Below, piece after piece: positions 1-64,000 of a DNA stretch of 64,000 nt (position 1 is its first letter; every line of letters starts with the position of its first letter). Location of the stretch: assembly GCA_017411805.1 (NCBI GenBank), contig JAFQPI010000024.1:1-64000 (forward strand), given 5' to 3'. The notes under the pieces were generated by a model. It was not told where the DNA came from and searched no databases. It worked only from the letters and a program-made list of their open reading frames with translations. The position numbers were made by a program, and so were the translations under genes. Source of the DNA: Clostridia bacterium. GTDB taxonomy: Bacteria; Bacillota; Clostridia; Oscillospirales; CAG-272.

Positions 1-3
1 AAG

Positions 4-32
4 ACAAGTAACAGAATCTAATTCTGTCTTGT
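4..32. other. Hairpin at window edge
   Basis: An interrupted inverted repeat (ACAAG-ta-ACAGAAT, loop CTA, ATTCTGT-CTTGT). It is not followed by a T-run, so it is not an obvious terminator. The sequence left of it is outside the window, so its role cannot be judged. Confidence 0.4.
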
Positions 33-94
33 TGTCATGCGGTGCTTTTTGTTTTGCACTTTCGGCTCTACTTGCCTTCATACGATGTTATAAG

Positions 95-133
95 AGTCCT
101 TTCCGTGGCTTCCGCTTCGGAAAGGACTTTTTA
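95..133 (+). terminator. Rho-independent terminator
   Basis: AGTCCTTTCCG and CGGAAAGGACT form an 11-bp stem with a 12-base loop, followed by TTTTTAT. It probably ends a transcript coming from left of the window and insulates the sigma-like gene at 242. Positions 1-241 otherwise hold no supported gene. Confidence 0.75.
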
Positions 134-241
134 TGTTTTGGGAAACTTACATCGCTAAATACCCGTGATTCCACGTTTGCTTTAACCCCAAAAACTGCAC
201 CGCAGTAAGCAAAGAAAAAGCAAACGAAAGGAATTACATAA

Positions 242-670
242 ATGAAAGACTATGAACTCATAGAAAAAGAAATCGATGGCACGATCCATTATTATGCCAA
301 ATTCACGGACGGACAGGGCATCGAACAAATTACCGAACTGGATAGCGAGGTTTATAACGTTATCCATAATTCACAAAAGGGAATCAGTTCCCAAGCTCGC
401 AAAGATCGCAGGTACGGACTATGTTCCTTTGATGAGAGTATCGGGGATGCCGATATTATTGACGCGGCTGAACAGACCGAGGAACTTCTAAAAATGGTGT
501 GGAAACACATCGGAGAACTGACTGAAGTACAGCAACGCAGACTTCGACTCTATTTCGATGAAAAGAAAACATTCGAGCAGATTGCAGTAATCGATGGTTC
601 TACAAAGCAAGCTGTTCACAAAAGCCTTGTTAATGCACTCGAATATTTGCGTTCAAAAAAATATTTTTAA
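242..670 (+). CDS. Sigma-70 region 4-like regulator of a mobile element
   Basis: A 142-residue protein. Residues 93-138 look like sigma-70 region 4: an amphipathic helix (LTEVQQRRLRLYF), then a helix-turn-helix of the form FEQIA...G.TKQAVHKS, then ALEYLR. The first 80 residues have no match I recognise, and no region 2 is visible, so it is not a full sigma factor. Proteins of this layout are common as small regulators in clostridial conjugative or integrative elements, where they control transfer or excision genes. AAAGGAA lies about 9 bases upstream of the ATG. It stands in front of a 500-base non-coding stretch and the ParB-like genes. The DNA-binding role is inference from fold; the target is unknown. 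Confidence 0.75.
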   Translation: MKDYELIEKEIDGTIHYYAKFTDGQGIEQITELDSEVYNVIHNSQKGISSQARKDRRYGLCSFDESIGDADIIDAAEQTEELLKMVWKHIGELTEVQQRRLRLYFDEKKTFEQIAVIDGSTKQAVHKSLVNALEYLRSKKYF

Positions 671-1168
671 CTTTTTTTCGCAGCAGGGTTGACTTTTGGC
701 ACTTTTTTGTCCTATTAGGTGAGAGGATAAAATCTCTCACTGATCTTTTACAATTGAATACCCATTCATCAGGCACATTACCTGCGGAATGCCCGTGAGT
801 AACGGGATTAGCCGGCTTCATAAGTCCGCTACGACCTCTCAATGAGCGAGCGATCCTACTTTTTGAAGGAATTTGAGCAGCACTCAAAGGGAGGCGATGA
901 CATACGCAGAGGACAATGATACTTTTGTAGCCGAAAGGCGCAACCGGCGGAGTACCCGGCGGTGGTGAGATTCCAATGGAGTAGGTTCGCTATCTACCGC
1001 TTGATGACTTCCCACACACTTGGGGTGTCAAGGACAAATAAAGTGTGCAAAGCTCTCGTGGTTATGCATGGGAGCTGATACATACTTTATTGCCCTTGTG
1101 GGATGTACCGAGAGGTATGGGTATTCACAGGGTATAACAATTTTGAAACGAAAGGAAGCAACGATGAG
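671..1168 (+). other. Gene-free, hairpin-rich region (possible structured RNA or leader)
   Basis: About 500 bases with no convincing reading frame between the sigma-like gene and the ParB-like gene. Visible inverted repeats are GTGAGAG/CTCTCAC (719-725/734-740), TTTGAG/CTCAAA (872-877/882-887) and a two-part hairpin at 1037-1091. In the last, AATAAAGTGTG pairs with CATACTTTATT, including one G-T, around an inner AGCTC/GAGCT stem. The density of stems and the absence of codon structure suggest a structured RNA, a transfer or replication locus, or a long leader. No known RNA family was recognised. Confidence 0.4.
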
Positions 1169-2080
1169 ATGCCAGTAACAGACGAAATACTGTTAGATGA
1201 ATTGGTCATTGATCCCGAGTTTGAAAGCGTCATCCCACCGCTTGCTCAAATGGAAATTGATCAACTGCGCCAAAACATATTGGAAGATCAAGAAGTATAC
1301 CACCCAATCGTGATTTGGGGACGCACAATTCTTGATGGACATAAGAGATATAAGATTCTCAAAGAAAATCCGCAAATTCCATTTAGAACTCGCCGACTTG
1401 AGTTTTCTGATAAATATGAAGCTATTGCTTGGATTTGTAAGAATCAAATTGGACGCAGAAACTTGTCGGATGCACAGTTGACCATTCTTATGGGACGAAG
1501 ATTGGATGCGGAAAAAAAGAGCCATGGCGGCGATAGGCGAAGTGCTGAAAGAATTTCAACGCCTCAAAATGAGGCGTTGAAAAAAGACTCTCATTCAACT
1601 GCAACAATGATTGCAGAAGAAATGGGAGTTAGTAGAGCTACCGTCGAACGATCAGGTGAATATGTAAAGGCACTTGATATAGCAAAAGAGCACGACCCCA
1701 ATATTGAACGTGATATCTTAGCAGGTGCCATTACCCCTTCAAAAAAGGATGTCATACAAATAAGCAAAGTTCCAAAAGAAGAAGTCCCACAACGAGTCCA
1801 GCAACTCAGGGAACAGAAGTCACCACCTTCGAAGAAAAATACGGGAAGCACAATTAACTCCATATCAGCAAGAATGGCCGAGGACAAGCCGCCTGCCACG
1901 GAAAGCGATATGCTTGTGTCGCTACAGGGAGCTGTAAAAATGCTGATCCGAACATTCGATACCACTTTCAAACACTATCCCGATTTGTTGAAGAAAGCGG
2001 AGCATCGAACCAAAATTAAAGAAATTCTAAATGAATTAAAAAAATACTTAAACATAATTGAAGAAGGAGAAAGTACATGA
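1169..2080 (+). CDS. ParB/Srx-fold N-terminal domain protein
   Basis: A 303-residue protein from the ATG at 1169, chosen because AAAGGAAG sits about 10 bases upstream; an in-frame ATG at 1103 has no such site. Residues 5-95 match the ParB N-terminal fold: a lead-in strand with hydrophobic positions, then IVIWGRTILDGHKRYKI at 47-63, whose G-H-[KR]-R core is the nucleotide-contacting box II of the family. Residues 144-161 (TATMIAEEMGVSRATVER) look like a helix-turn-helix. The C-terminus (about 220-303) is Lys/Pro-rich linker plus a helical tail. In mobile elements these proteins act as regulators or plasmid-type partition proteins. It overlaps the next gene by 4 bases (ATGA), so the two are translationally coupled. 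No ParA is present in the window. Confidence 0.75.
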   Translation: MPVTDEILLDELVIDPEFESVIPPLAQMEIDQLRQNILEDQEVYHPIVIWGRTILDGHKRYKILKENPQIPFRTRRLEFSDKYEAIAWICKNQIGRRNLSDAQLTILMGRRLDAEKKSHGGDRRSAERISTPQNEALKKDSHSTATMIAEEMGVSRATVERSGEYVKALDIAKEHDPNIERDILAGAITPSKKDVIQISKVPKEEVPQRVQQLREQKSPPSKKNTGSTINSISARMAEDKPPATESDMLVSLQGAVKMLIRTFDTTFKHYPDLLKKAEHRTKIKEILNELKKYLNIIEEGEST

Positions 2081-2877
2081 AAAAGAAAGAGTTTATTAAG
2101 AGCCTGTCGAATCCGCCCTATGAGATGAGAACCATCGACACCAGCGTGTTGATAATTCCTCGTGACACCTATCAAAGACCTCTTCAGTCGGACGAGGTCA
2201 AGGAGATCATCGCGCAGTTCAGTATTTATCTGATGAATGAGCCGAAGGTCAGTTTCCGAGATGGTAAGTACTATGTATTCGATGGTCAGCACACCCTTAT
2301 CTCGTTGCTCGAAATGAACAACGGAAAGCACTTTCCCGTTCTCTGCAAGGTGTACTTCGGAATGACAGAACAAGAAGAAGCCAAACTCTTTTCCATGCAA
2401 ACCGGTGCAGGTAGAAAGCTCTCCCCGGCTGACCGTATCAGAGCAGAGCTGTACGCTCGAGATATTGCGACAATGAACTTCCGTGATGCAACACTGAGAA
2501 CAGGAGTATCCTTCGAGCATTCTGGGGAATCCAATACCTGCAATCTTCGCTGTATCAATACGGCCAGAGCCGAGTATGAGCGAGTCGGTGAGAAGATCTA
2601 TACTGAAGCTCTTGACATTATGGTCGAAGCTTGGACAGGCTGCCGTTCGGCATTCAAGGCTGACGTGCTCAAGGCAGTGGTGGCGTTTGTTAAAGAGTAT
2701 AGCGGCAAATACAGCCGCGAGAGGCTGATTACACGACTCAAGGCAGAAGACCCCGAAACCATCTATCGAGCCATTCGAAGCGATTTTGACACCCCTGTGG
2801 AGCTCCGCTACGTAGCTCCAATTGTGAAGATCTATAATGGCAACAGCATGTTAAACGCATTGGGCAACGGAAAGTGA
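2077..2877 (+). CDS. ParB-like DGQH-motif protein (DUF6551-like)
   Basis: A 266-residue protein coupled to the preceding ParB-like gene by an ATGA overlap. It has YQRPL at 32-36 and FDGQHTL at 68-74, the variant box of the ParB/DGQHR superfamily, followed by a helical region rich in Arg and Glu (about 95-266). I read it as a second, divergent ParB-fold protein of the type often listed as DUF6551 in Firmicutes islands. Whether it binds or hydrolyses nucleotide cannot be told. The pairing of two different ParB-like proteins suggests a hetero-complex or partner regulators; this is inference. Confidence 0.65.
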   Translation: MKKKEFIKSLSNPPYEMRTIDTSVLIIPRDTYQRPLQSDEVKEIIAQFSIYLMNEPKVSFRDGKYYVFDGQHTLISLLEMNNGKHFPVLCKVYFGMTEQEEAKLFSMQTGAGRKLSPADRIRAELYARDIATMNFRDATLRTGVSFEHSGESNTCNLRCINTARAEYERVGEKIYTEALDIMVEAWTGCRSAFKADVLKAVVAFVKEYSGKYSRERLITRLKAEDPETIYRAIRSDFDTPVELRYVAPIVKIYNGNSMLNALGNGK

Positions 2878-2881
2878 GAAA

Positions 2882-3277
2882 ATGACAATGACAAGAGAAT
2901 ACACGCCGTTATTTGATTATCAGGAGTTCTGCGAACTGCTGGATCACATTCAGGATTTGAAAAGCTTGAGCAGTCAATGCAGAACCAGTGCTGAAATGTA
3001 TCGAAAAAAGATTCGGCAGGTCTGCGACAGGGTCGAGCGAGATTTCAGCGACAAGCATCACTTCTTTAGCGGTTGGGTAGATGGAAAGCCCGTTATTCTG
3101 GATTCGGGCTATGAGGTGATTTTGTCCGCAGACAGGAAGTTCATCTTCGTATTGCTTATTCTGAACAGACGTCGAGAACTTGGCTTGCCCATGTTTCAAA
3201 GCGATGTGGAGCAATTCTATAAGCTCTGCAAACAAGCGAAAACGGTATTCCCTGAAAACTACTTTTGCGTAGGGTGA
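2882..3277 (+). CDS. Hypothetical mobile-element protein
   Basis: A 131-residue protein, not recognised. It starts 4 bases after the DGQH-motif gene, with a GGAAAGTGAGAAA ribosome site region. It is predominantly helical (residues 10-60), followed by a short hydrophobic stretch FIFVLLIL at about 96-103, which is too short to be a membrane span. Ten to fifteen per cent of residues are aromatic, and there are several Cys, not spaced as a zinc site. Its place in the co-directional cluster suggests that it is expressed with the ParB-like pair. Confidence 0.6.
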   Translation: MTMTREYTPLFDYQEFCELLDHIQDLKSLSSQCRTSAEMYRKKIRQVCDRVERDFSDKHHFFSGWVDGKPVILDSGYEVILSADRKFIFVLLILNRRRELGLPMFQSDVEQFYKLCKQAKTVFPENYFCVG

Positions 3278-3281
3278 GAAT

Positions 3282-3479
3282 ATGAAAAAGGTTCTTTACA
3301 CCATTATAATACCCGATGATACGGATATCGAATCGGTGGTCATCAATTTGAAGCGTAAATCAGAAACAAGAGTTCAACGCAAGCACGCTCAAGTTGCAAA
3401 GCGAGATTCGAACATTCAGATCAAGCATGAAATGACGGATGAACCCGACGAAGGGCTCTTGTACGATGAGCTGTATTGA
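3282..3479 (+). CDS. Small hypothetical protein, possible antitoxin partner of MazF
   Basis: A 65-residue protein beginning 4 bases after the previous stop, with GGTGAG upstream. A hydrophobic beta-like start (VLYTIIIPDDTDIESVVINL) is followed by a basic middle (about 25-45) and an acidic tail (MTDEPDEGLLYDELY). An acidic, probably disordered tail before a mazF gene resembles how MazE-type antitoxins neutralise MazF. The N-terminus does not look like a known AbrB or RHH DNA-binding domain, and 83 bases separate the genes. The antitoxin role is therefore a guess. Confidence 0.45.
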   Translation: MKKVLYTIIIPDDTDIESVVINLKRKSETRVQRKHAQVAKRDSNIQIKHEMTDEPDEGLLYDELY

Positions 3480-3531
3480 GCATGTGCTCAATACTGATTC
3501 GCATAATACCCGATATGGTTGCCATATCGGG
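3474..3531 (+). promoter_or_regulatory. Two adjacent palindromes upstream of mazF
   Basis: TATTGAGCA-TG-TGCTCAATA (3474-3493) overlaps the stop codon of the small upstream gene. CCCGATATGG-TTG-CCATATCGGG (3509-3531) is a perfect 10-bp stem with a 3-base loop. Neither has a T-run. Their position directly before the toxin gene fits operators for autoregulation or an RNA structure that limits toxin expression. Confidence 0.5.
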
Positions 3532-3562
3532 GCATACATAAACAGCAGAAAGGACAATTACA

Positions 3563-3928
3563 ATGGACAGAGCAATTAAAAGAGGTGATCTGGTGTATTT
3601 GAATTTCGATCCCATTGTCGGATCGGAACAGGGAGGACCACGCCCGGCGGTTGTAATTCAAAATGATATCGGGAATAAGCATGCCCCCACTGTGATCATT
3701 GCACCAATTACCAGCAAGACTAAGAAAACCAATTTGCCCACTCATGTCAAGTTGACTTCGGAGCATCTTGAAAGAAACTCTATGGTACTTCTTGAGCAGA
3801 TCAAGACTGTTGATAAAAGCAGAATTGATTCCTATATTGGCACGCTCGGATATGAGGAAATGAAGATGATCGAAAAAGCATTGCGAATCAGCCTTGGAAT
3901 GGGCAGATACGGAAAACGGAAAGGATAA
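3563..3928 (+). CDS. MazF/PemK-family endoribonuclease toxin
   Basis: A 121-residue protein, the usual MazF length. GDLVYLNFDPIVGSEQGGPRPAVVIQND (residues 8-35) contains the two family signatures: the first beta-strand and the G-S-E-Q-x-G-x-R-P-x-V-V-I loop with the catalytic Arg27. The following IIAPITS (45-51) gives the conserved Thr/Ser. MazF enzymes cleave single-stranded RNA at short sequence motifs. A GAAAGGACAATTACA leader precedes the ATG. It lies between a 65-residue protein and the integrase, a position common in integrative elements where the toxin stabilises the element. No classical MazE-type antitoxin was found next to it. Confidence 0.85.
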   Translation: MDRAIKRGDLVYLNFDPIVGSEQGGPRPAVVIQNDIGNKHAPTVIIAPITSKTKKTNLPTHVKLTSEHLERNSMVLLEQIKTVDKSRIDSYIGTLGYEEMKMIEKALRISLGMGRYGKRKG

Positions 3929-3933
3929 ACATT

Positions 3934-5178
3934 ATGGCAAATATAACGAAGAAGCCCAACGGCACGTTTTTGATTAGAGTTTCCAATGGCATGAAAAACG
4001 GAAAGCAGGATCTTGTGTCCACGATCTATAAGCCTCCTGTCGGATCCACTCCGGCTATGGCAAAAAAAGCTGCGGAAAAATATGCTGTGCTCTTTGAGGA
4101 ATTGGTACATAGCGGTGGCTATGAAAAGAAACAGGCGGTCAGCAAGGAACTCCGTGCAAGGCGGAGAATGACAATTGAGCAGTTCGTGCAGGATCATTAT
4201 TATCCTGCCATTCAAAAGCACCTCTCGCCCACAACCTGCAGAACCTATGAGCTGATTATCGACTCACTCATTCTTCCGTCCTTTGGACGAGTGGAGCTTG
4301 AAGATGTGGACTCAACCCACATACAGAGCTTTGTGGATTTCTTATCTACACCCGAAGCAAGTGCCAAGGGAGAGAAAGGTCTGTCTCCGGCTTCGGTCAA
4401 ACGCTATTCAACCGTATTTTCCTCCATCATTACTGAAGCGTGGAAGCAAAAGTTTATCGAAACTAATCCAATCGGTAAGAACTATATCCATTACCCGAAA
4501 ATCGTTCAGCCTCAGCTTGAAGCCTACAGCGATGATGAGGTCGAGCAGCTTATGGAAGCGTTGGAGAACGAGGATATTCGCACGAGAGCTTTGCTGATAT
4601 TGGCGGTTACCACCGGAATGCGACGCGGAGAGCTGGTGGGGCTGATGTGGAATGACATTGATTTCGATAAGCAGATCATCACCATCTCCCGGAGCGTTTA
4701 TAAGCCCAAGGGGGAAGAACAGAGGGTAAAATCCACCAAGTCCGTGAGCAGTAACAGAACCGTCTATATTCCCGAAAGTTGTTCTCAGGCGCTCTATGAA
4801 CTGAAGATTCAGCAAGCAAACGACAAACGGCATTCGCAGGGGCTGTGGGTAGACACAGGTTTTGTCTTTACGGACAAGTATGGAAAGAACATCAGTCTGT
4901 ATGCTCCAACGAGAATCTGTGCCGAGGTACAGGCTAAATACGGTCTGCGGCACTTGAAGCTCCACGGCTTGCGTCATACCTGTGGCTCGTTGATGGTGGA
5001 GCACGGAGTAGATCCCGAAACGGTCAAAACAGTTCTCGGACACGAGAGCCTCAAAACCACAAACCGATATTTACATCCTTATGCCGAGAGCATGAAGGAA
5101 GCATCCGAAAAAATGGAAAGGATTATTCGAGGTAAAACAGATGGTGAAATTGAGATCCATCTGTCAAGCGGTGAATGA
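3934..5178 (+). CDS. Tyrosine recombinase / integrase (plus strand)
   Basis: A 414-residue site-specific recombinase of the Tn916/phage-integrase family. It has an N-terminal arm-binding region (about 1-60), a SAM-like core-binding domain (about 80-185), and a catalytic domain with Arg230 (TGMRRGEL), His344 and Arg347 (HGLRH), His370 (LGHES) and the Tyr379 nucleophile (TNRYLHP). All catalytic residues are present and the length is normal, so it looks active. It starts 5 bases after mazF and its last 38 bases overlap the excisionase-like gene. It catalyses integration and excision of the element through attP and attB. Confidence 0.95.
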   Translation: MANITKKPNGTFLIRVSNGMKNGKQDLVSTIYKPPVGSTPAMAKKAAEKYAVLFEELVHSGGYEKKQAVSKELRARRRMTIEQFVQDHYYPAIQKHLSPTTCRTYELIIDSLILPSFGRVELEDVDSTHIQSFVDFLSTPEASAKGEKGLSPASVKRYSTVFSSIITEAWKQKFIETNPIGKNYIHYPKIVQPQLEAYSDDEVEQLMEALENEDIRTRALLILAVTTGMRRGELVGLMWNDIDFDKQIITISRSVYKPKGEEQRVKSTKSVSSNRTVYIPESCSQALYELKIQQANDKRHSQGLWVDTGFVFTDKYGKNISLYAPTRICAEVQAKYGLRHLKLHGLRHTCGSLMVEHGVDPETVKTVLGHESLKTTNRYLHPYAESMKEASEKMERIIRGKTDGEIEIHLSSGE

Positions 5179-5632
5179 TATAAGGCAATCTGACCCCGGA
5201 ACCGCTATGACAGAAGGCTTTTTACGATTGCTGATCGAAAACGGCGACGTGTCTTATGAAATATGCGGTTCTCGGGTATGCCTTAACATCGACATCCTGT
5301 TTAAGGAATTGTCGTGCCTGTTTGAACTGGAAACCGAAGCCATGCCGAAGCTCCGCACGGTTAAAGGGGCTTTGAAAGAGATCAAAGCTGTCGATGAACA
5401 GAGTGTGATCACTGAATACAAAATTCGGTGGTTAATAAAAAGCGGCCGACTGCGTAGCTACGCAGTCGGCTCAAGGGAAATTATCGTTATGGAGTCCTTT
5501 GATGATGAGAACCTATTGACTCAGGAATCAAGGGAAGGATGTAACATTACTCAGGGGATAAAACTGAGTGAACAGTATGGGGAATTGCTGTCAAAAACCA
5601 CTCAGTCGTTCACCTGCACTCGAAAACGATGA
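5141..5632 (+). CDS. Two-domain excisionase-like protein
   Basis: A 163-residue protein whose start lies inside the integrase gene, preceded by GAGGTAAAACAG. Residues 3-56 and 70-122 are two diverged copies of one unit: K-L-R-[ST]-[IV] ... T-E-x-[FK]-[LI]-R-x-L-I-[EK]-[NS]-G ... [GV]-S-R. This pattern matches the small winged-helix excisionase fold that reads DNA beside att sites, here duplicated. The C-terminal 40 residues are low in structure. Overlap with the integrase couples their expression and supports a recombination directionality factor. The assignment rests on pattern and context, not on a strong family match. Confidence 0.55.
   Translation: MVKLRSICQAVNDIRQSDPGTAMTEGFLRLLIENGDVSYEICGSRVCLNIDILFKELSCLFELETEAMPKLRTVKGALKEIKAVDEQSVITEYKIRWLIKSGRLRSYAVGSREIIVMESFDDENLLTQESREGCNITQGIKLSEQYGELLSKTTQSFTCTRKR
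5445..5470. repeat. 26-bp perfect palindrome inside the excisionase-like gene
   Basis: GCCGACTGCGTAG is followed at once by its exact reverse complement. It encodes part of the second repeat unit (residues about 102-110) of the excisionase-like protein. A perfect 13-bp half-site inside coding DNA is unlikely by chance and could be a protein-binding site or a strong RNA hairpin. Confidence 0.7.
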
Positions 5633-5635
5633 GGT

Positions 5636-6919
5636 TCAGACGTCGATGGAGTCGAAACAATCGGCTGCAGCTTTGTCGGTTTTCGCCAGTGCATGTACAT
5701 AGATATTGGTCGTGTCAATGGACGTATGCCCAAGTCGTTTGGAAACGGTTTTGATATCACATCCATTTGAAAGCAAATAGGTTGCGGACGAGTGTCTTAA
5801 CCCATGAAACTTCAGATGGCGAAAACCGTATTTTTTAAGAAACTTATCAAATTGTTTGGTCGGCGTGTGCGGATGCATGACATGACCGCACCAGTCGGTA
5901 AAGAGGAATCCCTCCTCATGCCATTTCTCACCGAGCAAGGCTTTTTTACGGTCTTGCTCCTTTTTCAGTTCCTGCAGGACGTCGCAGAGAGCTTGTGGAA
6001 TTGCCATCTGACGAATGCTGCTGATGGTTTTGGGAAGCTTGATTTCAGGCTCCTGCCCAACAAGCTTAACAACGCTTCTGCGAATATACATAGTCCGTTT
6101 TTCAAAATCGACATCCTCCCATTTCAAACCGGCAATCTCGCCTCGTCTGGCGCCTGTGTAAATGGCAGTAGCAATGACGGCATGGATGTGGATGGGCTCA
6201 AGCTGAGCCATTTTGAGGATCTCGGCAATCTCTTCATTGCTGAAGGCTTCAACTTCAGGTGTAACGATTTTGGAAATCTCAAGTCTGCGCGTATCAGCCG
6301 GATTTGATTGGATGTACTCTTGTTTCCAAGCCATTGTCATAATGGATTGAAGAATGGTCAAATATCTACGAATGGTAGCAGGGGCGAGTTTCTCGCCCTT
6401 TTTATCTACCCGTCCCGAGGGAGTGGCCAAGAAGTTAATCAATTCTTGAACGTGGAATGGTTTGATTTCATCCAAATGCAGATGACCGAGTTTGGGAATG
6501 AGAATACGCTGGATAGCAGTCTCATAAAGCAGAAAAGTCGTTGACGAGATGTTCTCCTTTTTGGCTGTCAGATAGATTTCGCAGAAATCTGAAAACAGGG
6601 GAGTGGACGGTGTTTGAATGGGAGTCAGTACATGCTGAGATTCCTGCACACCTGCCTCCTCTGCAAGTTCCTGTGCAACTGTGTTTTCGTCAAAACTCAC
6701 GTTGGGCTTGTGTTGGTGTTTGAGTTCAAATTCAATTCTGCATTCTTCCTCAAGTGCCTTGACAAAAGCATCGAGCTCCTTGCGAAGTTTGGATTCAGGA
6801 AGATTCACCTTCGACGGATGAAACAGTCGGGATTTTTGGAAAGGGCGTCCGTTGTCCTGCATTCCATAAGATACTCTGACAAAATAATTGTTGTTACCGC
6901 GTTCCTTGATGTAAGCCAT
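5636..6919 (-). CDS. Second tyrosine recombinase / integrase (minus strand, tRNA-proximal)
   Basis: A 427-residue integrase related to, but distinct from, the plus-strand one. It has an N-terminal arm-binding region, a Glu-rich linker (about 55-105), a core-binding domain (about 108-205) and catalytic residues Arg258 (TGARRGE), His372/Arg375 (HGLRH), His398 (LGHTS) and Tyr407 (TNIYVHA). AGGAGG lies 7 bases before the ATG. It ends 3 bases from the end of the excisionase-like gene, in convergent orientation. Its 5' end faces the 3' end of tRNA-Pro about 290 bases away, the standard arrangement for an integrase that uses a tRNA gene as attB. It is therefore the best candidate for the enzyme that placed this element. 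Confidence 0.93.
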   Translation of the reverse strand: MAYIKERGNNNYFVRVSYGMQDNGRPFQKSRLFHPSKVNLPESKLRKELDAFVKALEEECRIEFELKHQHKPNVSFDENTVAQELAEEAGVQESQHVLTPIQTPSTPLFSDFCEIYLTAKKENISSTTFLLYETAIQRILIPKLGHLHLDEIKPFHVQELINFLATPSGRVDKKGEKLAPATIRRYLTILQSIMTMAWKQEYIQSNPADTRRLEISKIVTPEVEAFSNEEIAEILKMAQLEPIHIHAVIATAIYTGARRGEIAGLKWEDVDFEKRTMYIRRSVVKLVGQEPEIKLPKTISSIRQMAIPQALCDVLQELKKEQDRKKALLGEKWHEEGFLFTDWCGHVMHPHTPTKQFDKFLKKYGFRHLKFHGLRHSSATYLLSNGCDIKTVSKRLGHTSIDTTNIYVHALAKTDKAAADCFDSIDV

Positions 6920-7157
6920 AATAGCCTCCTAAAAAATAGAATTTTATTACAGGCAATACACCATTGCAAGATTTACACGGATTTTTGACAAGATTTTTGA
7001 TTATGCAAAGGGCAAGAAAGGTGCAAAATAGTTCGGTTATGTTGGAAAAACTGAAGAAAAAATCGCATTTTTACTTGCACTTGCTATGCACTAACTATGC
7101 ACCAAACCATTTGCGGAATGGTAGAGGCGAATAGAGAGTGACAGAATAAACAAAAAT
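6920..7157. other. Element end region with putative integrase arm-site repeats
   Basis: A non-coding stretch between the minus-strand integrase and tRNA-Pro. It contains two adjacent 11-bp direct repeats, CTATGCACTAA and CTATGCACCAA (7084-7105), preceded by TTGCAC (7075-7080) and further TGCAAA-type motifs at about 7004-7025. Short repeated motifs near att are typical arm-type sites for tyrosine integrases and excisionases. Confidence 0.45.
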
Positions 7158-7190
7158 CGAGCCTAAATCTTACGATTCGGCTCGGTTTTT
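7158..7190. terminator. Terminator between tRNA-Pro and integrase
   Basis: CGAGCC/GGCTCG (7158-7163/7179-7184) with flanking A and T tracts on both sides, so it can act in both directions. It ends the tRNA transcript on the minus strand. Because it lies on the element side of the tRNA 3' end, the element probably supplies it. Confidence 0.75.
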
Positions 7191-7211
7191 TGTGCATTTC
7201 GTTAAAAATGC

Positions 7212-7287
7212 TGGTCTGAGTGACAAGACTTGAACTTGCGGCCTCTACCACCCCAAGGTAGCGCGCTACCAACTGCGCCACACCCAG
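7212..7287 (-). tRNA. tRNA-Pro (anticodon GGG)
   Basis: Read on the minus strand, all arms close. The acceptor is CTGGGTG/CACTCAG with discriminator A and encoded CCA. The D stem is GCGC/GCGC, the anticodon stem CTACC/GGTAG with loop TTGGGGT, and the T stem GCAAG/CTTGT with loop TTCAAGT. Loop positions 34-36 are GGG, which reads CCC proline codons. It is 76 nt long. Its 3' end faces the integrase-bearing element, so the tRNA 3' half is the likely attB site and has been restored intact. Confidence 0.95.
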
Positions 7288-7350
7288 ATTTTGCGCTCGG
7301 CGTTTTCTCCACAGACTATTGCCCGCAGCCTCGCACCTTGCGACTTGAAT

Positions 7351-7379
7351 ATTATATCACATTTTCATCCGATTGTCAA
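7351..7379 (-). promoter_or_regulatory. Promoter of tRNA-Pro
   Basis: On the minus strand TTGACA, 17 bases, TATAAT: a full consensus sigma-A promoter about 64 bases before the mature tRNA 5' end. The rest of 7288-7526 holds no gene; it contains only this promoter and the terminator of the next operon. Confidence 0.9.
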
Positions 7380-7470
7380 TAGCCTTTTTGACTTTTTTTA
7401 TGTTTTTTTGCAAAAAATATGTCTTTTTTCTCTGAATGCGATTCTGTCCGCATGAACTTTGATGATTCTA

Positions 7471-7504
7471 AAAGCCGAGTACCGCTTTTTTGATACTCGG
7501 CTTT
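7471..7504. terminator. Terminator of the RyR/TrkA operon
   Basis: AAAGCCGAGTA and TACTCGGCTTT form an 11-bp stem with a 12-base loop, 22 bases after the stop codon of the 768-residue gene. The minus strand continues with TTTTAGAATC. Confidence 0.85.
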
Positions 7505-7526
7505 ATGTAACTATCAGGTGGCTTCA

Positions 7527-9833
7527 TCAAATATCCTTGATGCAATCTGCCACCGTCAGCATATCAACAGGAACAAGATCATAATGAAGCTTACATTTTT
7601 TGTCCGTAATGCCGGAGCGAAGGAAGCCCTCGGTTCTCATATAAGCGTTCCATCTCACGTGCTCGATACTCGCAAAGTACTTTGCTTTCTTAAAGTACTC
7701 CTGCATATCAAAAGTCTTTTCGTTCGCACATACGATATGCTCCTCAACGAATTTGTCAATATCCCGCTTCATCTCCTCGCTCTGAGAGGAGTACTCAAAA
7801 GAGTGGACGATCCGTCTCTTCTCTTCTTCATTCTTACCTTTGGTTTTCAATGAAATGATACAATCATAAATGGCTCTCATAGCCTTGGTCTTGTCTGTAT
7901 CCCTATTGACTTCGTCAAGAAGTGCCTCGTAGCCCTCGATATATGCTTCAGTATCTGAAAGCATGGGGAGCTCGATCTTTATCTTACGTTTGGGATCGGA
8001 CAGCAACCCGAGCACAGCGGCTCTTTCCTCAACGGTAAGCTTTCGGTAATAAATATACGCAATCTTCGAATACAATGCGTCAGCAAAGCTCTTCATCTCT
8101 TCGGCAAGCTTTTTGACGCTTTCGTTATCATTCATCTGCTCGAAAACAGATCTGCGTATCGACACATCAGATTCGGGCAGAGAAGAATCTTTGGAATGAT
8201 AGAAAGAGAACGCCGCCACGTCGCCTTTATATTCAATTATCCTTCTGCGCAGTAATCTGTGAAGCGCACCGGCAAGCGAAGAGCAATAATTGTAATCACT
8301 CATATAGTAATTATTCTCCGCCTCTGCGCTGTTATCCCAGCGCATATGTACCTCCAAGCCTTTTTTGATAAGCTCGGAATCGATTACCGTTTTTTCGGAA
8401 TAAAATTCATCAAGATCTCCGATAAATTTGATCTTTCCGTCCGCCCAAACCGAGTTCAGGCGTTTTTTTAGCGACGAATCATATACAACCGTTTCAATGT
8501 CCGGAGTCCTGCCGTTTCTTGCCAATCTGTTGCGTATCTCTGTTGCGGCGGTAATATTCTGATTGTCGCTGCCGAGGCAGACGAAAACGTATGTGACGTC
8601 CTTGATATTTTCAAGCTCCGTAAAGAAGGTCTCTGTTCCGAAGACAGAGTTTTTTATGTTGAAGGTATATCTCATATCGCCCTCAACGTCCATGGGCTTA
8701 TTCAGCTCTATTGACGGGCACGAGGCTCTGAATATCGACTCTATCTCGCCGCGCTGATCAAATGCCGTGATATTGATGCGATATCCGGGTATCTGACAAT
8801 ACCAAAGCATCGCCTTTATGACCTCGAGACCGTATTTGCCCAAGCCAACTACGGCAACCGATATTTCGCGCGTGCCGTCCTCAAGCAGGTTGGCGTTTTC
8901 AAACAAGCTTATTCCTTTGTCATTGAGATTATGGTATACAAGAGCTCTTATATCATTGACTCTGATAACCTTGATCGCAAGCTCGCTTTTTTCTTCATTT
9001 GTATAGGAATCCAAAAAGCACTTACATTCTATGTCATTGGAAAAAACGTAGAGCCTTACGTTCGGCTTTTTTCCGTATTCGTTAATGATGCTTTCCGCAT
9101 GGTAGACCTTTGCTTCCTCAGCGTCCGAAACAAGATAAAAGCTTACCTTCCTGAATGAAAATCTATTCAGATACTTGATCGATACCAGATCCCTTGAGAA
9201 AAGCACCGCGCCCATTTCCTTAGCTTGCTCGATAAGATCAATACTATCCTCGCTCCTCATCTTCAATACGTCGGTAAAAACAACAAGCGACGCGGGAATG
9301 AATCTGACCTTTCGGGATCTTTCGTCATTTTCCATTATACTCTTCGCCAAAGCCAAAGTACGCTCGTTCAATTCCGAAAAAACGTGCGTATGCTTCCAGA
9401 ATGAGAAGAGATACCTGCGGTATGCCGCAGCGTTCTTAAAGAATGAAAGGATCACTCCGAACGAAAGAAGGGGCGCAAAGGCATATAAAAACGCACCAAA
9501 TCCCGTATACAGAGTCTGAACAGTGGCATCCAGATGCGCAACGCTTTCGACAATGTCCATATATCCTCCGTCAAAGGCAAAAAGTCTTATCGAATGCTGG
9601 ATCGATATAAGTATTGCCTTGAGAAACTGAATAGCAGTTACAGAATCCGAAAGCTTTTCCAGATAGATCGGACAGAGGAATACCACGGCAGAAACGAAAG
9701 TTCCCAGAATCATCATTCGATTGGGAGTCAGGATCCTCTTTCTTTTGTATCTCAGCTTGCTTACCACAAAGGCGTCAAAAAGAGTAATTAGCATGATCAC
9801 AGCGGAAATCCCCCACCATATATACCAATACAT
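7527..9833 (-). CDS. Membrane protein with Rossmann/TrkA-N-like regions and RyR-like C-terminus
   Basis: A 768-residue protein. I place the start at the ATG at 9833, 7 bases after GGAGG; a TTG two codons earlier is too close to that site. Three to four hydrophobic segments lie at about 2-24, 39-58, 65-85 and 108-132. No TVGYG-type potassium selectivity filter is present. Residues about 147-310 and 323-460 look like two Rossmann-type regulatory domains; the second has the clear dinucleotide motif VVGLGKYG (328-335), as in TrkA-N/RCK proteins. The last 60 residues (HVRWNAYMRTEGF...LHYDLVPVDML) resemble a ryanodine-receptor RyR repeat. It is probably a membrane sensor or ion-flux regulator responding to a nucleotide ligand. 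It is the last gene of a six-gene operon, 15 bases after the stand-alone RyR gene. Function is inferred from domains. Confidence 0.7.
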   Translation of the reverse strand: MYWYIWWGISAVIMLITLFDAFVVSKLRYKRKRILTPNRMMILGTFVSAVVFLCPIYLEKLSDSVTAIQFLKAILISIQHSIRLFAFDGGYMDIVESVAHLDATVQTLYTGFGAFLYAFAPLLSFGVILSFFKNAAAYRRYLFSFWKHTHVFSELNERTLALAKSIMENDERSRKVRFIPASLVVFTDVLKMRSEDSIDLIEQAKEMGAVLFSRDLVSIKYLNRFSFRKVSFYLVSDAEEAKVYHAESIINEYGKKPNVRLYVFSNDIECKCFLDSYTNEEKSELAIKVIRVNDIRALVYHNLNDKGISLFENANLLEDGTREISVAVVGLGKYGLEVIKAMLWYCQIPGYRINITAFDQRGEIESIFRASCPSIELNKPMDVEGDMRYTFNIKNSVFGTETFFTELENIKDVTYVFVCLGSDNQNITAATEIRNRLARNGRTPDIETVVYDSSLKKRLNSVWADGKIKFIGDLDEFYSEKTVIDSELIKKGLEVHMRWDNSAEAENNYYMSDYNYCSSLAGALHRLLRRRIIEYKGDVAAFSFYHSKDSSLPESDVSIRRSVFEQMNDNESVKKLAEEMKSFADALYSKIAYIYYRKLTVEERAAVLGLLSDPKRKIKIELPMLSDTEAYIEGYEALLDEVNRDTDKTKAMRAIYDCIISLKTKGKNEEEKRRIVHSFEYSSQSEEMKRDIDKFVEEHIVCANEKTFDMQEYFKKAKYFASIEHVRWNAYMRTEGFLRSGITDKKCKLHYDLVPVDMLTVADCIKDI

Positions 9834-9848
9834 GATCAATCCTCCGTT

Positions 9849-10130
9849 TTATTCCTTGGTTATTTTATATCCGAGCTTTATTATGAGCTTCAGCGTTTCA
9901 AGCGACGTATTTCTGTCGTAATCCTTCTCAGACTCGGGAAGCTCTTCATACGGGACAAGGCAGGGATGATGCTTTTTTTCGTCATCTCTTCGCTCGCCGT
10001 AAGACCAGCCCTCGCGGATCCTGCTTTCAGACCAAACCTCATGGGTATTCCTTGCAAGTGCCTCGCAAAGCTCCATAATATCTTCGCTGAGGACAACGTC
10101 CTTTGTATCTATGGGATCGGGCTTATACAT
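9849..10130 (-). CDS. Stand-alone RyR (ryanodine receptor) domain protein
   Basis: A 93-residue protein that is almost entirely one RyR domain. Residues 25-90 show the family pattern: N-T-H-E-V-W-S, R-I-x-E-G-W-S-Y-G, then H-P-C-L-V-P-Y-E-E-L-P-E-S-E-K-D-Y-D-R, and G-Y-K-I at the end. In animal ryanodine and IP3-type channels RyR repeats are structural modules. Bacterial versions are known but their ligand is not firmly established. GAAGGAAGGAA precedes the ATG. It sits 20 bases after the PatB-like gene and directly before the large membrane protein that itself ends in an RyR-like segment, so the two products probably interact or sense the same ligand. Confidence 0.85.
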   Translation of the reverse strand: MYKPDPIDTKDVVLSEDIMELCEALARNTHEVWSESRIREGWSYGERRDDEKKHHPCLVPYEELPESEKDYDRNTSLETLKLIIKLGYKITKE

Positions 10131-10150
10131 AATTTATTCCTTCCTTCGGT

Positions 10151-11356
10151 TTATTTGTTAAACACGTACTTATCCATCCGCGCAAATGCCTCTTTGACAC
10201 GTGAAAGAGGAAGCGCGAGGTTCAAGCGGATATGCTCCGTTCCTCCGTGCTGTCTGCCGTCCTGCCAAGCCACGCCGACGTCCCAACCCGCGCGCAACAG
10301 CTCATCGAGCGTCATACCGCGCGAGACAAGCCATCCGGAGCAATCCATGAAAACCATATAAGTTCCCTCAGGACGCGCGGCGGATACTCCCTTGAAATGC
10401 TCGTTTATATAATCGCAGGCAAAATTGACATTTTCGGTAATTGTCGCGCGAAGCTCATCGACCCACTCATAGCCCTCGGGCTTATACGCCCCGATAAGGG
10501 CATACATCGAAAGCATATTCATCGAATTATAATGCGAAAGCGAGGATTCCTTTTCAACGCGATCACGCAGACGCTTATTGTAAATTATATGATACGATCC
10601 GATAAGTCCCGCAAGATTGAAGGTCTTAGAAGGAGCATAGAGCGCAACGGTTCTGTTTTTTGCATCCTCGCTGACAGATTGAGTAGGTATATGCTTATGG
10701 CCCTCAAGAATGATATCCGACCATATCTCGTCGGATACAACGTTGACGTCGTGCTTTCTGTAGATCTCCATAGCCCTCTCGATTTCCCAACGCTCCCAGA
10801 CGCGCCCTGTTGGGTTGTGAGGCGAGCAGAACAATGCGGCATGAATTTTATTGTCAATGATCTTTCGCTCCATATCGTCGAAATTCATGCGCCACACGCC
10901 GTCCTCATCACGATAAAGCGGAGAGAGCACGATATTGTATCCGTTATCCTTAAGAGATCCGGAGAATCCCATATAGATAGGTCCGTGAACCAAAATGCTG
11001 TCGCCGCGCGAGCAGAACGTATTCATAGCGGATATCATGCCGCCGAGAACTCCGTTTTCGTAGCCTATATGCTCCGGCATGAGGTCGCTGACACCGTTGC
11101 GGATAGATTGCCACTTGATAATCGAATCGTAATATTCATCTCGCGGCTCAAAATATCCGAACGCGGGGTGTGATATACGCTCGCTTATTGCCTCGCAGAT
11201 CGTTGGAACAGTCGGGAAGTTCATATCGGCGACCCACATCGGGATCACGTCAAAGCCCTCCTTAGGCAGTCCGGGCGACCAGCTTCCGCCAAGCTCGTCC
11301 ACGGCGAGCGCGTCTCGTCCGCGCCTGTCCATCAAGGATTCAAAATCGTATTTCAT
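10151..11356 (-). CDS. PatB/MalY-type PLP-dependent C-S lyase (class I/II aminotransferase fold)
   Basis: A 401-residue fold-type I PLP enzyme. It has the MalY/PatB opening (PMWVADMNFPTVPTI, 39-53), the substrate-phosphate region SPHNPTGRVW (178-187), SDEIWSDI (208-215) with the PLP-ring Asp, and the Schiff-base lysine in APSKTFNLAGL (Lys244). PatB-type enzymes cleave cystathionine or cysteine-S-conjugates to ammonia, pyruvate and a thiol; some MalY members also have a regulatory role. It lies in the middle of the sensor/RyR operon, 24 bases after the YwaF-like gene. A metabolic enzyme in that setting is unexpected and may supply or remove the sensed compound. The exact substrate cannot be told. 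Confidence 0.88.
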   Translation of the reverse strand: MKYDFESLMDRRGRDALAVDELGGSWSPGLPKEGFDVIPMWVADMNFPTVPTICEAISERISHPAFGYFEPRDEYYDSIIKWQSIRNGVSDLMPEHIGYENGVLGGMISAMNTFCSRGDSILVHGPIYMGFSGSLKDNGYNIVLSPLYRDEDGVWRMNFDDMERKIIDNKIHAALFCSPHNPTGRVWERWEIERAMEIYRKHDVNVVSDEIWSDIILEGHKHIPTQSVSEDAKNRTVALYAPSKTFNLAGLIGSYHIIYNKRLRDRVEKESSLSHYNSMNMLSMYALIGAYKPEGYEWVDELRATITENVNFACDYINEHFKGVSAARPEGTYMVFMDCSGWLVSRGMTLDELLRAGWDVGVAWQDGRQHGGTEHIRLNLALPLSRVKEAFARMDKYVFNK

Positions 11357-11380
11357 GGTATCTCCTTTAGTTTTTCGGAA

Positions 11381-12163
11381 TTACCCGATCTTCTTCTTTT
11401 TTGTTCTTCCAATGCAGGCAAGCCTGAATATAACGCCGGCTGCCGCCGAGGTTATGGGAATATAGATCACCGTGCTTGCCGCCCAACCGTATTTCTGCGC
11501 AATATTGCTGAATACGATTATCGGCGAGAGGTTGGGTCCGACGAAGAACATATTCGCCTCCGCCCCCACCGTTATACCGATCAGGGTGTTGATTATAAAT
11601 GCCGCGAAGCAAAGCAGAACAAAAAGCTTCACAACGTCAAAATAGTCCTGTTTGCTTCTTCCCGCGCGGTGCGAGAATACTATGTAAAAGCTCAGGAAAA
11701 CAAGAGAGTAATGCCAAGCGATCGCATGCACCGTCAGCGGCACCTGATCCAGAAAGACGCCCGACGGCTCCAATACGCCCGCGAATCCTCCAAGCATATT
11801 GAAGCACATCATAAAGCCGTACACCGCACGCTTGACCCGTTCGTTTTTGCAAAATACCGCAAGCGGGCAAAGATACATAGGCATTGAGCACATCTGGAAG
11901 GGGAATTCACCCCAAGAGATCGCATTATTCTCGACGACGTAAAATAAGAAGAGTTGCTTGAATATTTCGCTCGCGATAAGCACGCCCGAAAAACACAAAA
12001 GCAATATTTTATTCTTCTTTTCATCAAAATTGCGGCAGAGCCACGCAAGCGAGACAGCAAGCGTCATACCGAGGACGATAAGCGTTATATGGAAAACGCC
12101 GTAAGCAGGCGGAGGGGACATCTCTGCCGCCATCTTGTGCATAAGCTTTTCAATAAAATTCAT
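11381..12163 (-). CDS. YwaF/TIGR02206-type integral membrane protein
   Basis: A 260-residue, very hydrophobic protein with about seven predicted spans (roughly 22-40, 52-75, 85-105, 112-130, 143-165, 175-200 and 225-248). It has family-type features: HITL in the first span, WGEFPFQMCSMPMYLCPLAVF, and the HAIAWHYSLVF segment with paired His. This matches the TIGR02206/YwaF group, whose biochemical role is unknown. Its ATG overlaps the stop of the histidine kinase gene (TAATG), showing translational coupling. Confidence 0.8.
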   Translation of the reverse strand: MNFIEKLMHKMAAEMSPPPAYGVFHITLIVLGMTLAVSLAWLCRNFDEKKNKILLLCFSGVLIASEIFKQLFLFYVVENNAISWGEFPFQMCSMPMYLCPLAVFCKNERVKRAVYGFMMCFNMLGGFAGVLEPSGVFLDQVPLTVHAIAWHYSLVFLSFYIVFSHRAGRSKQDYFDVVKLFVLLCFAAFIINTLIGITVGAEANMFFVGPNLSPIIVFSNIAQKYGWAASTVIYIPITSAAAGVIFRLACIGRTKKKKIG

Positions 12164-14154
12164 TATGCTTCTCCGTTTTTAACCTTCGGAAAAGACAGCG
12201 TGACCTTGAAAAGATCGCCGTCAAGCGTGATGCGGAAGCTTCCTCCCTGCAATTCCGTAAGGCTTTTTGCAATTGACAGTCCCAGACCGTTTCCCTCTGT
12301 ATTTCTCGATTTATCGCCTCTGACGAAGCGTTCGGTAAGTTCGTTTACATCAACAGCGAGAGCCTCGCGCGAAATATTCTTAAAGATGAATACCGCATCC
12401 TCCCCGATATCCTCAAGGCTTACGTATACTCTCGTGCCGGTAAGCGCATACTTACGCGCATTTCCCATCAGATTGTCGAACACGCGCCAAATTCTTCTTC
12501 CGTCAGCCATGATCTTGACCTCGTTTTTCGGCAGCGAACAGACAAGCTCAAGCCCTACGTCGGAAAGCCTTTGATCATACTCTCCCGATAGCTGAGAGAT
12601 CAGAACTCCCGCATCGCATTCGCTGAGTTCGATCTCTATATTTCCGCTTGATGCCTTGGAAGCCTCAACAAGATCCTCAATAAGCCTTTTCATTCTCTCA
12701 GACTGATTATGAAGTACCGAGGCATATTCCTTGATATTGGCATTGTCGCATTCCTCGCGGCAGATAAGATCGGAATAATTGATAATTGAGGTAAGAGGCG
12801 TTTTGATGTCGTGCGAGACGTTTGTAATAAGCTCGGTCTTCATACGCTCGCTTCTGAGCCTTTCCTCAACGGCATTGTTGAGGCCCTCTCCTATGCGGTT
12901 AAGATCCTCGCCGTGCGCTTTGAGATCGAGTATAAGCGGCTTGACGTCGACCTTATAATCAAGATCTCCGTCCGCTATCCTTTTTCCGCCCAGCTTAAGA
13001 CGGCTGAGCATTATTGCAATATAAGCCACGGCAACGCAAGCTATAAGCTTACCTACCAGCCACCAGATCAAGAGGTTGTCCGGTTCGTCCTGAGTAAAAG
13101 CAATTACGACAAACTCGATCGCAGTCACCGCGATCATCAGGATCACTGTTTTCCATATCAGAGGTATGGAAACTACCAGAGTACGGATACATCTTCCGAG
13201 AAAGCAGATCCCGCGCCACGTCAGAGCTGCCAAGCGGTACAGAATTGTATTCTTTACCACGCTTCCGAGCTTCAGACGCAATGATAAGCTCATAAGCCAG
13301 AACAGGCTCGCAATTACCACCGCCACAAACCATATAACGGAAAATACGACCGTAGCTATAGAACTCCCGATACCGTCAACCGCGGCAAGTCCAAGTAAAA
13401 CTATTGCGGCATATGCTGCCGTGGGTATCTCAAAGGGAATTTTCGTCAGCATCGAAGGGCTGACTCCTTGAGTTCCGCTTCTTCTTCCCGCGGCAACCAT
13501 CAGAAAAGCAATACAGATTATTGCCGTCAGTAAAGCCAAAGCCCCCAGCGGATATACCCAGAATCTGAAGGTATACAAAACGTCGATAAGCAGACCGTAC
13601 CAGAAATAATCGTCCGTCTCGGTAAGTTCGGAGGATATACCGAGAGTAACTGAATATACCGATTCCGGCGGATATTCGTCATGATCATTATCGCTGCCTA
13701 TCGAGCGGAAGAGCTCAATATCGCCCTCGTCGTTGTATTCAATATACCAATAGAAGGTGTAGACAAATCTTTCATCGACCTTTGCCCGATTTCTTTCATA
13801 CCTCGGATAATCGGGATTCGCGCTTTCCGAGACGACCATTCCGATATTGGAATATTTTATAAAATCGTCGGCGTTGTTTTCTCCGTAATCGGAGCTTGAC
13901 AGAAGAAGTATCAGATTATAGCAGTCGTTATACGCCGATTTCGAATAAATATCGTCTTTATTCGCATCCTTACTTGATTGGTATACGTTCGCCTTGAACA
14001 TCGTCACGACACCAACCACAGCAAGACCGATCAAGCAAATCATGACCACGGCAACTATAAATGCCGATACCTTGAGCGCCGTACTATGACTCAACCGAAA
14101 ACGATTGGTTTTATCCTTCCGCCTTCCTTGCGCGGCAGGAGAATTCTCCTTCAT
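12163..14154 (-). CDS. Multi-pass membrane sensor histidine kinase
   Basis: A 663-residue kinase. The start at 14154 overlaps the response-regulator stop (TAATG) and has AAGGGAG 7 bases upstream. A first span (about 28-52) is followed by an extracytoplasmic region of about 140 residues, then five or six further spans (about 195-385). HAMP-like residues 390-430 lead to the HisKA H-box NVSHDIKTPL with His448, and then the N-box (NLMGNARKYA) and the G-box (GNGLGLSIAK). It autophosphorylates on His448 and passes phosphate to the adjacent OmpR-type regulator. The large membrane block suggests sensing within or at the membrane. Confidence 0.92.
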   Translation of the reverse strand: MKENSPAAQGRRKDKTNRFRLSHSTALKVSAFIVAVVMICLIGLAVVGVVTMFKANVYQSSKDANKDDIYSKSAYNDCYNLILLLSSSDYGENNADDFIKYSNIGMVVSESANPDYPRYERNRAKVDERFVYTFYWYIEYNDEGDIELFRSIGSDNDHDEYPPESVYSVTLGISSELTETDDYFWYGLLIDVLYTFRFWVYPLGALALLTAIICIAFLMVAAGRRSGTQGVSPSMLTKIPFEIPTAAYAAIVLLGLAAVDGIGSSIATVVFSVIWFVAVVIASLFWLMSLSLRLKLGSVVKNTILYRLAALTWRGICFLGRCIRTLVVSIPLIWKTVILMIAVTAIEFVVIAFTQDEPDNLLIWWLVGKLIACVAVAYIAIMLSRLKLGGKRIADGDLDYKVDVKPLILDLKAHGEDLNRIGEGLNNAVEERLRSERMKTELITNVSHDIKTPLTSIINYSDLICREECDNANIKEYASVLHNQSERMKRLIEDLVEASKASSGNIEIELSECDAGVLISQLSGEYDQRLSDVGLELVCSLPKNEVKIMADGRRIWRVFDNLMGNARKYALTGTRVYVSLEDIGEDAVFIFKNISREALAVDVNELTERFVRGDKSRNTEGNGLGLSIAKSLTELQGGSFRITLDGDLFKVTLSFPKVKNGEA

Positions 14155-14849
14155 TATCTTGCTCCCTTCTCGATCTTGTATCCCTGTCCCCAAACCACCT
14201 TGAGATATCTGGGCTCGGCGGGATTTATCTCGATCTTCTCACGCAGATGTCTTATGTGGACCGCCACGGTATTGTCACCCGTAAGCGCGCTTTCCTTCCA
14301 GACCATCGTATATATCTCGCTCGGAGAAAAAACCTTCCCGGGATTCGACATCAGAAGCTTGAGAATGTCATATTCCTTCGGCGTCAAAGCTACCTCCTCG
14401 CCGTCAAGCAGGAATCTTTTTTCTCTGTTGTCGATCTCAAGCCCTCCGATCGTGATACGGTCCTCTGTCTTTGACGATCCTCCGAGAGTAAAATATCTTC
14501 GAAGCTGTGAGCGAACTCTTGCTGAGACCTCAACCGGATTGAAGGGCTTGGTTATGTAATCATCCGCACCTATATTCAGCCCGAGGATCTTATCGCTGTC
14601 CTCGCTCTTTGCGGAAAGAAAGATGATCGGCACGTTGCTGGTCTCGCGGATCTTGACAGCAGTGGATATTCCGTCCATGACCGGCATCATTATATCAAGA
14701 ATGATCAAATGGATCTCTTCCCTCTCAAGTATGCGAAGTGCCTCACGTCCATTTTCCGCCGTAAAGAAATTCAGATCGGGAGAAGCAAGGTATATTTTCA
14801 GCGCGGATACGATATCCGCCTCGTCATCGCAAATTAAAATATTATACAT
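14154..14849 (-). CDS. OmpR/PhoB-family response regulator
   Basis: A 231-residue regulator starting at the ATG at 14849, behind GGAG; an ATG further upstream lacks a site. The receiver domain (1-120) has the acidic pair Asp8/Asp9, phospho-acceptor Asp52 (LDIMMP) and Lys101 (TKPF). The C-terminal winged helix (about 130-230) has the usual L.L...E..LL..L and V.VHIRHLREKI. It is the first gene of the operon that continues through the kinase, YwaF-like, PatB-like and two RyR-type genes, so it may autoregulate that set. Confidence 0.95.
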   Translation of the reverse strand: MYNILICDDEADIVSALKIYLASPDLNFFTAENGREALRILEREEIHLIILDIMMPVMDGISTAVKIRETSNVPIIFLSAKSEDSDKILGLNIGADDYITKPFNPVEVSARVRSQLRRYFTLGGSSKTEDRITIGGLEIDNREKRFLLDGEEVALTPKEYDILKLLMSNPGKVFSPSEIYTMVWKESALTGDNTVAVHIRHLREKIEINPAEPRYLKVVWGQGYKIEKGAR

Positions 14850-14877
14850 TTCGGTACTCCTGCTTTTTATTAAATAC

Positions 14878-14906
14878 ATTATATCACATTTTTTATGAAA
14901 AAGAAA
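14878..14906 (-). promoter_or_regulatory. Extended -10 promoter of the two-component/RyR operon
   Basis: On the minus strand TGATATAAT, a TATAAT box with the extended TGn, at 14878-14886. A poor -35 (TTTCTT) lies 17 bases upstream. A weak -35 fits a promoter that needs an activator such as the regulator it precedes. Confidence 0.6.
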
Positions 14907-14981
14907 TAGCAAAATCAATTAAGATTTGTTTAAATGAAGTTTTTTTGCGATTAATTGCCTTACTTTCAATTTCCAAACATA

Positions 14982-15019
14982 AACCGAGATGCAACGAAAC
15001 ACTTCGGTACATCTCGGTT
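14982..15019 (-). terminator. Terminator after the SGNH lipoprotein gene
   Basis: AACCGAGATG and CATCTCGGTT make a 10-bp stem with an 18-base loop between the lipoprotein stop and the next promoter. The minus strand continues GTTTATGTTT. Confidence 0.75.
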
Positions 15020-15087
15020 TTCTTATTCGGTTTTAATTATACAAGCACAACTGAAACGGAGCGGTAAACGCTACCGATACCCTGCTC

Positions 15088-16698
15088 TTACTTGATCACT
15101 ACGTTGCTGAAGCTTGTGTCACCGTAACAGGTTACAAGTCCGAGCTGAACGTCGGCGCCGTTATAAGTCATCTTTGTAGACTTGGTACCGTCGAAAAATT
15201 CGGTGCCGTCATAGGTGATCGTCATATAAAGCTGACCGTCGGTATAGAGACACATGGAATCGGGAGTGACCTCAAGGCGAAGCTTGACCTTATTCGAGAA
15301 GCTGCCCTTATCGGTACGCGATGCGCTGTCGTTATGGTCGGTTCTGATATGGAAGGTCGCGGTCGAAGGATCTGTTCCCGTAATATTGCTGCCTGCGGTA
15401 CGGAGGTAGAGGCGGTATACCTTACCGTCCTCCGCAATGAGCTGGAGACCGGCTGTGGGATTCTTGCTTCCGCAGTACTTTTCGATAGCTACGTCAGCCT
15501 CAAAGGACCAGTTGTTGCCCGAAACGGGTTTTCCGTCAAGAGTAGCAAAGGAATATAGGATTCCGTCGCCATTCTTGAAGGTATAGCTGATAGTAGAATT
15601 ATCCTCGCTGACGTCAAAAACACTTGTCTTTCCCGCTGCGGCAACGTTCGAAAAGCTGTGCGCGCCGAAGGTAAGAGTTCCCTTTTCCTTCTTCTCTTCC
15701 TCGATATGCTCGATCACTGCCTTATTTGTGGGCTCAAAGGTCAGCAGAAGCTCGGACGCGGCGCGAAGAGTCTTCGCGATCTCGGCATCAAGTCCGTTTG
15801 TATATTCAACGTCTATAGGAGCTTTTCCGAAAATCACGGTGAAGAAATCGCATGCAACAAGATAGCTGCCCGCGGGCGAGGGATGGGAGTTATCGGTGTG
15901 ATACATAACGTATCTCGGATGCTCGTCGATGACCTTATTAAAGGTAGCGCCGGTATAAACGACACGGCTTCCGAGCATTTCTGCAACTGCCGCGTTATAA
16001 GCCGTAACAAGCTCGGTGTGCTCAAGTCTGGTCATTCTCTTGGTATTGCCCTCGCGTGTAACGTATCCCTTGTTTACGCCAAAGCTTGAGTACTGAAGCG
16101 GAATTGCGCCCGCGTCCTTGATCAGACCGACGATATCCTTTGCCGCGCTGTATTCCTTCCAAGGATAATAGGGGAAGAACTCGGTCATTACGGGATTATT
16201 GCGGTTGGGCTGATAAATTACGATATCCCAATTTGTTGATGCTATCTTATCGCTGACTCTCTGCCAAAGAGTGCCGTCCTCACGGTACATTGCAATGCCC
16301 GTACCGCCCTTGGTCAGCGAATCTACGGTAACCTTCAAGCCTGCCTCACGGCAAAGAGCCGCGAAGATCTGGGGCATGTCGTTGTAATGAGTCAAGCTGT
16401 CACCGATAAAGAGCACCTTGATACCCGGCTCGGTCTGCGCCTTTGCGCGCACGTCCGTCCATTCATCTACAGGGGCATCGGGAGCCTTAGTATCCTCGGG
16501 CTTTTCGGTCTCTGTCGCCTCCGGCGCGGAAGTAGAGCCGGGAGCTTCCGTTGCTTCATCAGTCACCGACGGTCCTTCGGGAGCCGAAGTGATTGGATCT
16601 GCGGATGTAGTATCACCGCCTCCGCCAGCACAGCCGATAAGCGGGAAAAGCATAATAAAGGCAATAGCAGCCGAAATCAATCTTAGGTAATTTTTCAT
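15088..16698 (-). CDS. Secreted lipoprotein with SGNH/GDSL hydrolase domain and C-terminal beta domain
   Basis: A 536-residue protein. The signal peptide ends in the lipobox LIGC (Cys23), then a Thr/Ser/Glu/Pro-rich linker runs to about 80. An SGNH hydrolase follows (about 90-320), with block I FIGDSLTHYND (Ser in GDS), an Asn-containing QPNRNNP block, and the catalytic Asp-x-x-His in DNSHPSPAG. Residues about 335-536 form a beta-rich region resembling a LamG/concanavalin-type domain. Such proteins are usually carbohydrate esterases that remove acetyl groups from plant polysaccharides on the cell surface. It has its own promoter and terminator. The substrate is unknown. Confidence 0.8.
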   Translation of the reverse strand: MKNYLRLISAAIAFIMLFPLIGCAGGGGDTTSADPITSAPEGPSVTDEATEAPGSTSAPEATETEKPEDTKAPDAPVDEWTDVRAKAQTEPGIKVLFIGDSLTHYNDMPQIFAALCREAGLKVTVDSLTKGGTGIAMYREDGTLWQRVSDKIASTNWDIVIYQPNRNNPVMTEFFPYYPWKEYSAAKDIVGLIKDAGAIPLQYSSFGVNKGYVTREGNTKRMTRLEHTELVTAYNAAVAEMLGSRVVYTGATFNKVIDEHPRYVMYHTDNSHPSPAGSYLVACDFFTVIFGKAPIDVEYTNGLDAEIAKTLRAASELLLTFEPTNKAVIEHIEEEKKEKGTLTFGAHSFSNVAAAGKTSVFDVSEDNSTISYTFKNGDGILYSFATLDGKPVSGNNWSFEADVAIEKYCGSKNPTAGLQLIAEDGKVYRLYLRTAGSNITGTDPSTATFHIRTDHNDSASRTDKGSFSNKVKLRLEVTPDSMCLYTDGQLYMTITYDGTEFFDGTKSTKMTYNGADVQLGLVTCYGDTSFSNVVIK

Positions 16699-16721
16699 GG
16701 CAAAACCTCGTTTTTTATTTA

Positions 16722-16750
16722 ATTATATCATAAAAACGGTAAAAAGTAAA
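16722..16750 (-). promoter_or_regulatory. Promoter of the SGNH lipoprotein gene
   Basis: On the minus strand TTTACT, 17 bases, TATAAT, ending about 24 bases before the ATG. Confidence 0.7.
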
Positions 16751-16755
16751 TACAG

Positions 16756-16780
16756 AAAGTGCCCCGAGTTTGGGCACTTT
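16756..16780 (-). terminator. Terminator of the asd-EFR1 operon
   Basis: AAAGTGCCC and GGGCACTTT form a 9-bp stem with a 7-base loop directly after the EFR1 stop codon. It lies just upstream of the next promoter. Confidence 0.75.
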
Positions 16781-16782
16781 TA

Positions 16783-17583
16783 TTATTTTTGTCCGGTTAT
16801 CTCCTCGGGATATTTTACCTCGGAAAATCCTTTTCTGAGGATCGATTTCGTCCAAGGATAACGGTTGATCGATTTTGCGCCCTTCGGGCATGCGCGAACA
16901 CATGCACCGCAGCCTATACAGCGCTCATCGTCGATCTTGAATCTATCAAGGGTGATCGCCTCGGTCGGACAAGCCTTTGCGCAAGAACCGCAGAAGGTGC
17001 AATTTGCGCTGACAGTCTTCGGAAATCCGAAGGCAAGTCTCTTAGTCAGATTATAAGGAAGCTTTCCGATAATATCAAAGCCTCTCTTTTTGATCGGAAG
17101 CTCCTCTCTGTCCTCATCGGCTGCCGCCGAAAGGATGAAAGCGCCAACGTCGCCGAGGCTGTCGGGAAGCACCTGCTTTTCCTCAACGCAATCGGCAAAG
17201 GTATGCGGAAGAGGACAGGTCATGATCCTGCAAAGCGGTACCTCGGCGGAATCAAAAAGCTTTCTTGCCTCCTCCGGAGCACATCCGACTCCGCACGAGC
17301 CGTATCCGAGGACAAGCGCGGCCTTTTCAACGAAAAGCTGAGAACGCTTTATAAAATATTCAACGGGAGGGGACAGATGGCGCAGGTAAACCGGCGCGAT
17401 CATAAGCATCAGATCAACGTGGATCTCAAGCCCGCACGCCGCTTCCCTATCCTCCGCATAGGTGATATCGAGGCATTCAACCTCGTATCCCGCGCGATCA
17501 AGAATGACGGTTGCCGCATCGGCAAGCTCAAGACATCCCCCGCCGGGAGAAAAGGTTACAACAAGTATATTTCTGTTCTTCAT
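16783..17583 (-). CDS. EFR1-family flavodoxin/ferredoxin fusion
   Basis: A 266-residue protein. The first 150 residues are flavodoxin-like: a phosphate-loop-like segment VVTFSPGGGCLELA, then MLMIAPVYLRHLSPPVEYFI and YGSCGVGC. Two 4Fe-4S clusters follow at the C-terminus: C-x2-C-x2-C-x3-CP in CTFCGSCAKACP and CIGCGACVRACP. This is the EFR1 arrangement seen in anaerobes, probably an electron-transfer protein in the cytoplasm. The start is taken as the ATG at 17583, three bases after the asd stop, so it is coupled to asd. The physiological partner is not known. Confidence 0.85.
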   Translation of the reverse strand: MKNRNILVVTFSPGGGCLELADAATVILDRAGYEVECLDITYAEDREAACGLEIHVDLMLMIAPVYLRHLSPPVEYFIKRSQLFVEKAALVLGYGSCGVGCAPEEARKLFDSAEVPLCRIMTCPLPHTFADCVEEKQVLPDSLGDVGAFILSAAADEDREELPIKKRGFDIIGKLPYNLTKRLAFGFPKTVSANCTFCGSCAKACPTEAITLDRFKIDDERCIGCGACVRACPKGAKSINRYPWTKSILRKGFSEVKYPEEITGQK

Positions 17584-17585
17584 TA

Positions 17586-18677
17586 TCAATCAAGGTATCC
17601 GAGTCTGTAGAGGAGCTCTGCATTCAGCACAGAACCGCCCGCTGCGCCGCGGAGAGTGTTATGCGACAAACCAACGAACTTATAGTCAAACATTGTGTCC
17701 TCGCGGAGTCTGCCGGCTGTAATGCCCATTCCGCCGTAGATCTCGCGGTCGATAGCACACTGGGGACGGTTATCTTCTTCAAAATACGTGATGAACTGCT
17801 CGGGAGCGTTCGGGAGTCCGAGCTCCTGAGGAAGTCCCTTATATTCAGCCCAAGCCTCGAGTATCTCCTCCTTCGAGGGCTTATTCTCAAAGCTCATAAA
17901 GATAGCGGCAGTGTGACCGTTGGTTACGGGAACACGGATGCACTGAGTCGTGATCAGGGGAACCATGGCATTGACTACAACGCCGTTCTCGACCTTACCC
18001 CAGATCTTGAGGGGCTCCTGCTCGCTCTTCTGCTCCTCGCCGCCAATGAAGGGAATGACGTTATCGATCATCTCGGGCCATTCCGCAAAAGTCTTACCCG
18101 CGCCAGAGATAGCCTGATAGGTAGTAGCAACCACCTTACTCAGCCCAAACTTGAGGAGGGGCGTGAGCATGGGAACGTAGGACTGGATCGAACAATTCGG
18201 CTTGACGGCGATAAATCCGCGCTTGGTGCCGAGTCTCTTTTTCTGTGTCTCGATAACGGCAAGATGATCCGAGTTGATCTCGGGCATGAGCATGGGAACG
18301 TCCTCTACACCGCGGCATGCGGAGTTGTTCGACACTACGGGAAGCTCGTGGCGTGCGAAATTTTCCTCCATTGCGCGGACCTCTGCTTTGGGCATATCAA
18401 CGGCGCAGAAAACAAAATCGCAGAGAGACGCGATCTTGTCGACCTCAGCAGAATCGAGAACGACCATATCCGCAAATTTTTCGGGGCAAGGCTCGCTCAG
18501 CTTCCAACGGCTTCCGACAGCCTCTGCGTATGTTTTGCCCGCGCTTCTTGCGGAAGCTGCAAGACATGTAACTTCAAAATAAGGATGATCGGCAAGAAGG
18601 GTCAGAAAACGCTGACCTACCATTCCGGTCGCGCCGACAACACAGCACTTTTTCTTTTCTGTAACAACAAAGCTCAT
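17586..18677 (-). CDS. asd: Aspartate-semialdehyde dehydrogenase
   Basis: A 363-residue enzyme that reduces aspartyl phosphate to aspartate semialdehyde with NADPH, feeding lysine, diaminopimelate, threonine and methionine. It has the nucleotide loop GATGMVGQ (15-22), the catalytic cysteine in KPNCSIQ (Cys162), and the conserved RVPVTNGHTA with the active-site His near 259. The spacing and length fit the archaeal-type Asd group that many Clostridia use. AAGGAG lies 8 bases upstream of the ATG. It leads a two-gene unit with the EFR1 ferredoxin. Confidence 0.95.
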   Translation of the reverse strand: MSFVVTEKKKCCVVGATGMVGQRFLTLLADHPYFEVTCLAASARSAGKTYAEAVGSRWKLSEPCPEKFADMVVLDSAEVDKIASLCDFVFCAVDMPKAEVRAMEENFARHELPVVSNNSACRGVEDVPMLMPEINSDHLAVIETQKKRLGTKRGFIAVKPNCSIQSYVPMLTPLLKFGLSKVVATTYQAISGAGKTFAEWPEMIDNVIPFIGGEEQKSEQEPLKIWGKVENGVVVNAMVPLITTQCIRVPVTNGHTAAIFMSFENKPSKEEILEAWAEYKGLPQELGLPNAPEQFITYFEEDNRPQCAIDREIYGGMGITAGRLREDTMFDYKFVGLSHNTLRGAAGGSVLNAELLYRLGYLD

Positions 18678-18719
18678 AATCTATTTCTCCTTTGGATAAA
18701 TGTCGAAAAAATAATATTA

Positions 18720-18748
18720 ATGATACCACATTTGCGGCAAAAAATCAA
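18720..18748 (-). promoter_or_regulatory. Promoter of asd
   Basis: On the minus strand TTGATT, 17 bases, TATCAT, in the gap between rsmI and asd. Confidence 0.7.
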
Positions 18749-18763
18749 TAGGAAAATGAATAT

Positions 18764-19627
18764 TTATTCACCAATTTTAAGAACCTCGGCGTATACCTTA
18801 TTCTTCGGAAGTCCAGTTTCCTTTACGATCGTTTTGATCGCATCCTTCTGCGACATTCCGCCGGCAATAAGAGCGGCGGCGCGGTCAGCGATATTCACGC
18901 TTTCTTCCGCTTCAGTCGCCTCGGGAGCACCGTCGATAACGAGCACGTACTCACCGCGTGGCTCGACGCTTTCATAATATTCGCAAGCCGCCGCGAGTGT
19001 CATACGGATTATCTCCTCGTTGAGCTTCGTAAGCTCGCGGCAGAGGGCGATTCTGCGATCCGATCCGAAATACTCGCAGAACTCTGCAAGTGTCTTTTTG
19101 AGCCTGTGCGGCGCTTCGTAAATGATCAGCGTGCGCTCGTCCTTGGCTATATCGGTAAGCCTCTTTTTTCGCTCCTTTCCGGATACGGGCAGGAATCCCT
19201 CGAAGGCAAAACGTCTCGTTGAAAGGCCGGAAAGCGCAAGCGCGGAAACTGCGGCACAAGCGCCGGGGATGATCGAGACTCTTATCCCCTCCCTTGCACA
19301 AAGAGCTACAAGCTCCTCGCCGGGATCGGATATCGCGGGCATTCCCGCATCGCTGATGAGCGCGCAGGATTCGCCCCCCTTGAGCCGCTCAACGATCTCG
19401 GGGCCGCGCTCGGTTCGGTTATGGTCATGGTAGGAGATCATAGGCTTCTTGATCCCGAGACGGGAAAGCAAAAGTCCCGAATTTCTCGTATCCTCCGCGG
19501 CAACGAAGTCGACCTCAGACAGCACTTTAAGCGCACGTTCGGTTATGTCCGCAAGATTTCCAATCGGAGTCGCAACGAGGTAAAGGAGCGATTTTTCCAC
19601 CTTGTTTCTTTCTTCAGTATAAGACAT
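18764..19627 (-). CDS. rsmI: 16S rRNA (cytidine-2'-O)-methyltransferase RsmI
   Basis: A 287-residue SAM-dependent methyltransferase of the tetrapyrrole-methylase fold that modifies C1402 of 16S rRNA. The start is taken at the ATG at 19627, behind GAAAGGAAAAG; a longer frame upstream lacks the family N-terminus. Signature segments are LYLVATPIGNLADIT, AAEDTRNSGLLL, SDAGMPAISDPG and the FEGFLP loop. The C-terminal about 45 residues carry the small helical extension (MSQKDAIKTIVKETG) typical of RsmI. It is divergent from the amidase gene, with 72 bases between starts. Confidence 0.95.
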   Translation of the reverse strand: MSYTEERNKVEKSLLYLVATPIGNLADITERALKVLSEVDFVAAEDTRNSGLLLSRLGIKKPMISYHDHNRTERGPEIVERLKGGESCALISDAGMPAISDPGEELVALCAREGIRVSIIPGACAAVSALALSGLSTRRFAFEGFLPVSGKERKKRLTDIAKDERTLIIYEAPHRLKKTLAEFCEYFGSDRRIALCRELTKLNEEIIRMTLAAACEYYESVEPRGEYVLVIDGAPEATEAEESVNIADRAAALIAGGMSQKDAIKTIVKETGLPKNKVYAEVLKIGE

Positions 19628-19699
19628 ATCTTTTCCTTTCGTCACAAAAACAGCTCCGCGGAATATACTGTACCGAATAAGCTTTTTGTGAGGTACTTT

Positions 19700-20263
19700 A
19701 TGGCAATCAAAATCTACATAGATCAAGGTCACAATCCCGTCAATCCGAACGCGGGTGCGGAGGCAAACGGTCTGCGCGAACAAAACATCGTTTACACCAT
19801 CGGGCAGGAGCTCGCCGCACTTCTTCGCACAAACGGGAATTTCGAGGTCAGACTCTCGCGTCCGACGCCCGAAACACAGCTCGGCGATTCGGTCTCATCC
19901 AGTCTTCGCAGGCGGGTTGAGGAAGCCAATAGATGGGGCGCCGACTACTTCATCAGCCTTCATACAAACGCATCCACCTCGCCCGACCCGGGAGGGACCG
20001 AGGCTTTGGTCTTCAACAAGCCTTCTGCGGCGGCATCACTCGCGGCGGATATCGTCAGAGAGCTGACCGCATATACCGGTCTGCGCGACCGAGGGGTGAT
20101 CGTCCGAAGCGGGCTATACGTCCTTCGAAAGACCACCATGCCAGCGGTGCTGGTCGAGCTCGGATTCATCAGTAATCCCGAGGAAGCTGCACTCATGCGC
20201 GACCGCCCCGATCTCTTCGCAAGAGGTGTATACGAAGGAATACTCGATTACACGGGAGTATAG
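19700..20263 (+). CDS. N-acetylmuramoyl-L-alanine amidase (Amidase_3, CwlD-like)
   Basis: A 187-residue zinc amidase. The start is the ATG at 19700, where the family begins (IYIDQGHNPVNPNAGA), with GTGAGGTAC upstream. Zinc ligands are visible: His11 (DQGHN), Glu27 (REQNI) and the His in FISLHTNA (about 84). The catalytic Glu lies in VLVELGFISN (about 151). No signal peptide or wall-binding domain is present, as in short CwlD-type enzymes or proteins exported another way. It hydrolyses the amide between MurNAc and the stem peptide. Confidence 0.9.
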   Translation: MAIKIYIDQGHNPVNPNAGAEANGLREQNIVYTIGQELAALLRTNGNFEVRLSRPTPETQLGDSVSSSLRRRVEEANRWGADYFISLHTNASTSPDPGGTEALVFNKPSAAASLAADIVRELTAYTGLRDRGVIVRSGLYVLRKTTMPAVLVELGFISNPEEAALMRDRPDLFARGVYEGILDYTGV

Positions 20264-20496
20264 TAACTATATAATTATATCATATTTAATTGTACAGGTC
20301 AAGTATTTTTTATTCTGACATAATTCGCCAACTGCAAATAATCAGGCATTTTTCTGCATTTTTTGATCATTTTCGTCACATGTAATTCGAATTAATAATG
20401 TGTTTTATTTCGATTTTTATCTAACTATCGACATTTATATCAAAGTTGTTTTATTTATAATTAGATTGTCTTCTAATTACTTGGCGTTTTTATAAA
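20264..20496. other. AT-rich gene-free spacer
   Basis: Between the converging amidase and ligA genes. It is AT-rich with small self-complementary tracts (TAATTAGA/TCTAATTA around 20459-20480). No reading frame, tRNA or clear regulatory site was found. Confidence 0.5.
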
Positions 20497-20542
20497 AAAT
20501 TACGCTCAAATACCAATAAATAGCATTTGAGCGTAATTTTTA
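20497..20542. terminator. Bidirectional terminator between amidase and ligA
   Basis: AATTACGCTCAAAT and ATTTGAGCGTAATT form a 14-bp stem flanked by A and T tracts. It serves both convergent genes. Confidence 0.85.
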
Positions 20543-20563
20543 TTTACCTATTCGTTTTTTTAC

Positions 20564-22609
<2,046 letters not shown>

Positions 22610-22613
22610 TTAT

Positions 22614-22642
22614 ATTATACCACTAAAAATATAAAAAGTCAA
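22614..22642 (-). promoter_or_regulatory. Promoter of ligA
   Basis: On the minus strand TTGACT, 17 bases, TATAAT, about 32 bases before the ATG. Confidence 0.8.
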
Positions 22643-22740
22643 TCCGAAAAACAATCGGCATATACTTTTCGTTAAATTGCACAAATTCACAAAAAACATT
22701 GAATTTTTTTCAAAAACCTATTTATTTTGCACAAAATATA

Positions 22741-22749
22741 TGCTATAAT
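22741..22749 (+). promoter_or_regulatory. Extended -10 promoter of hpf
   Basis: TGCTATAAT, an extended -10 box, 62 bases before the hpf start. No good -35 is seen at 17 bases (TTTATT). Confidence 0.65.
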
Positions 22750-22810
22750 ATAAATGTACCAAGGAACTTGATTCCAAAGGGTACAAAGATCAGAACAGGA
22801 GGAAGAAAAC

Positions 22811-23350
22811 ATGAAAATCACCGTTGTTGGCAGACACATGAGCGTACCGGACGACCTTCAGGTACTCGCCGAAAAGAAGCTTGCGAAGCTTGACAAATAT
22901 TTCGCAACCGAGGAAAAGGCGACAGTCACCTTCAGCCGCAAGCGTAACCGTGAGAACATCGAGATCACGATCGCCGCGGCAAACACTCTGTTCCGCTGTG
23001 AAACCGATGATCAGACCTTCCGCAACGCGATCGACCGCGCTGTAGACACCATCGACCGCCAGATTCGCAAGAATAAGACGAAGCTTGAAAAGAGACTTCG
23101 CGCGCAGGGCGCAGCTATCGCCGCAGGAATTGCGGAAATGGCAGACGAGCTCTCGGAAGCCGAAGACTTTGTGGTTCGCCGCAAGGAATTCGACCTCAAG
23201 CCCATGTCCGTCGAGGAAGCGATTCTTCAGATGAATCTTCTCGGACATGAGTTCTTCGTATTCCAGGATGACAAGTCGGGAGAAACTTGCGTAGTATACG
23301 CAAGACGCGACGGAGACTACGGTCTTATCGTTCCCGGAAAGAAAGAATAA
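22811..23350 (+). CDS. hpf: Ribosome hibernation promoting factor, long form
   Basis: A 179-residue protein. The N-terminal HPF/RaiA domain (1-100) with VVGRHMSVPDDLQVLAEKKLAKLDKY binds the 30S decoding centre. The C-terminal domain (about 122-179; VRRKEFDLKPMSVEEAILQMNLLGHEFFVFQD) mediates dimerisation of 70S ribosomes into 100S particles, which marks the long form of Firmicutes. AGGAGG lies 9 bases from the ATG. It is monocistronic, with its own promoter and terminator. It acts in stationary phase or starvation. Confidence 0.95.
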   Translation: MKITVVGRHMSVPDDLQVLAEKKLAKLDKYFATEEKATVTFSRKRNRENIEITIAAANTLFRCETDDQTFRNAIDRAVDTIDRQIRKNKTKLEKRLRAQGAAIAAGIAEMADELSEAEDFVVRRKEFDLKPMSVEEAILQMNLLGHEFFVFQDDKSGETCVVYARRDGDYGLIVPGKKE

Positions 23351-23383
23351 TATTATTCTGTAACCGATGTCGGTCACAGAAAG

Positions 23384-23418
23384 AGCCTCCTCGCCCCCCG
23401 GGCGAGGAGGCTTTATTG
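23384..23418 (+). terminator. Terminator of hpf
   Basis: AGCCTCCTCGCC and GGCGAGGAGGCT form a 12-bp GC-rich stem, 5-base loop, followed by TTATTG. Confidence 0.9.
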
Positions 23419-23499
23419 TTCATAATGCCAAAAATTCAAAGCGCAAATTGTTTATTTCTACAAAAAATTGTTTTCAACTGAATTTTTTTGTTCAAATTA

Positions 23500-23528
23500 T
23501 TGTAATCGCGAATTAAATGTGTTATAAT
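23500..23528 (+). promoter_or_regulatory. Promoter of the repeat surface protein gene
   Basis: TTGTAA, 17 bases, TATAAT, 52 bases before the ATG. Confidence 0.75.
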
Positions 23529-23580
23529 ATTTTTAACATTTTATATATGTTGATATTACGTAAAAAAAAGGAGAAAAATC

Positions 23581-24894
23581 ATGAAGTTAACATCAAGAAT
23601 CATCAGCCTGATCATGGCGTTCATACTGACGTCTGTTGTTTCTATGTCATTAATTGTTATGACCGCATCCGCGGCTACCGTGGATTTCGTTGACAACAGC
23701 GAGGCTCAGAAAATAACCGCTACCGAAGAAGGTATCGCGGTGGAGCTTACGTGGTCTTCCGGATACATAGGAACGAGCTCGTCCAATCGTTATAAGTTGG
23801 TCGAATATGCCACCATCTTCCATTCAAATGTTATTTGCGTTGAAAAAGCAGGAACCGAGATAAGCTGGACCGATACGGGAAAGAATCATTTTCTCTCCTC
23901 GGGCGGCTACTCCCTCTCCTCCTGGGTAAAGGATGCCAACGGTTATTGGCAGGGTGACGCAAGCGGAGCGAACTTCAAAGGAAATGAGGGCGCTGAAAAC
24001 ACAAACAATATCGAGTATTTGAACGCAGACGGAACCGTTACCTACAAATACGTTACAAGCAAGGACAACGAGTGCCTTATTCTCGGCGTTTCAAATAAAA
24101 ATGATAAAGACGCCGCTCTCCCCATCGTAAACTTCAAGCTTACAGGAGAAAGAGGTACTCTTGATACTATGAATATCCTTATGAACGATACAAGAGATGC
24201 TTTGATGGTTTCTGCTACCAAAGAAGGAATCGAGCTTGATGTTGAGTGGAACTGGGGATATTTCTCCACCGGTACCGCTGACGATAAGAGCGGAAGCGAA
24301 AAATTTGCTGTTGTTCAGAAATATGCGGCTATTTTCTCATCGCAGGTCATCTGTGTTGAAAAAGCCGGAACCGAGATCGTATGGGTCGATAATACCACAA
24401 GCCACTATCTTACTGCGGGCGGATTTGCTCTGTCAAGCTGGACAAAGAACGCTGACGGCGTATGGGTACCCAATGAAAACGGTGCGAATATTGCGGCTGC
24501 AGGCGGTTCGGAAGCCAACGAGATCCAGACACCTCAGGAAAACGGATATGTCGTTTACAGATATGTAACTACGGAAGACAACGAATGCATAAGACTCGCT
24601 CTTTCACAAAGACTTGATGACGATTCGTTCGGTAAGTCCATCCCGAAGGTAAGCTTCAAGCTTATTGCAGAAGAGACCACGGAAGAGATCACGGAAGAGA
24701 TCACGGAAGAGATCACGGAAGTAACAACGGAAGAGATCACGGAAGTAACAACGGAAGAGATCACGGAAGAGACCGCGCCTGTTGTACCCGAGAACCCCGA
24801 AACAGGTGACACATATGCTGCTGCAATTGCAATTACGGCATTTGTTTCGCTATTTGGTTCGGCACTTATCGTAAGTAAGAAGTTTCGCGCTTAA
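23581..24894 (+). CDS. Secreted surface protein with two tandem domains and NPETG-type anchor
   Basis: A 437-residue protein. A Sec signal peptide runs to about residue 31 (TASA-AT). Residues about 34-186 and 199-365 are two copies of one unknown beta-rich module. Both share EGI.(V/L)...W..GY, ICVEKAGTEI.W.D, (A/S)LSSW.K.A.G.W and Y.YVT..DNEC(L/I). A Thr/Glu repeat linker (TEEITEEI...) at about 365-400 leads to NPETGD (405-410), a hydrophobic span and a basic tail (KKFRA). That is the layout of a sortase substrate, with NPxTG in place of LPxTG. The module's function is not recognised. Sites for ligand or carbohydrate binding are possible. Confidence 0.75.
   Translation: MKLTSRIISLIMAFILTSVVSMSLIVMTASAATVDFVDNSEAQKITATEEGIAVELTWSSGYIGTSSSNRYKLVEYATIFHSNVICVEKAGTEISWTDTGKNHFLSSGGYSLSSWVKDANGYWQGDASGANFKGNEGAENTNNIEYLNADGTVTYKYVTSKDNECLILGVSNKNDKDAALPIVNFKLTGERGTLDTMNILMNDTRDALMVSATKEGIELDVEWNWGYFSTGTADDKSGSEKFAVVQKYAAIFSSQVICVEKAGTEIVWVDNTTSHYLTAGGFALSSWTKNADGVWVPNENGANIAAAGGSEANEIQTPQENGYVVYRYVTTEDNECIRLALSQRLDDDSFGKSIPKVSFKLIAEETTEEITEEITEEITEVTTEEITEVTTEEITEETAPVVPENPETGDTYAAAIAITAFVSLFGSALIVSKKFRA
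24671..24774 (+). repeat. In-frame 12-bp tandem repeat coding for Thr-Glu linker
   Basis: The unit ACGGAAGAGATC and its variant ACGGAAGTAACA alternate about eight times. They code for T-E-E-I and T-E-V-T units of the linker before the wall anchor. Such repeats change copy number easily and so change linker length. Confidence 0.85.
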
Positions 24895-24916
24895 TATTTT
24901 TTAATAGCAAATATGA

Positions 24917-24944
24917 ACCCCCGTGCCGCGGCACGGGGGTTTTC
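24917..24944. terminator. Bidirectional terminator
   Basis: ACCCCCGTGCC and GGCACGGGGGT form an 11-bp stem separated by GC, with TTTTCG after it. It lies between two convergent genes. Confidence 0.9.
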
Positions 24945-24950
24945 GTCGTT

Positions 24951-26174
24951 TTATTCTCCGTAAACTATAAGAAGCGTGATTCCGTTTTTATCGAAGTACA
25001 CGGTCTGACAGCCGCCCAAAACACCTTTGGTATAAAAAACAACTTTCCAGATCTCTTCCGAATAATCAAAGGACACATCGGCTGCGTTATACTGCACCGT
25101 GCATTCATTCTTTGCTCTGCTGACAGCATCAGAAGCAGTATTGATCTCAACCTCGGTCGTGTTCCCAAATCCGCTTGATTTTACTCCGGGATCGTTTTCC
25201 TTGTACATCTCGGATTCTTTTGCATACGAAAAGGCGGGAATCGCATCTTTCGGTATGATAAACTTAAAGAAATCCTCATAATCGGTGATCGAGTACTCGG
25301 AAACATCGGGAATACAGCCGCGCGAATCGGATTTTACTCTCAGCACTATGAGATACTCTCCCTCGGGAAGTTCGGAGAGCTCTGATATACTTTTCTTTTC
25401 CTCGATAGCGTTATAATCAAGATCATATACCGTCACACCTACGAGCGAAGAATTCACCGGCAGGAGTGCTTCAAGCTTTCCGTCAAGGACCAAGACAGGG
25501 AAAGTTGATTGATCGGTCTTGTCATTTCCAAAAATCATGCCTATACCCGCACCGCATCCCTCTGCAATGCTGTCTCCGTCGTAGACAGTTGAACTCAGGA
25601 AGCACCTTACCGGATTGATCTTACCGCTTCCCGAGCTCACCGTGATCGGGCTGTAATCGTATTCATCGCTTGAATTCTGCGAGGTTGATTCGGCGATCCT
25701 TAAAACACCGAGAAATTCCTTGCTGTCTCTGCCAAAGGAAAGAGTTATGCTGTAATCGGCACACACAGCGTCATCCGGGATCTTAAAGCTATAGGTTCTG
25801 CTTCCGCTTTCACCGTTCTTTATCGTCATTTTAACGAAATCGTCGGTTACCGCAACGGGATCATGATCGATGACTCCGCCCTTTTCGTCGCCTATCTGTA
25901 TCCAATACAGGCTGATCGAAGGGAAAAATTCCGTCGAGGATCCTGTATAAATATAGTCCTCGCCCGAAGAATTGGTGACCGTTGCCTTTATCTTTATAGT
26001 CTCGCCGCGAGTATATTCCGTTCTATCCAATTCATACGAAAAGCTGAAATCCCGCTCATAAGCAACGTCACCGGGCTCCGTGGTATCGGCAGGCGGTTTG
26101 TTTCCTATGCCGACGCATGATGAAAACGCACCGAGGATCATGATCAATACAAGTATAATTGATAGTTTTTTCAT
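24951..26174 (-). CDS. Lipoprotein of unknown function
   Basis: A 407-residue protein with a signal peptide and a lipobox-like segment FSSC (Cys20). Residues about 40-150 look like an immunoglobulin/Intracellular-proteinase-inhibitor-like beta domain: ELDRTEYTRGETIKIKATV and YSFKIPDDA. The rest is beta-rich without a recognised family. The C-terminal 70 residues (DAVSRAKNECTV...VVFYTK...GGCQTVYFDKNGITLLIVYGE) resemble peptide-like domains of predicted surface lipoproteins. It probably acts on the outer face of the membrane. Expression is monocistronic. Confidence 0.65.
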   Translation of the reverse strand: MKKLSIILVLIMILGAFSSCVGIGNKPPADTTEPGDVAYERDFSFSYELDRTEYTRGETIKIKATVTNSSGEDYIYTGSSTEFFPSISLYWIQIGDEKGGVIDHDPVAVTDDFVKMTIKNGESGSRTYSFKIPDDAVCADYSITLSFGRDSKEFLGVLRIAESTSQNSSDEYDYSPITVSSGSGKINPVRCFLSSTVYDGDSIAEGCGAGIGMIFGNDKTDQSTFPVLVLDGKLEALLPVNSSLVGVTVYDLDYNAIEEKKSISELSELPEGEYLIVLRVKSDSRGCIPDVSEYSITDYEDFFKFIIPKDAIPAFSYAKESEMYKENDPGVKSSGFGNTTEVEINTASDAVSRAKNECTVQYNAADVSFDYSEEIWKVVFYTKGVLGGCQTVYFDKNGITLLIVYGE

Positions 26175-26257
26175 GGCGTTTTACTCCTTTCATACTTTAA
26201 GACGGAAAAACGACGTAAAAGTTTCGCGGAAACTGCAAAATTTACAATTATATTCTA

Positions 26258-26286
26258 CTATTTTTTTATGTATTGTCAATCGGAAG
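26258..26286 (-). promoter_or_regulatory. Probable promoter of the lipoprotein gene
   Basis: On the minus strand TTGACA followed after 16 bases by TAGAAT. A TATAAT overlaps the end of that box, but at 21 bases it is too far from the -35. Confidence 0.5.
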
Positions 26287-26340
26287 ACGTGGTATTATTG
26301 TATTTTGCCCGTTCTTACTTTACTTTTATTTTCATTTCCC

Positions 26341-26369
26341 TTGCATTTTCCTTAAATTTATAGTATAAT
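26341..26369 (+). promoter_or_regulatory. Promoter of the GH78-like gene
   Basis: TTGCAT, 17 bases, TATAAT, with the ATG at 26402 and an AAGGAGAAAG site before it. Confidence 0.8.
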
Positions 26370-26401
26370 AATTGTAACTATAAATCCGCAAGGAGAAAGT
26401 C

Positions 26402-28894
26402 ATGAAAAAGGCAAGATTTATAACCCATCCTTCGCTCGTGGGCAACCCCGTCGAGCATCCTTGGAAAAATATGAAATTCAATAGCTACGAGCGCGAGCTT
26501 GAGCCGGGTAAGGGTCTCCTTAACCTGCTTTGCGAGTTTGCTCCCGAGCCCGGACGTGCGGTCGAAAAGGTCACCCTCCGCGCAACCGCCCTCGGTATCT
26601 TCGACGTTTTCGTCAACGGTGCGCGCGTAGGTCACGAGATCGACGGCATTCCCACCGCCGACGAATACAAGCCCGGCTGGACCGATTACCGCAGCCGCGT
26701 ATTCGAGTACGAATACGATATCACTTCTCTCTGCAAGGACAGAAACCGCATCGTAGCCGAGGTCTCACCGGGCTGGTGGACGGGTCGTATCTCCTTCGGA
26801 TTCTACGGCTTCAAACCCATGGCATTCGCGGGCGAGATCGAGATCGAATACTCGGACGGCGAGAGCGAGATCATCGCGTCGGGTGAGAGCTGGAAGGCTG
26901 CCATCTGCGGTCCCGTTATGTTTGCCGACATCTGGGACGGCGAATACTACGACGCAACAGTTCCGGAGCCCTCTATCGCTCCCGAGGCGCATGAATGGGT
27001 GAACGCCGAGCTCTTCACCGATTACACCTGCGAGATCGTTCCTCTTGTCGGTCCCGCTATCAGACCGCGTCACGAGCTTCTTCTCCGCCCGATCTCCGCT
27101 GTCTGCCACAATGGTACGGTCCACGACGGCTCCGAGTACGGAGAGATCAACGTAATCTCGAAGAACGTAGGCGACTGGTGCGAGCAGACAAGACTTGAAT
27201 ACGGCGAGGCTCTGATCCTTGATATGGGTCAGAACATGGTCGGCCGTCCGATACTGATGTTCAAGGCTCCGCGCGGAACGAAGATCAAGATCTACTTTGC
27301 CGAAATGCTCAACGACAGCGGCGATCCCGCGCGCGGAAACGACGGGCCTAAGGGAAGTATGTACATCAAGAACTACCGCTCGGCTATGGCGCGTCTCGTA
27401 TACGTTGCTTCGGGCAACGGCATCGAAACCTATTTCCCTACCCATTCCTTCTTCGGCTTCCGCTATCTTGAGATCCGCGCTGACGGTGATATCGACGTTC
27501 TTTCGGTTGCCGGTGAGGTCATCTGCTCGGATTTCATCGAAACAGGCGATTTTTCCTGCGACAATCCCGAGGTCAACCGCCTCTATTCAAATATCGTTTG
27601 GGGCATGAGAGGAAATTATTTCTCCGCGCCTACCGACTGTCCTCAGCGCGACGAACGACTCGGTTGGACGGGAGACACGCAGATCTTTGCCGGTGCTGCG
27701 GCATATCTCGCGGACATCCGTCCCTTCATGCACAAGTGGCTCGGCGACGCGCGCGACTCACAAGAGGGCTTTGACGGTGCGTACTGCGACGTTATCCCTC
27801 GCGTATTCAAGGGCAACAACGGCAACGCCGCATGGGGCGACGCCGGCTTGATCGTCCCGAACAAGCTCTATGAAATGTATAACGACAAAGCGATCCTCGA
27901 GGAGCATTTTGACTCGATGGAATACTATATGCAGTATCTCGATCAGTACGGTCTTGAGGGTCCCAACACCGCATACGGCGACTGGCTCAACTACGACGTC
28001 ACCGATAAGCGTTACATCGCGGTATCCTATTACGCATACGACGCTTCTCTTATGAAGAAATTCTGCGATATCCTCGGCAAGACCGAGCGTGCCGCTCATT
28101 ACGCTGAGCTGCGCGAACGCATCGTCTCTCATTGGAGATGCAGATATATAGAGGACGGCGATCTGACAGTCAAGACTCAGACCGCGTATCTCCTCGCTCT
28201 CGCCTTTGATCTCGTTCCCGACGAGGACCGTGATTCATATATCAAGAAGCTTGAGAAGAAGATCATCGACAATGACTACACCCTCTCTACGGGATTCGTC
28301 GGCACGGGCATCCTCAATCAGACGCTTGAGCGTCTCGGTCTGCACTCGCTCTGCTATTCGCTCCTTCTTCAGACACGCGACCCAAGCTGGCTCTACTCGG
28401 TCCGCCAGGGCGCAACTACCGTTTGGGAAAGATGGAATTCCTACACGCTCGAGCGCGGATTCGGCGACGTCGGCATGAACTCCTTCAACCACTACGCTTA
28501 CGGCGCAGTTGCGGAATGGCTCTATTCGGGCATGTGCGGAATCAAGCCCGATCCCGAGGTTCCCGGCTTTGAGCATTTCTTCCTCTCTCCCACGCCCGAT
28601 ATGAGACGTGACGACGAGCTTCCCGAAGGTCAGAAGCGCATCACGACAGCACGCGCATCCTACGACTCTGTTGCGGGTCGCATAGAAAGCGCATGGGTCT
28701 CCGTAGGAGACAAATTCGAATACAGCTTCATCATCCCCGAGGAAAGCGCCGCTACCGTATCCCTCATATCCGAAAATGACAGCCTGAAGATCAACGGAAT
28801 TGAATTCGGACTCGAAGAGATCAATGGAAGACGAATCGGAGACCGTATTCTCTTCCCGCTTTCCGAGGGTGCTTATACCGTTGTTATCGGTTGA
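26402..28894 (+). CDS. Alpha-L-rhamnosidase-like glycoside hydrolase (GH78)
   Basis: An 830-residue enzyme of GH78 layout. An N-terminal beta-sandwich (about 45-180) contains YKPGWTDYR and SPGWWTGRISF, followed by the second sandwich with GQNMVGRP. The alpha/alpha barrel (about 390-740) has the family hallmark APTDCPQRDERLGWTGD (about 408-424) with the catalytic general-acid Glu. A C-terminal beta domain follows. No signal peptide is visible, so it is probably cytoplasmic and would act on imported rhamnosyl oligosaccharides or glycosides. It is a single-gene unit, and no transporter or regulator lies next to it. Substrate cannot be told from sequence. Confidence 0.88.
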   Translation: MKKARFITHPSLVGNPVEHPWKNMKFNSYERELEPGKGLLNLLCEFAPEPGRAVEKVTLRATALGIFDVFVNGARVGHEIDGIPTADEYKPGWTDYRSRVFEYEYDITSLCKDRNRIVAEVSPGWWTGRISFGFYGFKPMAFAGEIEIEYSDGESEIIASGESWKAAICGPVMFADIWDGEYYDATVPEPSIAPEAHEWVNAELFTDYTCEIVPLVGPAIRPRHELLLRPISAVCHNGTVHDGSEYGEINVISKNVGDWCEQTRLEYGEALILDMGQNMVGRPILMFKAPRGTKIKIYFAEMLNDSGDPARGNDGPKGSMYIKNYRSAMARLVYVASGNGIETYFPTHSFFGFRYLEIRADGDIDVLSVAGEVICSDFIETGDFSCDNPEVNRLYSNIVWGMRGNYFSAPTDCPQRDERLGWTGDTQIFAGAAAYLADIRPFMHKWLGDARDSQEGFDGAYCDVIPRVFKGNNGNAAWGDAGLIVPNKLYEMYNDKAILEEHFDSMEYYMQYLDQYGLEGPNTAYGDWLNYDVTDKRYIAVSYYAYDASLMKKFCDILGKTERAAHYAELRERIVSHWRCRYIEDGDLTVKTQTAYLLALAFDLVPDEDRDSYIKKLEKKIIDNDYTLSTGFVGTGILNQTLERLGLHSLCYSLLLQTRDPSWLYSVRQGATTVWERWNSYTLERGFGDVGMNSFNHYAYGAVAEWLYSGMCGIKPDPEVPGFEHFFLSPTPDMRRDDELPEGQKRITTARASYDSVAGRIESAWVSVGDKFEYSFIIPEESAATVSLISENDSLKINGIEFGLEEINGRRIGDRILFPLSEGAYTVVIG

Positions 28895-28951
28895 TTTTTG
28901 AAAAAAACTTGTGAATTTTACAAATTATCACGAGAAATTCATAATTTCATC

Positions 28952-28980
28952 TTGACATATTCCCTTTTCCGTATTATAAT
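28952..28980 (+). promoter_or_regulatory. Consensus promoter of DUF177-rpmF
   Basis: TTGACA, 17 bases, TATAAT, a perfect sigma-A promoter, 44 bases before the DUF177 start. Confidence 0.92.
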
Positions 28981-29024
28981 ATGTATTGTCGCTTTTTATG
29001 CCGTTTCATGGGAGGATTACGCAA

Positions 29025-29540
29025 ATGCTTATAGATCTGTCTGCAATACTGCGCGGTGAAATCCGTGAGCTGGAGATAGACGGCGAGATCTTCCCCGATG
29101 CCGCACCCTTTGGAATCGAATATCTCCCCGGTGCCCGTATTTCGGGTATCGTAAGCGGAAGCGCAGGCCTCGTAACTCTGGTCTCGCGCGTTACCGTTCC
29201 TTACCGCGGAGAATGTGCACGTTGCCTTGACCCTGTCGAAGCAGTGCTTGAATTCGATTTTGACCGCACTATCGTAACCGAGGGAACAGTCTCGGACGAG
29301 GTGCTTGAAGAAAAGGCGGACGAATACCTCGTAGTTAAAAGAGGAATTCTTGAGCCCGACGACGCGATCATCGAGTCGATTTACCTTGAGCTACCGTCAA
29401 GGCTTCTCTGCTCTCCCGATTGCCGCGGACTCTGCCCGAAGTGCGGAAAAAAAATGACCGGCGATGAATGCGGATGCGCTCCGCGTGAGATCGACCCCAG
29501 ATGGAACAAGCTCAAAGAGCTCCTTGAGGACGACGAATAA
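29025..29540 (+). CDS. DUF177 / YceD-family protein
   Basis: A 171-residue protein. The ATG at 29025 follows GGAGG by 9 bases. DUF177 proteins usually precede rpmF and are linked to 23S rRNA or 50S assembly; the molecular role is still unclear. Cysteines are C-x2-C in ECARCLDPVE (about 63-66) and a cluster CSPDCRGLCPKCGKKM...ECGC near 125-145 that looks like a zinc-binding knuckle. The order DUF177-rpmF is a conserved pair across bacteria and confirms the call. Confidence 0.9.
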   Translation: MLIDLSAILRGEIRELEIDGEIFPDAAPFGIEYLPGARISGIVSGSAGLVTLVSRVTVPYRGECARCLDPVEAVLEFDFDRTIVTEGTVSDEVLEEKADEYLVVKRGILEPDDAIIESIYLELPSRLLCSPDCRGLCPKCGKKMTGDECGCAPREIDPRWNKLKELLEDDE

Positions 29541-29591
29541 AAGCGCAGAATTTCGTAAATCTTTTATGTAAAAATATAGGAGGTGTAGGTT

Positions 29592-29774
29592 ATGGCAGTA
29601 CCGAAGAGAAAAACATCCAAAGCTCGCAGAGACAAGAGACGCGCTAACTGGAAGCTTGTAACTCCCGGTCTTGTAAAGTGCCCCAACTGTGAAGCACTTA
29701 TCAAGGCTCATCACGTTTGCCCCGAATGCGGCATGTATGACGGCAAGGAAGTTATCGCTAAGAAGGAAGCATAA
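29592..29774 (+). CDS. rpmF: 50S ribosomal protein L32
   Basis: A 60-residue ribosomal protein. It starts MAVPKRKTSKARRDKRRA, basic as usual, and carries the zinc ribbon C-x2-C (VKCPNCEA) and C-x2-C (VCPECGMY) of the Cys4 form of L32. GGAGGTG precedes the ATG. It is placed 51 bases after DUF177. The Cys4 form is the zinc-dependent version; many bacteria also keep a Cys-free copy. Confidence 0.98.
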   Translation: MAVPKRKTSKARRDKRRANWKLVTPGLVKCPNCEALIKAHHVCPECGMYDGKEVIAKKEA

Positions 29775-29791
29775 GGCTTACCCGAGAAAAC

Positions 29792-29828
29792 ATCGCACCA
29801 GCGGCGAAGCCGAGGGTGCGATATTTTC
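29792..29828 (+). terminator. Terminator of rpmF operon
   Basis: ATCGCACC and GGTGCGAT form an 8-bp stem with a 15-base loop, followed by ATTTTCAT. Confidence 0.75.
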
Positions 29829-29851
29829 ATCAATAATTGGAGAATAATTAA

Positions 29852-31063
29852 ATGAAAAAGAAATTGATCTGCCTTACGGCAATACTTATTTTTTCGAGCA
29901 TGCTGCTCTGCTCGTGTATTACGGACATGTTCGGTGAGTTCGGCGTAACGATGACTCCCGATTCAACAAAGTATCCCGGTGCAAGCAGCTCAGCCGAGGA
30001 TACCTCTTCCAATAAGGGAGACGCCCCCGCATACGGCTCAAAGCCGAGCTATTCCGGACTCAAGCTTTCGGATCACATTGAAGTCGATTACAAGAATATA
30101 ACACTCACAGTCGACTCCCTCCCCCCCGAGATCACGGACAAGGTGATCGATGCCAATATTACTTCTCTTATCGACTATTACGTTACAAATTACAAATTCG
30201 AATGCCCCTACACCCTCGTTAAGGAAGGCACCGTTGAGGAATGGGACTACGTTGAGATCGGATTTGTCGGTAAGATCAACGGAGAGGTCTTCCAGGGCGG
30301 ATCTTCCACCACAAACGTAGGAATGATCGTCAACGATCATGACAGCGGATACATCCCCGGATTTGCATCGGGTATCATCGGCGCGACCGTCGGAGAGATG
30401 GTGGAGGTACCCGTTACCTTCCCGGAAAACTACAACGAAGCTCTCGCCGGCAAGGAAGCAGTATTTGAGATCACGGTATACGGCAAGAGAGTTTTTGATA
30501 TTCAGGATTCTCACATCAATTCCCTGACAGACGGAGATTACAAGACTCTCGCTGAATTCAGGGATTACTACAAGAATTATCTCTCTCAGCTTTATGAATC
30601 AGATCTTCTGAATCAGGTCAGCAGCCAGATCCTTGAGGCGCTCAAGGAAAAGGCAAACGTCTATTCCTATCCGAGTGAGCAGTATCTCTACTACTATAAT
30701 TCAAACGTAAGCTATATGACCCTTATGGCGGAAAAGCTCGGCATGTCCTACGAGGAATATATGCTATCGCAGGGCGAGACCGATGACGTCCTCCGCAAAA
30801 AGGCTGAAGATACAGTACGCGACGATATGATAATCTATTACGTTCTTGAAGCCGAAAACAAGACTTATACGGATGATGAATACAATGCCGCTCTCGACGA
30901 TTACGTAGAGTATTATAACAACAGAGGCTACAATTACGACCGCAAGACCATCGAGGCTATGTTCGAAATGAACTATTACCCCGGATACCTCCGCTATCAG
31001 TTCAACCTTGAGAGAGTTATCTCGATAGTATTTGAATCGGCGAATATCGTTGAAAAAGAATAA
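29852..31063 (+). CDS. Trigger-factor-like lipoprotein chaperone / peptidyl-prolyl isomerase
   Basis: A 403-residue lipoprotein with lipobox LCSC (Cys22). After a Ser/Pro linker, residues about 70-205 resemble the FKBP-type PPIase domain of trigger factor: YVEIGFVGKINGEVFQGG, GYIPGFASGIIGATVGE and V.VTFPENYNEALAGKEAVFEITV, a very typical FKBP/TF core. Residues 215-400 resemble the trigger-factor C-terminal helical arms (LQSQILEALKE..., YEEYMLSQG...). The trigger factor ribosome-binding N-terminus is replaced by a lipid anchor. This suggests an extracytoplasmic foldase of PrsA type, helping secreted proteins fold. GGAG lies before the ATG. Confidence 0.8.
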   Translation: MKKKLICLTAILIFSSMLLCSCITDMFGEFGVTMTPDSTKYPGASSSAEDTSSNKGDAPAYGSKPSYSGLKLSDHIEVDYKNITLTVDSLPPEITDKVIDANITSLIDYYVTNYKFECPYTLVKEGTVEEWDYVEIGFVGKINGEVFQGGSSTTNVGMIVNDHDSGYIPGFASGIIGATVGEMVEVPVTFPENYNEALAGKEAVFEITVYGKRVFDIQDSHINSLTDGDYKTLAEFRDYYKNYLSQLYESDLLNQVSSQILEALKEKANVYSYPSEQYLYYYNSNVSYMTLMAEKLGMSYEEYMLSQGETDDVLRKKAEDTVRDDMIIYYVLEAENKTYTDDEYNAALDDYVEYYNNRGYNYDRKTIEAMFEMNYYPGYLRYQFNLERVISIVFESANIVEKE

Positions 31064-31071
31064 AATGTAAA

Positions 31072-31105
31072 AGAACTCCGCGTGCCGTGGCACGCGGAGT
31101 TCTTT
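31072..31105. terminator. Bidirectional terminator
   Basis: AGAACTCCGCGTGCC and GGCACGCGGAGTTCT form a 15-bp stem separated by GT, followed by TTTG on the plus strand, between two convergent genes. Confidence 0.9.
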
Positions 31106-31118
31106 TGTATTTATTCAG

Positions 31119-32741
31119 TTACCATCCGATACCGCTTGACGAACCGCCAAAATCAATACCGGGTTCTGCGGTTCCCCAAAATGCCGCAATTTCCTCGATC
31201 GCGATCTTGATATCCTCAAAGTCGTCCTCGTTAAGATCAAAGGCAGACTTTACATCGCCCTTTTTGATAGGCTTGGGCTTGTCGCTTTCGCAGATGATCA
31301 ACTTGAGTTCAAAGTCAAGGTCGATACTCTCAGCCTCGCCGAGAAGCTCATTGATCATCGAGGTCTTCTCGCCCGAACCGTCGGTATAAACGATATCCTT
31401 GAAATCAAGAGTATGGGTCTTTCCCTTGTTGGTATAATCTCCGACGATGGCATAGCTTTCGCCTTCTGCTTCCATACCGAACTCAAATTCCTCGCCTGCC
31501 TTGTCGATCTCGGCGTAAAGTACTGCAAGCTCCTCTTCGCCTTCCTTGACGGAGAACTGAGCCTTATATGCCTTCTTATCGTTCTGCTTTACCTTGAATT
31601 CAACAACGTACTCTTCCGCAACGGTGACAGTGATCCTTTCACTGCTCTTGACACCGCCCTTACCGATCTGAACGTCAAGAAGCTCCATCTTCTGGTTGCT
31701 GCCGCCACCGTAGGACTCCTTATACTTCATAGAAACGTTCAGAGCCATCAGATCGGAGGAGGACTTCTTGGTTACAAGCTCAACGTAGATCTTGAAAGTA
31801 TCAGCTTCGTCAAGCGAATCCTCCGCCTCGTCAAGCAAATCGCCCAATTCGTCTATAGCAGTCTCGTATTCGTCGATAATAACGTCAACAAGATCCTCAC
31901 TGTCATCCTCGCCGAGCTCGGTCTGGAGGAAGCCCTCATAAGAGGTTCCTTCAACGTATTCGTCGATAAGATTACCGTACTTCTTGATCAGCTTGGGGAT
32001 CTTTTTATCCTTTTCAAGCTCCTCATGGAGATCTACCATTACGTTATAGAGACACTCAACGTCGATCTCAACGGTAATCACTCTTGCGTTCACGTCATCG
32101 CCGTGGATCTCGACAGTTTCATTTTCCTTCTTGATCTCGGCATGATCTCCGATAGAATCCATGATCAACTTTACGTACGAGTTAAGTAATTCCTCTACGT
32201 CGGCAACGAGCTTCTTGTCCTGCGCGTCGTCATAGAGATTGCAAAGGATCTTGATCGCGTCGGAGATCTCCTCGTCAAGCTCGTAGTCGCTTCCCGAATC
32301 ATATGCAAAGATGGAGGAATCGAAGGACTTGGAAGTATCGCCTCTTACAATACCAACAGCCTCGCCATAAATATCGGGGATAGAAACGTACATATAATCC
32401 TCGCCGGCGTAAAGGCTGCCGTCGATCGAAAAGTCATTTGCCGAAAGCTTCAGCTTTTCAATGTAAGTCTCGTTATTTTTGAGTCCGAAATATTCCTTAT
32501 ATTCAAGGGAAACCTCGTTTCCGCCGCCCGAAAGCGACATGATGATCTCCGCGGATCCGCTTTCAAGAAGCTTTGAAACGACTTCGAACTCCTCGCGTTC
32601 AAAAACATCGGTCAGAAGTCCCTGTACGGAGGTCTGCATAACGACCTCGGGACGGTTCATATAGATACCGACGCCAACGCCAACGGCAACCGCAATGATC
32701 GCAACTGCCAAAACAATAGCCATCAAGTTTTTCTTGCTCAT
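31119..32741 (-). CDS. Membrane-anchored, acidic protein of unknown function
   Basis: A 540-residue protein. The start is the ATG at 32741, behind AAGGAG; upstream codons lack a site. Residues about 6-28 (an Ala/Val-rich stretch after MSKKN) are an uncleaved signal anchor. The rest is outside the cell, strongly acidic, and built of alternating beta segments and charged helices (for example a Glu/Asp-rich helix around residues 285-335). No catalytic motif or family is recognised. It ends in a Ser/Gly-rich tail. It has its own consensus promoter. It could be a surface sensor or structural protein; I have no evidence for a specific function. Confidence 0.6.
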   Translation of the reverse strand: MSKKNLMAIVLAVAIIAVAVGVGVGIYMNRPEVVMQTSVQGLLTDVFEREEFEVVSKLLESGSAEIIMSLSGGGNEVSLEYKEYFGLKNNETYIEKLKLSANDFSIDGSLYAGEDYMYVSIPDIYGEAVGIVRGDTSKSFDSSIFAYDSGSDYELDEEISDAIKILCNLYDDAQDKKLVADVEELLNSYVKLIMDSIGDHAEIKKENETVEIHGDDVNARVITVEIDVECLYNVMVDLHEELEKDKKIPKLIKKYGNLIDEYVEGTSYEGFLQTELGEDDSEDLVDVIIDEYETAIDELGDLLDEAEDSLDEADTFKIYVELVTKKSSSDLMALNVSMKYKESYGGGSNQKMELLDVQIGKGGVKSSERITVTVAEEYVVEFKVKQNDKKAYKAQFSVKEGEEELAVLYAEIDKAGEEFEFGMEAEGESYAIVGDYTNKGKTHTLDFKDIVYTDGSGEKTSMINELLGEAESIDLDFELKLIICESDKPKPIKKGDVKSAFDLNEDDFEDIKIAIEEIAAFWGTAEPGIDFGGSSSGIGW

Positions 32742-32793
32742 GATTTTTCTCCTTATTATAAAATAATTTTTAATGTCATAAGACAGCAATTAT

Positions 32794-32822
32794 ATTATAG
32801 CATGTAATTTTCACTTTGTCAA
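32794..32822 (-). promoter_or_regulatory. Consensus promoter of the acidic protein gene
   Basis: On the minus strand TTGACA, 17 bases, TATAAT, with an extended TGC. It lies just after the dinB stop. Confidence 0.9.
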
Positions 32823-32841
32823 TAGAATGTATTTACATATT

Positions 32842-34086
32842 TTACAAAGTTCTGAGGGCTATGGGATGAACGGTATGGTCCTCATGCGGGCAGAAGCCCG
32901 AAAGAGTCCTGTCCTCAAGCAAAAGTCCGCGGCGGATGGCAAATTTTCCGAATCTTTGTCGGATGGCATCGGTCGTTTTCTCGAGCACCTCGAGCCGAGC
33001 GCGTCCGACAGTCTCACCGTCAAAGATCGAGATCTGCTCGTCGCTCTCGGGGCAAAGATCGGCACCGCAGACGCCAAGGCTGCGTACGGCTCTGCCATCG
33101 CGCTCCTTTATATAGAGCGTCAGCGCGGCGTTGTATATCTCGCGCTCCGAGAAGGTCGGCTCGACACGGCATTGCTTGGAATACCAGGAAAGATCGCTTC
33201 CGCGCACCGAAATGCGCACCGTCGTGCACTTCTTCCCCTCGGCTCGGAGGCGAACCGCAACGCTCTCGCAAAGCACGGCAAAGACGATCTCAGCTTCACG
33301 GAGAGTTTTGATGTCACGCGGCGTAGTGGTGCTGTTTCCCACACTTTTTACGGGATATAACGCCTCGTTTCGCAATACGGGCGCGCTATCCCTGCCGAGT
33401 GCAAAATTCTTGAGCATCAATCCGTTCTTCCCAAGACAGCGCGAAAGCAGCTCGGGATCGGCATTTGCAAGCTCTCCGATGGTGAAAATTCCAAGCATAT
33501 TGAGCCGCCGCTTGGTCGCTCTGCCGACAAAGAGAAGCTCCTCGGCGGGAAGTGTCCAGACCACGTCACGGTAATTTTCGCGGGATATAAGAGTGGTCGC
33601 GTCGGGCTTTTTGAGGTCGCTTCCAAGCTTGGCAAATATCTTGTTGAAGGAAACGCCGACAGAGACCGTTACGCCGAGCTCGCGCTTGATCCGATCGCGT
33701 ATCTCGTCAGCGATGCTGACACCACCGCCGAAGAGGTATTCGCTGTCGGTGACGTCTATCCAACATTCGTCGATTCCAAAGGATTCGATCATATCGGTAT
33801 ATCGCGAATATATCTCCCTTGCCGCGCGCGAGACCTTGACGTATTCGTCGTAATGCGGAGGAAGGATGACGAGCTTCGGACATTTTCTGCGCGCCTCGAG
33901 AATACTCTCGCCCGTCCTTATTCCGTATGATTTCGCCACGTAATTTTTCGCAAGGATTATGCCATGCCGCGCCTCGGCATCTCCTCCGACGGCAACAGGC
34001 TTACCGATAAGATCCATCCTGTCCCGACATTCGACCGTCGCAAAGAAATTGTTCATATCAATATGGAGAATACATCTGTCCTTCAT
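32842..34086 (-). CDS. dinB: Y-family DNA polymerase IV (translesion)
   Basis: A 414-residue polymerase. The ATG at 34086 follows AAAGGCGG. Active-site carboxylates are Asp10 (HIDMNNFFATVE) and the Asp-Glu pair in ESFGIDECWIDVTDS. The N-terminal palm and fingers include GGDAEARHGIILAKNYVAKSYGI, followed by the helix-hairpin-helix thumb (about 165-225, LPAEELLFVGRATKRRLNMLGI) and the little-finger domain to about 350. The beta-clamp binding motif is likely EQISIFD near 360. The enzyme copies past damaged bases with low fidelity. Two LexA boxes flank its -10 element. Confidence 0.95.
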   Translation of the reverse strand: MKDRCILHIDMNNFFATVECRDRMDLIGKPVAVGGDAEARHGIILAKNYVAKSYGIRTGESILEARRKCPKLVILPPHYDEYVKVSRAAREIYSRYTDMIESFGIDECWIDVTDSEYLFGGGVSIADEIRDRIKRELGVTVSVGVSFNKIFAKLGSDLKKPDATTLISRENYRDVVWTLPAEELLFVGRATKRRLNMLGIFTIGELANADPELLSRCLGKNGLMLKNFALGRDSAPVLRNEALYPVKSVGNSTTTPRDIKTLREAEIVFAVLCESVAVRLRAEGKKCTTVRISVRGSDLSWYSKQCRVEPTFSEREIYNAALTLYIKERDGRAVRSLGVCGADLCPESDEQISIFDGETVGRARLEVLEKTTDAIRQRFGKFAIRRGLLLEDRTLSGFCPHEDHTVHPIALRTL

Positions 34087-34110
34087 TTTATCCGCCTTTC
34101 TCTTACACAA

Positions 34111-34157
34111 GAACATTTGTTCTTTTATATTATAGCAGAACATTTGTTCCGTGTCAA
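34111..34157 (-). promoter_or_regulatory. SOS promoter of dinB with two LexA boxes
   Basis: On the minus strand TTGACA (34152-34157), 17 bases, TATAAT (34129-34134). GAACATTTGTTC occurs twice: at 34138-34149 inside the spacer, and at 34111-34122 just after the -10. Each matches the Firmicutes LexA operator core GAACnnnnGTTC, so LexA would block RNA polymerase at two points. Confidence 0.9.
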
Positions 34158-34221
34158 GAGAAAATCGCAAATCACAGCTGTAATTATTTTGTTAAATTTT
34201 CATCTTTTTTGCTCAAAAGTG

Positions 34222-34250
34222 TTGCACATTTCGCAATTATATTATATAAT
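34222..34250 (+). promoter_or_regulatory. Promoter of the murD-M42-murI operon
   Basis: TTGCAC, 17 bases, TATAAT, 38 bases before the murD ATG. The site AAAGGTG precedes the start. Confidence 0.8.
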
Positions 34251-34287
34251 ATAGTTTGAATGATTTTATTTATATAAAGGTGAATCT

Positions 34288-35712
34288 ATGTTACACGATC
34301 TGCTTTGCGAAAAGTTTTCGGATAAAAATATAATTCTGCTCGGATTCGGAGTATCTAACGTCCCCGTTGCACGCGAATTTGTACGCGCCGGACTTGGCAA
34401 GTCGGTCACGGTACGCGATATGAAGTCCTTTGACGATCTCGGAGACGCCGCACGCGAGCTTGCGGGGGAAGGTGTGAAATTTGAGTGCGGGATCGAGCCG
34501 ACCAAGGATTTTTCCTGCGACACGAGCCGTGCCGTAATCTTCCGCTCACCCGGCATCAGACCCGACGCGGGCGATCTGACTCCCGCTATCAATTCGGGCG
34601 CGATACTGACCTCAGAGGTCGAATTCTTCTGTGAGCACACACCCGCGCGCATCATTGCGGTCACGGGAAGCGACGGTAAGACTACCACCTCAACGCTCAC
34701 AAGCCTCATTCTCAAGGAAGGCTACAAGGGCGGCAAGGTCTACCTCGGCGGTAACATCGGAACTCCCCTTTTTCCTCTCCTTGACAAGATCGGAAAGAAC
34801 GATATCTGCGTGCTTGAGCTTTCGAGCTTCCAGCTTATGACCATGGATTCGCGCGCGACAAACGCAGCTATCACGAATATCACCCCCAACCACCTAAACT
34901 GGCATATCGACATGAACGAATATGCCGAGGCAAAATACAAGGTCTGCGGCAGAAAGACCTCTCGTCTCGTACTCAACGCGACCGACGGATATTGCCGTGA
35001 GCTTGCATTAAAAACCGAAACGCCGAAGATCATCTTCTCGGCTTACAGAGACTCATACGCCGCCCTCGATGCCCGAGGAGCAAAGGGAATCTTCCTCCGC
35101 GACGGCAAGATCATCCTCTCGGACGGAGCAAGCGAAGAAGTTCTTCTCCTCGCATCCGACATCAAGATCCCCGGCGTTCACAACATTGAAAACTATATGA
35201 CCGCGACTGCTCTGACCTACGGAATTGCCGAAAAGGACGCCGTAGCACGAGTTGCCAAGACCTTCGGCGGCGTCGCGCACCGTCTTGAGCTCGTTCGCGA
35301 GAAGAACGGCGTCAAGTATTACAACAGCTCGATCGACTCGAGCCCCACGCGCACCATCGCGGCTCTTTCAACCTTCTCGAACAAGCCGACCCTCATCGTC
35401 GGCGGACGAGGCAAGAAGACGCCCTATATCGAGCTTGCACACGAGCTTTATCTACGCGCGGGTGCCGTTATCGTCACGGGCGAGACCGCGGACGAGGTAA
35501 GCGAAGCGCTCGCATCGGTCGCATCAGATTATCCCGATTCCGAGCTTAAGATCTTCCGCGAGGAGGATTTCGAGGCTTGCGTCAAGCTTGCGGAATCTCT
35601 TACTCCCTCGGGAAGTGCCGTCCTGCTCTCCCCCGCGGCAACCTCATTTGACAAATTCAAGAACTTTGCCGAGCGAGGCGAGGTCTTCAAAAATATCGTA
35701 AAAAATCTGTAA
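34288..35712 (+). CDS. murD: UDP-N-acetylmuramoyl-L-alanine:D-glutamate ligase
   Basis: A 474-residue cytoplasmic Mur ligase that adds D-glutamate to UDP-MurNAc-L-Ala using ATP. The N-terminal UDP domain has ILLGFGVSNVPVAREF. The ATP loop GSDGKTTT (127-134, Lys131) and the central-domain HRLELV and NNSSIDSSP follow. The C-terminal domain shows LIVGGRGKKTPY. It is the first gene of a long co-directional unit that includes murI, whose product makes its D-Glu substrate. Confidence 0.96.
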   Translation: MLHDLLCEKFSDKNIILLGFGVSNVPVAREFVRAGLGKSVTVRDMKSFDDLGDAARELAGEGVKFECGIEPTKDFSCDTSRAVIFRSPGIRPDAGDLTPAINSGAILTSEVEFFCEHTPARIIAVTGSDGKTTTSTLTSLILKEGYKGGKVYLGGNIGTPLFPLLDKIGKNDICVLELSSFQLMTMDSRATNAAITNITPNHLNWHIDMNEYAEAKYKVCGRKTSRLVLNATDGYCRELALKTETPKIIFSAYRDSYAALDARGAKGIFLRDGKIILSDGASEEVLLLASDIKIPGVHNIENYMTATALTYGIAEKDAVARVAKTFGGVAHRLELVREKNGVKYYNSSIDSSPTRTIAALSTFSNKPTLIVGGRGKKTPYIELAHELYLRAGAVIVTGETADEVSEALASVASDYPDSELKIFREEDFEACVKLAESLTPSGSAVLLSPAATSFDKFKNFAERGEVFKNIVKNL

Positions 35713-35735
35713 TCAATCCGAAAGGAAGAAGAAAT

Positions 35736-36806
35736 ATGGAACACAAGATCGACCTGACAGAGCTTACTCTGTCGCTGGCATCTCTGATGTCGGTCACGGG
35801 CCATACGAGATACTCTAAGGAAAAGCTTTACGAGATCGTATCACCCTATTTTGACGAGGTCCGCGAAACGCGCCTCGGCTGTTATCACCTCATCCGCCGT
35901 TGCGGTAAGGAAAACGCGCAAAGGATCCTCGTTGATGCTCACTTTGACGAGATCGGAATGATCGTAACCGAGATCAAGGAGGGCGGATTCCTTACCGTCA
36001 CCTCGATCGGCGGTATGGACACCCGAATTCTTCAGGCAAGCGAGGTTATCATATACGGCGAGGGACGCGAGATCTACGGCGTCGTAGGCTCCACACCTCC
36101 CCACCTTCAGAAGCCGGGCGAGTCGGGCAAGCTCCGCGATATCACCGAGCTTCTCATCGACACGGGCTACTCTAAGGAAGAGCTCGAAAAGTACGTATCT
36201 ATCGGCACGCCCATCGGCTTCCGCCCCGTTTATACCAAGCTCCGCAACAACAAGATCGCGGGCAAGGGCTTTGACGACAAGGCTTGCGCGGCTTGCGCCA
36301 TCGCGGCTGTAGCTGAGATCCCCGCGGACGAGCTTTGGGGCGACGTTTACGTTCAGCTCTCGAATTTTGAGGAAGCGGGCGGATTTATGACGGGTGCGGC
36401 AACAGGCGCATACGAGGTAAATCCCATCTGCGCGATCGTTGCAGACGTTGACCTCGGAAGCACTCCCGATACCAAGAGAAGCGAGACCGTACCTCTTGAC
36501 GGCGGACCCTCGATCTCCACAGGTCCAATCACCGACAAGAGACTGACCGCCCTCCTTCGCCGTCTTGCGGACGAAAAGGAGATCAAGCATCAGATGTCGG
36601 TAACCGCAGGAGGAACCGGAACCAACACAATGGTCGTCAACCTTGTCCGCAACGGTATTCCCACCGTTGACATCGGACTCCCTCTGCGCAGTATGCACAC
36701 CTCGAACGAGGTCATTTCTATGAACGACGCGGCAGGAATGCGTGATCTTATCACTCTCTTCGTAACAAGTTCCGAGATCGAAAAGGAGGTATGCCCCAAT
36801 GAGTGA
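35736..36806 (+). CDS. M42-family metallo-aminopeptidase, paralogue 1
   Basis: A 356-residue cytoplasmic peptidase of the M42 (tetrahedral TET/PepA) family. Metal ligands are seen at His69/Asp71 (VDAHFDEIG), Asp in KGFDDKACAA (about 174), the Glu-Glu pair in SNFEEAGG, Asp in VADVDLGS and His in MHTSNEVISMND. The Glu-Glu segment reads NFEEAGG rather than the usual QEEVG, so this copy is the most diverged. Its last 8 bases overlap the next gene. M42 enzymes remove N-terminal residues from short peptides; some also release Glu or Asp. Confidence 0.9.
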   Translation: MEHKIDLTELTLSLASLMSVTGHTRYSKEKLYEIVSPYFDEVRETRLGCYHLIRRCGKENAQRILVDAHFDEIGMIVTEIKEGGFLTVTSIGGMDTRILQASEVIIYGEGREIYGVVGSTPPHLQKPGESGKLRDITELLIDTGYSKEELEKYVSIGTPIGFRPVYTKLRNNKIAGKGFDDKACAACAIAAVAEIPADELWGDVYVQLSNFEEAGGFMTGAATGAYEVNPICAIVADVDLGSTPDTKRSETVPLDGGPSISTGPITDKRLTALLRRLADEKEIKHQMSVTAGGTGTNTMVVNLVRNGIPTVDIGLPLRSMHTSNEVISMNDAAGMRDLITLFVTSSEIEKEVCPNE

Positions 36807-37875
36807 AACTAAATTTCTTGAAGGAATTGAATTGCTCCGTCATCTCTCCCTCGTATTCGGACCTACGGGCTCGGAGGAGGCTGTTGCGGACGAGATCATA
36901 AAACAACTTGAGAACACCGACGCGCAGATCATCCGCGACAGAATGAGCAACGTATTTGCCGTTCTCCACGGCAAGAACCGCCCCGAAAAGACGGTCATGC
37001 TCTCGGCTCATATGGATGAGGTCGGCTTCATCATCAAGGACATCGACAGCGACGGCTACATCCGCTTCGGATGCCTCGGCGGTATCGATCCCCGCGTTCT
37101 CTGCGGCAGAAAGGTCACCTTCCGCGGCAAGGAGGGCGACGTCAGCGGCGTTATCGCGTCAAAGGCGATCCACCATCAGTCCGCCGAGGAGCGCAAGAAC
37201 GCGACAAAGGCAAACGATATGTACGTTGATATCGGCGCGACCTCGAGAGAGGATGCCGAAAGCGTTCTTTCACGCGGCGACAGCGGAACATTTGACAGCG
37301 AGTTCGTCATCTTTGGTGAGAACGACGCTTACGCAAAGTGCAAGGCTCTTGACGACCGTCTCGGATGCGTCGTTATGATCGAGACTCTGCGCCGCATCAA
37401 AAAAGAAGGCATCGAGCTTCCCTTCGACCTCGTTTGTGCCTTCACTGTACGCGAGGAGATCGGTATCTCGGGCGCAACCGCGGCGGCACACCGCTTCCGC
37501 CCCGACTACGCGATCGTTCTTGAGACCACCGCGATCGCGGACCTTCCCGACGTTCCCAAGAACTCGAGAGTCAGCGAGGTTGGTAACGGCGGAGTCGTAT
37601 CCCTTATGGACCGCTCCACGATCTACAACCGCGATTTTGTCGACGGCGCGATGAAGATCGCCGAGGAAAACGGTATTCCCGCGCAGATAAAGCGTTACGT
37701 TTCGGGCGGCAACGATGCGGGTCATATCCATAAGAGTGCGGACGGCACACGCTGTCTTGCAATTTCCGCGCCCACTCGTTATCTTCATTCGGCTTCCTGC
37801 GTAATCGCGATCCGCGACTTTGAGTCGATCAAGTCCCACGTTTACGCAATTCTCACATCATATAAATTTAGTTGA
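36799..37875 (+). CDS. M42-family metallo-aminopeptidase, paralogue 2
   Basis: A 358-residue paralogue of the preceding gene. All metal ligands are present: His71/Asp73 (SAHMDEVGF), Asp in ALDDRLGC, the Glu-Glu of TVREEIGISGA, then VLETTAIAD in place of the usual Asp-containing segment, and a final His near RYLHSASC. The change from D to E in the VLETT segment is also common in the family. The Ile and Ala segments of the tetrahedral-complex interface are conserved in outline. It overlaps paralogue 1 by 8 bases and precedes paralogue 3 by 18, so all three are co-expressed. Confidence 0.9.
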   Translation: MSETKFLEGIELLRHLSLVFGPTGSEEAVADEIIKQLENTDAQIIRDRMSNVFAVLHGKNRPEKTVMLSAHMDEVGFIIKDIDSDGYIRFGCLGGIDPRVLCGRKVTFRGKEGDVSGVIASKAIHHQSAEERKNATKANDMYVDIGATSREDAESVLSRGDSGTFDSEFVIFGENDAYAKCKALDDRLGCVVMIETLRRIKKEGIELPFDLVCAFTVREEIGISGATAAAHRFRPDYAIVLETTAIADLPDVPKNSRVSEVGNGGVVSLMDRSTIYNRDFVDGAMKIAEENGIPAQIKRYVSGGNDAGHIHKSADGTRCLAISAPTRYLHSASCVIAIRDFESIKSHVYAILTSYKFS

Positions 37876-37893
37876 TCTCGGAGGAAAATATAA

Positions 37894-38901
37894 ATGTATT
37901 CTCTTATTAAAAAAGTTGTATGCTGTCCCGGCGTTTCGGGCAATGAAAAGCAGATCGCGGCTCTTCTTGAGCGTGAAGTCGCTCCCTACGTAGACGAGAC
38001 CTATACCGACGCTCTCGGCAACCTCATCGCTATCAAGTACGGTAACCTTGAAGGCGGCGAGCGCAAAAAACTCCTTTACTGCGCTCATATGGACGAGATC
38101 GGATTTATCGTAACCTATATTGAAGAGAACGGATTCATCCGCTTTGCTCCCATCGGAGGCATCAATTTCGTTGCCGCCGCATTCAGCCACGTCGTTTTTG
38201 CAAACGGCGAGAAGGGCATCCTTGTTCCCGAGGCGGGAACCAAGGCATCCGATCTTGCGGCTGACAAGTGCGTCGTTGATATCGGCGCGACCTCCGCGAA
38301 GGAAGCGTCCCGCAAGGTAAAGATCGGCGATTGCTTCTCCCTCGCTCACAATCTCTCGAAGCTCGGCGGGGCCCGCGCTGTCGGCCGCCCCATCGACGAC
38401 CGCATCGGCTGCGCTATCATGATCGAGACCGCAAAGGCTCTCGCTGAAAACTGCCCTCACGATATGTATTACGTCTTCTCGGTCCAGGAAGAGGTCGGAT
38501 GCCGCGGCGCACGTCCCGCAGGCTTCTCGATCGCTCCCGATATCGCGATCGCATTTGACGTTACCGGCACCGGCGACGCTCAGGGCTCTAAGCCTATGGC
38601 TGTAAAGCTCGGCGGTGGCGCGGCTATCAAGATCAAGGACGGCTCGGTAATCTGCTCGGGCGAGGTAGTTTCCAAGCTTCAGAAGCTCGCAAAAGATAAG
38701 AAGATCACATCTCAGAACGAGATCCTTCTCTACGGCGGAACCGACACAAGCGTGCTCCAGGGCGCGGGCGTCGGCGCATACGCGGGATGCATCTCGATCC
38801 CCAGCCGCTATATCCATTCGGGCGTTGAAATGATCGACCTCCGCGACGTCAAGGCTTGCACAGAGCTTGCAACCGCATTCGCACTTGATCCCACACTCTG
38901 A
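37894..38901 (+). CDS. M42-family metallo-aminopeptidase, paralogue 3
   Basis: A 335-residue M42 peptidase. Metal ligands are His65/Asp67 (CAHMDEIGF), Asp in PIDDRIGC, Glu-Glu in SVQEEVGCRGA, Asp in IAFDVTGTG and His in RYIHSGVEMIDL. This copy matches the family consensus best. Its stop overlaps the murI start (TGATG), giving translational coupling to D-glutamate synthesis. GGAGGAAAAT precedes the ATG. Three in-line paralogues suggest distinct side-chain preferences in peptide breakdown; that is inference. Confidence 0.92.
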   Translation: MYSLIKKVVCCPGVSGNEKQIAALLEREVAPYVDETYTDALGNLIAIKYGNLEGGERKKLLYCAHMDEIGFIVTYIEENGFIRFAPIGGINFVAAAFSHVVFANGEKGILVPEAGTKASDLAADKCVVDIGATSAKEASRKVKIGDCFSLAHNLSKLGGARAVGRPIDDRIGCAIMIETAKALAENCPHDMYYVFSVQEEVGCRGARPAGFSIAPDIAIAFDVTGTGDAQGSKPMAVKLGGGAAIKIKDGSVICSGEVVSKLQKLAKDKKITSQNEILLYGGTDTSVLQGAGVGAYAGCISIPSRYIHSGVEMIDLRDVKACTELATAFALDPTL

Positions 38902-39662
38902 TGAATTCTTCCCCCATCGGGGTTTTCGATTCGGGAGTCGGCGGACTTTCGCTCCTTCGTGAGCTTCGCCGACTTCTCCCGAACGAGGACTTCATATATT
39001 ACGGCGACCGCGCAAACGCTCCCTACGGCGCAAAGACGCACGAGGAGATCCTCGAAATCTCAAAGGGAATCGTAAACGTACTTCTCTCGCGCGGCGCAAA
39101 GGCGATTGTCGTCGCCTGCAATACAGCAACCGCGGTAGCCATCGAGCCTCTGCGCGCGGCTTACGAGGGTCTGCCCATAATCGGCATCGAGCCCGCGGTA
39201 AAACCCGCAAGGGTCTCGGGATGCCGCCGCGTACTCGTTCTCGCAACCCCCGTTACCGTCAGCGAGAGCCGCTTTGCCGCGCTTCTCCGCGCAAATTCAA
39301 AGGACAACTGCGAATTCATCGGCGTTCCCTGCCATGAGCTCGCATTTATGGTCGAAAGCGGCGCATCCTCCGAGGATATCGAGGAATATCTCCGCTCCGT
39401 CTTCGCTCCATACCGAGCTGATGGCTTTGACGGTATCGTTCTCGGCTGTACGCACTATCCTCTCGTGCTTGACGAGATCAAGCGCGCCGCGGGCGAGAAC
39501 GTCAGCGTTTTTGACGGCTCGGACGGCACAGCCCGCCACACAAAACACCTGCTCGAGGAACTTTCAATCAATTCTTTGTCTCGAAAGATCGGAAATATCG
39601 AATTCATTTCGAGCGACGGAAGCGATCATCTCGAACGCTTCTACCAAAAAATCAGCAAATAA
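38901..39662 (+). CDS. murI: Glutamate racemase
   Basis: A 253-residue enzyme converting L-Glu to D-Glu for peptidoglycan. Signatures are GVFDSGVGGLSLLREL with Asp10, the catalytic VACNTATAVAI (Cys73) and the second catalytic cysteine in VLGCTHYPL (about 184). Its start overlaps the M42 paralogue 3 stop. With murD it makes and uses D-Glu. Confidence 0.95.
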   Translation: MNSSPIGVFDSGVGGLSLLRELRRLLPNEDFIYYGDRANAPYGAKTHEEILEISKGIVNVLLSRGAKAIVVACNTATAVAIEPLRAAYEGLPIIGIEPAVKPARVSGCRRVLVLATPVTVSESRFAALLRANSKDNCEFIGVPCHELAFMVESGASSEDIEEYLRSVFAPYRADGFDGIVLGCTHYPLVLDEIKRAAGENVSVFDGSDGTARHTKHLLEELSINSLSRKIGNIEFISSDGSDHLERFYQKISK

Positions 39663-39687
39663 TATCAGCAAATAATAAAGGTACAAA

Positions 39688-40938
39688 ATGACTTTTTCGG
39701 ATAAAACACTCGCCCTCGCCCGTGAGGCAGAGGCGGCGCTGGCACCGATCTTCGCCGAGATCGACCGCGTTTCCTATATCGGCACCTGCCGCGTACTTGA
39801 CGCCTTCCGCGAGGAGCGTGTCAGCGACGCTTGCTTCGGCTCAACCACGGGCTACGGCTATGACGACCGCGGACGCGAGGTCCTTGACCGCGTATGGAGC
39901 CGTGTTTTCGGCACGGAGGCGGCACTCGTTCGCCACAATTTCGTAAACGGAACCCATGCCCTCTCGACCGCTCTCTTCGGACTTCTCCGTCCGAACGATA
40001 CCCTCCTCTCTGTCGCGGGTAAGCCATACGATACCCTTGACGGCGTTATCGGAATTTCGGGCAAGACGGGCGACGGCTCGCTTGCGGATTTCGGCGTAAA
40101 CTACGCTCAGATCGAAATGACCGCCGAGGGCGGACTTGATATACCCGCCATTGTTGAACGCGTAAAGAATGATGAAAGCGTTAAAGTCGTATTCATTCAG
40201 CGTTCTAAAGGTTATCTCAACCGCCGTACTCTCTCGCCCGACGAGATCAGCGCGGTCACCGATGCTGTCCACGCTATCCGCGGCGGCGTTTACGTTGTCG
40301 TTGACAACTGCTATGGCGAATTCACCGCAGAATACGAGCCCCGAGCAGATATGCTCGTCGGCTCGCTCATCAAGAATCCCGGAGGCGGAATGGCTCTGAC
40401 GGGCGGATACATCGCGGGAAGCGAGCGCGCGGTCGAGCTTGCTTCCTACCGTCTCACCACAGTCGGCACGGGAGGCGAAGTCGGTGCGACTCTCGGTCAG
40501 AACAGAACGATGTTTCAGGGGCTCTTCTACGCTCCCCATACCACCGCTGCGGCTATCAAGACAGCGCATCTTGCGGCTTATATCTTCGAGAAGATGGGTT
40601 ACGACACATATCCCTCCTGGAATGAAACTCGTTACGACATCATCCAGACCGTCATCACGCACGACCCCGAGATCCTTTGCGCATTCTGCAGAGGAATCCA
40701 GGCGGGCTCGCCCGTTGATTCCTTCGTAACTCCCGAGCCCTGGGATATGCCCGGATACTCGGATCCCGTCATCATGGCGGCGGGTGCATTCATTCAGGGC
40801 TCATCTGTAGAGCTTTCGGCGGACGGTCCCATCCGTCCTCCCTACACTGTCTATTTTCAGGGCGGTCTGACATACGAAAGCGGCAAAATCGGAATTCTTA
40901 CTGCGGCAGACGCAGTTGCAAATTACAAAAAGGACTGA
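39688..40938 (+). CDS. Aluminium-resistance / methionine gamma-lyase-family PLP enzyme
   Basis: A 416-residue fold-type I PLP enzyme of the PF06838 group (YnbB-like), often labelled methionine gamma-lyase family or aluminium resistance protein. The Schiff-base lysine is likely Lys229 in SLIKNPGGGMALTGGY. The N-terminal FGSTTGYGYDDRGRE and HNFVNGTHALSTAL are family signatures. Actual function is poorly known; a role in sulfur amino acid breakdown is plausible. The next but one gene is a NifS-like desulfurase, so a sulfur link inside this operon is possible. Confidence 0.85.
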   Translation: MTFSDKTLALAREAEAALAPIFAEIDRVSYIGTCRVLDAFREERVSDACFGSTTGYGYDDRGREVLDRVWSRVFGTEAALVRHNFVNGTHALSTALFGLLRPNDTLLSVAGKPYDTLDGVIGISGKTGDGSLADFGVNYAQIEMTAEGGLDIPAIVERVKNDESVKVVFIQRSKGYLNRRTLSPDEISAVTDAVHAIRGGVYVVVDNCYGEFTAEYEPRADMLVGSLIKNPGGGMALTGGYIAGSERAVELASYRLTTVGTGGEVGATLGQNRTMFQGLFYAPHTTAAAIKTAHLAAYIFEKMGYDTYPSWNETRYDIIQTVITHDPEILCAFCRGIQAGSPVDSFVTPEPWDMPGYSDPVIMAAGAFIQGSSVELSADGPIRPPYTVYFQGGLTYESGKIGILTAADAVANYKKD

Positions 40939-40943
40939 ATAAA

Positions 40944-41501
40944 ATGAAAAAATCGCTCATTTCCATCACTTGTCTCCTTTTCTCCCTCCTTTTCATCCTT
41001 TCCGGATGCTCCAAGGATAGTGCTCCCGAAGGATACAAGAACGTAGCCAACGACAATGATTCCTTCTATCTGTACGTTCCCACGGCATGGGTCTCAAACA
41101 CCTCCGGCGGAACGGCATCGGCATACTATTCCTCGGATGACTTCTCAAACGTCTCCTTCACCTGCATGATAATCGAACCCGGTGAAATGGATACTCTCGA
41201 AACTTACAAGGAAGTCGCGCTTAAGGAATTTGCCGCGGTTCTCCCTGCTTTCAAGGAAGTCGCCTCCGAGCCTAAGCTCGATGAAAACGGAGTAAAGATC
41301 GATCCCCCCGCTATAGAGGACAAGGAAACTCTCGTTTTCGAATACGAATGCACTCTTGGCGAAGATAACTACAAGTATCTGCAGGCTGTCGCAATGAAGG
41401 ACGATTTTTTCTACGTCTTCACTTATACCGCACTTGCAGATAACTATGATAAGCATCTCGATGACGTAAATCAGATCATTGAATATATCAAGTTCAAATA
41501 A
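40944..41501 (+). CDS. Small lipoprotein, PsbP-like
   Basis: A 185-residue lipoprotein with lipobox LSGC (Cys22). The mature part, with SFYLYVPTAWVS and YYSSDDFSNVSFTCMI, resembles the PsbP/DcrB-type fold that opens with a short beta strand and F-x-(L/I)-x-(V/I)-P-x-x-W. The C-terminal segment YVFTYTA...HLDDVNQIIEYIKF also fits this fold. The function in bacteria is not known. It begins 5 bases after the preceding gene. Probably anchored on the outer face of the membrane. Confidence 0.7.
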   Translation: MKKSLISITCLLFSLLFILSGCSKDSAPEGYKNVANDNDSFYLYVPTAWVSNTSGGTASAYYSSDDFSNVSFTCMIIEPGEMDTLETYKEVALKEFAAVLPAFKEVASEPKLDENGVKIDPPAIEDKETLVFEYECTLGEDNYKYLQAVAMKDDFFYVFTYTALADNYDKHLDDVNQIIEYIKFK

Positions 41502-41503
41502 TC

Positions 41504-42661
41504 ATGATATACCTTGACAACAGCGCAACGACCCATCTCGCTCCCGAGGTACGCCAAGCCATGCTTGAGGTCTGGGATAACGTCGGTAATCCGTCGTCCC
41601 TTCACTCCGCGGGCCTTGCGGCAAAGAAAAGGCTTGAGGGCGCAAGATCTTCTCTGATCTCCTCCGCAGGTCTGAGATCTGCCGAATGGCAGGTCGTTTT
41701 CTGCGGTTCGGGAAGCGAAGCTAACAATCTCGCGCTTCTCGGCACGGCGCACGATAGGCGTCATCTCGACTCACGCCGCATACTTATCACAAATTCAGAG
41801 CATGCTTCGGTCTCAAACACCGCCGAGGCACTCGTTTCGCGCGGCTTTGAACTCGTAAATATCCCGACAAATGGCGGTTCTCTTGACCTCGAGGCTATCG
41901 AACGCGAGGCTAAGAAAGGCATTTGCGTGTCATCCTTTATGCTTGTCAACAACGAGACCGGCGCGATATATGATATTGCAAGTGCCGCAGAGATCATCAA
42001 AAAAACATGTCCGACCGCCCTCATTCATTGCGACGCGGTTCAAGGTTTCATGCGCATTCCGCTCCCGAACAGTTCAAAAATAGATCTCATCAGCGTCAGC
42101 GCGCATAAGATCCACGGTCCCGCGGGCGTCGGAGCACTCTTTCTGCGCCGCGATCTGATCAAAAAGCGCGCACTCTGCCCCGTAATCTTCGGCGGCGGTC
42201 AGGAGGAGGGTCTGCGATCGGGTACCGAAAATCTCGCGGGCGCGGTGGGTTTTGCCAAAGCCGCCGAAATCATGAAGCCCAGAATGGATGAGAATTTTGA
42301 TCATCTTAGCGATCTTTCAAACTACGCGATCGGGAAGATCGTAGAGGCGGGCGCAAACGTCAACCTCCCGCCCGTACGCGCTCCCCATATTTTAAGCATC
42401 ACCCTCCCCCGCATCAAGAGCCAGACTATGCTCAATCTGCTCTCGGCGGGCGGAGTATGCGTTTCGAGCGGCTCGGCTTGCTCTTCAAACGCCAAAAACC
42501 GTCACGTAAGCTCGGCTCTCGTCGCCTTCGGTCTCTCCGATTCGGAAGCCGACTGCACGATCCGCGTGAGTCTCTGCAAAGATAACACCCGTGAGGAGAT
42601 CGACGAATTCGCGTCCCTCCTTTCCTCGGGCATACAAAGACTTGTAAAAATCAAAAGATAA
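41504..42661 (+). CDS. Cysteine desulfurase family protein (NifS/IscS-like)
   Basis: A 385-residue PLP enzyme. It has YLDNSATTHLAPEV at the N-terminus, the PLP lysine in SVSAHKIHGPAG (about 201) and the active-site cysteine in SSGSACSSNAKN (Cys326), which carries the persulfide. It removes sulfur from cysteine for Fe-S clusters or tRNA thiolation. No iscU or thiI is beside it. The start is 2 bases after the preceding stop, so it is in the same transcript as murD-murI. Confidence 0.9.
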   Translation: MIYLDNSATTHLAPEVRQAMLEVWDNVGNPSSLHSAGLAAKKRLEGARSSLISSAGLRSAEWQVVFCGSGSEANNLALLGTAHDRRHLDSRRILITNSEHASVSNTAEALVSRGFELVNIPTNGGSLDLEAIEREAKKGICVSSFMLVNNETGAIYDIASAAEIIKKTCPTALIHCDAVQGFMRIPLPNSSKIDLISVSAHKIHGPAGVGALFLRRDLIKKRALCPVIFGGGQEEGLRSGTENLAGAVGFAKAAEIMKPRMDENFDHLSDLSNYAIGKIVEAGANVNLPPVRAPHILSITLPRIKSQTMLNLLSAGGVCVSSGSACSSNAKNRHVSSALVAFGLSDSEADCTIRVSLCKDNTREEIDEFASLLSSGIQRLVKIKR

Positions 42662-42673
42662 AGAGGTAGAAAA

Positions 42674-43537
42674 ATGTCCTACGTAACCACAAAAGAAATG
42701 CTTCTGAACGCACAGAAGGGCGGATACGCCGTTGGCGCATTCAACTTCGAGAATATGGAGATGGCTCTCGCCATCATCGAAGCGGCAGAAGAACTCCGTG
42801 CTCCCGTCATCCTTCAGACCACTCCCTCGACGGTCAAGTATGCTTCCCCCTCGGTCTTTGCCGCTATCGCAAAGGCACTTGCCGAGAAGGCTACAGTTCC
42901 CGTTGCGGTTCACCTCGACCACGGTTCTTCCCTTGAGCTTTGTGACGCCGCCGCTTCTGCAGGCTATACATCCGTAATGTTTGACGGCTCGGGCGAATCC
43001 TTTGAGAAGAACGTCGAGCTTACCGCAAAGGCTGTCGAGATAGCAAATAGATTCGATATTCCCACCGAGGCTGAGCTTGGCAAGGTCGGCGGCAAGGAAG
43101 ACGATCTCGAGGCTGACGCTGACAACGGAACCGATCCCGAGGCAGCAGCGGAGTTTGTAAAGCGCACGGGCATTTCCTCCCTCGCGGTTGCTATCGGCAC
43201 CGCACACGGCTTCTACGTCGGCACTCCCGTTCTTGACGTTCCCCGTCTGATCGCTATCCGTAAGAAGCTTGAGGAGAACTGCTGCTCGATCCCGCTTGTT
43301 CTTCACGGTGCATCGGGTCTCTCCCCCGAGGCTGTAAAGAGCTGTATCGCAGAGGGCATCTGCAAGGTCAATTTTGCTACCGAGCTCCGCGTGGCTTACA
43401 CCGCGGCGGTCCGCGAGAACCTCGCATCCGACGCTAAGATCTACGACCCCAAGAAGTATGGCACAGCGGCTCGCGCGGCTGTAGTTGATGCTGTCAAGCA
43501 GCGCATCCTCGTTTGCGGATGCAACGGCAAAGCGTAA
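42674..43537 (+). CDS. Class II fructose-bisphosphate/tagatose-bisphosphate aldolase
   Basis: A 287-residue zinc aldolase of the GatY/FbaA group. Catalytic Asp82 and zinc ligand His83 (VHLDHGSS), His178 (GTAHGFY) and His211 (LHGASGLS) are present. The reaction is reversible cleavage of fructose-1,6- or tagatose-1,6-bisphosphate to two triose phosphates. The next gene is a galactitol-1-phosphate dehydrogenase-like enzyme, so tagatose or another sugar-alcohol intermediate is a plausible substrate. The two are 61 bases apart. Confidence 0.9.
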   Translation: MSYVTTKEMLLNAQKGGYAVGAFNFENMEMALAIIEAAEELRAPVILQTTPSTVKYASPSVFAAIAKALAEKATVPVAVHLDHGSSLELCDAAASAGYTSVMFDGSGESFEKNVELTAKAVEIANRFDIPTEAELGKVGGKEDDLEADADNGTDPEAAAEFVKRTGISSLAVAIGTAHGFYVGTPVLDVPRLIAIRKKLEENCCSIPLVLHGASGLSPEAVKSCIAEGICKVNFATELRVAYTAAVRENLASDAKIYDPKKYGTAARAAVVDAVKQRILVCGCNGKA

Positions 43538-43598
43538 ACGCCACTTGTAAAACTGCGTTTTATTTTGATGAAATTTATTCCTACAAGGAGAACATAAA

Positions 43599-44609
43599 AT
43601 GAGCAATGAAACAATGAAAGCCTGTGTGCTCCACGCTGTCGGCGATTTCCGTTATGAGGATGTACCGATGCCAAAGAGAAGCGCGGGCGAAGTACTTCTC
43701 AAGATCCGCGCGGCAGGCGTTTGCGGCTCGGATATCCCCCGCGTATTTGAGAAGGGCACCTACCATTTCCCCACCATCCCCGGACACGAATTTGCAGGCG
43801 AGATCGTTGAAGCCGACGACAAGTCCCTGATCGGACGCCGTGCGGCTGTATTCCCCCTTCTTCCCTGCCGCAAGTGCACTCCCTGCGAGCTCGGTGAGTT
43901 TGCAAACTGCGAAAACTACGACTACTACGGATCGCGTCGCGACGGTGCGTTTGCCGAATATCTTGCAGTAGATATCCGAAACCTTATTCTTCTTCCCGAT
44001 GATCTTTCCTATGCTTGCGCATCGCTTGTTGAGCCGGGTGCTGTCGCTCGTGCCGCTGTACGCCGCCTCGAGGTAAAGCTCGGCGACACAGTTGTTATCT
44101 GGGGCGCGGGACCCATCGGTCTCATCGCCGCCGCTTGGGCAAAGAAGGCGGGCGCGGGCATCGTCCGCGTCGTTGACATCAGCGAGGAGAAGCTTGCTTT
44201 TGCCAAGAAGTTCGGCTTTGAAGCATATGACCGTGAGCGCGACGGTCTTTGCGACTGCGCTATTGAGGGTACGGGTGCTCCTCAAGCCCTCTGCAGCCTC
44301 ATTCAGGCAATGAAGCCCCACAGCCGCGTTATCCTTATGGGTAACCCCGCGCGCGATATGACGATCACGCAGAGCGTATATTCCCAGATCCTCCGCCGTG
44401 AGATCACACTCCGCGGAACCTGGAACTCCTCCTACAACAGTCAGATCAACGACTGGGAGGAAACCGCCAAGGCTATGGCTGACGGCGATCTTATCGACTA
44501 CGAGGCTCTTATCACACATCGTTATCCCCTCAACCGTTGCGTTGAAGCACTCGAAATGATGCGCGACAGAAAAGAATTCTATACTAAGGTCACAATTGTG
44601 ATGGAATGA
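43599..44609 (+). CDS. Zinc-dependent medium-chain dehydrogenase, GatD-like
   Basis: A 336-residue alcohol/polyol dehydrogenase. The catalytic zinc ligands are Cys42 (VCGSD) and His63/Glu64 (GHEFAGE). The structural zinc loop has Cys90, Cys93, Cys96 and Cys104 (LPCRKCTPCE...NC). The Rossmann motif is WGAGPIGLIAAAWAKKAG. The family includes galactitol-1-phosphate 5-dehydrogenase and sorbitol/threonine dehydrogenases. Between an aldolase and a FAD oxidoreductase it probably oxidises a sugar alcohol or phosphate. AAGGAG lies before the ATG. Exact substrate unknown. Confidence 0.85.
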   Translation: MSNETMKACVLHAVGDFRYEDVPMPKRSAGEVLLKIRAAGVCGSDIPRVFEKGTYHFPTIPGHEFAGEIVEADDKSLIGRRAAVFPLLPCRKCTPCELGEFANCENYDYYGSRRDGAFAEYLAVDIRNLILLPDDLSYACASLVEPGAVARAAVRRLEVKLGDTVVIWGAGPIGLIAAAWAKKAGAGIVRVVDISEEKLAFAKKFGFEAYDRERDGLCDCAIEGTGAPQALCSLIQAMKPHSRVILMGNPARDMTITQSVYSQILRREITLRGTWNSSYNSQINDWEETAKAMADGDLIDYEALITHRYPLNRCVEALEMMRDRKEFYTKVTIVME

Positions 44610-44622
44610 ACGGAGGAAAATA

Positions 44623-46500
44623 ATGAGTGAACTTACCGTAAAAACCAATGGAATGAGACATATTGAGCACGAGACCGACCTCTGCATCATCGGAGGCGGA
44701 CTTACCGGTCTCTGCGCAGCTATCGCGGCTGCAAGAGAAGGCACAAAGGTCGTCCTCATTCAGGACAGACCCGTTCTCGGCGGAAACGCATCGAGCGAGA
44801 TCAGAATGTGGGTGCGCGGCGCTCACGGTCTTGAGAACCGCGAGACGGGTATCATCTCCGAGATCGAAGAAGAAAACATCTACATCAACCCCACCCTCAT
44901 CCCCTCCACCTTTGACAACGTGCTCTGGGCAAAGGTCAAAGCTGAGAAGAACATTACCCTCCTTCTCAACACAACCTGCTGTGACGCCGACCGCGAAGAA
45001 AAGGACGGCGTATCCCACATCACATCCGTCACCGCTTGGCAGATGACCACCTACACCTGGCACACCGTAAAGGCTACCTACTTTGCAGACTGCTCGGGCG
45101 ACTCGATCCTCGCTCCCCTCTCGGGCGCAAAGTGGCGTGTCGGCCGTGAGGCGGCTTCCGAGTACGGCGAGGCTATGGGCAAGGAGGTTGCGGACAAGAA
45201 GACGATGGGTATGTCCTGCCTCATTCAGGCACGCGAGACCGACGAGCCCGTTCCCTTCACCGCTCCCGATTGGGCATACAAATTTGAGACAGACGATGAT
45301 TTCAACCTCATCAAGGAGGCGGGTGGAAATATCATCGACGCAAGCACGGGTGTTTCGGGCGTTAAGGTTGAAGACGTAAAGTATCTTGCACGTCCCCACA
45401 AGCTCGGCACAAGCGAGACCAATTTCTGGTGGCTCGAGCTCGGCGGCGAGTATGACAGCATCCACGACGCCGAGGAAATGCGCGACGAGCTTCTCAAGAT
45501 CGCGTACGGCATCTGGGATCACGTCAAGAACTACGGCGACCACAATGCAGAGAACTGGACTCTCGAGTGGGTCGGATGCATCCCCGGCAAGAGAGAGAGC
45601 CGCCGCTACGTCGGTGCGCACGTTCTCACCGAGAACGACGTTGAAGCGGGCGGAAAGTTTGACGATATCGTAGCATACGGCGGATGGCCGATGGACGACC
45701 ACAACCCTGCGGGCTTCCGTTCCTATCTCAGCGGCAACCCCGCATCCAAGCTCTATCCCGCTCCCTCGCCATACGGCATTCCCTACCGCGTGCTCTACGG
45801 CCACGAGGTTGACAACCTCTTCTTCGCGGGCAGAAATATCAGCGCGACCCACGCCGCAATGTCCTCGACCCGTGTTATGGCGACATGTGCCCTCATCGGT
45901 CAGGCAATGGGTACAGCGGCTTCTATCTGCGTAAACGACGGCGTAACACCTCACGGCGTTTACGAGACCAAGATGAAGGTCCTCCAGGATAAGCTACGCG
46001 ATGCAGGCTGCTATCTCCCCGGCACAGTCCGTGAGATCCCCGAGCTTACAAAGTCCGCTAAGATCAATCTTCCCGAAGCCGAGCTTGCACTCCTTTTGAA
46101 CGGTATCGAGCGTCCCGACGAGGAAATGAACGTCAATTATGCAACGCTCGAGATCGGCGATGCGCTCGAATTTGATTTCGGCGAGGAAAAGGAGCTCTCC
46201 GAGCTTCGTCTCGTCTTCGACCCCGACTTCTCGCGCAAGTCGATCTCTCCCAACAAGAAGATGCGTGTCTTCGCGCAGAAGCTTATGACGGGTAAGGATT
46301 TCGTTCCCGTAAAGGTTGCCAAGACCCTTGTCAAGTCCTTCCGCGTTCTTGCAGACGGTAAGGAGATATTCGCTGACACCAACAACCGCAACTCTCTCCG
46401 CAGAATCCCCCTCGGCGTCAAGGCACAGAAGCTCACCGTTATCTTCGACGAGACAAGAGGAATTGATAAGGTTCATCTCTTCTCGGCAGACGTTAAATAA
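44623..46500 (+). CDS. FAD-dependent oxidoreductase (FAD_oxidored type)
   Basis: A 625-residue flavoprotein. The FAD loop is CIIGGGLTGLCAAIAAAREG (21-40), followed by GGNASSEIRMWVRGAHG. The middle contains TYFADCSGDSILA and the FAD-contacting LFFAGRNISATHAAMSSTRVMATCALIGQAMGTAA. Residues about 490-625 are beta-rich and resemble a discoidin-like domain, unusual for cytoplasmic oxidoreductases of this group. The PF12831 family occurs in carbohydrate-use clusters of Bacteroidetes and Firmicutes; its substrates are mostly unknown. It is the last gene before the operon terminator. Confidence 0.85.
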   Translation: MSELTVKTNGMRHIEHETDLCIIGGGLTGLCAAIAAAREGTKVVLIQDRPVLGGNASSEIRMWVRGAHGLENRETGIISEIEEENIYINPTLIPSTFDNVLWAKVKAEKNITLLLNTTCCDADREEKDGVSHITSVTAWQMTTYTWHTVKATYFADCSGDSILAPLSGAKWRVGREAASEYGEAMGKEVADKKTMGMSCLIQARETDEPVPFTAPDWAYKFETDDDFNLIKEAGGNIIDASTGVSGVKVEDVKYLARPHKLGTSETNFWWLELGGEYDSIHDAEEMRDELLKIAYGIWDHVKNYGDHNAENWTLEWVGCIPGKRESRRYVGAHVLTENDVEAGGKFDDIVAYGGWPMDDHNPAGFRSYLSGNPASKLYPAPSPYGIPYRVLYGHEVDNLFFAGRNISATHAAMSSTRVMATCALIGQAMGTAASICVNDGVTPHGVYETKMKVLQDKLRDAGCYLPGTVREIPELTKSAKINLPEAELALLLNGIERPDEEMNVNYATLEIGDALEFDFGEEKELSELRLVFDPDFSRKSISPNKKMRVFAQKLMTGKDFVPVKVAKTLVKSFRVLADGKEIFADTNNRNSLRRIPLGVKAQKLTVIFDETRGIDKVHLFSADVK

Positions 46501-46536
46501 ATGCAAAATTAAAAATGCGAAATGCAAAATGAAGGT

Positions 46537-46560
46537 AGATTTTCGTCCCGGCGAAAATCT
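46537..46560. repeat. Short palindromic repeat, copy 1
   Basis: AGATTTTCG-TCCCGG-CGAAAATCT preceded by GT. The same unit with two changes occurs at 48281. It lies between the FAD oxidoreductase stop and the operon terminator, after an A-rich stretch with repeated ATGCAAAAT-type words. Confidence 0.7.
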
Positions 46561-46572
46561 CAATTATAGTAA

Positions 46573-46605
46573 AAACGCCTCGTCCTGTCGGACGAGGCGT
46601 TTCAA
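46573..46605. terminator. Bidirectional terminator of the murD operon and the small membrane gene
   Basis: AAACGCCTCGTCC and GGACGAGGCGTTT form a 13-bp stem with TGTC loop and A/T tracts outside. It serves the convergent genes at 44623 and 46608. Confidence 0.9.
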
Positions 46606-46607
46606 TT

Positions 46608-47138
46608 TTACAGCTTTCCTTTTGCTTTAAGTACGTGTGCGCGGTGGTGGCTGTAGAGGATGGTTATAATTGAACCTACTGTGAGGATCATCCATCCGAT
46701 AAGCGCAATCAGCACGGGAAAATCCGATATCGCAAAGATCGGAAACACCGGTAAAAAAGCGGCTGAGAGAGATCTTAAGACCTTGATACGCGCGATCAGC
46801 TCCATCATAACGGCAAGAACGGCGTAAATTATCGCAAGCCTCTTTCCGTCGCCCATGACGATCTCTTTGAAATCTTCCTTGAGGCAATATTTTCTGTCAC
46901 CCATATTTAGCGAATAATCATCCATACTTCTCCTTGCGTGCATTATATAAAACGCGGCAAAATAGAAAAAGTAGATTGAAATGACCAGAGCAAGATTGAT
47001 AACACTCCTGTCCTGCTCATCCTCAAATATCGCGCGTATGAGATTATTCGAGAGGAGAAAGAACAGAAAAGTGGCAATCACGGTCTTTAACAGGTCGATA
47101 AGCAATTTAACATAGGGGCTTCTTTCTTGTTTACTCAT
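46608..47138 (-). CDS. Small membrane protein of unknown function
   Basis: A 176-residue protein with about four predicted spans (about 14-32, 45-66, 101-118 and 136-162). No family is recognised. It ends in a basic tail (HHRAHVLKAKGKL). A consensus promoter lies upstream and a shared terminator follows. Probably expressed alone. Confidence 0.65.
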   Translation of the reverse strand: MSKQERSPYVKLLIDLLKTVIATFLFFLLSNNLIRAIFEDEQDRSVINLALVISIYFFYFAAFYIMHARRSMDDYSLNMGDRKYCLKEDFKEIVMGDGKRLAIIYAVLAVMMELIARIKVLRSLSAAFLPVFPIFAISDFPVLIALIGWMILTVGSIITILYSHHRAHVLKAKGKL

Positions 47139-47171
47139 AACAGCATTCCTTTCTTGCGTTCATTTGATTGT

Positions 47172-47200
47172 ATTATATCATATCATCATCTCGTTGTCAA
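47172..47200 (-). promoter_or_regulatory. Consensus promoter of the small membrane protein gene
   Basis: On the minus strand TTGACA, 17 bases, TATAAT, 34 bases before the ATG. Confidence 0.9.
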
Positions 47201-47264
47201 TAGTTGCGAACACAATTCAGCGAAATACACAAAACAATATACCTCATTTTGGCAATAATAACTA

Positions 47265-47300
47265 TAAAAAGCCTCATCTTTTCAGACGAGACTTTTTTAT
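47265..47300 (-). terminator. Terminator-like hairpin with better pairing on the minus strand
   Basis: AAGCCTCATC and GACGAGACTT pair imperfectly as plus-strand RNA. On the minus strand every position pairs if two G-U pairs are allowed. No minus-strand gene ends here, so it may stop antisense transcription or be a remnant. Confidence 0.4.
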
Positions 47301-47309
47301 TTAAAAGTA

Positions 47310-47339
47310 TTGACAAAACTTCTTTCCATATGATATAAT
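47310..47339 (+). promoter_or_regulatory. Promoter of the SPDTG surface protein gene
   Basis: TTGACA, 18 bases, TATAAT with an extended TGA, 46 bases before the ATG. Confidence 0.85.
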
Positions 47340-47384
47340 GAATTTGGACATACCGTTCAAATTAATGAAAAAGGAGATTCCGAA

Positions 47385-48254
47385 ATGAAAAAATGTATTG
47401 TGTTAATTATTTCAATATTGATGATACTCCCTCTGATCCTTACCGCAAACGCGGATGAAGAAGTACAGGGGATCACAAAGAATGAAGCCCAAAAGCTGGT
47501 AAGCGAAGCATATCTTTTCAATTACCGTGTGCGCCACAATTATATCGATGCTTATACCACCAATAACCATATCGCGCTGACACACAAAGACTTATCTGAA
47601 GCTCACGATGACGGACTCTATGATTTGGATAAAGAAGTTTGGTATTTTGAAGTCAACGAAGAAAAGCTCCCCGGCGGATCTTTTGCGGCGATGCAGGAAT
47701 ATGCCAAAACAATATATACCGAAGGTGCCGCGCCCGAAGCTTACGCAAACGCTTTTCGCTTTATGTACCCTTCTGACAACGCTTGGCGCGAGTATCCCCT
47801 GTTTTATAAGGATGCAAACGGCAAGCTTTACGCAAATCCCGGAAAATCACAGAGCCATGTAGACCTGTTGCCTAACGGTGCTCCCGCTGCAGGTAAGGAT
47901 TACTTAGCTCAAGCCGCAGACGTAGATAATATTGAGCTCGATATCACGTATACGGATTCAGAAAAAGCTACCGCAACGGTCACGTTCAGATACCCTGCGG
48001 CATACGGTGCCCCCAATCCCGTTGGTAAAGCAGAATGCAGATTTGAAAAAACAAATAGCGGCTGGAGAATCGCCGAATCAGATTTCAGCTTGATAATGAC
48101 CGTGGGAGCAGGCCAAGGCTCTCCCGACACCGGTGACACCTCAATGAATTCAATTCTATTCTTCACCGCTCTTTCGGTAACCGCGCTCATCTCCGCGGCA
48201 GTTCTTATGAGAAGAAGATATTCATTTTATAATAAAGTGGGACTGATTCCTTAA
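47385..48254 (+). CDS. Secreted protein with SPDTG-type C-terminal anchor
   Basis: A 289-residue protein. The signal peptide ends near LTANA-DEE (about 23). The mature part (25-240) is of mixed alpha/beta character; its ITKNEAQKLVSEAYLF and ATVTFRYPAAYG recall inhibitor-like secreted proteins such as IseA, but I would not claim that family. SPDTGD (246-251), a hydrophobic span and RRR follow, a sortase-type sorting signal with S in place of L. The last residues after RRR are encoded by the transcription terminator hairpin, which covers the stop codon. Confidence 0.65.
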   Translation: MKKCIVLIISILMILPLILTANADEEVQGITKNEAQKLVSEAYLFNYRVRHNYIDAYTTNNHIALTHKDLSEAHDDGLYDLDKEVWYFEVNEEKLPGGSFAAMQEYAKTIYTEGAAPEAYANAFRFMYPSDNAWREYPLFYKDANGKLYANPGKSQSHVDLLPNGAPAAGKDYLAQAADVDNIELDITYTDSEKATATVTFRYPAAYGAPNPVGKAECRFEKTNSGWRIAESDFSLIMTVGAGQGSPDTGDTSMNSILFFTALSVTALISAAVLMRRRYSFYNKVGLIP

Positions 48255-48275
48255 CCGAATCAGTCCCACTTTATT
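48231..48275 (+). terminator. Terminator that overlaps the end of a coding sequence
   Basis: AATAAAGTGGGACTGATTC and its complement GAATCAGTCCCACTTTATT form a 19-bp stem. The stop codon TAA of the surface protein (48252-48254) lies in the 7-base loop, so the last six codons are inside the stem. Confidence 0.85.
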
Positions 48276-48280
48276 AATGT

Positions 48281-48303
48281 AGATTTTCGCCTCGGCGAAA
48301 ATC
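48281..48303. repeat. Short palindromic repeat, copy 2
   Basis: AGATTTTCG-CCTCGG-CGAAAATC, preceded by GT as at 46537. It is followed by further small stems (CCGC/GCGG and TCGGC/GCCGA) up to about 48350, right before the glycogen operon end. Confidence 0.7.
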
Positions 48304-48351
48304 CTCCTTCATTCCGCTTTAGCGGATAACCATTCGGCGCAGCCGACAGAA

Positions 48352-48699
48352 TCACTTCCTATAATATACGTAATACGCAATAATCGTTCTCTCTTCTCCG
48401 CCGTGCTCGAGGTCGGGGCCGATGAGAACAACACCGTCCTTTGAGAGGAGCTCGCTTGCGCGGAGCTCGTCGATCTTGCAACGGAATAGGATATCTGCGG
48501 AGGCGAAAACGAGGAATTCGTCATCGCGGATGGCAAGGCTGCCCTTACGCCCGATGACCTCGTCGACGTTGTTGATGCGCTCAGTGACGTATTTGATATA
48601 CTGACCCGCGATTTTCTCCGCCATTTCGCGGCGGAAGCGAACGCTGTTCGGGTCCTTCGGCTTTGTCCAATGACCGACCACCTTACTCCAGAATCCCAT
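48352..48699 (-). CDS. Hypothetical protein at the end of the glycogen operon
   Basis: A 115-residue protein, not recognised. It is helical at the N-terminus (RFRREMAEKIAGQYIKYVTERIN) and then beta-rich: GRKGSLAIRDDEFLVFASADILFRCKIDELRASELLSKDGVVLIGPD. A run of this shape fits a small PH-like or cystatin-like domain, but no motif supports that. GGAGACG precedes the ATG, which overlaps the amylase stop by 17 bases, so it is translated from the glycogen transcript. The C-terminus is aromatic (TIIAYYVYYRK). Confidence 0.65.
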   Translation of the reverse strand: MGFWSKVVGHWTKPKDPNSVRFRREMAEKIAGQYIKYVTERINNVDEVIGRKGSLAIRDDEFLVFASADILFRCKIDELRASELLSKDGVVLIGPDLEHGGEERTIIAYYVYYRK

Positions 48700-50659
48700 T
48701 TTTTACGTCTCCTTTCTTTTTGACGATCAGGAATTCGCCCTGCTTCAGCAAGGGATTTCCCACCACTCTCTTGCCCGTATAGAGGTTTATGCCGCCCGAC
48801 GCCTGCACTTTTATGGGCTCGTCCGCCATATTAACCGCAACAAGGATATATCCCTTTTCTTCCTTATTATATCTGATAAACTCAAAATAACCGCCGTACG
48901 CTTTGGTAATCTTAAATTCACCGCCCGCAAACGCCTTTTCCGACCTTCGTATCTCACCGAGCTTTTTGTAGTGCTCGTTTGTCTCCCCGTCGATATTATG
49001 CCACGGGAAAGGGTAGCGACAGAAGGGATCGCTCATACCCTCCATACCCGCCTCGTCGCCGTAATAGATGCACGGGAAACCGAAAATGGTGAATTGGAGT
49101 GCCGAGATCAGCTTGAGCAACTTTACGCCTCTCTCGCGTTCCTCGGGCGTAAGACGAAGCTTTTCCTGCACCGCGTTGAAGGCGTAGGCGTTCTCACGCG
49201 CCTTTCGCGGATTGCCGAGAAGCGTCAGCACGCGCTCGGTGTCGTGCGTTCCGATAAGGTTCATAAGGCTATCCGAAACGCATCTCGGATAGGACGAATA
49301 AAGATCGGTCAGAGCCGCGCAGAGTGCCTCGGCATCGCCGTTTTCGGCAAATTCGAGCAGAGCCTTGCGCATGGGATAATTCATCACGCTGTCGAGCTGT
49401 GCGCCTCTGAAATATGAGCGGCGACGGCCGTACGCGATCTTGTCTGCGGCGTTTTCCCAGACCTCGCCGATAAGCACACTCTCGGCGTTTACGCTGTGGA
49501 TACGCTCGCGAAGTTCTTCCAGAAATCTGTCGGGGAGCTCGTCGGCAACGTCAAGACGCCAGCCGTCGATACCAGACTTCATATAATGCTCGGCAACACC
49601 GCCCACGCCCGTGAAAAACTCGCGGCAGGAATCGGTATGCGTATTCAGTCTCGGCAGAATTCTGATGCCCCACCAACAAGTGTAATCGGGCGCGCCTTCC
49701 TTTTCGGGGGCGTGAAAATCGTACCAAGAGTGATATGGCGACTGCTCATCGCGCGCGGGAACGCCGTATCTGCCAAATTCGTCGAAATATCGGCTGTCGC
49801 TTCCCGTATGGTTGAAAACGCCGTCGAGAATGATCTTCATCCCTCTCGCATGTGCGGCTTCGATAAGGGCTCCAAACGCCTCCTCACCGCCGAATTCCTC
49901 TGCGATCTTCATATAATCCGAGGTGTCGTATTTATGATTGCTCGCCGCCTCGAAGATCGGAGAAAGATAAAGAATGCTCACGCCGAGCGACTCGAGATAG
50001 TCGAGCTTTTCGATAATTCCCCAAAGATTTCCGCCGAAAAAGTGGTTGTTTTTGACCTCAGCACCTCGATATTCTGCATACTGCGGTACACCGCTCTCCC
50101 AATCGGGGTCAAGGACGGAGTCGGCGCGATAGCTGACCCTTCCCTCGCCCTTTGCAAAGCGGTCGAGGAAGATATGGTACATAATACCGCCTCCGAGCCA
50201 CTCGGGGACCTTGAAATCGGGACGGTAAACAGTCAGGCGGAATTCCTGCCAATTCTCTCGCACGAGCGTGAAATTCACGTTGTCGGTCGCGCTTGCGAGG
50301 AGCGAATCCTTGCCTTGACGGAAAATATATGTATAGTAAAAAAGCCCCGAATTCGACTCTCCGCAAAGCGCGGCTGTGTCGAGGCTTAGCTTATATTCAT
50401 CGTTAACGTAGTCGGTCGATACGTACTCAAAATCGACTGTATGTGCCGCGCCGTCGAGCGTTTCGTCCGCCGGCGCAAGTCTATCTCTGCGGATACAGAG
50501 AGCAACCGACGTGACGCCGAGCACTCTCGGCACTCGGGCAATAATATCAACGGTCTCGCCGCACCGAAATGCGCCGAGAGATGAAATATCCTCCGCCCCG
50601 CATCTTTTTTCGATGCGGGGGACGGGGGAGTATTCGTTTTGCATAAATCTTGCAAGCAT
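48683..50659 (-). CDS. GH13 alpha-amylase / neopullulanase-type enzyme
   Basis: A 658-residue glycoside hydrolase. An N-terminal beta domain (about 1-145) is followed by the TIM barrel with the four GH13 regions: DGVFNHTG, GWRLDVADELPD (nucleophile Asp), LIGEVWENA (acid/base Glu) and NLIGTHDTERV (third Asp). YHIFLDRFAKGEG fits neopullulanase/cyclomaltodextrinase-type members. No signal peptide is present, so it probably acts inside the cell, trimming glycogen or maltodextrins. Its start follows the glgP stop by one base. The start could also be the ATG five codons later. The ribosome site is weak, suggesting coupling to glgP. Confidence 0.9.
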   Translation of the reverse strand: MLARFMQNEYSPVPRIEKRCGAEDISSLGAFRCGETVDIIARVPRVLGVTSVALCIRRDRLAPADETLDGAAHTVDFEYVSTDYVNDEYKLSLDTAALCGESNSGLFYYTYIFRQGKDSLLASATDNVNFTLVRENWQEFRLTVYRPDFKVPEWLGGGIMYHIFLDRFAKGEGRVSYRADSVLDPDWESGVPQYAEYRGAEVKNNHFFGGNLWGIIEKLDYLESLGVSILYLSPIFEAASNHKYDTSDYMKIAEEFGGEEAFGALIEAAHARGMKIILDGVFNHTGSDSRYFDEFGRYGVPARDEQSPYHSWYDFHAPEKEGAPDYTCWWGIRILPRLNTHTDSCREFFTGVGGVAEHYMKSGIDGWRLDVADELPDRFLEELRERIHSVNAESVLIGEVWENAADKIAYGRRRSYFRGAQLDSVMNYPMRKALLEFAENGDAEALCAALTDLYSSYPRCVSDSLMNLIGTHDTERVLTLLGNPRKARENAYAFNAVQEKLRLTPEERERGVKLLKLISALQFTIFGFPCIYYGDEAGMEGMSDPFCRYPFPWHNIDGETNEHYKKLGEIRRSEKAFAGGEFKITKAYGGYFEFIRYNKEEKGYILVAVNMADEPIKVQASGGINLYTGKRVVGNPLLKQGEFLIVKKKGDVKNGILE

Positions 50660-50660
50660 A

Positions 50661-53090
50661 TTAATTCTTGGTAACTGGTTTGATATTCCAAATATTATCG
50701 GCGTATTCCTTTACAGCGCGGTCCGCGGCGAAGAATCCGCCCTTTGCGATATTGATGAGCGAACGACGTGTCCAATCCTCACGGCACAGGTAATCGCGGT
50801 ACATCTGCTCGTGTGCAAGGCGGTAGGAATCGTAGTCAGCGAGACACATATAGGGGTCAGCCACGCCGTGACCTGCGAGGAGGTAGGATGCGATATCCGC
50901 GAATGACTCGCCCGCAAATCCCGCGTTAAGTCTGTCAACGATGCGGCGGAGCTTATCGTTTCTCGCATAATAGAGAGCCGAATTATAACCCGCGAGCCAG
51001 AGCTCGTCGACCTCGCTTGCGGTCAGACCAAAGATATAGATATTCTCGTTGCCGACTGCGGCAGCCATCTCGACGTTTGCGCCGTCGAGAGTACCGATGG
51101 TGAGCGCGCCGTTGAGCATAAGCTTCATACAGCCCGTACCGCTCGCTTCTTTACCTGCAAGAGAGATCTGCTGGCTGATCTCGGCAGCGGGGATCAGGCA
51201 CTCAGCCGCGCTGACGTTGTAGTCCTCGAGGAAAAGCACGCGGAGCTTTTCGCGTACGCGAGGATCATTTTCGATCTCCTTAGAAAGCTTGCAGATAAGC
51301 TGAATGATTCTCTTTGCCATCTGATATCCGGGAGCCGCCTTCGCGCCGAAGATGTAGGTTCTCGGATAGAAATCGGCGTCCGGATTATCACAGATATCGA
51401 TATAGTTGCCAATGATATTGAGCACGTTGAGAAGCTGACGCTTGTACTCGTGCAGACGCTTGATCTGTACGTCGAATACCGAATGGGTATCGAGAGCGAT
51501 GCCCGTGCGGTTCTCAACGAACTTTGCGAACGCGACCTTATTATCGTGCTTGATACCGCGGAGACGTTCGAGCACGGCTGTGTCGTTCTCGTACTTCATA
51601 AGATTTTCAAGCTCGATCGGATTCTTTCTGTAGCCCGTGCCGATGATCTCGTCAAGCAGACCTGCAAGTCCGGGCGAGGAATAACACATCCAGCGGCGAT
51701 GCGCGATACCGTTTGTTACGTTGGTAAAGCGATCGGGGTACATATAATAGAAATCCTTGAACACGGTGTCAACGAGGATCTGCGAATGGAGCTTTGAAAC
51801 GCCGTTGATATGGTGCGATCCGACAACAGCGAGGTTAGCCATTCTGACCGAACCGTTGCAGAGGATGCTCATATTCGTGATACGGTTCCAGTTGCCGGGG
51901 AACTTATTCCAAGCCTCTCGGCAGAAACGCTCGTTGATCTCCTTGACGATCATATGGATTCGGGGCAGACGGAAGGAGAAAAGACTCTCGTTCCAGGTCT
52001 CAAGTGCCTCGGGCATTACCGTATGGTTGGTATATGACATCGTGCGTGTTGTGATGTTCCAAGCCTCATCCCAGGAGAAGCAATAATCGTCGATGAGTAT
52101 TCTCATAAGCTCGGGGATACAGAGCGCGGGATGAGTATCGTTGATATGGATAGCCACCTTGTCGGGCAGATTATCGAGTCTGCCGTAGACCGCCATATGG
52201 TCGCGGATGATGCTCTGTACCGATGCCGATACGAGAAAATACTGCTGTGTCAGACGGAGAAGCTTACCTTCCGTGTGGTTATCCGAGGGATAGAGGACTT
52301 TTGAGATGATCTCCGCAGAGCTCGACTCCTCAACCGCACGGGTGTACTGACCCTGCGTAAAGAGTCCCATATTGAAGGTGCGTACGTCACGAGCTCTCCA
52401 GAGGCGCAGGCGGTTTACAGCCTCGCTGTCGCCGCCCGAGATCATCATATCGTAAGGAACTGCCTCGACGTTCTCGGTGTCCTCATAAGCGATCTCAAGT
52501 CTGCCGTTCTTCCATTCCTCGCGGATCTTACCGCCGAGACGGACGGTGAATACGCGGTCGGTTCTCGGAACGAGCCATACCTCTCCGCCGGGGAGCCAAT
52601 CGTCGGGCAGCTCGATCTGAAGACCGTCGATGATCTTCTGCTTGAAAAGACCGTACTCATAGCAGATCGAAAATCCGCTTGCGGGATAATCAAGCGAGGT
52701 CAGCGAGTCCATAAAGCAGGCTGCAAGTCTGCCAAGACCGCCGTTGCCGAGACCCGCATCGGGCTCGCACTCATATAGATCGTCAAGCTCAAAGCCGAGA
52801 CCCGTAAGAGCCTTCTTATATTCCTCAGAAAGGCCGAGATTGCAGAGATTGGTCTTCAGCGATCTGCCGAGCAGAAACTCCATGCACATATAATACACGC
52901 GCTTGCCGCCCTGCTTGTTCGTCGTTGCCTTAAACTCGGAACGCTTCTCGGCGAGGATGTCCTTTACCGTCTGTACGACTGCCTTATACATCTGTTCCCT
53001 TGACGCATCGGCTGCAGTCGTGCCGAAAAGTCGGGATAATTTTTGTTCGATATTTGCTTTAACTTCCTGTGATTTGGGACTAAAATTCAC
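50661..53090 (-). CDS. glgP: Glycogen/starch phosphorylase
   Basis: An 809-residue enzyme releasing glucose-1-phosphate from glycogen. I take the start as the GTG at 53090, 8 bases after GGAGG; a longer frame from 53126 would overlap glgA and place this site inside the gene. The PLP lysine is in GTGCMKLMLNGALTIGT (usual GTGNMKFMLNG). GNGGLGRLAACFMDSL, KRIHEY-type KRLHEYKRQLLN and EDYNVSAAECLIPAA are family signatures. It lies next to glgA in the operon. Confidence 0.95.
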   Translation of the reverse strand: MNFSPKSQEVKANIEQKLSRLFGTTAADASREQMYKAVVQTVKDILAEKRSEFKATTNKQGGKRVYYMCMEFLLGRSLKTNLCNLGLSEEYKKALTGLGFELDDLYECEPDAGLGNGGLGRLAACFMDSLTSLDYPASGFSICYEYGLFKQKIIDGLQIELPDDWLPGGEVWLVPRTDRVFTVRLGGKIREEWKNGRLEIAYEDTENVEAVPYDMMISGGDSEAVNRLRLWRARDVRTFNMGLFTQGQYTRAVEESSSAEIISKVLYPSDNHTEGKLLRLTQQYFLVSASVQSIIRDHMAVYGRLDNLPDKVAIHINDTHPALCIPELMRILIDDYCFSWDEAWNITTRTMSYTNHTVMPEALETWNESLFSFRLPRIHMIVKEINERFCREAWNKFPGNWNRITNMSILCNGSVRMANLAVVGSHHINGVSKLHSQILVDTVFKDFYYMYPDRFTNVTNGIAHRRWMCYSSPGLAGLLDEIIGTGYRKNPIELENLMKYENDTAVLERLRGIKHDNKVAFAKFVENRTGIALDTHSVFDVQIKRLHEYKRQLLNVLNIIGNYIDICDNPDADFYPRTYIFGAKAAPGYQMAKRIIQLICKLSKEIENDPRVREKLRVLFLEDYNVSAAECLIPAAEISQQISLAGKEASGTGCMKLMLNGALTIGTLDGANVEMAAAVGNENIYIFGLTASEVDELWLAGYNSALYYARNDKLRRIVDRLNAGFAGESFADIASYLLAGHGVADPYMCLADYDSYRLAHEQMYRDYLCREDWTRRSLINIAKGGFFAADRAVKEYADNIWNIKPVTKN

Positions 53091-53122
53091 TTTAACTTCC
53101 TCCGGTAATGCTCTCCTATATA

Positions 53123-54562
53123 TCACAGCAGATCGTTGTAAAGAGCGATGTATTTATCTGCGGATGCCGCCCAGGAGAAATCGACTGTCATGATCTTTTC
53201 GACAAAAGCTTTGCGTTTTTCGCCATTCTTCCAGAGCGCGGTGGCGGCAACCGTGCGCTCGTAAAGCTCACCCGCGGTGTATCCCGCAAAGGTAAAGCCG
53301 TTTCCGTGCATTGCGCCTTCCTTATCCTCCCAATAGGGCAGGATCGAGTCGGCAAGACCTCCCGTTTCACGGACAACGGGAATTGCGCCGTAGCGCGAAG
53401 CGATCATCTGCGAAAGACCGCAGGGCTCACTCTTTGAGGGCATCATAAAGATGTCCGTAGCGGCATAGATGCGGCGCGAAAGATCGCGGTCATAGGTGAT
53501 AAGAGCGCGAACCTTATCGGGACGCTCGGCTTCAAGAGCCTTGAAGAATTCCTCGTACTTCGCCTCGCCCTTGCCGAGAACTACAAGCTGTGCGCCTGTT
53601 TCGTCAAGGATACCGCGGATAGCCTCGGCTACGATATCGAGACCCTTGTGCGAAGCCAGACGGGTGATAAGCGAAATGACGGGAACTTTATTATCATCCT
53701 CAAGATTGAGGTCGGCGCGGAGAGCGGAGCGGCAAGCATCCTTTCCGCCGCGTCTCTTCGGGCTGTAATGCTTCGCAAGCACGGGATCGGTCCAGGGATT
53801 ATAATAAGCATAATCAATTCCGTTGAGAATACCCGAGACCTTATCCGCGTATCTGCGGAGAATGTGATAGAGCCCGTGCGAATACTCGGGGGACATGATC
53901 TCGTCGGCGTATCTTTGGCTGACGGTGGTAACAGCCTCTGCGCACTCGATCGCACCCTTCATAAGGTTGATGCAACCGTCATATTCAACTACGCCGCGGT
54001 CTGCCTCGGAGAGCGCGAAAACGTCACCGAGAATATAGAAATCATACTTACCCTGATACTCGATATTGTGGATGGTAAATACGCGGCGAATTCCCGCATA
54101 TCTTTCATCCTGCGAATATTTCTGACGGAGATAAACGACCGAGAGTGCCGCCTGCCAATCATGAGCGTGCAGGATATCGGGGAAAAATCCGATATGCGGA
54201 AGCATCTCGAGCACTGCCGTGCAGAAATATGCATATCTTTCGCCGTCGTCAAACTGACCGTAAAGTCCCTCGCGGGCGAAATAATATTCGTTGTCGATAA
54301 AGTAATAGGTCACCTTATCCTTTTGGAGGCTGTAAACACCGCAATACTGCTGTCTCCAGGCGAGATACGCGGTAAACTCAGCTTCCTTCTTCATCTCTGC
54401 GCGGTATTTTTCACCGACAGCCGAATAGAGAGGCATAACGACTCTGACGTCGACACCCTTAGCCGCAAGAGCTGTGGGAAGCGAGCCGAGAACGTCACCA
54501 AGACCTCCGGTAGCCGCAAAAGGCATAACCTCCGCGCCTACGAAAAGAATACTCTTTTTCAT
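53123..54562 (-). CDS. glgA: Glycogen synthase (ADP-glucose)
   Basis: A 479-residue GT5 glycosyltransferase. The start at 54562 has GGAG 7 bases upstream. The N-terminal ADP-glucose loop reads AATGGLGDVLGSLP (16-29); the family usually has KTGGL, so the lysine is replaced by Ala here. The second Rossmann domain has GKGEAKYEEF and PSKSEPCGLSQMIASRYG with the catalytic Glu. The replacement of the Lys of KxGGL is seen in other Clostridia but is worth checking. The product extends linear glucan from ADP-glucose supplied by GlgC/GlgD. Confidence 0.93.
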   Translation of the reverse strand: MKKSILFVGAEVMPFAATGGLGDVLGSLPTALAAKGVDVRVVMPLYSAVGEKYRAEMKKEAEFTAYLAWRQQYCGVYSLQKDKVTYYFIDNEYYFAREGLYGQFDDGERYAYFCTAVLEMLPHIGFFPDILHAHDWQAALSVVYLRQKYSQDERYAGIRRVFTIHNIEYQGKYDFYILGDVFALSEADRGVVEYDGCINLMKGAIECAEAVTTVSQRYADEIMSPEYSHGLYHILRRYADKVSGILNGIDYAYYNPWTDPVLAKHYSPKRRGGKDACRSALRADLNLEDDNKVPVISLITRLASHKGLDIVAEAIRGILDETGAQLVVLGKGEAKYEEFFKALEAERPDKVRALITYDRDLSRRIYAATDIFMMPSKSEPCGLSQMIASRYGAIPVVRETGGLADSILPYWEDKEGAMHGNGFTFAGYTAGELYERTVAATALWKNGEKRKAFVEKIMTVDFSWAASADKYIALYNDLL

Positions 54563-54594
54563 TTTGTACTCCATTTTTTTATTTTCAAAATTGA

Positions 54595-54700
54595 GAATCG
54601 ACGGCGCTCCGCGCAAAAATGGGTTGGGTCCCATTTTTAGTCGATTCGGGGCGCGAATAACCCTTACGAAGGGTTATTATCTGAATTGCATATTCGCGCC
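54595..54700. promoter_or_regulatory. Nested hairpins between glgD and glgA
   Basis: GAATCGAC/GTCGATTC (595-602/640-647) encloses AAAAATGGG/CCCATTTTT (615-623/630-638). Beside it GGCGCGAATA/TATTCGCGCC (649-658/691-700) encloses AATAACCCTT/AAGGGTTATT. Two complex stem-loops fill this 140-base gap inside the glycogen operon. They could act as a processing, attenuation or stability element, or be a repeat insertion. Confidence 0.65.
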
Positions 54701-54701
54701 T

Positions 54702-55835
54702 TTATACCATTATACCCTTGCCGATGTAGAAGGGCATCGTCTCGTGACCCGAAAGGTTGCGTCCGTCGCGGATGACGGCGTTCTTATCGGTAATAACACA
54801 GTTGAGATTTACGTTCTCGCCAACGTAAGTATCCTGAAGCAGGATGGAGTTGCGTACTACCGTACCCTTTCCGACCTTAACGCCTCTGAATACGACGCAG
54901 TTTTCAACCTCGCCCTCGATCACACAGCCGTCGGCAACGATCGAGTTCGATACCTTCGCGCCCTCAGCATAGGACGTGGGAGCCGAGTTGCGTACCTTGG
55001 TGAAAACGGGTCTTTCCGCGATCTCAAAGAGCTCTCCGCGAACCTCGGGATCGAGCAGACTCATCGAGGTCTCGAAATAGCCGGGGAGATTGCCTATCAG
55101 CGAATAGTAACCCTCGTAGCGGTATGCGCGGAAATCAGCCTTACCTACGTTTCTTGCTATGATGTCTCTGAAGAAGCTGGTATAACCGTGAGCTGCGGCA
55201 TCGTTGAGGACCGTGATGAGGTAGCGGCGTGTGATGACCATGATATTGGTGCTGACGTCAAAACTTCCCTCAATATTCTGCGAGTATTCCGCGCAATCGA
55301 GGATCCTGCCGTCGTCGCCGAGAACCATAACCGAATGGCGCTCTGCGCTGAAATTGCCGCCGTCGACACGCTTGGTGACAACCGTGATGTCCGCGCCGGT
55401 TTCCTCGTGCTGTGCGAGAACCTTCGAGAGATCAATATTGCAGATAATATCGCAGTCCGAGAGAACGAGAACGTCCTCGGTGCATCTCGAGATGAAGTTG
55501 GTCACGCCAAGAAGAGCCTCGAGACGGGTGGAATAGAGAGAATTCGACGCCTTCGCGTCATATGCGGTGATGAAGGGGGGGAGAATCTTGATACCGCCCG
55601 AACGACGAGCAAGATCCCAGTCCTTACCCGTGCCGATATGGTCGAGAAGGGACTGATAATTGTAGTGAGTGATAATACCGATCTTGGAGATCCCCGAATT
55701 AACCATATTGGAAAGAGGGAAATCGATCAGTCTGTATCTGCCGCCGAAGGGCACGCTCGCCATAGTACGGAGACGGGTAAGCTCGGGCAGGCATTCGTCG
55801 TGTATGTTCGAAAAAATAAGTCCGGCTGCTGTCAT
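54702..55835 (-). CDS. glgD: Glucose-1-phosphate adenylyltransferase subunit GlgD
   Basis: A 377-residue paralogue of GlgC. It has PFGGRYRLIDFPLSNMVNSGI, VLVLSDCDIICNIDL and a C-terminal left-handed beta-helix (KVSNSIVADGCVIEGEVENCVVFRGVKVGKGTVVRNSILL). GlgD has lost catalytic residues but forms the active complex with GlgC in Firmicutes such as Bacillus and many Clostridia. AGGAGG precedes the start. It follows glgC by 20 bases. Confidence 0.94.
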   Translation of the reverse strand: MTAAGLIFSNIHDECLPELTRLRTMASVPFGGRYRLIDFPLSNMVNSGISKIGIITHYNYQSLLDHIGTGKDWDLARRSGGIKILPPFITAYDAKASNSLYSTRLEALLGVTNFISRCTEDVLVLSDCDIICNIDLSKVLAQHEETGADITVVTKRVDGGNFSAERHSVMVLGDDGRILDCAEYSQNIEGSFDVSTNIMVITRRYLITVLNDAAAHGYTSFFRDIIARNVGKADFRAYRYEGYYSLIGNLPGYFETSMSLLDPEVRGELFEIAERPVFTKVRNSAPTSYAEGAKVSNSIVADGCVIEGEVENCVVFRGVKVGKGTVVRNSILLQDTYVGENVNLNCVITDKNAVIRDGRNLSGHETMPFYIGKGIMV

Positions 55836-55855
55836 AATAAATTCCTCCTGTTCAA

Positions 55856-57034
55856 TTATTGGGGATCGATCATCGCACCGGGTGCGATCTCGGCATTCTC
55901 TTCAACGGTAACGTCGGCGCCGATAACGGCGATCTCACCGCCGCGAGGTCCGCCGACCTTGGCATTCTTACCGATATTTACACGGGCATCAATGATCGAA
56001 TATTCGACTTTCGCGCCCTCTCCGATAGTAACGTCCTCCATGATCACCGAGTCGATGACCGAAGCTCCCTCGCTGACGGTTACGCCGGGACCGAGCACCG
56101 ATCCGCGGACGGTTCCGTAGATTTTACATCCCTCTGTGATGGTGGAGTTTTCGGTCACGCCGTTCGCACTTACGTACTGAGGAGCGCGAGCGGTATGGCG
56201 GGCATAGATGCGCCATTTTTCATCGTTGAGATTGAGAGTGGGATCGTTGCCGATCATATCCATATTCGCCTCCCAGAGAGAGGAGATGGTTCCGACGTCC
56301 TTCCAATAGCCCTCAAAGGAATAAGCGTACATCTTTTCACCTGCGGCAAGCATCGCGGGAATGATATTCTTACCGAAGTCGTTGTTCGATGCGGGATCTG
56401 CCTCGTCGGCAATAAGATAGTCGGCAAGCTTCTTCTTGTTGAATATATAGATACCCATAGAAGCGCGTGTTGAATCGGGATTCTTCGGCTTCTCGGAGAA
56501 CTTCCAGATCTTGCCATCCTCGTATGCACTCATAATGCCGAATCGGCTTGCCTCCTCGAGCGGAACGTCGATGCAGGCGATGGTGCAGTCCGCACCGCGT
56601 CTCTTATGGAACGCGAGCATTGCGGCGTAGTCCATCTTGTAGATATGGTCACCCGAGAGGATCAGAACGTAATCGGGATCATACTGATCGATGAACCGGA
56701 GATTCTGATATATAGCGTTCGCCGTGCCCTTATACCAGTCTGCTTTTTCCTTGCCCTGATAAGGCGGAAGGATCTTTACTCCTCCGTACGTACGGTCAAG
56801 GTCCCAGGGCAGACCGTTTCCGATGTAGTCGTTTAAGAGAAGAGGCTGATACTGCGTAAGGACGCCGACGGTATCAATACCCGAGTTTACGCAGTTGGAA
56901 AGAGTAAAATCGATGATGCGGTACTTTCCACCGAAGGATACCGCGGGTTTTGCCAGGCGTGTGGTAAGCGCGTAAAGACGGCTTCCCTGTCCGCCCGCAA
57001 GGAGCATGGCTACACATTCTTTTTTCTTGAACAT
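55856..57034 (-). CDS. glgC: Glucose-1-phosphate adenylyltransferase (catalytic subunit)
   Basis: A 392-residue nucleotidyltransferase making ADP-glucose. It has [15 protein letters not shown] (ATP loop), [18 protein letters not shown], the [12 protein letters not shown] segment, the [11 protein letters not shown] motif with the metal-binding Asp, and [19 protein letters not shown]. The C-terminal beta-helix has [25 protein letters not shown]. Its start overlaps the end of glgB by 25 bases, and GGGAGG lies 11 bases upstream. Confidence 0.96.
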
Positions 57035-58983
57035 TGGCTTTCGTTCCTCCCTTTAGGATTTTTTTCTTTGGTCGCGTTTATATTTGCGGCTTCGTTTGCC
57101 GTATTGGGTACTTGGTGGGGTATTTCTTTTTCTAATCTGAAGATATGCGCCGCGTGGGGTGCGAGCCTGATCTTCAAGGACTCTTCTCTGGAGTGCATAG
57201 GCTCATCCTCGCTTCTGAGGATGCCCTCGTGCACGACTCCGCCTCCGCCGTATTCAAGTCTGTCGGACGAGAATACCTCGCGCCACTCACCGCATGCGGG
57301 AACTCCGACGCGGTATTCGGGGTAATAGACGGGGCTGAAATTAATTACTGCCAGAAGCTTACTCTTGCCGTCCGAGCGGGATACGACTATGACGCTTCCC
57401 TCTCTGTTATCGGCATCGATCCATTCAAAGCCGTCCCATCCGAGATCACGGGTCCACAACTCGGGAGACGAGAGGTAGAGATGATTGAGATCGGCTGTGA
57501 AATGCTGGAATTTGGCGTGCATCTCGTAGTCGAGCATAAACCATTCGAGGCTCTCCTCGTATGCCCATTCGCGGTATGGAGCGTACTCGGTGCCCATAAA
57601 GAGCAGCTTTTTGCCCGGATGCATCATCATCCAGCAAAGACCTCCGCGCGCGCCCGCGAACTTGTTCCAATAATCGCCGGGGTGGCGGTCAAGATAGGAT
57701 TTTTTGCCGTGAACGACCTCATCGTGCGAGATCGGGAGTATATATTTCTCGCCGAAGGAATACATCAGCGAGAAGGTCAGCTTATCGTGATGATACTTGC
57801 GGAAGATGGGATCTGTCTCTGCATAGGAAAGATTGTCGTTCATCCATCCCATATTCCATTTGTAGGTGAATCCGAGAGCATCCTCGCCCTCTCCCGTGAT
57901 ATCGATCTGCGCCGCCGACTCCTCCGCGATCATCATAAGCTCGGGATACGCACCCGCAAGATGTGCGTTCAGCTTCCTGAAGAAAGCTATCGCCTCAAGG
58001 CAACGGTTGTCGCCGTATCCGTTCGGAACCCATTCTCCGGGAGCACGGTCGTAGTCAAGATAAAGCATCGAGGCAACGGCGTCTACGCGCAAGCCGTCAA
58101 GGTGGAATATCTCCGCCCAATAGGTGGCGTTTGAGATAAGGAAACTCTGTACCTCGGGGCGTCCGACGTCAAAACGTCTCGTTCCCCATCCCGCGTGCTC
58201 GATGCGGTCGGCACCCTGATACTCATAAAGAGGCTGTCCGTCGAATTCGTAAAGCCCGTGGGCATCCTTCGGGAAATGAGCAGGGACCCAATCGAGGATC
58301 ACACCTATCCCCGCGCGGTGTGCCGCGTCGATGAAGGAGCAGAATTCGTCGGGACTGCCGTATCTCGAGGTCGGAGCGTAATAGCCCGTGACCTGATAGC
58401 CCCAAGAGCCGTCAAAGGGATGCTCGGCTATCGGCATAAGCTCGATATGCGTGTATCCCATCTGCTTAACGTAGGGCAGAAGCTCGTCCCGAAGCTCGGT
58501 ATAGGAATAATAAGAATTATCCTCGTGACGCTTCCATGAGCCGAGATGGACCTCATAGACGTTGATCGGTCTGTCATACTTCCGCGCATGCGGACGCTTC
58601 TTCATCCATCCGCCGTCCTTCCATTCATAGGAGAACGCCTTGTGGTTCACGACCGATGCGGTATCGGGCGGAAGCTCGGCACAGAAGGCATAAGGGTCAG
58701 CCTTCATAAGCTCACGTCCGTCGCGGGCGCGGATGCGGTACTTGTACCTTGTCCCCTCGGGAAGGATATCGGTCTCGACCTCCCATATACCGCCGTCCGT
58801 TACTCTCTGCATTGGCATGCCGTATTCCCAGGAGCAAAAATCGCCGCAAAGGAATACAGCCTCGGCATTGGGAGCCCAGACACGAAAAGTCATCTTTCCG
58901 TCCGAAATATGCGCGCCGAAATACTCGTATGCGCGATAGTTCGTTCCCTGGTGGAAATAATACGCCGCAAGATTCTCATGCAT
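57010..58983 (-). CDS. glgB: 1,4-alpha-glucan branching enzyme
   Basis: A 657-residue GH13 branching enzyme with an N-terminal CBM48 ([23 protein letters not shown]). GH13 motifs are [23 protein letters not shown] (nucleophile Asp), MIAEESAAQ (acid/base Glu) and [10 protein letters not shown] (third Asp). GGGAGGG lies 8 bases before the ATG at 58983, which is preferred over a GTG two codons upstream. It transfers chain ends to make alpha-1,6 branches. It is the first gene of the glycogen operon, transcribed from the promoter at 59034. Confidence 0.96.
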
Positions 58984-59033
58984 TTTCACGTCCCTCCCTT
59001 TACCGAATTATGTAATTAATTATATATAATAAT

Positions 59034-59063
59034 ATTATACTACATTCAGCACCCGAAAGTCAA
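59034..59063 (-). promoter_or_regulatory. Promoter of the glycogen operon
   Basis: On the minus strand TTGACT, 18 bases, TATAAT, 51 bases before glgB. A further AT-rich tract lies between it and the ATG. Confidence 0.8.
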
Positions 59064-59137
59064 GCCTCTTGAATTTATTATATTGACAATAATTGAAAAA
59101 TATTCTTCAAAATCAAACAAAAAGTATTAAAGCGCGA

Positions 59138-59176
59138 AACAGACCGATGCAGTATGCCGCATCGGTCTGTTTTTTA
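59138..59176. terminator. Terminator of the Gld/DUF4340 operon
   Basis: AACAGACCGATGC and GCATCGGTCTGTT form a 13-bp stem with an 8-base loop just after the CBS protein stop. T-runs are seen on the plus side and a shorter one on the minus side, so it may serve both directions. Confidence 0.8.
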
Positions 59177-59578
59177 CTTATTCTGTTTTTGTTTAAAATA
59201 GCCGAGTACCCTTTGGCGGGTAACGATACCGATAAACGCACCTCCGTCATCGATAACGGGAACAAAATTATGCGAGAGAAGCTGCTCAAGGATCTCCTCT
59301 GCCTTCGCCGTGATCCTGACGGGAGGATTGCGGTCGGGATTGAGAATATCCGCTATATGAAGCTTTTCGCATTCGTACATACTCGCACCGCCGACGTCGA
59401 CAAGACTCCAAAGCAGGTCGCCCTCGCTGAGAGTGCCTGCGTATCCTCCGTTCTCATCGAGGACGGGAATGGCTGTATATCCGTGATGACGCATCTTCTC
59501 TAACCCTTGACGGAAGGTATCATCCAATTCAAGGTAAGCAACACTGCTCTTGGGCGTCAGAAAGAATGCTACGTTCAT
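59174..59578 (-). CDS. CBS-domain pair protein
   Basis: A 134-residue protein made of two CBS motifs (about 1-65 and 70-132). Each has the usual A..P/V.DE.G...G.(L/V)....: TAIPVLDENGGYAGTLSEGDLLW and VPVIDDGGAFIGIVTRQRVLGYF. A CBS pair binds adenine nucleotides (AMP, ATP or SAM in known cases). The ATG at 59578 overlaps the DUF4340 stop region (TGAGATG). It is therefore the last gene of the Gld-type ABC operon and may act as its energy or nucleotide sensor; this is inference. Confidence 0.85.
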   Translation of the reverse strand: MNVAFFLTPKSSVAYLELDDTFRQGLEKMRHHGYTAIPVLDENGGYAGTLSEGDLLWSLVDVGGASMYECEKLHIADILNPDRNPPVRITAKAEEILEQLLSHNFVPVIDDGGAFIGIVTRQRVLGYFKQKQNK

Positions 59579-59579
59579 C

Positions 59580-61022
59580 TCAATCTGCCTTTGTAAGCTC
59601 GGTGATGAGCCCGATAAGAGCCTCTGCGTCCTCAAGAGTGATGAGCTGATCGTTTCTGAGACCAAACTTTACGAGGCAGTAATTCCGGCTGTAACGCGTG
59701 ATCTCCATCTCAAGATCGGAATATTCACCTGCGTTAAACGCGATCTTGACTGCAAGCAGGAGCTCTTTTTCGACAGCGGTATCTTCATCCTTGAGGTAAG
59801 CTACGTTCGAAGTTGCCTTAAGATCGTCAAGCTTAGTAATAAGCGCGGCGATCGCATCGCTTTCGTCAGACGCAGTCGAGGAATAGGTGATCTTGCCGTC
59901 CGTATTCTTTACGTTTACGGTAAGCGTATTTCCCGCCGCCTTGAAGATCAGCGAATCCACTCGCTCGTAGTTGGGAAGCCAGATCTCGTCGGGTAGCAGT
60001 TTTTCCTTATCGGAGGTGAGGATCTCGATCCATTCATCGGAGGAGCTTAGGAGATAAACGAGCTTAGAATCCTCGGTATGAACATAGATCTCGCCCGATT
60101 CCGTCTGAGCTCCGAGATAGATAACGTATTTCTTCTCCGTCAGCACTCCCGTTTCACCCTCGTCAGCATTGTAGCGGACGATGATCTTTTTGCTGTCCGA
60201 GAATCCGTACTTTTCGTCCGAATCGTCAAGTCCGACGCACTTTTCAAATGAAAGCTCGGTGATCAGCTCGGTCAGTGTATCAGCCATACTGCCGTCAAGC
60301 GGGAGCTCCGGCGGGAGAATCGACATTTGGGTGAGACCTGTTCGGTAATACCAATTGTATTTATCTGTATAATCCTTGTTATTGCCGGAGGGATAAAATA
60401 CGTAATCCCTGTACTCGGACGCGTCAAGATAATCAACGCCGACGATCTTGCCCTCGGTGATCGCGGGAGGCGTTTCCTCAAGCACGAAATCGTATATTTC
60501 AAGATCGATCGATTCTTTCAGAGCCGAGTTTACCATATAAACCGTGCTCATATCGGCGGCATCAGCAAGATAATAAAGCGAATTGAAGGAATTGAAATTA
60601 CCTATTCTGTATTCCTTCTCGGAATCATCCGAGAAGGAGAATCTTACGATGAAGGATGGCTCGGATAGACCGTATTCGGCAATCTGCTTCTCAGTCACTC
60701 CATCAAGCTTAAAGCTTGACTTTGCCTCGTTGAATTCGGTAACGATCGTGGCAAAAGCGACGTTATCAAGAGGTACCTCGCCGTTTTCGCTCCAGACCCA
60801 TGCGGTCGAAGTATCATTAAGCGAAAAGCTCAGTTTTTTGTCACCTGCGGTAATCTCGAGCCCGACCAATAATTTATGGTCGATCGCCGCAATCGTATCG
60901 CCCGGTGCCTCCGTCGTTACCTCCCCTTCGTTCTCCCTCCACAGGGGAGAAGCGAAAAGGTAAACGATAATCAGCACGACGAGCAATAAAAGCATAATAA
61001 TAATCGTTTTCAGCTTTTTCAT
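59580..61022 (-). CDS. DUF4340 domain protein, extracytoplasmic partner of a Gld-type ABC exporter
   Basis: A 480-residue protein. One N-terminal span (about 5-26) anchors it and the rest is outside the membrane. The beta-rich mature region contains repeated DUF4340-like units (for example VGLEITAGDKKLSFSL... and VDSLIFKAAGNTLTVNVKNTDG). DUF4340 genes usually follow a GldG-like gene and an ABC-2 permease, as here, 18 bases after the GldG-like gene. They probably act as a fixed external subunit of an ABC system of unknown substrate. Confidence 0.8.
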   Translation of the reverse strand: MKKLKTIIIMLLLLVVLIIVYLFASPLWRENEGEVTTEAPGDTIAAIDHKLLVGLEITAGDKKLSFSLNDTSTAWVWSENGEVPLDNVAFATIVTEFNEAKSSFKLDGVTEKQIAEYGLSEPSFIVRFSFSDDSEKEYRIGNFNSFNSLYYLADAADMSTVYMVNSALKESIDLEIYDFVLEETPPAITEGKIVGVDYLDASEYRDYVFYPSGNNKDYTDKYNWYYRTGLTQMSILPPELPLDGSMADTLTELITELSFEKCVGLDDSDEKYGFSDSKKIIVRYNADEGETGVLTEKKYVIYLGAQTESGEIYVHTEDSKLVYLLSSSDEWIEILTSDKEKLLPDEIWLPNYERVDSLIFKAAGNTLTVNVKNTDGKITYSSTASDESDAIAALITKLDDLKATSNVAYLKDEDTAVEKELLLAVKIAFNAGEYSDLEMEITRYSRNYCLVKFGLRNDQLITLEDAEALIGLITELTKAD

Positions 61023-61040
61023 TACGTCCTCTTTCGGAAA

Positions 61041-62558
61041 TTATCTGCGTCGGCGGTAGATTGTGTAACCCAAGCCTCCGGCGAGGATCGCACCGGGGAT
61101 AACGAATATAAGGATCGTACCCCAGATATTGACGTCGGTTTCGGTGGTAGTAATGCGCATTTCGTTCATGGAAACGCTTTCGATCTCGGGCAGGACCGAA
61201 ATATAATCGCCCATAAGCGTATTTGCCATATTAAAGAGCATAATGAGGTTTCCGCTTTGAGTGCTCGATATCAAGCCGTCGTTGGTCAGAGCCGCAGAGG
61301 CTACCCAAAGGAATTTGCCCTTGCCGTCATCTCCTTCGGCAATTGCCGAGAGGACCTTCTTGCCTGCCTCGCCCTTTTCTCCCGAAACGGTCACGTAAGC
61401 TTTATCCGAGGTTACAAAAAGCTCGGTAGTCTTATAGCCATTCACTTCTTCAACCTTGATCGACTGCGCGTTTGAGAGAAGGATCGCGTTGCGGTAGGAA
61501 AGGAAGGGGGAAGTAATTGAATGTGAGGAATTGAGCGTCGGATAAATATGTCCGGGATATTCCGCAACGTGCTTTGAGGAATCGCCCTCGTTAACGGTAC
61601 CCGCTTCGACGGTGAGACCGAACTTCGACGTCAGCGACATGAGATTGGTCAGCTTTTCGGCATTCTTATCCGTCATAAGATAAATATTTCCGCCATCGGA
61701 TACGTACGCCGAAAGCTTTGCCGCCTCCGCGGCTGTCATGTCGCTCGCGGGCTTATTGATGATAATGCAAGCGCAATCCTCGGGGATACCGTCGCTCTCA
61801 AGAGCAAGATTAAGCTGACTGTATTTGATACCGTAATCGGACAAGGTCGAGTTGATGCTGTCGCTGAAAGCTTCCTCGCCGTGACCGTTAAGAACGTATA
61901 CGGAGGGGATCTTCGCGGCGCAAACGTATTCGACAGCTCCGGTTATACCGCTGTCAAAGCAATATCCGTCCTCGGTGGGATAGATGCCGTAATAATAATA
62001 CTGCTCGTAGATCTGAGACGCTTCTTCAAGAGACAGTCCCGAAGCTCCAAGCTCCGCAAAGGCATAGGTGTAAAGCTCGCCGGTATGCAGAACGCGGTAT
62101 CTAAGATTGCTCTCGATCAAAAGATAAGTCGTAACGTAATCGCCTACAGATTCCTCGGCAAGCTCGTCGAATTCGGGATACTTATCGAGGAACGCGGGGT
62201 TTTCAAGCGGATCGATATACTTAAGAGAAAGCTTCGGCGTCATAGAAACGTATCTCTCAAGGAAGGAGGAAAGGATGCTGTTCTCATATCCTTCGGGAAC
62301 GACGTAATAGATCGTCACGTTCGTGTCCATCTTTGCGAGGAAGCTTTCGGTAGTTCCTGAGATCTCGTACTGTCCCTCGGCGGTCGTATCAAGCAGGGTA
62401 TACTTTGCGGGGAGCGAATCAACGAGCATATTGACCACCACGAGAACGGCAAGAAGAATGAGCGAGAGCACGACCGAATAAATACCGCTCTTGCCGCGTC
62501 TGTCAAAGAGTGGCTTCTTCGGAGAAGCGTTCTTATTCATATTCATGTTTTTATTCAT
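61041..62558 (-). CDS. GldG-like ABC-associated membrane protein
   Basis: A 505-residue protein from the ATG at 62558, with GGAGG 7 bases upstream. A first span at about 25-45 (SGIYSVVLSLILLAVLVVVNML), an extracytoplasmic region of about 410 residues with GldG-like features (TVYYVVPEGYENS, PSVYVLNGHGEEAF, CIIINKPASDMTAAEAAKLSAYVSDGGNIYLMTDK), and a last span at about 478-498 (WGTILIFVIPGAILAGGLGYTIY) are visible. Proteins of this type partner the ABC permease and ATPase. It was first described in Bacteroidetes gliding, but here the ABC group is a separate Firmicutes branch without gliding genes. Confidence 0.8.
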   Translation of the reverse strand: MNKNMNMNKNASPKKPLFDRRGKSGIYSVVLSLILLAVLVVVNMLVDSLPAKYTLLDTTAEGQYEISGTTESFLAKMDTNVTIYYVVPEGYENSILSSFLERYVSMTPKLSLKYIDPLENPAFLDKYPEFDELAEESVGDYVTTYLLIESNLRYRVLHTGELYTYAFAELGASGLSLEEASQIYEQYYYYGIYPTEDGYCFDSGITGAVEYVCAAKIPSVYVLNGHGEEAFSDSINSTLSDYGIKYSQLNLALESDGIPEDCACIIINKPASDMTAAEAAKLSAYVSDGGNIYLMTDKNAEKLTNLMSLTSKFGLTVEAGTVNEGDSSKHVAEYPGHIYPTLNSSHSITSPFLSYRNAILLSNAQSIKVEEVNGYKTTELFVTSDKAYVTVSGEKGEAGKKVLSAIAEGDDGKGKFLWVASAALTNDGLISSTQSGNLIMLFNMANTLMGDYISVLPEIESVSMNEMRITTTETDVNIWGTILIFVIPGAILAGGLGYTIYRRRR

Positions 62559-62572
62559 AACGCACCTCCGTA

Positions 62573-63436
62573 TCAGCTCCAACGGCGCTTGTCAAATGAC
62601 TGCACCGTAAGGAAAATGAAGAACACAGCAAAGGAAATATAGTAAACGATAGCTCCCACGTCGAAAATACCGCTGATGAAGCTGTAGTATCTGTCAAACA
62701 ATGCCAGACGCTCTACCGTTTTCGGGAAAAGCGAGGTAAAGGCTTCGGAATTCATTGCATAAGCAATGATCAGGGGGATCAGCGTCAATGCGCCGACCGC
62801 GCCCGTCAGAATATAATTTCTTGTAAGATAGAATACTATCGCAGCAAGAAGGACGGCAACCACCATAAAGCACAAAAGCGAAACGAAGGCGGACGTCGGC
62901 AGCATACCAACGATCGAGGAGATAAGATAAATACCCAAAACGGTAACGATACCTCCGACGGCTGCGGCAAGCAGATTGGTCGTAAGCGAGGAAACGTAGG
63001 TACAAACGGCAATGAGCGCCGCACCCAGCAGATAAAAGCCGAGAAGCGCGCTGTAAGCGGAGGTAAAGTTGACTTCACCGAACATTCCGATGATTATCGG
63101 AGTCAGACCGAGTCCGAGGCAGGCAACGCCGAAAACTCCGAGCATCGCAAGATACTTTCCGATAACGATCTGCGCGGTGCTGACCGGAAGCGAATAAAGA
63201 AGCATATCGGTCTTGGCGATCTTGTCCTCAGCCATCGAACGCATCGTCAGTATCGGAACGACGAAGATGAGAACTATCATAAGGTTTGAGAGTACGTATT
63301 CGTACGAAGCATACTGGCTTAAGAAATTAAGCATCGTGGAGAAAATTCCCGAAACGAGCCAGATAACGCCAATAAATACGTATCCCGACATATTGAGAAA
63401 ATACGATTTGAATTCACGTTTAAAGATTGCTATCAT
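62573..63436 (-). CDS. ABC-2-type permease (GldF-like)
   Basis: A 287-residue protein with six predicted spans (about 14-34, 46-67, 97-118, 133-154, 162-180 and 240-260). The segment MSGYVFIGVIWLVSGIFSTMLNF and the IVIGKYLAMLGVFGVACLGLGLTPI coupling-type region fit ABC-2 permeases of the Gld type. Its ATG overlaps the ATPase stop (TAATG), so the two are made together. It is the membrane channel of the exporter. Confidence 0.88.
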   Translation of the reverse strand: MIAIFKREFKSYFLNMSGYVFIGVIWLVSGIFSTMLNFLSQYASYEYVLSNLMIVLIFVVPILTMRSMAEDKIAKTDMLLYSLPVSTAQIVIGKYLAMLGVFGVACLGLGLTPIIIGMFGEVNFTSAYSALLGFYLLGAALIAVCTYVSSLTTNLLAAAVGGIVTVLGIYLISSIVGMLPTSAFVSLLCFMVVAVLLAAIVFYLTRNYILTGAVGALTLIPLIIAYAMNSEAFTSLFPKTVERLALFDRYYSFISGIFDVGAIVYYISFAVFFIFLTVQSFDKRRWS

Positions 63437-64000
63437 TATTCATCATCCTCCTCATCGTCGGAAGAGCTGAAGAGCGGCTTGTAATCATCGTCCGCGTCTT
63501 TTCCCTTTTTGCTCTCTTTTTCGTCTTCATAATAATCGTCTTCCTCAGCGTGTTCATCCCGAGTATCGTCTGAAGCGGAAGGATTCTTTCCCGATTCGGT
63601 ATCAAGATGATAGTCCTTGGCGCTTCTCTCGTCGGATACGTAAGCGAGATCAAGGAAGATGTTTTCAAGCGTCGTTTCATTCGTATGCATATCGAGGACC
63701 GGCATCTTCGCCGATGCAAAAATATTGAAGAGATCCTCTCTGATATCGATTCCGCTTTGCGCGGTGATAACAGCGGTAACGATACCGCCCTCAACCGAGT
63801 ATTCGGCAGAAACGACTCCCTTCACCGCAGAAATAAATCTTTCCGCCTTTTCCTTTTCGCCCCGCAGCTTGAGTACGATAGCGTTGTCGCGGCTTGCTTC
63901 GGCTTCAAGATGCTCAAGCGTGTCGTTTGCAACAATATTGCCGTGCGAGATGATGATAACGTGATCGCAGACCGCGCTGATCTCGGCAAGGATATGGCTT
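63436..64000 (-). CDS. ABC transporter ATP-binding protein, C-terminal part (cut by window edge)
   Basis: The frame runs off the right edge; about 187 codons are present and the N-terminal part with Walker A is missing. At the edge it reads SHILAEISAVCDHVIIISHGNIVANDTLEHLE, the switch (H-loop His) region of an ABC ATPase after the Walker B motif. After about residue 135 of the visible part the protein continues into a long acidic tail (EHAEEDDYYEDEKESKKGK..., ending SSSDDEEDDE). That tail is unusual for an ATPase and could contact the CBS protein or regulate activity. Confidence 0.88.
   Translation of the reverse strand, partial: SHILAEISAVCDHVIIISHGNIVANDTLEHLEAEASRDNAIVLKLRGEKEKAERFISAVKGVVSAEYSVEGGIVTAVITAQSGIDIREDLFNIFASAKMPVLDMHTNETTLENIFLDLAYVSDERSAKDYHLDTESGKNPSASDDTRDEHAEEDDYYEDEKESKKGKDADDDYKPLFSSSDDEEDDE

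Follow-up and report, generated by a model that had tools for sequence, protein, structure and literature searches.

The last two genes of a near gapless six-gene operon in the window, the stretch of 64,000 nt analysed here (contig JAFQPI010000024.1, GCA_017411805.1), code for a stand-alone RyR protein and for a protein, modelled as a membrane-anchored RCK ring and predicted to end in a second RyR domain, that is referred to here as RCK-RyR. We propose, with an evenly balanced judgement for and against, that this pair serves as a receptor module through which ADP-ribose-type signals produced by TIR enzymes are sensed. The pair likely reads such an immune signal because many related ring genes adjoin TIR, nuclease or RyR genes. 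From the domains, the fold models, the pocket residues, the neighbour counts and three same-genus loci lacking the last genes, we infer the ligand, the gating, the outcome, the roles of the partners and the direction in which the locus changed.

The operon spans positions 7527..14849, where the six packed genes described in the original prediction were recovered in the same order and with the same spacing, all on the minus strand: regulator, kinase, TMEM164-type, PatB-type, RyR and RCK-RyR. It opens with an OmpR/VanR-type response regulator (14154..14849; PF00072 and PF00486), whose gene is joined by a TAATG overlap to that of a VanS-like sensor histidine kinase (12163..14154; PF00512 and PF02518), scoring below the cut-off of the NCBIfam VanS model. 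A second TAATG overlap leads to an integral membrane protein (11381..12163) initially described as YwaF-like; a membrane protein is indeed in place, and its family is here TMEM164/TP0381-type, with 65.8 bits against PF14808 (cut-off 25) and 34.6 bits against NCBI TIGR02206, under the cut-off of 75. After a 24-base gap comes a PatB-type PLP enzyme (10151..11356), whose 306.6 bits against TIGR04350 fall below the NCBI cut-off of 340. The stand-alone RyR gene (9849..10130, 93 aa) follows after 20 bases and the RCK-RyR gene (7527..9833) after a further 15. RCK-RyR comprises 768 aa from its ATG; an alternative TTG start lies at 9839, and its residue numbers are counted below from this TTG (770 aa). 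Read by eye, a TATAAT box (14878..14883, minus strand) located 5′ of the response regulator is a possible operon promoter, for which no -35 partner was found, and a terminator-like hairpin followed by T (7470..7504, minus strand) lies after the last stop. A scan of the sequence listed neither of these elements, the hairpin loop exceeding the length allowed by the scan.

Three genomes of the same genus (G155, G675 and G717) are syntenic with the window between about 22 kb and 11.45 kb, sharing a lipase-like gene, the regulator, the kinase (present as two ORFs in G675) and the TMEM164-type gene. The latter is the final gene of a common three-gene operon, at which synteny stops, and none of the three genomes has PatB, RyR or RCK-RyR after it. 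G155 possesses a PatB orthologue (86%) on another contig, with neither RyR nor RCK-RyR in the 15 kb covered there, and no orthologue was found in G675 or G717 at 1e-30. In two genomes of another genus (G686 and G779), TMEM164-type relatives of about 72% were found with no regulator, kinase, PatB, RyR or RCK-RyR beside them. Since synteny with the three same-genus genomes ends at the TMEM164-type gene, the most economical explanation is that the lineage of the window gained the PatB-type, RyR and RCK-RyR genes at the end of a three-gene operon, gain being more probable than loss in the others. Recurrence of the complete six-gene order elsewhere, anticipated in the original prediction, was not observed in any of 20 or of 80 relative loci, many of which are truncated at contig boundaries, some contigs being common to the two sets. 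Within the loci searched, the order is found only here, an outcome initially named as a refutation; this holds for the six genes and not for the RyR/RCK-RyR pair, which recurs.

An integrative element seems to lie next to the operon: positions 3934-7287 contain a tRNA-Pro gene (7212-7287) and two tyrosine integrase genes (5636-6919, minus strand, and 3934-5178, plus strand), a tRNA-Pro and a tyrosine integrase thus adjoining the appended block. That the operon is cargo of this element was rejected, since the tRNA-Pro and the integrase at 5636-6919 lie past the last gene, which, by geometry, would place the operon outside the element. A prophage or plasmid origin was also discarded: no relative appeared in a pattern-based scan of viral contigs or in plasmids, and a single distant match (31% over 62%) was located in MT835673, a record titled Bacteriophage sp.

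The stand-alone protein belongs to the RyR family as originally called, matching all 91 positions of PF02026 (1-91) with 127.2 bits (cut-off 27.4, E=3e-37). RyR is uncommon, in agreement with its presumed rarity in bacteria: a match was detected in 17 of 246 same-family genomes, own included (13 above the cut-off), and in none of 14 control genomes. The family search returned 11 full-length stand-alone RyR genes, seven of which adjoin an RCK-RyR gene. Among the other four, one adjoins a kinase/RCK-RyR-like/Card1 fusion, one a Card1-like gene and one an AAA+ protease-like gene past which lies a Card1-like gene, the last having neither RCK-RyR nor Card1-like gene alongside. PADLOC holds no model for either protein of the pair.

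The AlphaFold2 model of RCK-RyR (pLDDT 86.6, pTM 0.77) displays a tandem RCK (Rossmann) gating ring behind predicted membrane helices, which places the protein among RCK/KTN rings; its best low-rmsd fold matches, among the matches listed, are TrkA and channel gating rings. The predicted membrane region (residues 5-144; 9408..9827, minus strand) combines three strongly hydrophobic helices with a model helix at 69-87. In the second Rossmann domain (residues 324-480; 8400..8870, minus strand), the GLGKYG motif conforms to GxGxxG, and G332, G334, G337 and D361 are invariant across the 27 rows of alignment A1, which comprises the window protein and 26 of the 120 best among 355 relatives found. RCK-RyR matched no Pfam family above cut-off, nor any NCBIfam model at 1e-3, and PF02026 found nothing in the 770-aa protein or in its last 71 aa, leaving the C-terminus outside the curated cut-off of that family. 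Profile comparison, the AlphaFold model and Foldseek nevertheless identify this C-terminus (residues 715-770; 7530..7697, minus strand) as a predicted RyR domain, the C-terminal pieces compared coming from 34 of 80 relative loci and from the window. The initial description of a membrane-anchored Rossmann protein with an RyR-like C-terminus is thereby borne out, though Pfam misses the C-terminus, and the predicted structure is a tandem RCK gating ring with an RyR fold.

A K+ channel was also considered and rejected: the selectivity filter TxGYG/TxGFG gave no match in RCK-RyR of the window, whose LYTGFGAF stretch is not kept in A1, and the relaxed form T.?G[YF]G was found in 1 of 27 rows. As the membrane part contains no K+ filter motif, any pore remains putative.

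Regarding the ligand pocket, the available part of a 2026 preprint (PMC13232231) reports that phage RyR proteins destroy or sequester TIR-made ADP-ribose signals, and that H75, W78, H100 and D117 of the phage enzyme contact the ligand. The same four residues are found by sequence in both RyR domains of the window at the published spacing (steps of 3, 22 and 17): H30, W33, H55 and D72 in the stand-alone protein, H727, W730, H752 and D769 in RCK-RyR. Among the best 120 of 4945 stand-alone homologues, which are close relatives and include the protein itself, H, W and D were kept in 120 and H55 in 119. In RCK-RyR, every row of A1 (27 of 27) keeps all four, and across 80 loci H was kept in 79, W in 80, H in 80 and D in 79; these loci were found by patterns containing WNAY..E and LW..Q..GY, so that conservation of the pattern residues, pocket W among them, is ascertained, the two H and the D lying outside. 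Together with the GxGxxG of the Rossmann domain, these pockets support the original suggestion that the RyR and Rossmann proteins could read a nucleotide compound. The pocket residues do not predict the chemistry, however, since among eight further phage RyR homologues tested six bound the signal and none was seen to cut it, according to the available part of PMC13232231.

The distribution of RCK-RyR is patchy: counting partial matches and the genome of the window itself, matches occur in 25 of the 246 genomes of the family, in 22 of 391 genomes of the class (many partial) and in 2 of 13 genomes of the genus, where the other genome has a distant copy of 32%; a single-protein scan of genome contigs detected no relative. 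Profile searches were run on the loci, of mean length 17 kb, of the best 80 of 152 relatives from named genomes. A TIR gene was present in 25 of these 80 loci, with 12 TIR genes lying within 200 bp on the same strand; a Card1-like CARF nuclease in 11 (8 adjacent by the same measure); and a stand-alone RyR in 13 (9 adjacent). All three were absent from the stretch searched in 40 loci. The first 50 loci contained 19 TIR genes for 1.65 expected, about an 11-fold excess (Poisson 2e-14), the expectation deriving from Pfam counts over whole genomes and the observed number from a custom TIR profile. Fifteen control loci around same-family TMEM164-type genes, a small set of 0.22 Mb, contained no TIR gene (Fisher p 0.009). 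In the clade of the window, which like the second clade depends on the midpoint root of a tree built by a quick method, TIR was present in 2, Card1 in 3 and RyR in 6 of 11 loci.

The custom profile initially called TIR in 26 loci, one of which (L099) failed the Pfam check and was dropped, leaving the 25 loci and 12 adjacent genes given above. Pfam confirmed TIR in L083, L085, L089, L104 and L115, and in L114 via its copy L063, and PADLOC gave a weak ThsB-type match in L087; the other TIR calls rest on the custom profile. A glutamate, the one known for NADase activity, is kept in 39 of 39 TIR rows bearing a letter at that column. PADLOC also confirmed CARF-PDDEXK in L075, L085 and L147; the L147 protein gave no PF09002 match at 1e-3 yet a PADLOC match at 1.8e-25, and was kept in the count. 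The fusion protein in L057 comprises a protein kinase and Card1 by Pfam. Some relatives thus have an adjacent TIR gene, as ThsB is in Thoeris; no TIR or Card1-like gene was called within the 64 kb window, and its pair does not show this adjacency. Outside the window, four genes of the same genome, each of them confirmed by Pfam, account for five TIR matches.

According to the receptor reading, a TIR NADase encoded elsewhere in the cell would convert NAD+ into a cyclic ADP-ribose-type nucleotide, which would bind the C-terminal RyR pocket of RCK-RyR. Like nucleotide-gated RCK proteins, the ring would then switch conformation and act on the membrane part, so that the cell would be permeabilised or depolarised; where relatives have a Card1-like CARF nuclease next to the ring gene, cleavage of nucleic acids would come on top. 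The stand-alone RyR, which is proposed to bind this nucleotide as well, might either pair with the truncated RyR domain of the ring or remove the signal, providing a threshold and a shut-off. Likely appended together with the PatB-type enzyme to the regulator-kinase-TMEM164 operon, the pair would come under the control of that kinase. A bolder formulation, speculative and somewhat unlikely to hold in full, describes a bacterial ryanodine-receptor-like immune receptor: a membrane RCK ring with an RyR tip completed by its RyR partner and switched by TIR-made cyclic ADP-ribose, RyR domains having originally been cell-encoded readers of an NAD-derived immune signal and the phage RyR a stolen counter-weapon.

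The fold matches to TrkA and channel gating rings, the intact GxGxxG and the absence of called TIR or Card1-like genes from the window would also suit a TrkA-like protein that regulates an ion transporter, in which the Rossmann domain senses the NAD(H)/ADP state and the RyR domains are extra adenine-nucleotide sensors with no link to immunity in this genome. We regard this as unlikely, given that RCK-RyR has its own predicted membrane helices, that the neighbourhood of its relatives is strong in TIR and CARF nuclease genes, and that its distribution is patchy. Defence genes cluster in islands, and nearness to TIR need not therefore mean a single pathway: the RyR and RCK-RyR proteins might act independently, perhaps as a membrane effector set off by phage, and share an island with TIR genes. 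The 40 loci without TIR, Card1 or RyR and the RyR/RCK-RyR pairs without called TIR or Card1 in L077, L078 and L086 agree with such hitch-hiking, whereas the 12 TIR and 8 Card1-like genes that lie no more than 200 bp from RCK-RyR in the same orientation, and the fusion protein in L057, make it unlikely. The receptor reading itself is weakened by the lack of called TIR and Card1-like genes in the window, by the 2 TIR and 3 Card1 loci among the 11 of its clade, by the 40 loci without any of the three genes, by the missing K+ filter motif, by the pocket residues not predicting chemistry and by the absence of PADLOC models for the pair. CARF nucleases elsewhere, moreover, respond to cyclic oligoadenylate, not ADP-ribose.

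The original prediction proposed a circuit in which the kinase and regulator control a lyase making or clearing a sulfur compound or nucleotide adduct read by the RyR and RCK proteins, an idea that the gapless packing of the genes favours. Synteny with G155, G675 and G717 led us to reject it, and it now appears highly improbable: the regulator, kinase and TMEM164-type genes stand at this locus without the last three genes in these genomes, the lyase orthologue of G155 is located elsewhere, and the order was not seen in 100 relative loci.

TIR signalling, RCK rings, CARF nucleases and the binding of cADPR isomers by RyR are each already known. Like TrkA, GsuK and DMI1/CASTOR, RCK-RyR shares in its model the tandem Rossmann ring fold and a nucleotide-type GxGxxG, but it lacks the K+ filter motif and adds a C-terminal RyR domain. 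Loci of the relatives resemble Thoeris (ThsB TIR with ThsA) in that TIR adjoins a likely nucleotide-reading partner; that partner is described as a SIR2-SLOG ThsA in Thoeris, whereas it is RCK-RyR here, and the pair of the window has no adjacent TIR. Card1/Can2-type CARF-PDDEXK nucleases are normally served by Cas10 cyclic oligoadenylate; those neighbouring RCK-RyR in 11 of 80 loci sit instead beside RyR and RCK-RyR genes. The stand-alone RyR of B. thetaiotaomicron (3nrt, 6uag, 6ug4) has a single RyR repeat like that of the window and is a dimer according to the titles of 6uag and 6ug4, but the window protein is encoded beside a second RyR on a gating ring. With the RyDEP anti-Thoeris proteins of phages, as presented in the available part of PMC13232231, the window RyRs share the PF02026 domain (stand-alone protein), the four ligand residues, their spacing and the link to TIR-made ADP-ribose; RyDEP is a phage-borne, homodimeric, stand-alone counter-defence, whereas the window RyR belongs to a bacterial genome, is paired with an RCK ring and in some relatives adjoins TIR.

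Among the titles and abstract openings listed by a full-text literature search, with most subscription journals outside its coverage, none concerned a bacterial RyR-RCK protein, its link to TIR or the combination of these elements with an RyR partner. No mention of bacterial RyR came from the passages retrieved by term from PMC9503650, PMC7159879, PMC7016017 and PMC8195603, nor from a search for RYDR. Prokaryotic RyR domains may be mentioned in a 2015 survey of nucleotide-centric conflict systems. If cells carry RyR readers on a gating ring beside TIR and CARF nucleases, the cell side of the phage contest becomes testable; the module, if real, would also offer a simple setting for the open question of a direct action of cyclic ADP-ribose on RyR domains.

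Several further arrangements were observed. In the genome of the window, one gene (G000 C61:7153-8064, L213) encodes a protein of 340 aa in which two TIR domains are present. In L067 (6795-8807), RCK-RyR is flanked directly by a TIR-protein kinase fusion, while an AAA+ gene and a Card1-like nuclease occupy the opposite side. Two RCK-RyR-like genes are adjacent or near each other in L093, L110, L116, L117, L137, L141 and L150, one product being of about 600 aa and the other of 714-927 aa (cut off in L116), which makes hetero-oligomeric rings possible; a stand-alone RyR gene comes after the two in L110, L137 and L141. The gene following RCK-RyR in L078, L097, L101, L110, L111, L146 and L150 encodes a protein of about 1150 aa forming one cluster, with two AAA domains and Peptidase_M41 by Pfam in L110 as well as in the L052 and L054 relatives. 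Finally, proteins of about 660, 716 and 1430 aa, whose scanned representatives had no Pfam match, recur together near RCK-RyR in L087, L090, L096, L106, L115, L126 and L139, and four of these seven loci contain a TIR gene.
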